Positions 1-24,904 of a stretch of DNA of 24,904 nucleotides are shown here, one piece after another. The notes beneath the pieces were generated by a model. It was not told the origin of the DNA and did not search any database. It worked only from the letters and a program-made list of their open reading frames with translations. This DNA is from Chloroflexota bacterium. Its GTDB lineage: Bacteria; Chloroflexota; Anaerolineae; Anaerolineales; Villigracilaceae. Every line of letters starts with the position of its first letter. Positions within the stretch are counted from its first letter, which is position 1. The position numbers were made by a program, and so were the translations under genes. The stretch spans positions 1 to 24,904 of the forward strand of contig JAKAMM010000002.1 in NCBI GenBank assembly GCA_021812905.1, in the 5' to 3' direction.

Positions 1-59
1 TCTCAACCCTGCAATACGGCTTATTATTTTGTAGAAACATCCAACACCATTGGGTCAAC

Positions 60-87
60 TTGACATTGCCTTGCCCTGTGCTAAAAT
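60..87 (+). promoter_or_regulatory. Sigma-70-type promoter for the roadblock/V4R operon
   Basis: TTGACA at 60-65 and TAAAAT at 82-87 are separated by 16 bases, a near-consensus housekeeping promoter. Transcription would begin near 94, giving a leader of about 68 bases before the TTG start at 162. The leader has a small possible hairpin, CCTCA at 90-94 with TGAGG at 102-106. Nothing else is recognisable in bases 1-59. The boxes are seen directly; activity is inferred. Confidence 0.7.
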
Positions 88-161
88 TGCCTCACTATGA
101 TTGAGGACAGCCCACTGGTACGCTTCGTGTGGTTGCCTCGTCCCTTTTATGGAGGGTCGTC

Positions 162-533
162 TTGACCAATAATCGTACGCAACAAATGGTGGACCGTCTG
201 CGCGAACTTCAGGCTTCCTCTCCCGATATTGAGGCTTCCGCTGTTGTCAGTGTTGACGGCCTGCCGATTGCTTCGGCCCTGCCACAGGGCGTTGAAGAAG
301 ATCGCGTCTCTGCTATGTCCGCCGCCATGCTTTCCCTCGGCGAACGTATCGCCAACGAATTGGGGCGCGGTTCCCTTGAGCAGGTTTATATCAAGGGCGA
401 AAAAGGATATGTGATGTTGATGTCGGTTGGTCAAGATGCCGTTCTGACTGCTCTCGCCCGCGAACAGGCCAAACTCGGACTTATCTTTTTGGATATGCGT
501 CGAGCCGCCGAAGATCTTACAAAATTGATCTAG
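162..533 (+). CDS. Roadblock/LC7 domain protein
   Basis: This 123-residue protein has the length and pattern of a single roadblock/LC7 domain: an N-terminal helix (RTQQMVDRLRELQA), a strand with VVSVDGLPIAS, a central helix rich in Ala and Ser, and strands ending in LTALAREQAKLGLIFLDMRRA. Roadblock proteins such as MglB usually regulate small Ras-like GTPases or act as dimeric scaffolds. I chose the TTG at 162 because GGAGGG at 151-156 sits 5 bases upstream; a GTG at 129 in the same frame has no ribosome site and would add 11 unconserved residues. The V4R gene follows after 10 bases, so the two are probably co-transcribed. No GTPase partner is encoded in the window, so its target is unknown. 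Confidence 0.85.
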   Translation: MTNNRTQQMVDRLRELQASSPDIEASAVVSVDGLPIASALPQGVEEDRVSAMSAAMLSLGERIANELGRGSLEQVYIKGEKGYVMLMSVGQDAVLTALAREQAKLGLIFLDMRRAAEDLTKLI

Positions 534-543
534 TGGAGATTGC

Positions 544-1179
544 ATGAGTCCTCTTCAAAAATCTGGCCTGTATTATCCCAATAAATTTGGCTTGATCATT
601 ATCAAGTCGCTTGAGGAAGTTATGGGCAGGAATGGTTTGAATGCCATTCTTAACCTTGCCGGTTTAAATAACTACGTTGAAAATTATCCCCCTGATAATC
701 TCGAAAAAAGCTTAGACTTTGTCGAGCTGTCCGCGATTGGCACCGGGCTGGAAGAAATGTATGGTCCGCGCGGCGGGCGCGGCCTTGCGCTGCGTGCCGG
801 GCGCGCAACTTTTTCCGATGCACTGAAAAATTTTGGCGCTCTGGCCGGTGTGGCCGACCTGGCGTTCGTGGTTCTCCCGCTTCATGCCAAACTGCGGATC
901 GGTCTGCCTTCAATGGCGAAGATCTTTAGTCAGTTGAGCGACCAGCACAGCACGTTCGAAGAAAAAGATAATGAATATATTTTCACCATTCATAAGTGCC
1001 CCTGTTGTTGGGGACGTCACGATGCCGACAAACCCGTTTGCTTCATCGCGACCGGCCTTCTACAGGAAGGACTCAAGTGGATCTCGGGCGGTAATGAATT
1101 CCGCGTGAATGAGTCCAAGTGCGTGGCAGTTGGTGATGATGTCTGCGAATTTGTCATCCAAAAAGAACCCATTTCATAG
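544..1179 (+). CDS. V4R (4-vinyl reductase) domain protein
   Basis: This 211-residue protein ends in a V4R domain, recognised by the C-terminal block with C152, C154 and C155 in CPCCWGR, C166, the glycine-rich segment TGLLQEGLKW, and then C193 and C201 in an E-x-x-C-x7-C pattern. V4R domains bind small hydrophobic ligands or metal and share their fold with the Bet3 subunit of the eukaryotic TRAPP tethering complex. The N-terminal half (about residues 1-60) resembles the helical lead-in of stand-alone V4R proteins. TGGAG lies just upstream of the ATG. It follows the roadblock gene by 10 bases, suggesting a joint sensing or scaffolding role. The ligand cannot be told from sequence, and a true vinyl reductase activity is unlikely without bacteriochlorophyll genes nearby. 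Confidence 0.82.
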   Translation: MSPLQKSGLYYPNKFGLIIIKSLEEVMGRNGLNAILNLAGLNNYVENYPPDNLEKSLDFVELSAIGTGLEEMYGPRGGRGLALRAGRATFSDALKNFGALAGVADLAFVVLPLHAKLRIGLPSMAKIFSQLSDQHSTFEEKDNEYIFTIHKCPCCWGRHDADKPVCFIATGLLQEGLKWISGGNEFRVNESKCVAVGDDVCEFVIQKEPIS

Positions 1180-1189
1180 CGGGGTGGTT

Positions 1190-1318
1190 GTGGCAGACGC
1201 CAAATCGAAGATCCTGATCGGTGAAGATGATCTCGACGTAGCTGAAATACCCCCCGTTTCGGGTCGCTTCGCCAGCGCCGAGCAGCTCAAAGTCGAGTTG
1301 CTGAGACGGAAACGTTAG
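1190..1318 (+). CDS. Possible small protein, 42 residues, unknown function
   Basis: An in-frame GTG at 1190 (or 1184) opens a 42-residue ORF, MADAKSKILIGEDDLDVAEI followed by a basic tail ending LLRRKR. It fills the gap between the V4R gene and the glycosyltransferase almost exactly: 10 bases after one stop and 8 bases before the next start. Its TAG stop overlaps the AGGAG ribosome site of the downstream gene. The upstream GGGGTGG is a poor, badly spaced ribosome site. I do not recognise the family. Its tight packing argues for a real gene, but a chance ORF cannot be excluded. Confidence 0.4.
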   Translation: MADAKSKILIGEDDLDVAEIPPVSGRFASAEQLKVELLRRKR

Positions 1319-1326
1319 GAGTTTGT

Positions 1327-2067
1327 TTGCGCATCGCAGTTGTCATCCCAACTTATAACGAAGCGGAGAACCTGCCCAAACTGGTCTCCGCTTTATTTAC
1401 GCTTCCGCTCGACCTTCATCTTTTGATCGTGGACGACAACAGTCCCGACGGAACCGGCCGCATTGCAGACGAATTAGCGATGAAGGATTCGCGCGTGCGA
1501 GTTCTTCACCGTGCAGGGAAGCTGGGATTGCGCTCCGCATATCTCGAAGGCTTCCGCCTCGTTCTGGACGATGGGGCGGATGCCGTTCTGCAAATGGACG
1601 CCGACTTTTCGCATGATCCCGCCAAAATTCCCGCCATGGCCGAGCTTCTTAAATCTTATGATATCGTGCTTGGTTCACGTTACATCAAAGGCGGCTCGGT
1701 GGATGAGCAGTGGCCGCTCTGGCGTAAACAGCTTTCCGCATTTGGAAACTTTTACGCCCGCACAATTTTGGGCATGCCCCTGCATGATGTGACCACCGGT
1801 TTTCGTCTCTGGCGGCGTGCGACTCTTTTGGGCATGCCATTCAATCGTATCCAATCCAGCGGTTATATTTTTCTGGTAGAGATGGCCTATCTCGCTCACT
1901 GCCTCGAATACAAAATTGGAGAAGTTCCCATCTATTTCGCCGACCGCCGCTGGGGCAAATCCAAGATGTCATTTAAGATACAAGCTGAGGCCGCCATGCG
2001 GGTTTGGTCTGTCTGGTGGAATTATCGCGATCTGCGGCGCAAAGGCCGGGCCGCACGCGTGGGATAA
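1327..2067 (+). CDS. Polyprenol-phosphate mannosyltransferase, DPM1-like GT2
   Basis: This 246-residue GT-A fold enzyme most resembles dolichol-phosphate mannose synthase. It would transfer mannose or a similar sugar from a nucleotide sugar to polyprenyl phosphate at the inner face of the membrane. Visible signatures are VIPTYNEAENL at the N terminus, D36-D37 in VDDNSPDGT, the metal-binding D91-A-D93 in QMDADFSHDP, GSRY, the acceptor-side TTGFR, and the C-terminal RRWGKSKMS. It has no C-terminal membrane helices, as in the shorter DPM1 class. Translation starts at TTG with AGGAG at 1317-1321, 5 bases upstream. The lipid-linked sugar could serve GT-C transferases such as the one at 16537-18621, but that link is inferred. 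Confidence 0.88.
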   Translation: MRIAVVIPTYNEAENLPKLVSALFTLPLDLHLLIVDDNSPDGTGRIADELAMKDSRVRVLHRAGKLGLRSAYLEGFRLVLDDGADAVLQMDADFSHDPAKIPAMAELLKSYDIVLGSRYIKGGSVDEQWPLWRKQLSAFGNFYARTILGMPLHDVTTGFRLWRRATLLGMPFNRIQSSGYIFLVEMAYLAHCLEYKIGEVPIYFADRRWGKSKMSFKIQAEAAMRVWSVWWNYRDLRRKGRAARVG

Positions 2068-2083
2068 AGCATCGCCTGCGGTT

Positions 2084-2114
2084 TTGATTTTGTTTCACTC
2101 AGGGCGGTTATAAT
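2084..2114 (+). promoter_or_regulatory. Probable leaderless promoter of moaC
   Basis: A perfect TATAAT at 2109-2114 stands 7 bases before the moaC ATG at 2122, so transcription would start at or next to the A of the start codon. TTGATT at 2084-2089 is the best -35, with a long 19-base spacer. There is no Shine-Dalgarno sequence before the ATG, which fits a leaderless mRNA. The -10 is clear; the start site is inferred. Confidence 0.55.
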
Positions 2115-2121
2115 TGTCTTC

Positions 2122-2601
2122 ATGCCAACCAAGTTAACTCATCTCGATGAAAGCGGACGCGTTCACATGGTGGACGTCGGCCCCAAACCGGATACCGAGC
2201 GCATTGCGGTAGCTCGCGGCGAAGTCCACATGAAGAAAGAGACGTTTGACCTGATCCGCGCTGGACAGATCAAAAAAGGCGACGTGTTGACAATTGCCCA
2301 GATCGCGGGTATCACCGCATCCAAGCGGACCTCTGACCTGATCCCGTTGTGTCATCCTTTGCCGCTCACCCAAGTCGACGTAACCCTCGCGCTCGACGAA
2401 TCTTTGCCCGGCATCATCATTACGGCCACGACAAAGACTACCGGCAAAACCGGCGTCGAGATGGAAGCCCTGACCGCCGTCTCAGTCGCGGCGCTGACGA
2501 TTTATGATATGGCCAAAGCCGCCGAGAAGACCATGCGCATCCAGAATATTCGCTTGGTCGAAAAGCATGGCGGTCGAAGCGGTGACGTAGTGAATGAATA
2601 A
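2122..2601 (+). CDS. moaC: Cyclic pyranopterin monophosphate synthase MoaC
   Basis: MoaC converts the MoaA product 3',8-cyclo-GTP to cyclic pyranopterin monophosphate, the first pterin intermediate of molybdenum cofactor synthesis, as a cytosolic hexamer. The protein has 159 residues, the usual size. Family landmarks are present: [10 protein letters not shown] with H78, the G-V-E113-M-E115 segment followed by [15 protein letters not shown], and the C-terminal EKHGGRSGD carrying the conserved active-site lysine region. It begins a moaC-moaD-moaE run (gaps of 18 and 12 bases). It has its own -10 box at 2109-2114 and no ribosome site. moaA and moaB are absent from the window and must be encoded elsewhere. 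Confidence 0.96.
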
Positions 2602-2619
2602 AAATTTTTGAGGTTTGAA

Positions 2620-2865
2620 ATGTCCGTGAAAATCCTATTCTTTGCCAACCTGCGCGACCGCGCTGGGACAAAATCTCTTGAGCTCGAAATCTCGGAAGGC
2701 ACAACTGTGCAGGGATTGAAAGATCAGATCGCGCGCGATTATCCAAATCTCAAACAATCCATGCAAGCTGTATTGATCTCTATCAATCGCGAATATGCTT
2801 TTGACGAAGCAGTCGTCGCGGACGGCTCGGAAGTTGCCATGTTCCCACCGGTCAGCGGGGGATGA
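2620..2865 (+). CDS. moaD: Molybdopterin synthase small subunit MoaD
   Basis: This is an 81-residue ubiquitin-fold sulfur carrier. Its C-terminal Gly80-Gly81, in PPVSGG, is the tail that is adenylated and thiocarboxylated and then inserts into MoaE to deliver sulfur to the pterin. The N terminus (VKILFFANLRDRAG) and the middle (EGTTVQGLKDQI) match the family, and the length is typical. The ATG at 2620 is chosen because GAGG at 2610-2613 lies 6 bases upstream; an in-frame TTG at 2608 precedes that site. It sits between moaC and moaE, its two pathway neighbours. Confidence 0.94.
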   Translation: MSVKILFFANLRDRAGTKSLELEISEGTTVQGLKDQIARDYPNLKQSMQAVLISINREYAFDEAVVADGSEVAMFPPVSGG

Positions 2866-2877
2866 TAAACCTTCAAC

Positions 2878-3345
2878 ATGCAACCTTCAAACCTGCCAAC
2901 TGTTTTCTCCATCACCGAAGACGAGATTGATCTCAACGATCTGCTCGCAAAGATCACGCTGACCTCAACAGGAGCAGCCGCAATCTTTACCGGCATGGTG
3001 CGCGGAGTTACAGCGCGCGAAAACCCGCACGAAACTGCCTATCTCGAATACGAAGCCTATGTCCCGATGGCCGAAGCCAAAATGAAGCAAGTCGCCGACG
3101 AGATCCGTGTCAGGTGGCCGGTCATCGAAGGCATTGCCATTGTCCAGCGCATCGGTAAACTTTATCCAAAGACGCCAACCGTGCTTATCGCCTGCACTGC
3201 CGCTCATCGCGATACCGGTGTCTTCGACGCTGCGCGTTATGGCATTGATCGCCTGAAGGAAATTGTTCCGGTCTGGAAGAAAGAAGTCAGCCCCGACGGT
3301 GAATCCTGGGTCGAAGGCGATTACATTCCGAAGCCGGGCGAGTAA
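2878..3345 (+). CDS. moaE: Molybdopterin synthase catalytic subunit MoaE
   Basis: MoaE is the large subunit of molybdopterin synthase and uses two MoaD thiocarboxylates to make the dithiolene of molybdopterin. The 155-residue protein shows GAAAIFTGMVRG, the LEYEAY-x-x-MA motif, AHRDTGVFDA, and RLKEIVPVWKKE. K127 and K134 are spaced like the catalytic lysines of the E. coli enzyme. Homology begins only at about residue 9 (VFSITEDEI). The first residues come from an AACCTTCAA short repeat that flanks the ATG on both sides, and there is no well-placed ribosome site. The start is therefore the least certain part; the gene itself is secure. Confidence 0.95.
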   Translation: MQPSNLPTVFSITEDEIDLNDLLAKITLTSTGAAAIFTGMVRGVTARENPHETAYLEYEAYVPMAEAKMKQVADEIRVRWPVIEGIAIVQRIGKLYPKTPTVLIACTAAHRDTGVFDAARYGIDRLKEIVPVWKKEVSPDGESWVEGDYIPKPGE

Positions 3346-3361
3346 AAGAGGAATAGCCAGC

Positions 3362-3907
3362 ATGTCTTTTCCTTTGGAAACAGAACGTCTTATTATCCGT
3401 CCCTTCCGTGACGCGGATGTTGATTCTTTTCTCGCCTATCGCAACGACCCTGAAGTCGCCAGGTATCAAGGCTGGGGTTTTCCGTATTCTCGCGAGAAAG
3501 CGGTCGAATTCATTGCCCAGATAAAAACAGTAAGCCCCGTTGCAGTTGGCATAAATTATCAAGCCGCCATCGAGGACAAGGAAACAGGCGAATTGGTTGG
3601 TGATCTTTTCTATCTGCTGGGACAGGGCGATTCCCCACAAGCCCGCGTTGGATATACTTTGTCGCGCTTGCATTGGAAAAAAGGATATGCGAGTGAAGCG
3701 ACGGCGCGCCTGCTGGATTTCTTTTTTTCTGAACTTGCTGTTCATCGTGTGGTTGCAGATTGCGATACAGAGAATACGGCATCTGTTCGGTTGTTGGAAC
3801 GGCTCGGTTTTCGGCGTGAAGCCCATTTCATCGAGAGTTTCTGGATGGGGAATTATTGGGGCGACGAATACTATTACGGCATTCTCGAGCGCGAGTGGAA
3901 AAAATGA
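3362..3907 (+). CDS. GNAT family N-acetyltransferase, RimJ/RimL type
   Basis: This 181-residue protein has the Acetyltransf_3 layout: an N-terminal ETERLIIRPFRDADVDSFL, a mid-domain strand GELVGDLFYLL, the acetyl-CoA loop region RVGYTLSRLHWKKGYASEA, and the C-terminal N-x-A-S-V-R-L-L-E-R-L-GFRREA signature. Such enzymes move an acetyl group from acetyl-CoA to a protein N terminus or a small amine; the substrate here is unknown. The ATG at 3362 has GAGG at 3348-3351, 10 bases upstream; the open frame extends further upstream but overlaps moaE. Its TGA stop overlaps the ATG of threonine synthase in an ATGA junction, so their translation is probably coupled. Confidence 0.88.
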   Translation: MSFPLETERLIIRPFRDADVDSFLAYRNDPEVARYQGWGFPYSREKAVEFIAQIKTVSPVAVGINYQAAIEDKETGELVGDLFYLLGQGDSPQARVGYTLSRLHWKKGYASEATARLLDFFFSELAVHRVVADCDTENTASVRLLERLGFRREAHFIESFWMGNYWGDEYYYGILEREWKK

Positions 3908-4983
3908 AAATTGCCTGCACGAATTGCGGACAGAAATATCCGGATAGCGGCATGCCGTATCAATGTCCAAATTGCGGCGGATTATTTGACTTGGCCGCGC
4001 CTTTGACCTTCAACCTTCCACCTTCAACATCCAACCGTCCTGGCATCTGGCGCTACGCCTCTTCCTTTGACCTTGATGTGGCTCCCGTTTCATTGGGCGA
4101 AGGCAACACTCCGCTCGTTCCCGCTAAAGCTTTTGGCCGCGAAGTTTTTTTCAAATGCGAATATTCCAATCCAAGCGGGTCATTCAAAGATCGCGGCTCG
4201 GCGACTCTGGTGGCGGCCATGCAAGCGCGCGGCGTGACCGAAGCCATCGAAGATTCTTCTGGTAACGCAGGCGCATCCTTCGCGGCGTACGCGGCGCGTG
4301 CGGGAATCAAAGCGCGCGTGTTTGTGCCTGAATCTGCTTCGGGGCCAAAGCGACTACAAATCGAAATGTATGGCGCAGAATTGATACCTGTGCCTGGTCC
4401 GCGTGCAAACGCGTCGGAAGCGGTTCGCAAGGCTGCCGAGGCTGGAATGATTTATGCCAGTCATGCTTATTTGCCATTCAACATTCCCGGCTATGCCACT
4501 TGCGCGTACGAAATTGTCGAGCAGCTCGGACGCGCTCCCGGCGCGGTCATCATTCCCGCCGGTCAGGGCGGACTCGTGCTTGGCATGGGGCGCGGCTTTG
4601 AAGCAATGTTGAATGCCGACATGGTCGAAAATATGCCGATGCTGGTCGGCGTGCAGGCCAGCGCCTGCCAGCCGCTGGTTGCGCTTTGGAACCATGGTAC
4701 GATGGACGGCGTCAGCGATAACCAGACAGTGGCGGAAGGCGTGCGCGGGCGTTCGTTGCGGGCAAAGGCTGTCGTTGAGATGACGCGTCGAAGCGGCGGC
4801 CGCTTTATGTCCGTGGATGAAGCGTTTATCCTGTCCGGGCGTGACGCATTAGCGCGTCTGGGGTTTTATGTAGAGCCTACGTCGGCGCTCGTCTGGCACG
4901 CGTTGGAGGAAAATATTCTAAGTTTGCCCGATCCGGTTGTGGTTGTGCTGACCGGTTCAGGTTTGAAATCGTTGAGCGAATAA
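3904..4983 (+). CDS. thrC: Threonine synthase with N-terminal zinc ribbon
   Basis: This PLP enzyme would convert O-phosphohomoserine to threonine. The first 26 residues form a zinc ribbon with two C-x2-C pairs (CTNC near residue 5 and CPNC near residue 23). The fold II domain follows: K95 in SGSFKDRGS is the Schiff-base lysine, SSGNAGASFAAYAARAG binds the cofactor phosphate side, and LTGSGLKS closes the protein. The 359-residue length is normal. Residues of about 34-45, between ribbon and catalytic domain, are encoded by an ACCTTCAAC-type repeat and look like a repeat-derived linker. The start overlaps the GNAT stop by 4 bases. A related PLP enzyme acting on another amino acid is possible but less likely. 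Confidence 0.88.
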   Translation: MKIACTNCGQKYPDSGMPYQCPNCGGLFDLAAPLTFNLPPSTSNRPGIWRYASSFDLDVAPVSLGEGNTPLVPAKAFGREVFFKCEYSNPSGSFKDRGSATLVAAMQARGVTEAIEDSSGNAGASFAAYAARAGIKARVFVPESASGPKRLQIEMYGAELIPVPGPRANASEAVRKAAEAGMIYASHAYLPFNIPGYATCAYEIVEQLGRAPGAVIIPAGQGGLVLGMGRGFEAMLNADMVENMPMLVGVQASACQPLVALWNHGTMDGVSDNQTVAEGVRGRSLRAKAVVEMTRRSGGRFMSVDEAFILSGRDALARLGFYVEPTSALVWHALEENILSLPDPVVVVLTGSGLKSLSE

Positions 4984-4993
4984 CGGAGGTTTT

Positions 4994-6232
4994 ATGGAAC
5001 GCATTGTTATCACGGGCATGGGCACGGTCAACCCGCTGGGCTTGAATGTGGCCGAGACGTGGAAAAATGTGACCAACGGCGTTTCGGGTGTGGCGCCCAT
5101 CGCGCAGTTCGACGCCAGCAATTTACAGGTGCAGATTGCCTGTGAACTGAAAGGCTTTGAGCCGGATAAATTTATGGACGCCAAGGAGTCCCGTCGCCGT
5201 GATCGTTTTGAACAGATGGCGACCGCAGCCGCGAATGAGGCTCTGAGAAATTCGGGCTTGGAAATCACAGATTCCAACACAGCTCGCACCGGTGTGATCA
5301 TTTCTTCTGCGATTGGAGGATTGAAATCTTTTCAGGATGCGGTTATCACGGATGTGACCGAAGGGCCGCGGCGCGTCAGCCCGTTTTTGATCCCGATGCT
5401 GATGTCGAATGGCGGCGCAGGCATTGTGGCGATCGATCATGGCATTAAAGGTCCGTGCTTCTCTGTTGCATCGGCCTGCGCTTCTGGCGCGGACGGAATT
5501 GGCATGGCTTTCATGATGCTGCGCGCTGGGATGATCGATGCTTGTTTGGCGGGCGCATCCGAGTCTACGGTGGCGCATATCGGCGTGGCGGCCTTTGACC
5601 GCATCGGCGCCATGTCGCGCCACAATGAGGATTATTCGATGACTCCCCAGCCGTTCGATAGGAATCGCGATGGGCTGGTGATGGGCGAGGGCGCGGCCGT
5701 GCTGGCGCTCGAGAGCGAGTCGCACGCCAAAGCGCGCGGTGCGAATATTCTGGCGGAGTTGGCTGGTTATGGGTCAACTGCCGACGCGTATCACGTTACG
5801 GCTCCGCAGGAATTCGGGGAGGGCGGCGCGGCGGCCATTCGTCAGGCTTTGTATTCGGCGCAGGCCAACGCAGACGATGTGGGTTACATCAGCGCTCACG
5901 GCACGGGAACACAATTGAATGATCAATCAGAGACGCGCGCGGTCAAGGCGGCCTTTGGCGCAGATCTTGCTCATAAAATCCCGATCTCCTCGACCAAGTC
6001 CATGACCGGGCATATGATGGGCGCGACCGGCGCGCTGGAAGTTATCTTCTGTGTGCAGGCGGTGCGCGAAGGACTGCTTCCACCCACCATTCATTACGAA
6101 ACGCCCGACCCCGAATGTGATCTGGACTACATTCCGAACAAGGCGCGTGAGAAAAAGGTCACTATGGCGATCAGCAATGCTTTTGGATTTGGCGGTCACA
6201 ACGCTGTACTGGCGGTGAGGAAATACCAGTAG
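4994..6232 (+). CDS. fabF: Beta-ketoacyl-ACP synthase II
   Basis: This 412-residue condensing enzyme has the full KAS II triad: C162 in SVASACASG, H302 in SAHGTGT, and H340 in KSMTGHMMGATGA, with the C-terminal glycine loop NAFGFGGHN. It would elongate acyl-ACP with malonyl-ACP in fatty acid synthesis. Length and motifs are standard. GGAGG lies 5 bases before the ATG. It follows threonine synthase by 10 bases, although the two pathways are unrelated. The last two codons and the stop belong to a degenerate seven-base repeat that continues into the intergenic region. Some homologues serve polyketide or specialised lipid synthesis, but there is no ACP or ketoreductase gene nearby to support that. 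Confidence 0.93.
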   Translation: MERIVITGMGTVNPLGLNVAETWKNVTNGVSGVAPIAQFDASNLQVQIACELKGFEPDKFMDAKESRRRDRFEQMATAAANEALRNSGLEITDSNTARTGVIISSAIGGLKSFQDAVITDVTEGPRRVSPFLIPMLMSNGGAGIVAIDHGIKGPCFSVASACASGADGIGMAFMMLRAGMIDACLAGASESTVAHIGVAAFDRIGAMSRHNEDYSMTPQPFDRNRDGLVMGEGAAVLALESESHAKARGANILAELAGYGSTADAYHVTAPQEFGEGGAAAIRQALYSAQANADDVGYISAHGTGTQLNDQSETRAVKAAFGADLAHKIPISSTKSMTGHMMGATGALEVIFCVQAVREGLLPPTIHYETPDPECDLDYIPNKAREKKVTMAISNAFGFGGHNAVLAVRKYQ

Positions 6233-6272
6233 GCAGTGGTCAGTAATCAGTGGTCAGTTGTCAGTAAACAGT
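6224..6272 (+). repeat. Degenerate heptamer tandem repeat (NNNCAGT)x7
   Basis: Seven consecutive seven-base units end in CAGT: taccagt, aggcagt, ggtcagt, aatcagt, ggtcagt, tgtcagt and aaacagt. The first units cover the last codons and TAG stop of fabF; the rest are intergenic. Each unit keeps CAGT in exact register while the first three bases vary. Confidence 0.8.
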
Positions 6273-6300
6273 TTCTAGCCACCTGACAGTTTCATCAGCA

Positions 6301-6348
6301 TGGTGGTCGAGTAGCCCCGAGTGCAGTTCGAGGGGCGTATCGAGACCA
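6301..6348 (-). repeat. REP-like palindromic intergenic element
   Basis: The element is bounded by TGGTCGAGTAG (6304-6314) and CGTATCGAGACCA (6336-6348). Its core is GCCCC at 6314-6318 pairing with GGGGC at 6332-6336. On the minus strand it reads TGGTCTCGATACG...CTACTCGACCA, which I recall as the ends of a dispersed intergenic repeat seen in many bacterial genomes. That recognition is from memory. It lies between fabF and the rplS promoter. Confidence 0.5.
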
Positions 6349-6382
6349 TATTTACGGGAATTTTCGGTTTTCAGTCGCGGGC

Positions 6383-6411
6383 TTGTGAAAGCAGAATTTG
6401 CGTGCTATAAT
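6383..6411 (+). promoter_or_regulatory. Promoter of rplS
   Basis: TTGTGA at 6383-6388 and a perfect TATAAT at 6406-6411 are separated by exactly 17 bases. The expected start is near 6418, giving a leader of about 45 bases to the rplS start codon. This separates rplS transcription from the upstream fabF operon. Confidence 0.78.
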
Positions 6412-6462
6412 CCGCCGTCGCTTAAAAAAGAATATATTTTCATATCGTAAGGAAGAATGGCA

Positions 6463-6810
6463 ATGACAGACATGATAAAGGCCGTTGAGGCCAAGAAGAA
6501 CGAGAATATCCCTGAACTGCGCTCCGGTGATTCTGTTAATGTGCATGTCAAGATCAAAGAAGGCGATCGCGAGCGCATTCAGGAATTCAAGGGCATCGTC
6601 ATCCGCTTGCGCAAGGGAGGTAACGATGCGAACATTACCGTCCGCCGTATGGCTTCCAACGGCATCGGTGTCGAACGCACTTTCCTGCTCCGTTCGCCGC
6701 GCATTGACAAGGTGGTGGTCGAACGCCACAATCAGGTGAACCGCGCGCAGCTCTACTTTATGCGCGGCCGCACGGGCAAGTCGGCCCGACTCAAACAGAA
6801 ATTCGACTAG
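6463..6810 (+). CDS. rplS: 50S ribosomal protein L19 (bL19)
   Basis: This 115-residue basic protein is bL19, located at the 30S-50S interface of the large ribosomal subunit. Family signatures are IPELRSGDSVNVHVKIKEG, RERIQEFKGIVIR, GVERTFLLRSPRIDKV, and the C-terminal AQLYFMRGRTGKSARLKQ. Two ATGs are possible. The one at 6463 is preferred because AGGAAG at 6450-6455 lies 7 bases before it, whereas it nearly touches the ATG at 6457. Unlike many genomes, the usual rpsP-rimM-trmD neighbours are not adjacent. The gene has its own promoter and a strong hairpin just after its stop, so it is close to a single-gene unit. Confidence 0.97.
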   Translation: MTDMIKAVEAKKNENIPELRSGDSVNVHVKIKEGDRERIQEFKGIVIRLRKGGNDANITVRRMASNGIGVERTFLLRSPRIDKVVVERHNQVNRAQLYFMRGRTGKSARLKQKFD

Positions 6811-6815
6811 ACTCA

Positions 6816-6853
6816 AAAGTCAAAGGGCGCAGGCAACTGCGCCCTTTGACTTT
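6816..6853 (+). terminator. Perfect 17-bp stem-loop after rplS
   Basis: The arm at 6816-6832 is a perfect reverse complement of 6837-6853, with a GCAA tetraloop at 6833-6836. The stem lies 5 bases after the rplS stop. No long T tract follows (only TTTAGC), so it may act as a weak terminator, an mRNA-stabilising or processing hairpin, or both. The next gene's ribosome site begins 3 bases after the stem. Confidence 0.65.
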
Positions 6854-6864
6854 AGCAGGTGACC

Positions 6865-7578
6865 ATGCAACCCATTATCGGAATCACCACAACCGAAGGC
6901 AAGAATATTCACGGTTTTTCCACAACTAACTTGATGCAATCATACAGCAAGGCTGTTATGCAGGCGGGCGGTGTGCCGGTTTTGATTCCGTCCATGCTGG
7001 CTGAAAGCGGATGGGATGCGCTCTATTCCCGGCTCGATGGGCTGCTTTTCGCCGGCGGCGGGGACATTTCTCTTGAGTATTTTGCAGGCGAAGCGCATCC
7101 CCGCATCGATGAAGTGGATCCGTTGCGGGACGTCATTGAAATGAACTTGATCCAAGCCGCAGCCGCAGACGGAAAACCCTTCCTCGGCATCTGCCGCGGA
7201 GTGCAGGCTGTCAACGTGGCGTTGGGCGGAACGCTTTATACGCACATTCCTGACCAATTACCAAACGCGCTCGATCATTCATATCCCGGCAACATGTTTA
7301 CCGTGTTGGTGCATGAAGTCAAGATCGAAGAAGGCACGCACATCGCAGAAGTATTGGGAGAGCCGATTGTCAAGGTCAACAGTTTGCATCATCAGGGTTT
7401 GAAAGACATCGCGCCGAGTCTGCGCGTCACCGGCCACGCTCCGGATGGATTGGTGGAAGCTGTCGAATTGCCCAACCATCCATTTGGCATCGCCGTTCAA
7501 TGGCATCCCGAATGGTTGACGGATCAACAACCAACAAGAAATTTGTTCAGGAAATTTGTAGAAGCGGCGGGGAAATAA
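6865..7578 (+). CDS. Gamma-glutamyl-gamma-aminobutyrate hydrolase family protein (peptidase C26)
   Basis: This 237-residue class I glutamine-amidotransferase-like hydrolase has its nucleophile C110 in LGICRGVQ, and H214 and E216 in VQWHPEW complete the catalytic triad. The PuuD family hydrolyses gamma-glutamyl bonds, classically in putrescine breakdown; no other polyamine genes are nearby, so the substrate is open. FAGGGDISLEYF and NSLHHQG are typical of C26 members. The ATG at 6865 is chosen over the in-frame GTG at 6859 because AGG at 6857-6859 then lies at normal distance. There is no room for a promoter between the rplS hairpin and this gene, so it probably depends on read-through from rplS. 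Confidence 0.85.
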   Translation: MQPIIGITTTEGKNIHGFSTTNLMQSYSKAVMQAGGVPVLIPSMLAESGWDALYSRLDGLLFAGGGDISLEYFAGEAHPRIDEVDPLRDVIEMNLIQAAAADGKPFLGICRGVQAVNVALGGTLYTHIPDQLPNALDHSYPGNMFTVLVHEVKIEEGTHIAEVLGEPIVKVNSLHHQGLKDIAPSLRVTGHAPDGLVEAVELPNHPFGIAVQWHPEWLTDQQPTRNLFRKFVEAAGK

Positions 7579-7607
7579 ATTTTACAAATAAACCGCGAAT
7601 TGGGCGC

Positions 7608-7637
7608 TTTACATTTTGCATGTTTACGTTTTATCAT
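7608..7637 (+). promoter_or_regulatory. Relict murI promoter
   Basis: TTTACA at 7608-7613 and TATCAT at 7632-7637 are 18 bases apart, and the -10 box ends 5 bases before the ATG of the murI fragment at 7643. The arrangement mirrors the leaderless layout of intact murI, suggesting this was the original murI promoter. The rest of 7579-7642 shows nothing else. Confidence 0.45.
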
Positions 7638-7642
7638 TTTTT

Positions 7643-7747
7643 ATGCCCTCGCAACAAAATCCCCTCGATGTATTTGACTCGGGCGTCGGCGGACTTTCCG
7701 CCGAAAGTGCGTGCGATATTCTACAATTTTTCCCAGTCTTCGCGTGA
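7643..7747 (+). pseudogene. Truncated 5' fragment of murI (glutamate racemase)
   Basis: The ATG at 7643 opens a frame whose residues 9-19, DVFDSGVGGLS preceded by MPSQQNPL, match the N terminus of glutamate racemase. After TCC at 7699 homology stops and the frame runs 15 unrelated codons to TGA at 7745. Bases 7669-7699 match bases 8250-8280 of intact murI at 30 of 31 positions. The fragment lacks both catalytic cysteines and cannot be a working racemase. Its tail overlaps the 3' end of hicA on the other strand. It is best read as the original murI start, left behind when hicBA was inserted. Confidence 0.8.
7669..7699 (+). repeat. Left copy of 31-bp direct repeat flanking hicBA
   Basis: Runs from TGTATTTGACTC to GGACTTTCC and pairs with 8250-8280 in the same orientation. 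The single mismatch is G at 7681 against C at 8262. Immediately after it, ACTTTC at 7693-7698 and GAAAGT at 7703-7708 form a small inverted repeat at the breakpoint. Confidence 0.85.
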
Positions 7748-7939
7748 GATGCCCGCCTGTTTTAAAATCCTGGAAAGCAAGTCTTTGCCAGTTTCTCCCT
7801 GATGCGGGTTTGGCAATGTTAACCGCAAATTCTCCCTCACCATAAATTCATGTTTACCGCCTGCATGAGGCCCGTCAAAGCCAGCTTGTTTCAAGGCGCG
7901 TATCAAATCTTTGCGCTTGATTGAACCAAATAGGGGCAT
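7721..7939 (-). CDS. hicA: HicA family mRNA interferase toxin
   Basis: This 72-residue basic protein matches the YcfA/HicA family: a double-stranded-RNA-binding-like fold with KRKDLIRALKQAGF, the catalytic His30 in GGKHEFMV, and LPNPHQGETGKDLLSRILKQAGIS. HicA toxins cleave mRNA when free of HicB. The ATG at 7939 overlaps the hicB TAA stop by one base (TAATG), so translation is coupled to the antitoxin, which is made first. The 3' end overlaps the murI fragment on the opposite strand. Length is normal and the catalytic histidine is present, so the toxin looks intact. Confidence 0.9.
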   Translation of the reverse strand: MPLFGSIKRKDLIRALKQAGFDGPHAGGKHEFMVRENLRLTLPNPHQGETGKDLLSRILKQAGISREDWEKL

Positions 7940-8178
7940 TAATGCGCCTCAACGGGCGTAAGGTTAATTCCTGCAACAACGGGCAGTTCGTGTCCCATAC
8001 GCAGGCCTAGTACAAGCCAGTCTTCCAGTGCGCTCTGCAATTCCTCCCGGCAGGCATCTAGTGAATCCGCATTTGCCCATACTCCCTGAAAGCCGGGGAT
8101 TTCACCGTAATAGGTGTGATCCTCAAGGATTTCATATTTTGCCAGCAACATCGCGGCATGAATGTATGAAGTTAACAT
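7939..8178 (-). CDS. hicB: HicB family antitoxin
   Basis: This 79-residue protein has the short HicB pattern: a pseudo-RNase-H strand region AKYEILEDHTYYGEIPGFQGVWANADSLDACREEL, then a helix LQSALEDWLVLGLRMGHELP and the GINL tail. HicB binds and blocks HicA and often represses its own promoter. There is no obvious C-terminal ribbon-helix-helix or HTH extension, so DNA binding by this short form is uncertain. The ribosome site AAGGA lies 7 bases before the ATG. The order antitoxin-toxin is the hicB-hicA arrangement. It is divergent from murI with only 42 bases between start codons. Confidence 0.9.
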   Translation of the reverse strand: MLTSYIHAAMLLAKYEILEDHTYYGEIPGFQGVWANADSLDACREELQSALEDWLVLGLRMGHELPVVAGINLTPVEAH

Positions 8179-8199
8179 TTTGTTTTCCTTTCACGATTC

Positions 8200-8236
8200 A
8201 TAATATATTATACTTTCCCTATGCTATCACATGCAA
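8200..8236 (-). promoter_or_regulatory. hicBA promoter overlapping the murI promoter, with AT palindrome
   Basis: On the minus strand TTGCAT (8236-8231, inside the murI coding start) and TATAAT (8212-8207) are 18 bases apart. On the plus strand TATACT at 8209-8214 is the likely murI -10 box. The perfect 12-base palindrome ATAATATATTAT at 8200-8211 covers both boxes and could be an operator. The boxes and palindrome are seen; regulation is inferred. Confidence 0.5.
8209..8220 (+). promoter_or_regulatory. Probable leaderless start of intact murI
   Basis: TATACT at 8209-8214 ends 6 bases before the ATG at 8221. The intervening TTCCCT is not a ribosome site, so the mRNA probably begins at or next to the start codon. 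No good -35 is visible at 16-18 bases upstream. Confidence 0.45.
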
Positions 8237-9048
8237 ACTCATCCATCGGTGTATTTGACTCCGGCGTCGGCGGACTTTCCGTACTGCGCGCCATTCGTGA
8301 GCTGATGCCCGAAGAGTCGGTCATTTATTTTGGCGATCAAAGGCATGTGCCATACGGGCCGCGTCCGATGAAGCAGATCCAAAACTTCTCGGAGGGGATT
8401 GTGAGATTTTTACTTGAGCAAAATGCAAAAATAATTGTCGTGGCTTGTAACACGGCCTCCGCCGCGGCTTTGAAATTTCTGCGCGAAACATTTCCAAATA
8501 TTTCCTTCGTCGGCATGGAACCGGCCGTTAAGCCTGCCGCCGAGTGGACGGAATCCGGTGTGGTCGGAGTCTTGGCAACACCTGCAACGTTTCAGGGCGC
8601 GTTGTACGCGTCGGTGGTGGAAAGATTTGCAACAGGCGTAGAGTTGTTGCAAAGCACGTGTTTGGGATTGGTACAGCAAATCGAGAAGGGCGATCTGGAT
8701 GGGCCGGAGACGCGTCATATTTTGGAAGATGCGCTTCATCCGATGCTTGCGCAAAATATTGACACAGTGGTTTTGGGCTGTACCCACTATCCGTTTGTGA
8801 TCCCGCTTATTGAGCGGATCGTGGGGGACAAGGTGCGGGTGATTGACCCGGCTCCCTCGGTGGCGAGGCAGGCCAAACGTCTGCTTGAAGCGGATGGCTT
8901 GAAGCTCCCGGCGGGGACGCGTGGAGATGTCCGCTATTTTACGTCTGGCCCGGCGGACGCGATGCAAAGCCTGTTGCTAAAGTTGCTGGGGAAAGGTGGA
9001 AATGTTCAATCTGTGACGTGGCTGGATGATCATACGGTTATGTTGTGA
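8221..9048 (+). CDS. murI: Glutamate racemase MurI
   Basis: Glutamate racemase makes D-glutamate for peptidoglycan in the cytosol. The 275-residue protein is complete: IGVFDSGVGGLS with D13-S14 at the N terminus, catalytic C76 in ACNTASA, catalytic C187 followed by T188-H189 in GCTHYPF, and VIDPA near the C terminus. The first 20 codons are duplicated upstream in a fragment at 7643, and the two copies differ in the leading residues (MLSHANSSIG here). The gene starts without a ribosome site behind a -10 box shared with the divergent hicBA promoter. Its last 11 bases overlap the end of the convergent gene at 9038-10114. Confidence 0.96.
   Translation: MLSHANSSIGVFDSGVGGLSVLRAIRELMPEESVIYFGDQRHVPYGPRPMKQIQNFSEGIVRFLLEQNAKIIVVACNTASAAALKFLRETFPNISFVGMEPAVKPAAEWTESGVVGVLATPATFQGALYASVVERFATGVELLQSTCLGLVQQIEKGDLDGPETRHILEDALHPMLAQNIDTVVLGCTHYPFVIPLIERIVGDKVRVIDPAPSVARQAKRLLEADGLKLPAGTRGDVRYFTSGPADAMQSLLLKLLGKGGNVQSVTWLDDHTVML
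8250..8280 (+). repeat. Right copy of 31-bp direct repeat flanking hicBA
   Basis: Lies within codons 10-20 of intact murI and matches 7669-7699 at 30 of 31 bases. Recombination between the copies would delete about 581 bases, removing hicB and hicA and fusing the upstream start to the rest of murI in the same frame. Confidence 0.85.
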
Positions 9049-10114
9049 TGCGGACGCCCATTTGCTCCATGTCTTTGAAAAGACGATCCGGCTCGGCCAG
9101 ATGTCCCATCATGTGCAGGCCGGGACGCCGAGCCTCATTATATTGCATTATGAACGCGACGACGGGAATCGCGGTGAACTCGTAACCGTCCTCATGTTCG
9201 CTTCTCACACGGACCTCGAGCGGGCGTCCGTTTAATTGGCCTTTGGCTTCGACTGCCAGCACCACGCGATAAGGAGGCTTCGGAAGTTTGGTCATGATCC
9301 ACCACATGAGTTTGCCCATCGGCCTGAGTCCGCGTTTGGGCGCGATCTTCAAGCCGAGCAAAACGATCATGGTCAGTGAATCCGCCAGCCAGCCTCCACC
9401 TGCCATGTAGAAGCCGACATTTTTCAAGGATGGATACATTTCCGGCAGGGCGCGCAACTCTTCAAAGAACATGGAATAACAATCGCGTTTGCCGATGCCT
9501 TCGCCGAAATCGAATTTGCAAATATCGTAGGAAGTTGATTTTGTCCACGCGCCGTTTTTGTAAACTTGAGTTTGGTAATCAATGAAACTTTCCATTAATT
9601 CATCCACGGCATCGGTGTAAGGCATGGATGTGCCGACGTTCAAATAACCGGCAGTCGAGGCGGACTCAATGCTGTCCATTTTGGATGCGGCATAACGGAT
9701 CAGCGCAGCAGGCAGGCCGGGATGGAATCCTGCTTCGGTGATAAAACATAATTTTTTGTCTTGAATTTCTTTTGCATGAGCGTTCAAGATTTTTATTTTC
9801 TCGGGCGAGAATTGCACATCGAGATAATCCACGCCTGCGTCGAGTGCGGCGCGGATAACTGTCTCGGTATGATGAGTCGTCGGCGCGGCGACCAGCAAAA
9901 AGTCCACGCCCTGAAGTGCATTTTTCAGGCTGACAGAATCCGACGCATCCACTTGTCGGGCTGTGGCGCGTGAATCGTGAAGTTCATCCACGAGAGTCTG
10001 CGCTTTGTCGAGATGTCGTCCGGCAATGACGATTTGATATTTTGTTTGCGCAAGTAAATGTTTGGCGAGTAATCTGCCAGTGTAGCCATATCCGCCGAGA
10101 ATCAAGATGTTCAC
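9038..10114 (-). CDS. Saccharopine dehydrogenase-like NAD(P)-binding protein
   Basis: This 358-residue protein begins with a Rossmann fingerprint, NILILGGYGYTGRLLAKHL (G7, G10 and G13), followed by VIAGRHLDKA and LLVAAPTTHHTETVIRAALDAGVDYLDV, as in saccharopine-dehydrogenase-like (Sacchrp_dh_NADP) oxidoreductases. The C-terminal half has no signature tying it to lysine metabolism, so the substrate is unknown; related proteins include trans-acting enoyl reductases. It starts at GTG, preceded by GGGAGGG inside the end of the ICMT-like gene, one base after that gene's stop. The two are an obvious operon. The 3' end overlaps murI by 11 bases tail to tail. Confidence 0.78.
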   Translation of the reverse strand: MNILILGGYGYTGRLLAKHLLAQTKYQIVIAGRHLDKAQTLVDELHDSRATARQVDASDSVSLKNALQGVDFLLVAAPTTHHTETVIRAALDAGVDYLDVQFSPEKIKILNAHAKEIQDKKLCFITEAGFHPGLPAALIRYAASKMDSIESASTAGYLNVGTSMPYTDAVDELMESFIDYQTQVYKNGAWTKSTSYDICKFDFGEGIGKRDCYSMFFEELRALPEMYPSLKNVGFYMAGGGWLADSLTMIVLLGLKIAPKRGLRPMGKLMWWIMTKLPKPPYRVVLAVEAKGQLNGRPLEVRVRSEHEDGYEFTAIPVVAFIMQYNEARRPGLHMMGHLAEPDRLFKDMEQMGVRITT

Positions 10115-10115
10115 G

Positions 10116-10886
10116 TTACCCTCCCGCGATCAGGAAACGAAAGAACTTGCCGAGATCTTTTAGCTTCGGGAAAAATGCCGGGACTCGTTTGCGATATTCC
10201 TCGTAATTTGGAAAACGTTCGATCAATTCTTTTTCTTCAACGAGACAAATCCAACTGGTCATGCCGAGCGGCATTAACAGCGCGATGATGAGCGCGTACC
10301 AATTGGCGTTGAGCAGACCGAGTCCGATGCCGATGCGAAGCACTCCCGCGTAGGTGGGATGGCGAAGGACGCTGTAAATATTTGAATCTATGAGGCGGCC
10401 TTCCTCTGGGAAATAAACATAAAGCAAGGCGAGATTGTCCGCACCGAAGGCGAAGATGGCGCGAAACCAAATCGCCGCGCCAACGATGATGAAAACCCAG
10501 CCTGCCCAGATCAGAACCATCTTCCACCAAACCACATCCGGAATTTCCGGGCCGGGCATGTAGCCATTATGAAAAACCGATGCAAGAATTATGCCGAGGC
10601 CGGGAATGGCAAAATGTGCGAAGGCATTGCGATAGGCCAGTTCGCCGTATTTTTGCTGGTAGATTTTTTTGCGTGAGAAGAATAGTGAGAGAATGAGAAA
10701 GCCGAGCGCCATGACCACGATCTCGCCGTCCGGCATCCATTCGGGGAAACCCCAGTCCACCCAGATGAAGAACAACGTAACCAGCGCGATCATTCCCAGC
10801 ATTGTCAAACCGACGCGCGCTTCACCGCCCGGCGTCTGCAGATCAGGAACATGCTTGCGAAGTTGATCCATGCCTTTGAATTCCAT
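10116..10886 (-). CDS. Isoprenylcysteine carboxyl methyltransferase-like membrane protein
   Basis: This 256-residue polytopic protein has about five to six hydrophobic segments. Its C-terminal part carries the ICMT / phospholipid methyltransferase signature: SNIYSVLRHPTYAGVLRIG, then EEKELIERFPNYEEYRKRVPAFFP. These enzymes use S-adenosylmethionine to methylate membrane-associated substrates such as lipids or carboxylates. Bacteria lack prenylated CaaX proteins, so the true substrate is open. The ATG at 10886 is chosen over the TTG at 10898 because GGAGG lies 5 bases upstream of it. The downstream saccharopine-dehydrogenase-like gene begins one base after the stop. Confidence 0.82.
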   Translation of the reverse strand: MEFKGMDQLRKHVPDLQTPGGEARVGLTMLGMIALVTLFFIWVDWGFPEWMPDGEIVVMALGFLILSLFFSRKKIYQQKYGELAYRNAFAHFAIPGLGIILASVFHNGYMPGPEIPDVVWWKMVLIWAGWVFIIVGAAIWFRAIFAFGADNLALLYVYFPEEGRLIDSNIYSVLRHPTYAGVLRIGIGLGLLNANWYALIIALLMPLGMTSWICLVEEKELIERFPNYEEYRKRVPAFFPKLKDLGKFFRFLIAGG

Positions 10887-10903
10887 CGTGCCCTCCAATG
10901 ATT

Positions 10904-10931
10904 AGTATATGTCCCCAATGAGGAAAGTCAA
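10904..10931 (-). promoter_or_regulatory. Promoter of the ICMT-like operon
   Basis: On the minus strand TTGACT (10931-10926) and TATACT (10909-10904) are separated by 16 bases. The expected start lies about 10 bases before the GGAGG ribosome site of the gene starting at 10886. This isolates the two-gene operon from the CPBP gene upstream. Confidence 0.7.
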
Positions 10932-10985
10932 GTGAGAAAAGTAATTTGGACCTTAGCGCTGCATCTGGTTGTTTTGAAACTTCTG

Positions 10986-11780
10986 CTATAGTCGATTTGT
11001 TGAATTACTTCTCTTTTTATTATCAATACGCGACCATAAAACAAAAGCGATTACTGTCCAAGCGAGTATACCTATCAAGCCTGATTCAGGTGACCATGCC
11101 GGATTTCCGATCCACCAGTCTGGTGCATTGTATTTTGTTATAAAAAACCAGCCAATCAAACTGAAACTTATATTCACGCCAAAATGAATTCCAAAAGGCA
11201 ACCAAAGCAATTTTTTTGCTTTTAAATAACTAATGCACAGAGCAATGCCCATTATCAGAAAAGTAGTCATACCTATCAGTATTAATATTGGTGACAATTT
11301 TTCTTTTATCATTGCTGTGATATGCCCCAATCCCCAGAGCAAAGATGTTAGAAGTGATGTCGGCACAATGCCCGCCTTATGTTCCAGTGCTTGGAAGAAA
11401 TAACCACGAAATATAAATTCTTCGATTGCCACTGTTAACGTCATTTGAATCAAGATTCGTAATAGGTATATTGGCAGATCGCCAATGGGTTCACCTCTTG
11501 GCGACAGAATGGTCCATCCACAAAGAATTTGTGCTACTTGAAGTGATATGGGAATTGCCAAACCAAAAAGCAGACCCCGTATCAGGCCGTTATACCAACC
11601 TTGATTGAATCGGAAGCCTAGATCCCGTAGAGAATGTCCATCGCTTTTCCACAACCAGATGGCAACCACAGGAAAAACAAAGAGATACGTGGCGGGAGAT
11701 ATCCACGAGATGGAGGGTAGCCCGATTGCAAGGGATACCGCGAAAAGGCCAAAAACATATAAAACGAAAGCTTTATTCAC
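10986..11780 (-). CDS. CPBP family intramembrane glutamic endopeptidase
   Basis: This 264-residue protein has about seven hydrophobic segments and the CPBP (Abi/CAAX protease) motifs: EEFIFRGYFFQ, supplying the catalytic paired glutamates and arginine, LLWGLGHI, and FGIHFGVN with the conserved histidine. Family members cleave or bind hydrophobic peptides in the membrane, and some give bacteriocin self-immunity. The start is GTG at 11780 without a clear ribosome site. The gene is AT-rich relative to its neighbours: I counted 33% GC in 11161-11280 against 55% in 12961-13020. That hints at recent acquisition. It follows the CYTH gene by 30 bases and may be read from that operon. Confidence 0.85.
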   Translation of the reverse strand: MNKAFVLYVFGLFAVSLAIGLPSISWISPATYLFVFPVVAIWLWKSDGHSLRDLGFRFNQGWYNGLIRGLLFGLAIPISLQVAQILCGWTILSPRGEPIGDLPIYLLRILIQMTLTVAIEEFIFRGYFFQALEHKAGIVPTSLLTSLLWGLGHITAMIKEKLSPILILIGMTTFLIMGIALCISYLKAKKLLWLPFGIHFGVNISFSLIGWFFITKYNAPDWWIGNPAWSPESGLIGILAWTVIAFVLWSRIDNKKRSNSTNRL

Positions 11781-11810
11781 ATCGTTATTTTCTATGACTG
11801 AAAAACTTTG

Positions 11811-12422
11811 TTATTTGTCTGCCGACACAACTTTCAAATCTTTTGCCTCAATCTCTATTCCCTTGAAATTCTCAAAGCTCAAATCACGGAACTCCAACCC
11901 TCGCGCCTCGCGGACCTTTTCAAACAAAGCAAAATATCCTGTGGGAATGGCGGCATCCCAATTCAAGCCAAGTTTTTCGGCGATGGGTTTAAGCGAAGCC
12001 AATTCGCCTTCGATCTCCACGAAATTTCCGTATGGCATTTCGTCGAGCATGATGTGCACGCCATCGAGTTCATACGTCGAGCGATATTTTTCGTAGATGA
12101 AAACCACCTGATAGCCAAGCGCTTCAATAAACTTTCGCGCCGAATCAAAATCGCTCACGGCAAATTCGATTTCGCGCCGGAGAATAACGCCGTCCCTCTT
12201 TCTCGATCCATCTTTATAAGTAAGACGGATTGCGTCGTCGCGTCGCAAACGCAGGACGCGTCCCTCGCGTTTGAAATTGCCGTTTGACGTATCGAATCGC
12301 AGGTTTGCTTCGTGTGTGCGTTGCTGAATCAAATGCGCTCCCAGATTGCGGAGGCGCTGTTCGATGTCCGCAAGACTGCAGATGTAAAATTTGGCTTCGA
12401 TTTCCTGATCGTTCAGGTTCAT
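11811..12422 (-). CDS. CYTH domain protein, class IV adenylate cyclase / triphosphatase-like
   Basis: This 203-residue protein begins with the CYTH signature E7-I-E9-A-K11, followed by charged strands typical of the triphosphate tunnel fold (RVLRLRRDDAIRLTYKDG, REIEFAV, EKYRSTYELDG, and YGNFVEIEGEL). CYTH enzymes bind a triphosphate and metal inside a beta barrel. Members hydrolyse thiamine triphosphate or polyphosphate, or make cyclic AMP; sequence alone does not separate these. It is the gene after the biotin carrier protein with an 8-base gap and no visible ribosome site, so it is probably translated by coupling. A metabolic link to the carboxylase is not obvious. Confidence 0.85.
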   Translation of the reverse strand: MNLNDQEIEAKFYICSLADIEQRLRNLGAHLIQQRTHEANLRFDTSNGNFKREGRVLRLRRDDAIRLTYKDGSRKRDGVILRREIEFAVSDFDSARKFIEALGYQVVFIYEKYRSTYELDGVHIMLDEMPYGNFVEIEGELASLKPIAEKLGLNWDAAIPTGYFALFEKVREARGLEFRDLSFENFKGIEIEAKDLKVVSADK

Positions 12423-12430
12423 TATTTGAT

Positions 12431-12928
12431 TTACACCACGCTTAGCATGGTCTGCCTGATCTCGACAGATTCTCCAGCCTTGACTTTGATACGTTGGATG
12501 GTCCCGGCGCGTGGGGATTTCAGCTCGTTTTGCATCTTCATCGACTCCAGAATTGCCAACACCTGACCCTTTTCGACCTGCTGGCCTTCCTCGACGGTGA
12601 CCGCCACGACCAATCCGGGCATGGGAGCCTTGAGATGGAATTCGCCTGTCGCTTCGGCTTTGCTCCCAAACGTGGATTTCAACCGGCGCTCGCGCTCATC
12701 TTCGACTTTGACCGGGTATTGGCGTCCGCGAAGAAGCACCTGCCAATCCTCTTCGCCCTCGTAAACGTAGGACTCGTAGGATCTTCCATCAATCAGCATG
12801 GAGTAAACCGGCTGGCCGCTGACCGATTCAAAATCCACCTGCATGATCTGGCCATTAATGCTAATGTGTTTTTCGTCAATAACTTCAATGGTGTATTCTT
12901 TACTGGCAACTGTGGTTACATATTTCAT
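12431..12928 (-). CDS. Biotin carboxyl carrier subunit of acyl-CoA carboxylase
   Basis: This 165-residue protein ends in a biotinyl/lipoyl domain: APMPGLVVAVTVEEGQQV, then the biotinylation site ESMKM with K131, 35 residues from the C terminus as usual. The N-terminal half (residues 1-90) is a beta-rich region like the BT domain of methylcrotonyl- and propionyl-CoA carboxylases, which docks the carrier to the other subunits. The motif has Ser where AMKM is commoner, which is tolerated. The ATG at 12928 lies 11 bases after the biotin carboxylase stop; the ribosome site is weak. It carries CO2 between the carboxylase (12940-14451) and carboxyltransferase (14575-16125). Confidence 0.9.
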   Translation of the reverse strand: MKYVTTVASKEYTIEVIDEKHISINGQIMQVDFESVSGQPVYSMLIDGRSYESYVYEGEEDWQVLLRGRQYPVKVEDERERRLKSTFGSKAEATGEFHLKAPMPGLVVAVTVEEGQQVEKGQVLAILESMKMQNELKSPRAGTIQRIKVKAGESVEIRQTMLSVV

Positions 12929-12939
12929 GTGCGACCAGC

Positions 12940-14451
12940 CTATCTGTGGATTCTTTCCCAGCGACCGACCCATTTCCAGTTGCTGGTGTCACGTTCGTTG
13001 CGCATGATGAATTGAGCGGAGCGTTGGGCAGCGTGATGGGCAGCCAATGTGGCAAAGACCGCCGCGATTTCCGGATGGTGCATTTCCTCGTCATGCTCGA
13101 GCTCGGGCATTGAAAAACGCTCCTCGACGAAGCGCGTGTCGTATTGTCCGGCCATGAAGCGGTGGCTGTCCATCATGGTTTGGTGGAAGGGGATGTTGGT
13201 GTGCACGCCAACGATGCGATATTCTTCGAGCGCGCGGCGCATCCGCAAAATAGCCTGACCGCGCGTCTCGCCCCACACGATCAATTTGGCGATCATCGGG
13301 TCGTAGAAGGGTGTAATCTCAAATCCGGGATAAACGCCCGTGTCCACGCGGATACCCGGGCCGGTTGGCAAAAGACTATGGGTGATAATACCGGTCGAAG
13401 GCAGGAATCCGTTATACGGGTCTTCAGCGTTGATGCGGCATTCGAGTGCATGTCCGCGCAGTACAACGTCTTCCTGTTTATAACTCAACTGGCGTCCACG
13501 CGCGATGCGGATCTGTTCGGCAACGATATCAACGCCTGTGACAAGTTCTGTTACGGGATGTTCCACCTGCAAACGGGTATTCATTTCAAGGAAATAAAAA
13601 TTGCTGTCTTTATCAACCAAGAATTCGATCGTGCCCGCATTAACGTAATCAACAGATTGCGCTGCTTTGACAGCCACTTCGCCCATCTTGCGGCGAAGTT
13701 CTTCGCCTACAAATGGGGAGGGGGACTCCTCGATTAGCTTCTGGTGACGGCGTTGAATGGAACAATCGCGTTCGCCGAGATAGATTACATTCCCGTGCAT
13801 ATCGGCCAGAATCTGGATCTCAATGTGCCGCGCACCTGATACTAGTTTCTCAAGATAAACATTTCCATCGCCGAAAGCCGATTCCGCTTCTCGTCGCGCG
13901 GACGTAAGCAAAGCCGGCATTTCTTCGAGCGATGCGACCTCGCGCATACCTTTTCCGCCGCCGCCTGCACTGGCTTTGATCAGCAAAGGAAATCCGATTT
14001 TTGGGGCCAGAGCAAGGAGTTCTTCATCGCGCATTGCGCCCTTGCCCTCGGTGCCAGGTACAACTGGTATGCCCGCGGCCGTGACCGTGTCGCGGGCGGT
14101 CATCTTATCGCCCATGGCTGCAATGGCTGACGGCTTTGGCCCAATATATGTAATACCTGCATCGGCGCAGGCCGCGGCGAATGCTTCGCGCTCTGCTAAA
14201 AATCCATAGCCAGGATGAATGGCATCTGCGCCGCACTTGCGGGCGACATCAATGATTTTGTCTGCGCGCAGATAAGATTCACGTGAAGGTGCGGGGCCGA
14301 GCAGAAAAGCTTCGTCCGCATAGCGTACATGCAGGGCGCTGCGATCAGCTTCAGAGTAAACAGCAACGGTTTGGATGCCGAGTTCACGGCAGGCGCGCAG
14401 GATGCGGACGGCAATCTCTCCGCGATTGGCAACCAGAATTTTTTTGAACAT
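12940..14451 (-). CDS. accC: Biotin carboxylase subunit of acyl-CoA carboxylase
   Basis: This 503-residue ATP-grasp enzyme carboxylates biotin on the carrier protein using bicarbonate and ATP. It starts FKKILVANRGEIAVRI; the glycine-rich ATP loop GGGGKGM is at about 163-169. The active-site EMNTRLQVEHPVTE has R293, matching R292 of E. coli AccC. It is about 50 residues longer than AccC but lacks a fused biotin domain, which is the separate next gene. The ATG at 14451 has GAGG 4 bases upstream. A longer open frame to 14523 runs through spacer and is rejected. The C-terminal 40 residues (after MPELEHDEEM) resemble no domain I know. Confidence 0.93.
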   Translation of the reverse strand: MFKKILVANRGEIAVRILRACRELGIQTVAVYSEADRSALHVRYADEAFLLGPAPSRESYLRADKIIDVARKCGADAIHPGYGFLAEREAFAAACADAGITYIGPKPSAIAAMGDKMTARDTVTAAGIPVVPGTEGKGAMRDEELLALAPKIGFPLLIKASAGGGGKGMREVASLEEMPALLTSARREAESAFGDGNVYLEKLVSGARHIEIQILADMHGNVIYLGERDCSIQRRHQKLIEESPSPFVGEELRRKMGEVAVKAAQSVDYVNAGTIEFLVDKDSNFYFLEMNTRLQVEHPVTELVTGVDIVAEQIRIARGRQLSYKQEDVVLRGHALECRINAEDPYNGFLPSTGIITHSLLPTGPGIRVDTGVYPGFEITPFYDPMIAKLIVWGETRGQAILRMRRALEEYRIVGVHTNIPFHQTMMDSHRFMAGQYDTRFVEERFSMPELEHDEEMHHPEIAAVFATLAAHHAAQRSAQFIMRNERDTSNWKWVGRWERIHR

Positions 14452-14532
14452 AATACCTCGTGAAAGATGTTTTTGCGAGGAGGGTGTTTTTCCCGACGAC
14501 ATCGTACTCGTAGAGTAAGCCATCTCCTATTT

Positions 14533-14572
14533 CAAAGCAGGATTGCTTCGGCCTTCGGCCTCGCAATGACAT
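14533..14572 (-). repeat. Dispersed ATTGC...GCAAT hairpin repeat
   Basis: The core at 14542-14570 is ATTGCTTCGG followed by a GGCC-TTC-GGCC hairpin and GCAATGAC. The minus strand reads GTCATTGCGAGG...CGAAGCAATCC, which I recall as a widespread intergenic repeat in many phyla. It lies 4 bases after the carboxyltransferase stop, in the 123-base gap before accC. The rest of that gap shows nothing besides the accC ribosome site. Confidence 0.6.
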
Positions 14573-14574
14573 CC

Positions 14575-16125
14575 TTATAACGGAATATTTCCGTGTTTCT
14601 TGGCGGGATTTGCGTCGCGCTTATTTTGTAACATCTCAAGCGCATTGATCAGGCGCGGACGCGTCTCTTTCGGTTCGATCACATCGTCGACATATCCGCG
14701 TTCTGCGGTTATATAAGGGTTGGCAAACTTCTCACGATACTCGGCCACCAATTCTGCCTTGCGCTTGACAGGGTCTTTTGCCTTCTCCAGTTCTTTGCGG
14801 AAAATGATGCTGACCGCGCCGTCTGGTCCCATCACTGCGATCTCAGCGGTGGGCCAGGCTAAATTTAAATCACCGCGAATATGTTTGGACGACATCACGC
14901 AATAAGCGCCACCGTAAGCCTTGCGTGTAATCACTGTCAACTTGGGCACGGTCGCTTCACAGTAGGCATAAAGTAGCTTGGCGCCGGAGCGGATGATGCC
15001 GCCGTGCTCCTGGTGAGTTCCGGGCAGGAAGCCTGGAACATCTTCAAAAGTGATGATCGGAATGTTGAACGAATCGCAGACACGCACAAAACGAGCGGCT
15101 TTTTCGCTGGCGTCAATATCCAGCACGCCAGCCAGCACCGCAGGCTGATTGGCAACGATGCCCACCGAATGTCCGCCGAGACGCGCAAAACCAACCACAA
15201 TGTTTGCCGCAAAGTTTTCATGGATCTCAAAGAAATGTCCATCATCCACGATCATGTGAATGACTTCCTTGATGTCGTATGGCTTGTCCGGCGATTCGGG
15301 GACAATGGTGTTCAGTCCTTCTTCCATGCGCAAAAGATCATCCCCATTCTGAATGAAGGGTGGATCCTCCATGTTGTTTTGCGGCAGATATTCCAGCAAT
15401 TGGCGGATGAGGAACAATGTATCCGCTTCGTTATCAGCGGCGACATGACACACGCCTGATTTTTCCGAGTGGACACTTGCGCCGCCAAGATCTTCGAATG
15501 AAACATCCTCATGTGTTACCGTCTTGACCACATCCGGGCCGGTGACGAACATGTAGGATGAGTTACGTACCATGAAAATAAAATCGGTTAGAGCAGGCGA
15601 ATAAACCGCGCCCCCGGCACAGGGTCCCATAATGACGCTGATTTGTGGGATCACGCCCGAAGCCAGTGTGTTGCGCAGAAAAATGTCGGAATAACCTCCC
15701 AGCGAAACGACACCCTCTTGAATGCGCGCGCCGCCTGAGTCGTTTAATCCGATCACGGGCGCGCCGGTCTTCATCGCCATATCCATGATCTTGCATATCT
15801 TTTCCGCATGAACTTCTCCAAGCGAACCGCCAAACACGGTGAAATCCTGCGAGAAGACGTAAACCAAGCGGCCTTCGATGGTGCCCCAACCGGTCACGAC
15901 AGAGTCGCTCAAGAATTTTTGCTCGTCCAGGTTGAAATCGTGAGTGCGATGTTCGACGAAAGCATCCACCTCGTGAAAGGAGCCCTTGTCGAGAAGGATG
16001 TCAATGCGTTCGCGAGCCGTCAATCGGCCCTTCTTGTGTTGGGCATCGATGCGATCTGTTCCGCCGCCCAATTGGGATTTGGATTTCATTTCACGCAGAT
16101 GGATGATTTTCGGGTTTTCGCTCAT
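14575..16125 (-). CDS. Acyl-CoA carboxylase carboxyltransferase subunit (PccB-like)
   Basis: This 516-residue two-crotonase-fold protein moves the carboxyl group from biotin to an acyl-CoA. The N-terminal oxyanion hole is [14 protein letters not shown] and the C-terminal one is [15 protein letters not shown], with [16 protein letters not shown] following. Overall it is closest to propionyl-CoA carboxylase beta and methylmalonyl-CoA decarboxylase alpha. The residue after GGAY, C409, sits where Asp marks propionyl-CoA preference and Ile marks acetyl-CoA preference in actinobacterial enzymes, so specificity is unclear. The gene overlaps the upstream membrane-protein gene by 35 bases. With the BC and BCCP genes downstream it makes a three-part carboxylase. 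No decarboxylase-type membrane subunit is present. Confidence 0.92.
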
Positions 16126-16537
16126 AAGACTCTCTTTGAAAATAATTCAGATTTTTTGGATTAAGAACAACCGCGCTTACAAAAGCTAGCAGGATGACGG
16201 TGGCCAGAAGGTCGAAGGGCCAATTGGCCCGCAGCTCAGCCTGGACGAAAAGCCGGTCAGCCCAACTCCAGGCCGTATACAAACCTGATGCGACCAGCAA
16301 AGCTGCACGCATGTAAGGTTTTCTGTTCCACCAACTCCATAGCAGGAATAAGCCGGTCAAGGCCCAGAGCGCGCCCGTCGCTGCAATATAGATGGGACCC
16401 GGTTGCGGCGCGTACGCTATCAGGGTGTCGCGCCATAAAATGCCTGCGGCGAAGCGCACAGTGTTCCAGGCTGTCAGGATTAACACCAGCCATAGAAGCA
16501 GAGTTACTTGAAATGAAAACTTAAAACCTGGTTTCAT
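16091..16537 (-). CDS. Small four-helix membrane protein, unknown function
   Basis: This 148-residue protein has four hydrophobic segments (about residues 8-32, 46-68, 75-90 and 106-125) joined by short charged loops, and a polar C-terminal tail ([19 protein letters not shown]). I do not recognise a family. Its ATG shares one base with the stop of the GT-C transferase (TAATG), and its end overlaps the carboxyltransferase start by 35 bases, so it is translationally coupled at both ends. The tryptophan-rich composition is consistent with an accessory subunit of the membrane transferase, but that is only contextual. Confidence 0.75.
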
Positions 16538-18621
16538 TATTTGGCTGGTTTGGGTAAAAATCGCATCAGATCTTTATCGTCCCAACTGGCAACTGTTTCG
16601 AGACGGTTAGCATATTGACCTCGATAGGGTGTGCCTTGCAGCATGGTGGAATTGGCAAATACGTAGCGCATACCCGTGTCGTATAAATAATCAGAACCAA
16701 CGCCTTTTTTCATGGCTTGGAAATAATCGGAACTGTTGGCCAGCCCGTCCATATTGACGACGGTTCTATCGTGAATAAAATAAGCGAAACTTCCGCCGCC
16801 GGTCATGCCGATGATGTCGCCCGGTTTGGTGTGCGCCTCCAAAAAGGGGATTACATCCATATAAGGCGCGTCGGGTGGGGTGGTGCCGTGCGGCATCTGT
16901 GAGCTGGTGACTTTCCAATAGCTGAAAGACATTTGCGCGCCGAGCGCGGCGACCAATACCCAGGTCAAGGCTTGTGTGACTGCCCATCTTTTGAGCAGGA
17001 GATCGAACAAAGTATTTACGAGTATCGCGATGACAAAGACAGAAAGGATTTGTTCTGTCAGCCAGTACCATCCTTTCAAAGCCGAATATCCGGTGATGTT
17101 GTAGGACAGGATCTGCAGCCAGCTTCCGACCAGCAATGGGATCAGGCCCGCTTTAACAATGGCTTTGACTGACTGTTTTCGCCTCAACAGAAAAATGCCG
17201 CATAGAATAATTACGGCGACTGCAATAATGATTAAAAAATTACTGCGCCAAAGTATGGTGCTTGCTGAAGCCGGGTCTGTGTAAAAAAGCCGGTTGCTCC
17301 AATCTCTCAACAGGGGGATCAATTGTCCCCAGGCGTTGGAGCCGCTTGGGTCCAGCGCCAGAAACGAAAGAGTGTCTTTGGGTGTGCCACCGTAGATGAT
17401 GATCGCAAATGTGCCCCACCAGCGCTTGATCTCTCCGCTGATTGGACTGAATGAGCCAAAAGCGAACTTGCTCCAGAGCATGTAGATGGCCATTAATCCA
17501 CCAAGAACGCCGTAATACGCCAACCCTTCCCTGAACCAATCTTTCCAATATTTTTTTAATTGCTGCAGGGGCGGGACCATCACCGCATTCATACCGGGAG
17601 TGCGGAATACGTATGTTATGCCCCGAATGAGGAGAATAAATCCAAACGTGAACGCGGCATCCAGCAATAAAATGACCGCCGAGAAGACTGGCAGAATATG
17701 AAGCTTTCCCCCCGCCAGTAAGAGGATGGATAGTGGCAGACTGCTGGCGGCAATTGCCAGTAAAATATTTTGTAATACTTTAAGCGGTTTCCAACTGGCT
17801 GGCTGTTGATAAAGTCCCCAAAAGTAGAAGGCCGGAACTTTGATAATCAGCGCGGCGGCAATCATGATCATGGTTGCGTTTGTCGAATTGTAATAGCCAG
17901 GCAGACCGAGCCGCGTAATGAAGGCCGCCAATGCTGCGGCGAAAATAGCCAGGATATCGAGCGGCAGGAGATAACGCATTGGCGTGGCACGGAATACAAT
18001 CCAGATTCCTGCGATGATGGTGAAAAAGGCTAAATCGAGTCTGCTGAACGTAACGAGTGCGGCGCTGAATCCCAGTACCGCAATTTGCTGAATGCTGGGT
18101 TGAGTTTTGCGCCATCCCTGCTCAAACTTGTATACCATGTAAAGAAACAGCATGGTACAAAACAGGCCAATCCCCGATTCGAGTCCCTGTCTGTAATAAG
18201 ACCAGACCATGAACGGACTGAACACCCAATATATGGCCGCCAACGCTCCGGTCAGGCGCGAGACCGTAGCGCTGAGCAACCGGTAAAGGATGATGGCGGT
18301 CGAGACACTGAGCAAGCTCATGACGATCAGCAGAACGCGTAAAGGCAGGATCAGATTGAAGCGGGCCAGCGCAAAGATCGGGATGCAGATCAGCATCCAT
18401 AATGGGTGATAGCCGTTGGTTAGATGGATGCCATCCATTGTGCTGCCCAGCCCCATGCTGATATTCTGCGCTATTTTGAAATAATAATAAGCGTCATCGC
18501 GAATAAACCAATTATTTGCAAAATTCCATGCGTCGGACGTCGCCGCAAAGATTTGAATTGGCATAAACACGATCACGAGAAGAATTTCAAACCACGGTAA
18601 CTTTTTCGAAATTATTTTCAT
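16537..18621 (-). CDS. GT-C fold membrane glycosyltransferase-like protein
   Basis: This 694-residue protein has about a dozen transmembrane segments and a soluble C-terminal domain of about 130 residues. The first outer loop after helix 1 has the paired acidic residues of GT-C enzymes (FIRDDAYYYFKIAQN), followed by LTNGYHPLW. These enzymes use polyprenyl-phosphate sugars to glycosylate lipids, polysaccharides or proteins on the outer membrane face. The exact acceptor is unknown. It starts 4 bases after the MDR gene stop; TAGG at that stop serves as the ribosome site. A donor could be made by the DPM1-like enzyme at 1327-2067, which is inference. Confidence 0.78.
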   Translation of the reverse strand: MKIISKKLPWFEILLVIVFMPIQIFAATSDAWNFANNWFIRDDAYYYFKIAQNISMGLGSTMDGIHLTNGYHPLWMLICIPIFALARFNLILPLRVLLIVMSLLSVSTAIILYRLLSATVSRLTGALAAIYWVFSPFMVWSYYRQGLESGIGLFCTMLFLYMVYKFEQGWRKTQPSIQQIAVLGFSAALVTFSRLDLAFFTIIAGIWIVFRATPMRYLLPLDILAIFAAALAAFITRLGLPGYYNSTNATMIMIAAALIIKVPAFYFWGLYQQPASWKPLKVLQNILLAIAASSLPLSILLLAGGKLHILPVFSAVILLLDAAFTFGFILLIRGITYVFRTPGMNAVMVPPLQQLKKYWKDWFREGLAYYGVLGGLMAIYMLWSKFAFGSFSPISGEIKRWWGTFAIIIYGGTPKDTLSFLALDPSGSNAWGQLIPLLRDWSNRLFYTDPASASTILWRSNFLIIIAVAVIILCGIFLLRRKQSVKAIVKAGLIPLLVGSWLQILSYNITGYSALKGWYWLTEQILSVFVIAILVNTLFDLLLKRWAVTQALTWVLVAALGAQMSFSYWKVTSSQMPHGTTPPDAPYMDVIPFLEAHTKPGDIIGMTGGGSFAYFIHDRTVVNMDGLANSSDYFQAMKKGVGSDYLYDTGMRYVFANSTMLQGTPYRGQYANRLETVASWDDKDLMRFLPKPAK

Positions 18622-18625
18622 TTAC

Positions 18626-19657
18626 CTATCCAATATCCAGAGTGATTTTTCCGAACTGTTCACCGCGCCAGAGCCGCTCCTGTGCGTGCGCCGCATCTTT
18701 CAGCGGGAAAGTTTTATCGAGCACCGGTTTTAGTTTACCGGCCACAACCAGGTCCATCACGGTTTTAAAATCCTTCAAGTGACTCATGGTCGAGCCGATG
18801 ATGGAAAGATGTTTTGCAAAAATAAAGCGATTATCAATTTCAAATTTCGGCCCGCCGCTGTTGCCCACTGTCAACAGCCGACCGCCTTTTCGCAGAGCGC
18901 GCAAGCTGAACATGAACGTTGTCCCAACGTTGTCAACCACCAGATCGGCGCCCCGCTTCCCGGTCGCGAGAAAGACCGGCTTTGACCAATCTTCTTCTTT
19001 GGAGCGGTCAATCAGAATGTCTGCGCCGAGCGACTCGGACAGTTTTAACTTGTTCGCATCCGAACCCACGACGATGACGCGGGCGCCGCTAAATTTAGCG
19101 ATCTGTACGCTGGCGGTGTTTACTCCGCCCCCCGCGCCGACAATGACCACCGTTTCACCGGCCTGCAAATTTCCACGCGTGATAAGCGAGTGCCACGCGG
19201 TTTGATAAACGAGAGCCGCCGCGGCCGCGGCGTGGAAATCAAAATCATCCGGCAATTTATAAAGTTGGCGTACCGGCAGGCTGACAAATTCCGCGTATGT
19301 GCCGCGCACAGATTCGCCGAGCAGACACCAATTGCGGCACATGTTATCCCAACCGGAGAGACAGGCCTCGCATTTGCCGCAACCCAGATTGGCATTGATG
19401 ACGACATGATCGCCAACTTTGAATTCGCTAACACCCTCGCCCAGCGCGGACACTTCGCCCGCGCCATCCGCGCCGTTGATGTGGGGCAGTTCCAGCTTTA
19501 TGCCGGGCCAGCCGTTACGGACAAGAACATCCATGCGGTTTAGCGCCGCAGTTCGCAAGCGGATAAGAACCTCACCAGGCTTTGGTTCAGGCGTAGGAAA
19601 TTCGGCGTACTCCAGGACTTCCGGCCCGCCGTGTTGATGGAATAAAACTGTTTTCAT
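18626..19657 (-). CDS. MDR superfamily oxidoreductase with structural zinc lobe
   Basis: This 343-residue medium-chain dehydrogenase/reductase has the structural zinc cysteines C93, C96, C99 and C107 in LGCGKCEACLSGWDNMC and a nucleotide-binding VIVGAGGGVNTASVQIAKF. The catalytic-zinc positions look altered: NRMD at 40-43 has Asn where alcohol dehydrogenases have Cys, and HINGADGAG has no GHE. It is therefore more likely a reductase of quinone, crotonyl-CoA or enoyl type than a classical alcohol dehydrogenase. The gene lies 11 bases after the acyl-CoA dehydrogenase and 4 before the GT-C gene. A role in acyl-CoA metabolism fits its neighbours, but the substrate is unknown. Confidence 0.85.
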   Translation of the reverse strand: MKTVLFHQHGGPEVLEYAEFPTPEPKPGEVLIRLRTAALNRMDVLVRNGWPGIKLELPHINGADGAGEVSALGEGVSEFKVGDHVVINANLGCGKCEACLSGWDNMCRNWCLLGESVRGTYAEFVSLPVRQLYKLPDDFDFHAAAAAALVYQTAWHSLITRGNLQAGETVVIVGAGGGVNTASVQIAKFSGARVIVVGSDANKLKLSESLGADILIDRSKEEDWSKPVFLATGKRGADLVVDNVGTTFMFSLRALRKGGRLLTVGNSGGPKFEIDNRFIFAKHLSIIGSTMSHLKDFKTVMDLVVAGKLKPVLDKTFPLKDAAHAQERLWRGEQFGKITLDIG

Positions 19658-19668
19658 TTTCTAAACGA

Positions 19669-20838
19669 TTACTTGAAGCCCAATTCAGAGCGGCTGATAA
19701 CCATCCGTTGAATTTCGCTGGTGCCCTCATAGATTTCGGTGATCTTAGCGTCACGGAAATAGCGCTCGACTGGAAGCTCTTTGCTATATCCCATGCCGCC
19801 ATGAATTTGGACAGCGGCGTGCGCGCAATACATGGCGGTTTCGGACGCGAATAATTTTGCCATGGACGATTGCAATGTGAATCGTTCTCCGGTTGTCTTG
19901 GAATTTTCTTTTGCCATGGCGGCATTGTAGACGAGTAACCGCGCTGCTTCAATGCGCGTCTTCATATCCGCGATCTTGAAGCCTGTGCCTTGAAACTCGC
20001 CGATCTTCTGGCCGAAGGCTTCCCGCTCACGCGCATAAGAAACGCTGGCCTCATAAGCAGCTTCAGCGATGCCCAGTGCCTGAGTCCCAATGCCGATGCG
20101 ACCGACATCCAAAACGGTCATGGCGATCTTAAAGCCATCACCTTCCTTGCCAAGCAAATGCGCGGCGGGCACGCGGCAATTCTCGAAGATCAGTTCGCTG
20201 GTGGCCGAAGCGCGGATGCCCAGCTTGGGTTCTTTCTTGCCGCGAATGAATCCCGACAAATTTTTTGCGTCCACCAAAAAGGCGCTGATGCCCTTTTGTT
20301 TTTTCGCAGGGTCGGTGACCATGAAGACCACGAAGTAATCAGCAACCGGGCCGGACGTGACCCATGACTTGCGTCCGTTGAGAACATAGGAATCGCCGTC
20401 GCGCGTGGCGCGGCTTTTCATTGTACCCGCGTCCGAGCCGGACATTGGTTCGGTCAGCGAATAAGCGCCTATCGCGGCGCCTGACGCGACCGGTTTCAGG
20501 AATTTCTGTTTTTGTTCCTCAGTGCCGAAGGTCATAATGCCGTGGCAGTACAGCGAATTGTTGACCGACATGATCACGCTGTGCGCCGCGTCGGCTTTGG
20601 CGATCTCTTCCATGGCGAGCACGTAAGCCATGGTGTCCATGCCTGCGCCGCCGTATTGCTCCGGGACCTCGATGCCCATAAATCCCATCCCGCCCATTTT
20701 CTTGATCGTCTCGTAAGGGAATTCCCCGCTTTCATCGAATTGCGCTGCGATTGGTGCGATTTCCTTTTGTGCAAAATCATGAGCTGCATCGCGGATCATT
20801 TTATGTTCATCGCTGAGAGGGAATAAAACATCGCTCAT
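19669..20838 (-). CDS. Acyl-CoA dehydrogenase, short-chain type
   Basis: This 389-residue flavoprotein oxidises an acyl-CoA to the 2-enoyl-CoA and passes electrons to ETF. Signatures are the FAD-binding AYSLTEPMSGSDAG and SWVTSG, the helical RIEAARLLVYNAA, QIHGGMGY, and the catalytic base E371 in IYEGTSEIQR. The glutamate position and overall length match short-chain or butyryl-CoA-type members. The ATG at 20838 has GGAGG 5 bases upstream; the open frame continues upstream but homology starts at SDVLFPLSDEH. It heads the operon that continues through the carboxylase, and no ETF genes are in the window. Confidence 0.94.
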   Translation of the reverse strand: MSDVLFPLSDEHKMIRDAAHDFAQKEIAPIAAQFDESGEFPYETIKKMGGMGFMGIEVPEQYGGAGMDTMAYVLAMEEIAKADAAHSVIMSVNNSLYCHGIMTFGTEEQKQKFLKPVASGAAIGAYSLTEPMSGSDAGTMKSRATRDGDSYVLNGRKSWVTSGPVADYFVVFMVTDPAKKQKGISAFLVDAKNLSGFIRGKKEPKLGIRASATSELIFENCRVPAAHLLGKEGDGFKIAMTVLDVGRIGIGTQALGIAEAAYEASVSYAREREAFGQKIGEFQGTGFKIADMKTRIEAARLLVYNAAMAKENSKTTGERFTLQSSMAKLFASETAMYCAHAAVQIHGGMGYSKELPVERYFRDAKITEIYEGTSEIQRMVISRSELGFK

Positions 20839-20866
20839 GTGAGCCTCCGTGTGAAAGTATGGCATG

Positions 20867-20872
20867 ATTATA
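20867..20872 (-). promoter_or_regulatory. -10 box upstream of acyl-CoA dehydrogenase operon
   Basis: A perfect TATAAT reads on the minus strand at 20872-20867, in the 45-base gap after ksgA. The expected start is near 20860, giving a 22-base leader with the GGAGG site. No convincing -35 is seen at the right distance, so strength and identity are uncertain. Confidence 0.45.
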
Positions 20873-20883
20873 CCGCCTGCATG

Positions 20884-21714
20884 TTACTTGTATTGACCGC
20901 AGAGCGCTGACCACTCATCTATGCTTAATGTCTCGGCCCGCCTTTGCGGATCAATCCTGCCGCGCTTGAGCAGGGCTTCGGCGTCTGCCGGTTGGATGTG
21001 TAACCCGGCTGACAAAGAGTTGCGAAGCATTTTTCGCTTTTGGCTGAACCCGGCTTTGATGAGCTTAAAGAAAGTTGGCAGAAGCGGGGAAGGGATCAAA
21101 GGCTCGGGACGAATCTCGATCTTGACGACTGCTGAATCGACCTTGGGCGCAGGGAAGAATGCGTTTGCTGGAATCTGTGCGGCGATGAAAGGCCGTCCGT
21201 AGACTTGCACGCTCAACGCCAGCAGACTCATGTCGGGCGGCATTGAGCAAATGCGCTCCGCAACTTCTTTTTGGATGGTCAGCACGATGCGACGCGGCTT
21301 TGGGTCAGATTCCAGCAGGTGACGGATGATGGCGGATGTGATGTTGTATGGAATATTGGCGGCCACGATGTAATCTGCTGGAAGGCCGAGGTCTTTCGGA
21401 GAAAAGTCCAGGATGTCGCCGTGGATTAAACGGACGTTGGCATAAGGTTTGAGAACGCCGCGTAAAACGGGAAGCAGTTTCTCGTCCAATTCGACCGCCA
21501 CTACTTCGCGCGCCAAAGCCGCCAGGTGCCGCGTCAAACTGCCGAGGCCGGGTCCAATCTCCAGAACCGTATCCGCATTTTCAATCCCGGCCGCGACGGC
21601 GATATTTTCCAACGCCAGCGGATCTTCCAAAAAATTTTGGCCGAGACGTTTATCGGCGTGCAGGCCGTATTGTTTGAGAAGCGCCGCGGCGTTGAGAGGG
21701 GGAATATTTTTCAT
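20884..21714 (-). CDS. rsmA: 16S rRNA dimethyladenosine transferase KsgA/RsmA
   Basis: KsgA uses S-adenosylmethionine to dimethylate two adjacent adenines near the 3' end of 16S rRNA (A1518 and A1519 in E. coli) during small-subunit maturation. The 276-residue protein shows KRLGQNFLEDP, the SAM motif VLEIGPGLGSLTRHLA, the acidic VVAVELDEKLLPVL, catalytic NIPYNI, and the C-terminal GFSQKRKMLRNSL. The ATG at 21714 overlaps the stop of the G5/3D gene in ATGA, and the longer open frame upstream is rejected. The link to a G5/3D gene echoes the yabE-rnmV-ksgA cluster of Bacillus, with rnmV missing. Confidence 0.96.
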   Translation of the reverse strand: MKNIPPLNAAALLKQYGLHADKRLGQNFLEDPLALENIAVAAGIENADTVLEIGPGLGSLTRHLAALAREVVAVELDEKLLPVLRGVLKPYANVRLIHGDILDFSPKDLGLPADYIVAANIPYNITSAIIRHLLESDPKPRRIVLTIQKEVAERICSMPPDMSLLALSVQVYGRPFIAAQIPANAFFPAPKVDSAVVKIEIRPEPLIPSPLLPTFFKLIKAGFSQKRKMLRNSLSAGLHIQPADAEALLKRGRIDPQRRAETLSIDEWSALCGQYK

Positions 21715-22910
21715 TGCAGCACGTACATAATATTCGACGGCACAGGTGCCAGAAAATAAACGGTCACGTACCTTCCCCATTGGCCGCCCTCTTGCGCATA
21801 TTGAGCATCGGTATAACCCAGATCGATCCACAGCTTGCCGGGGATGCCGCCGCCAATGTCCTCAACTGTGGCATATCCATAGCCGGGGATAAATAAGGCC
21901 TGGCCTCGCATGTTGGCATACCAGTTGTAGATAAAAGCCACCACGCCTTTTTGTACAGGTTTGCCGCTGGCAGTGCCGGGGTAACAACGGTCCGCCGCCG
22001 AGTGGCATGGCGAGTAGGCCGTGGCGAACAATTGTACGGCGCGCCAATATTGGATTTGCACGCCGTCCACCGTCGTGGTGTGGACAACTGGCTTTGTGCC
22101 GTATCCGACCACGCGGTCTTTCGGCGGGCGCACGACGGTTTCTGATTCGGTTTGCCTCGAAACCTCCACACCGTCTTGATATCGAATACGCACACGGCTA
22201 ACTGATAAACCAGGTTGCCCGGGTTGTAGGGTTTCCTGATGATCGAGTTCAACATCAGGCGAGGATTGGAAATCACTTTTAAACGGGATGGACTTTTGCG
22301 CCAGCACCAGCGACTCGCTGATTCGGATCACGCGTATCTGCCCATCTTGCGGCAGCGCTTCATTCTCGGACGGTTGGCTGGAGTCTAGTCCAAGTAGCGG
22401 AATCCCAGCTTCGGCCAGTGCGCCGCCGACCGTCCCAGCTGAGGAGCGGATGTGAATCTGTTTGCCGTCCACGCTGACGGTTAATTCGCGCGACGGTGTG
22501 TAGATCACGGTCATCGCGTTCGTGATGGGTGTGTCTGCTGGCGGATTGAGTTGATCTGCCGCATAAATCTGCGCGCCCGTTTGAGCGATAGCTTCGCCGA
22601 CGGTTTGTGCTGTAGTTTGCATCGTCGTGCCGTTGACTGTGATCGTGACTGCGCGCCGAATTTGAAGCACGGTCGTTTTCGCCTGAGCAATCGGCTGGTC
22701 GAGGGGGACAGGGTTGCCGTTAAACAAAACGCGGTCAGCGGGGCCGAGCACGATGCCAGCCTGGACGATGAGTTTGCCCGGCACGCGTTCGTTTGTGGTC
22801 AGCGTGTGGATTTGGCCGCCGTCGATGATGGTGATAGTGGATAGTGTTTGCGGCTGACAAGCAAGCAAAAACAAAAGAATTACTGGAGCCAGCCAGCGGA
22901 GAATTTTCAT
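21711..22910 (-). CDS. Lipoprotein with DUF348, G5 and 3D domains (YabE/Rpf-like)
   Basis: This 399-residue secreted lipoprotein has a signal peptide ending in the lipobox LLAC (C18). It contains three DUF348 ubiquitin-like repeats (about residues 25-70, 88-125 and 143-190), a G5 domain (about 225-275) and a C-terminal 3D domain (about 295-395). Such proteins, including YabE and resuscitation-promoting factors, remodel peptidoglycan. Two of the three conserved aspartates of the 3D domain are present: D351 in VEDIGGG and D363 in IDLGY. The first, normally in AVDP, is replaced by an AFIYNWY stretch. It starts without a ribosome site behind a TATAAT, and its stop overlaps the ksgA start. Confidence 0.88.
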   Translation of the reverse strand: MKILRWLAPVILLFLLACQPQTLSTITIIDGGQIHTLTTNERVPGKLIVQAGIVLGPADRVLFNGNPVPLDQPIAQAKTTVLQIRRAVTITVNGTTMQTTAQTVGEAIAQTGAQIYAADQLNPPADTPITNAMTVIYTPSRELTVSVDGKQIHIRSSAGTVGGALAEAGIPLLGLDSSQPSENEALPQDGQIRVIRISESLVLAQKSIPFKSDFQSSPDVELDHQETLQPGQPGLSVSRVRIRYQDGVEVSRQTESETVVRPPKDRVVGYGTKPVVHTTTVDGVQIQYWRAVQLFATAYSPCHSAADRCYPGTASGKPVQKGVVAFIYNWYANMRGQALFIPGYGYATVEDIGGGIPGKLWIDLGYTDAQYAQEGGQWGRYVTVYFLAPVPSNIMYVLQ

Positions 22911-22916
22911 GCAGTA

Positions 22917-22922
22917 ATTATA
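22917..22922 (-). promoter_or_regulatory. -10 box giving a probable leaderless mRNA for the G5/3D gene
   Basis: TATAAT reads on the minus strand at 22922-22917, ending 6 bases before the ATG at 22910. There is no ribosome site and no strong -35 at standard spacing; TTGAGC at 22950-22945 is 22 bases away. The nucleotidyltransferase stop lies just upstream, so read-through is also possible. Confidence 0.45.
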
Positions 22923-22933
22923 ACGTGCAGCGG

Positions 22934-23716
22934 TTATTTGCCCCGCTCAAGTGCGTATCGAATCAAATTTTGTGTTTCTTTTATTTCATCTGGTTTAGCT
23001 TTTCCCTGCGGATTTTGCCGTCCAATCCAAGCGCGTTCGATCAGTGGAATCCAGCGAACATCCAATGATTCTTTTGCCCAATTCGCGGCGGCCTGTTTGG
23101 AAACGATATCGCCGTATTGAAGCGTATAAAGTGCGCGGCAAATTGTCAGCACGATATACGATTGATATCCGTGGTTCTTGATCTGGCTTGGGTCATCGAT
23201 GAAGCCTGCCAGCCAATCATATAAGACGGACCTCATGGCGTGACGCAAATCCTCCAGTGAGACCGGATCGATCAATGTGCGTGGGTTGGGGCCCACGAGC
23301 GTGATGCCACGATCACGCAGAATGAAACGTTGAACAACCCAGTCCATGTCATGCTGCACCTGGTGAAGCTTTTCGCCACGGCCGCGGTCCAGATGCGGGT
23401 GGATATTGTTTTTCGGGTTGTATCTTTGCACAGCATCTCGCGGGATGTAAACAACTTCAAGCTGTGTAGCACACCACGAATCGAGCGTGGAAATTTTTGA
23501 GTGCATAGTTTCGAGCTTGGAAAAGACATCGCTTGAAATTTTGTCGCGCGTCACTATCAGCACATCGACGTCGCTGTTTTCATCGAAGCCGCCGTTGGCG
23601 AGCGAGCCGAACAAATAAATGCCGACAAATTGTTCTTTGAGTAATCGCGGAACATTGTTCAACAATGCCTCAAGCACAAGATTTACTTCAGGGAAGGGCG
23701 TAAAAGATTGACTCAT
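22934..23716 (-). CDS. AadA-like aminoglycoside nucleotidyltransferase family protein
   Basis: This 260-residue protein has an N-terminal nucleotidyltransferase core, G37-S38 in FGSLANGG with metal-binding D49 and D51 in ENSDVDVLIV, and a C-terminal DUF4111-type helical domain (EDLRHAMRSVLYDWLAG, YIVLTICRALYTLQYGDIVSK, and AANWAKESL). This is the layout of AadA, the enzymes that adenylylate streptomycin and spectinomycin. The catalytic acids are intact. Whether it confers resistance or modifies another small molecule cannot be told. The ATG at 23716 fits domain length, with AGGAAG 11 bases upstream; the frame is open to 23749 but nothing supports that start. Its leader carries a candidate attenuator. 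Confidence 0.83.
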   Translation of the reverse strand: MSQSFTPFPEVNLVLEALLNNVPRLLKEQFVGIYLFGSLANGGFDENSDVDVLIVTRDKISSDVFSKLETMHSKISTLDSWCATQLEVVYIPRDAVQRYNPKNNIHPHLDRGRGEKLHQVQHDMDWVVQRFILRDRGITLVGPNPRTLIDPVSLEDLRHAMRSVLYDWLAGFIDDPSQIKNHGYQSYIVLTICRALYTLQYGDIVSKQAAANWAKESLDVRWIPLIERAWIGRQNPQGKAKPDEIKETQNLIRYALERGK

Positions 23717-23802
23717 GATTATTCGATCTTCCTGTTTTTGACAGCCCACAGATCAGTAGCGAATCGTTCAATGAAATACCGGCGGGTCTGTCCTATGGAA
23801 TT

Positions 23803-23830
23803 AAAAAGAAAACCGAGGGCAAACCCTCAG
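23803..23830 (-). terminator. Intrinsic terminator in the nucleotidyltransferase leader
   Basis: On the minus strand CTGAGGG (23830-23824) pairs with CCCTCGG (23819-23813) around a TTTG loop, with one G-U pair, followed directly by TTTTCTTTTT (23812-23803). This is a standard rho-independent terminator. It lies 86 bases before the gene's ATG, so it would end most leader transcripts. Confidence 0.75.
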
Positions 23831-23932
23831 CTGTTGCCCCGCCAGACTCTTGCTGGTGGGGTGCGCACAGGCGACTTAATGTCGCCCGTGCTTGAATCAA
23901 ATCAGCGGTAAGTGCCCTGAAGAATTGGCTGG

Positions 23933-23950
23933 CTACAGGCTGATAATCAT
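23933..23950 (-). CDS. Leader peptide MIISL
   Basis: ATG at 23950 opens a five-codon ORF, Met-Ile-Ile-Ser-Leu, ending in TAG at 23935-23933. A perfect AGGAG (23963-23959) sits 8 bases upstream, and the extended -10 promoter is 30 bases further back. The peptide's codons overlap the segment that can pair with bases near the terminator, so a ribosome here would change the fold. Five-codon ORFs arise by chance; position and ribosome site are the support. Confidence 0.45.
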   Translation of the reverse strand: MIISL

Positions 23951-23981
23951 TTGTGACGCTCCTATTAATTACGACGAGCAG

Positions 23982-23990
23982 ATTATATCA
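23982..23990 (-). promoter_or_regulatory. Extended -10 promoter of the nucleotidyltransferase leader
   Basis: TGATATAAT on the minus strand (23990-23982) is a TGn-extended -10 box, which can work without a good -35; ACAGCC at 24010-24005 is poor. Between here and the lipoprotein start at 24112 I see only a possible TAAAAT at 24086-24091 on the plus strand. Confidence 0.6.
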
Positions 23991-24111
23991 CTTGCGGAAT
24001 AACAGGCTGTCTGCGCTGCCACATATTGAGACAAGATTATTTCGAGATTTTGGAAGACTCAAAATATTGGACTGCCTGGATGAAGTAAAATATGGCTTAA
24101 CGAGGTGATGT

Positions 24112-24801
24112 ATGCGAAAGCCAGCTTTGATCATTATGCTCGGATTATCCATGTTGGCCTGTTCGGTCTCAGATATTACCAGGTTGATCCCAGGAATGCC
24201 CATTTCGCCCCTGCCGACTGCATTTCCGACTGAGACGGTATACGTCACCTCCACCAGCACGCCAAGCATCATGCCCACCCAGCCAACGCCGACCTTTACT
24301 CCCACGCCAACCTTGATTTACTTAGGGTCCATGGGTTCTCCATCGGATACTCCAATTCCAACCGGCACGCTTTGGACGGTGGGGCAAGCAGTCAGTTCGC
24401 CTAATTCCGTTACACCTAATTCCAATACGCCTGAGGCGAGCGGTTTTTCCAGTTACTCGATGAGCGGAAATATCCTGCATTGGGGCGCCTGCCCGCTGAA
24501 TAAAATTCAGGTCGTTGCCAGACCGTCTGATGTTACCCATACCCATTTTGTTTTGCTGTTCCTTCGTTTACAGGACAGAGAATCCCCTTTCGAGGCCACC
24601 CACTGGGGATCCGGCGCGATAATGGATAGTGACGGCAAAGGAACCTTTACGTATACACTGACTGCGGAAAACCTTCCGGGTTATCGCGAATTTACGCTGG
24701 CATGGGTACAATATCAATTTGTGGCGACTGACAAAAAACTAAACGTGATTGGCCGCACCCAGGTTGTGCTGAATAGTATTGCTTATTCCCCGTGTCAATA
24801 A
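24112..24801 (+). CDS. Lipoprotein with Thr/Pro-rich linker, unknown function
   Basis: This 229-residue protein has a lipoprotein signal peptide (lipobox SMLAC, C17) and a long low-complexity linker rich in Thr, Pro and Ser (about residues 30-108, e.g. TPTFTPTPT). A compact C-terminal domain of about 120 residues follows, with ILHWGACPLNKIQV and a Cys pair, including the near-terminal SPCQ. The domain has the alternating pattern of a beta-sandwich, but I do not recognise it. Thr/Pro linkers after the lipobox are common in Chloroflexota surface proteins. GAGGTG lies 4-9 bases before the ATG. It is divergent from the nucleotidyltransferase leader, and a sirtuin gene follows after one base. Confidence 0.82.
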   Translation: MRKPALIIMLGLSMLACSVSDITRLIPGMPISPLPTAFPTETVYVTSTSTPSIMPTQPTPTFTPTPTLIYLGSMGSPSDTPIPTGTLWTVGQAVSSPNSVTPNSNTPEASGFSSYSMSGNILHWGACPLNKIQVVARPSDVTHTHFVLLFLRLQDRESPFEATHWGSGAIMDSDGKGTFTYTLTAENLPGYREFTLAWVQYQFVATDKKLNVIGRTQVVLNSIAYSPCQ

Positions 24802-24802
24802 T

Positions 24803-24904
24803 ATGGATTTTGCGCCGGAGCTTCTTCAATTTTTGCGGAAGGCTAATTACACCGCTGTGTTGACCGGCGCCGGAGTCTCACAAGAGAGCGGGCTCCGCAC
24901 CTTT
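24803..24904 (+). CDS. Sir2 family NAD-dependent protein deacylase, partial (5' end)
   Basis: The first 34 codons are present before the window ends. The VLTGAGVSQESGLRTF stretch is the sirtuin NAD-binding signature (usually GAGxSxxSGIPxFR), here with Gln-Glu-Ser and Leu-Arg. Sirtuins remove acetyl or longer acyl groups from protein lysines using NAD. The ATG is one base after the lipoprotein stop, so the genes are probably co-transcribed. The catalytic histidine and zinc cysteines lie outside the window, so activity cannot be judged. Confidence 0.85.
   Translation, partial: MDFAPELLQFLRKANYTAVLTGAGVSQESGLRTF

Follow-up and report, generated by a model that had tools for sequence, protein, structure and literature searches.

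The closest described systems are elements that insert at the 5′ end of a host gene, namely the dusA 5′-end islands (IMEVchUSA3) and the ICE SXT at prfC, for both of which the same layout is stated in the section of PMC8409611 drawn on here. These elements and the locus reported below are alike in having an insert at a 5′ end, a core direct repeat, and a new leader/promoter region and N-terminus, in our case at the level of sequence. The elements covered in that section are, however, large and carry int, whereas our insert measures about 0.55 kb and holds only hicBA (PMC8409611). A second precedent is provided by E. coli, in which ligation of linear DNA can produce a circle that enters by a RecA-dependent single crossover, and by homology-facilitated illegitimate recombination, which typically couples insertion to a deletion of similar size (PMC3240628, in the passages on these two routes). 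The likeness to our region is that short one-sided homology suffices, and that crossover of a circle predicts a stub, a cargo, and a rebuilt gene; the illegitimate type, in contrast, typically deletes resident DNA (PMC3240628), whereas our region duplicates a gene end. Orphan Rhs toxin fragments, as presented in the relevant part of PMC3967940, likewise combine a gene fragment with a toxin/immunity pair beside the main gene, but in the Rhs case the toxin gene is itself the host gene, whereas here that role falls to an unrelated essential gene. In the open-licence PMC literature, as judged from titles and the beginnings of abstracts, we recognised no description of toxin–antitoxin cassettes bounded by host gene ends. 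In our view, the spread of lone chromosomal toxin–antitoxin modules in the absence of a carrier element still calls for an explanation.

We analysed a 24,904-nt stretch of the genome of an uncultured Chloroflexota bacterium of the order Anaerolineales (contig JAKAMM010000002.1), hereafter the window, in which a small module lies at the start of murI, an essential cell-wall gene. The module, at 7721–8178 on the minus strand, is a predicted hicBA toxin–antitoxin pair composed of the toxin gene hicA (7721–7939; PF07927, 46.7 bits against a cut-off of 27, E = 3.4e-12) and the antitoxin gene hicB (7939–8178; UPF0150 type, 79 aa; UPF0150-like PF21748, 103.9 bits against a cut-off of 27.3, E = 4.2e-30), with hicB overlapping the start of hicA by one base. 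Neither NCBIfam nor PADLOC models gave a match for the window HicA or HicB. As the original prediction had proposed, hicBA is the only cargo, hicA and hicB being the sole genes assigned within the insert; no integrase or recombinase gene was found among the assigned genes, nor was a transposase gene with inverted terminal repeats found in the insert. The borders are not paired by any inverted repeat in the interval 6500–9500. A 14-nt inverted repeat (6671–6684 with 7703–7716) was set aside as probably due to chance.

The pair is enclosed by two copies of a murI 5′ segment in direct orientation, located on the plus strand at 7662–7700 and 8243–8281. The copies are 39 nt long and identical at 36 of 39 positions (mismatches at 7664, 7668, and 7681), are spaced 581 nt apart, and have the murI reading frame in common. 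In a BLAST self-comparison of the window, they formed the sole pair of their class (at least 30 nt, at least 80% identity, spacing of 150–2500; E = 3.8e-9). The flanking repeat that had been predicted was thus borne out, with a core that measured 32 nt with 31 matches instead of the proposed 31 nt with 30, and the homology to murI does stop at TTTCC as proposed, apart from running one base further, to TTTCCG. On the upstream side lies the peptidase C26 gene (6859–7578, plus strand; PF07722), the native upstream neighbour of murI, both genes being present in 64 of 80 relatives' loci. It is followed by the stub at 7643–7700 (plus strand), which comprises codons 1–19 of murI and one base, and whose frame reads MPSQQNPLDVFDSGVGGLS, then 15 unrelated codons and a stop. 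Regarding the earlier suggestion that this stub retains its own start and promoter, the ATG at 7643 is present, and promoter-like boxes at 7608–7637 (plus strand; TTTACA, 18 nt, TATCAT) agree with the consensus at 10 of 12 positions, but this is a consensus match only and the support is weak, with two promoter-like sites in the region against 1.2 expected in shuffled sequences. On the other side of hicBA, a divergent spacer (8179–8220) contains putative boxes in which a minus-strand TATAAT (8212–8207) overlaps a plus-strand TATTAT (8206–8211), and the intact murI (8221–9048, plus strand) follows, encoding a glutamate racemase (TIGR00067, 200.6 bits against a cut-off of 146.65).

A set of 80 murI loci was kept from a scan of genome contigs, and the closest of these, L001, is collinear with the window and bears one uninterrupted murI in the same gene order; an uninterrupted murI in relatives is what the original prediction had named as support for insertion. 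Window positions 6403–7700 match L001 positions 4748–6046, and window positions 8245–9040 match L001 positions 6010–6805, so that 37 bases of L001 are matched twice by the window, while the window bases in between have no counterpart in L001. Compared with L001 there is no deletion of resident DNA, but instead this 37-nt overlap. The unmatched part includes the 20 nt (7701–7720) that separate the stub from the hicA stop and that also lie outside the stretch common to other hicBA loci. Since L001 is collinear with a single uninterrupted murI, the left stub is evidently the native murI start, and approximately 7701–8242 came in. In the whole genome of L001 (G001), no match to hicBA was found; the murI region does match. 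A tblastn search at E 1e-5 found hicA or hicB in none of the 80 murI-locus stretches, one of which, L003, ends about 1 kb upstream of murI and belongs to a genome, G323, with hicBA elsewhere. Of the two observations that would have spoken against insertion, the first, a stub in a relative without hicBA, was not made: none of the 56 testable murI 5′ ends had a second murI 5′ copy within 1.5 kb upstream.

To the extent that the proteins record it, the two murI starts have different affinities. The protein matches considered across searches were 120 listed of 7964, 120 of 3139, and 120 of 491, and the MurI tree included 118 of 120 listed proteins, without P0123, which has an internal frame difference, and P0182, in which the motif was not found. 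Among the listed proteins, P0124 is sister to the window MurI (support 100/96), to which it is identical at 242 of 266 residues counted from residue 10, and its start, MSSQQNPLG, is like that of the stub, MPSQQNPLD, in agreement with the MPSQQ-type native start expected of close relatives. A leucine common to the stub and P0124 was found in P0124 alone among 214 proteins (of the matches listed); the same residue also occurs in four of the 80 murI loci, all more distant (L069, L072, L074, and L078), which counts against the explanation preferred below. The intact window murI begins with MLSHANSSIG, as do P0126 and P0129 among the matches listed, which belong to another clade, and its first eight codons, MLSHANSS (8221–8244, plus strand), are the segment regarded here as foreign. 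P0124, P0126, and P0129 are known here from protein sequence alone. At positions 28 and 41 the window MurI has the same residues as P0124, whereas P0126 and P0129 differ, and the foreign part would therefore end between codons 9 and 28, the remainder being the native body. The new leader and start align with the murI leader and start of G323, and among the matches listed P0252 has YTFPMLSNASSSIG at the place of the window's YTFPMLSHANSSIG, so the new start is itself recognisably murI-like. Given this murI-like character and its occurrence on MurI proteins from a different clade, an outside origin of the new start is probable; of the two origins initially allowed for it, supply or duplication by the incoming DNA, copying from the resident gene is the less likely. 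A search of viral contigs with the 24 nt that encode the new start was negative. As regards the clade comparison, residues ~50–95 of the P0129 MurI are closer to a P0152-type MurI than to its own clade, which suggests recombination inside murI.

With L001 uninterrupted, the stub P0124-like, and MLSHANSS present in another clade, the insertion of hicBA into murI together with an incoming 5′ end, as originally predicted, is very probably the correct reading of the window. The layout is not unique, as G323, on the contig of L003, has the same one. There the order is fabF, L19, C26, an 80-aa ORF, a murI stub with its own leader, hicA, hicB, and response-regulator-like genes (fabF, L19, and C26 were named by their translations, and the response-regulator-like genes by eye). 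The hicA frame is broken, HicB is 94% identical to the window HicB, the window's divergent spacer is conserved with that of the G323 hicBA up to ~8215, and the homology of the G323 stub to murI ends about 6 nt short of the window's end point. The intact G323 murI is found on this contig in inverted orientation, at a distance of about 11 kb, with a similar start (84–87 nt alike) that is not MLSHANSS, and we infer that an inversion separated the stub from its gene.

The resemblance between G323 and the window could also reflect one old insertion handed down by descent, after which most relatives lost hicBA across the repeat and had the native start restored, a loss that would be harmless given that the repeat is in frame. 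The MurI tree, however, requires at least two changes of the MLSHANSS label, which well-supported forks force, and a single change suffices in 0% of 200 bootstrap trees. Moreover, MLSHANSS is unchanged between MurI proteins that are 83–87% identical, yet native starts differ between close relatives, and the intact G323 murI lacks the MLSHANSS start, so that we regard descent from a single event as distinctly unlikely. The G323 layout also bears on the idea of an assembly chimera, which might be raised since the records of the relatives come from metagenome assemblies, as that of the window may do; counting the window, however, four contigs bear the MLSHANSS MurI as P0121, P0122 and P0123 represent it in separate sources, and an artefact of this kind is extremely improbable.

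Outside the murI context, a search at E 1e-12 or better recovered hicA relatives in 15 of 400 genomes sampled within the order. At the DNA level, the insert had matches at E 0.001, a part of which were short, in 15 of 152 genomes belonging to the family. The hicBA loci have in common the two genes and at most ~37 nt of promoter, while their flanks differ. The likeness to integrating elements pointed out at the outset accordingly extends to the layout, but neither to a recombinase gene nor to common ends beyond the genes and the short promoter. Direct repeats (at least 30 nt, at least 80%) straddle 7 of the 22 other hicBA modules, cut to one frame and with the window left out, compared with 3 of 401 segments taken as controls from the 80 murI loci (p = 4e-8). 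The 22 modules are those obtained after merging duplicates and leaving out L111, which matched hicB alone, and L114, for which tblastn gave no match, and they include L089 and L090, which have short flanks. Two of the seven are doubtful, namely L127, whose 41-nt repeat is like a terminator hairpin, and L098, whose repeats are large duplications; without them the count is 5 of 22, the p value referring to 7 of 22. The other 15 modules have no straddling repeat, which counts against the preferred explanation, and repeats of this class number 15 in 889 kb of the 80 loci, so the class occurs elsewhere as well. Individual hicBA loci presented further arrangements. L122 (5489–7430) has four copies of a 74–94 nt segment encoding …DRRVYVxYGLTEEEIR around hicBA and a TumE-type toxin gene. 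In L121 (6145–6214 and 7904–7973), hicBA adjoins a copy of a GNAT acetyltransferase 3′ end, and a nitronate monooxygenase-like gene separates the two copies of this end. In L089 (1–974), a 102-nt repeat of 95% identity flanks hicBA, forming by eye part of a separate HicB-like gene, and the contig ends at the left copy.

Gene-end copies were also found at gatB, whose 3′ end is a hotspot for small cassettes, several of them toxin–antitoxin-like. Another copy of the gatB 3′ end (at least 55 nt) is situated within 1.5 kb downstream in 10 of 30 gatB loci, G362 included (three of the 30 have less than 700 bp downstream, and a 24-nt match in L160 was not counted), and copies were present in 10 of 21 longer gatB stretches chosen to include positives, with weak matches in L178 and L182 left out. 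For six other genes, end copies amounted to 1 of 523 (0/274 3′ ends and 1/249 5′ ends), a contrast that shows a hotspot and not a rate, gatB having been selected after its copies were seen. In G362, the repeats around hicBA are themselves gatB 3′-end copies, in tandem with a second cassette bearing an aspartyl protease gene. The cargo of the gatB regions encompasses NTase and HEPN, UPF0175 and DUF3368, DUF433 and DUF5615, and PIN. The single hit among the 523, L060 (9089–10335), parallels the window in layout, with a DUF6922 and AbiEii-type pair between a 70-nt copy of an ICMT-like gene start and the intact gene; PADLOC returned weak matches for its NTase. In L119 (6466–7940) and L164–L172, cassettes downstream of gatB are followed by truncated gatB-end copies, sometimes in tandem, before asnS.

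In 14 aligned gatB copies, with positions counted in nt from the end of the stop codon, the inner boundary varies from −57 to −184, whereas the outer boundary falls between −32 and +5, clustering at the gatB stop. Such outer boundaries, the repeated use of the gatB 3′ end in the manner of an attachment site (which counts against the preferred explanation), the nearly identical cut point in G323, and a layout with a core direct repeat and a new leader and N-terminus that fits the section of PMC8409611 drawn on above would all suit an integrase that inserted the module in trans. We nevertheless consider this unlikely: the insert lacks a recombinase gene, a Pfam scan of 19 proteins from the gatB and G323 regions (several without a family) recognised no recombinase or transposase, and one hicBA family is found at different targets with varied boundaries. 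The clustering of outer boundaries at the gatB stop is at odds with a long target-site duplication, in which staggered breakage and fill-in would leave both copies native and the new N-terminus would be a chance reading of the DNA upstream of hicBA. Repeats of ~40–180 nt at several targets would agree with such a duplication, as would L164, where it is the distant copy that is typical and the end of the intact gatB that is odd, but a chance reading does not fit the murI-like new start, with its alignment to the G323 leader and start and its resemblance to P0252, and we judge it highly improbable.

Homologous recombination is preferred over a dedicated integrase because inner boundaries and targets vary and there are no common ends, the varied targets (murI 5′, gatB 3′, and ICMT-like 5′) being counted in its favour. 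Under this explanation, a short piece of foreign DNA with hicBA beside a murI-type 5′ end would have recombined with the resident murI by a crossover within the strongly conserved IGVFDSGVGGLS codons. The resulting locus would retain the old promoter and start as a stub, followed by hicBA and an intact gene whose leader is borrowed and in which eight codons are new. Entry could have occurred as a small circle by one crossover, or as a linear piece recombined at one end and illegitimately joined at the other; at a 3′ end, crossover of a circle would yield a rebuilt gene, cargo, and stub. The ComEC family was present in all 14 genomes, and also in 10 of 14 control genomes including E. coli, so it is no proof of competence, although uptake is possible, while Ku was found in none of the 14, which makes Ku-type ligation of a circle unlikely. 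Expression of murI would proceed from the new start, the leader of this essential gene now adjoining the predicted toxin–antitoxin promoter. Deletion across the new direct repeat would easily remove other cargo, whereas addiction would select against cells losing hicBA, so that toxin–antitoxin cargo would last and hicBA would be retained. Counted against this last step, plasmid stabilisation by the ccdAB addiction module was only modest in PMC4927057. As a whole, this recombination route with retention by addiction seems to us evenly balanced between being right and being wrong. The window nonetheless preserves readable scars, namely the native stub, the foreign start, the direct repeat, and parallels at other gene ends, and the hypothesis that homology at gene ends brings the module in while addiction, acting against deletion across the repeat, keeps it is made testable.

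Integron gene cassettes are small, often carry toxin–antitoxin genes, and are sometimes in tandem, and the gatB-region cassettes can be likened to them in these respects. They differ in that the boundaries here are host gene ends and no integrase was seen. Tentatively, and with more doubt than confidence, we raise the possibility that Anaerolineales relatives harbour a recombinase-less traffic of toxin–antitoxin or small-gene units of ~0.5–1 kb that would land at the ends of essential genes (murI 5′, gatB 3′, and others), rebuild the gene each time, could stack in tandem, and would be kept by addiction, resembling integrons with host gene ends in place of attC. Two smaller features were also recorded. 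In L037 (6824–7405), a DUF2281-type gene close to the end of the contig is enclosed by a 37-nt direct repeat that lies downstream of murI, and in the window the L19 gene is followed by a terminator-like inverted repeat (6816–6853), whose 17-nt arms match perfectly around a 4-nt loop.
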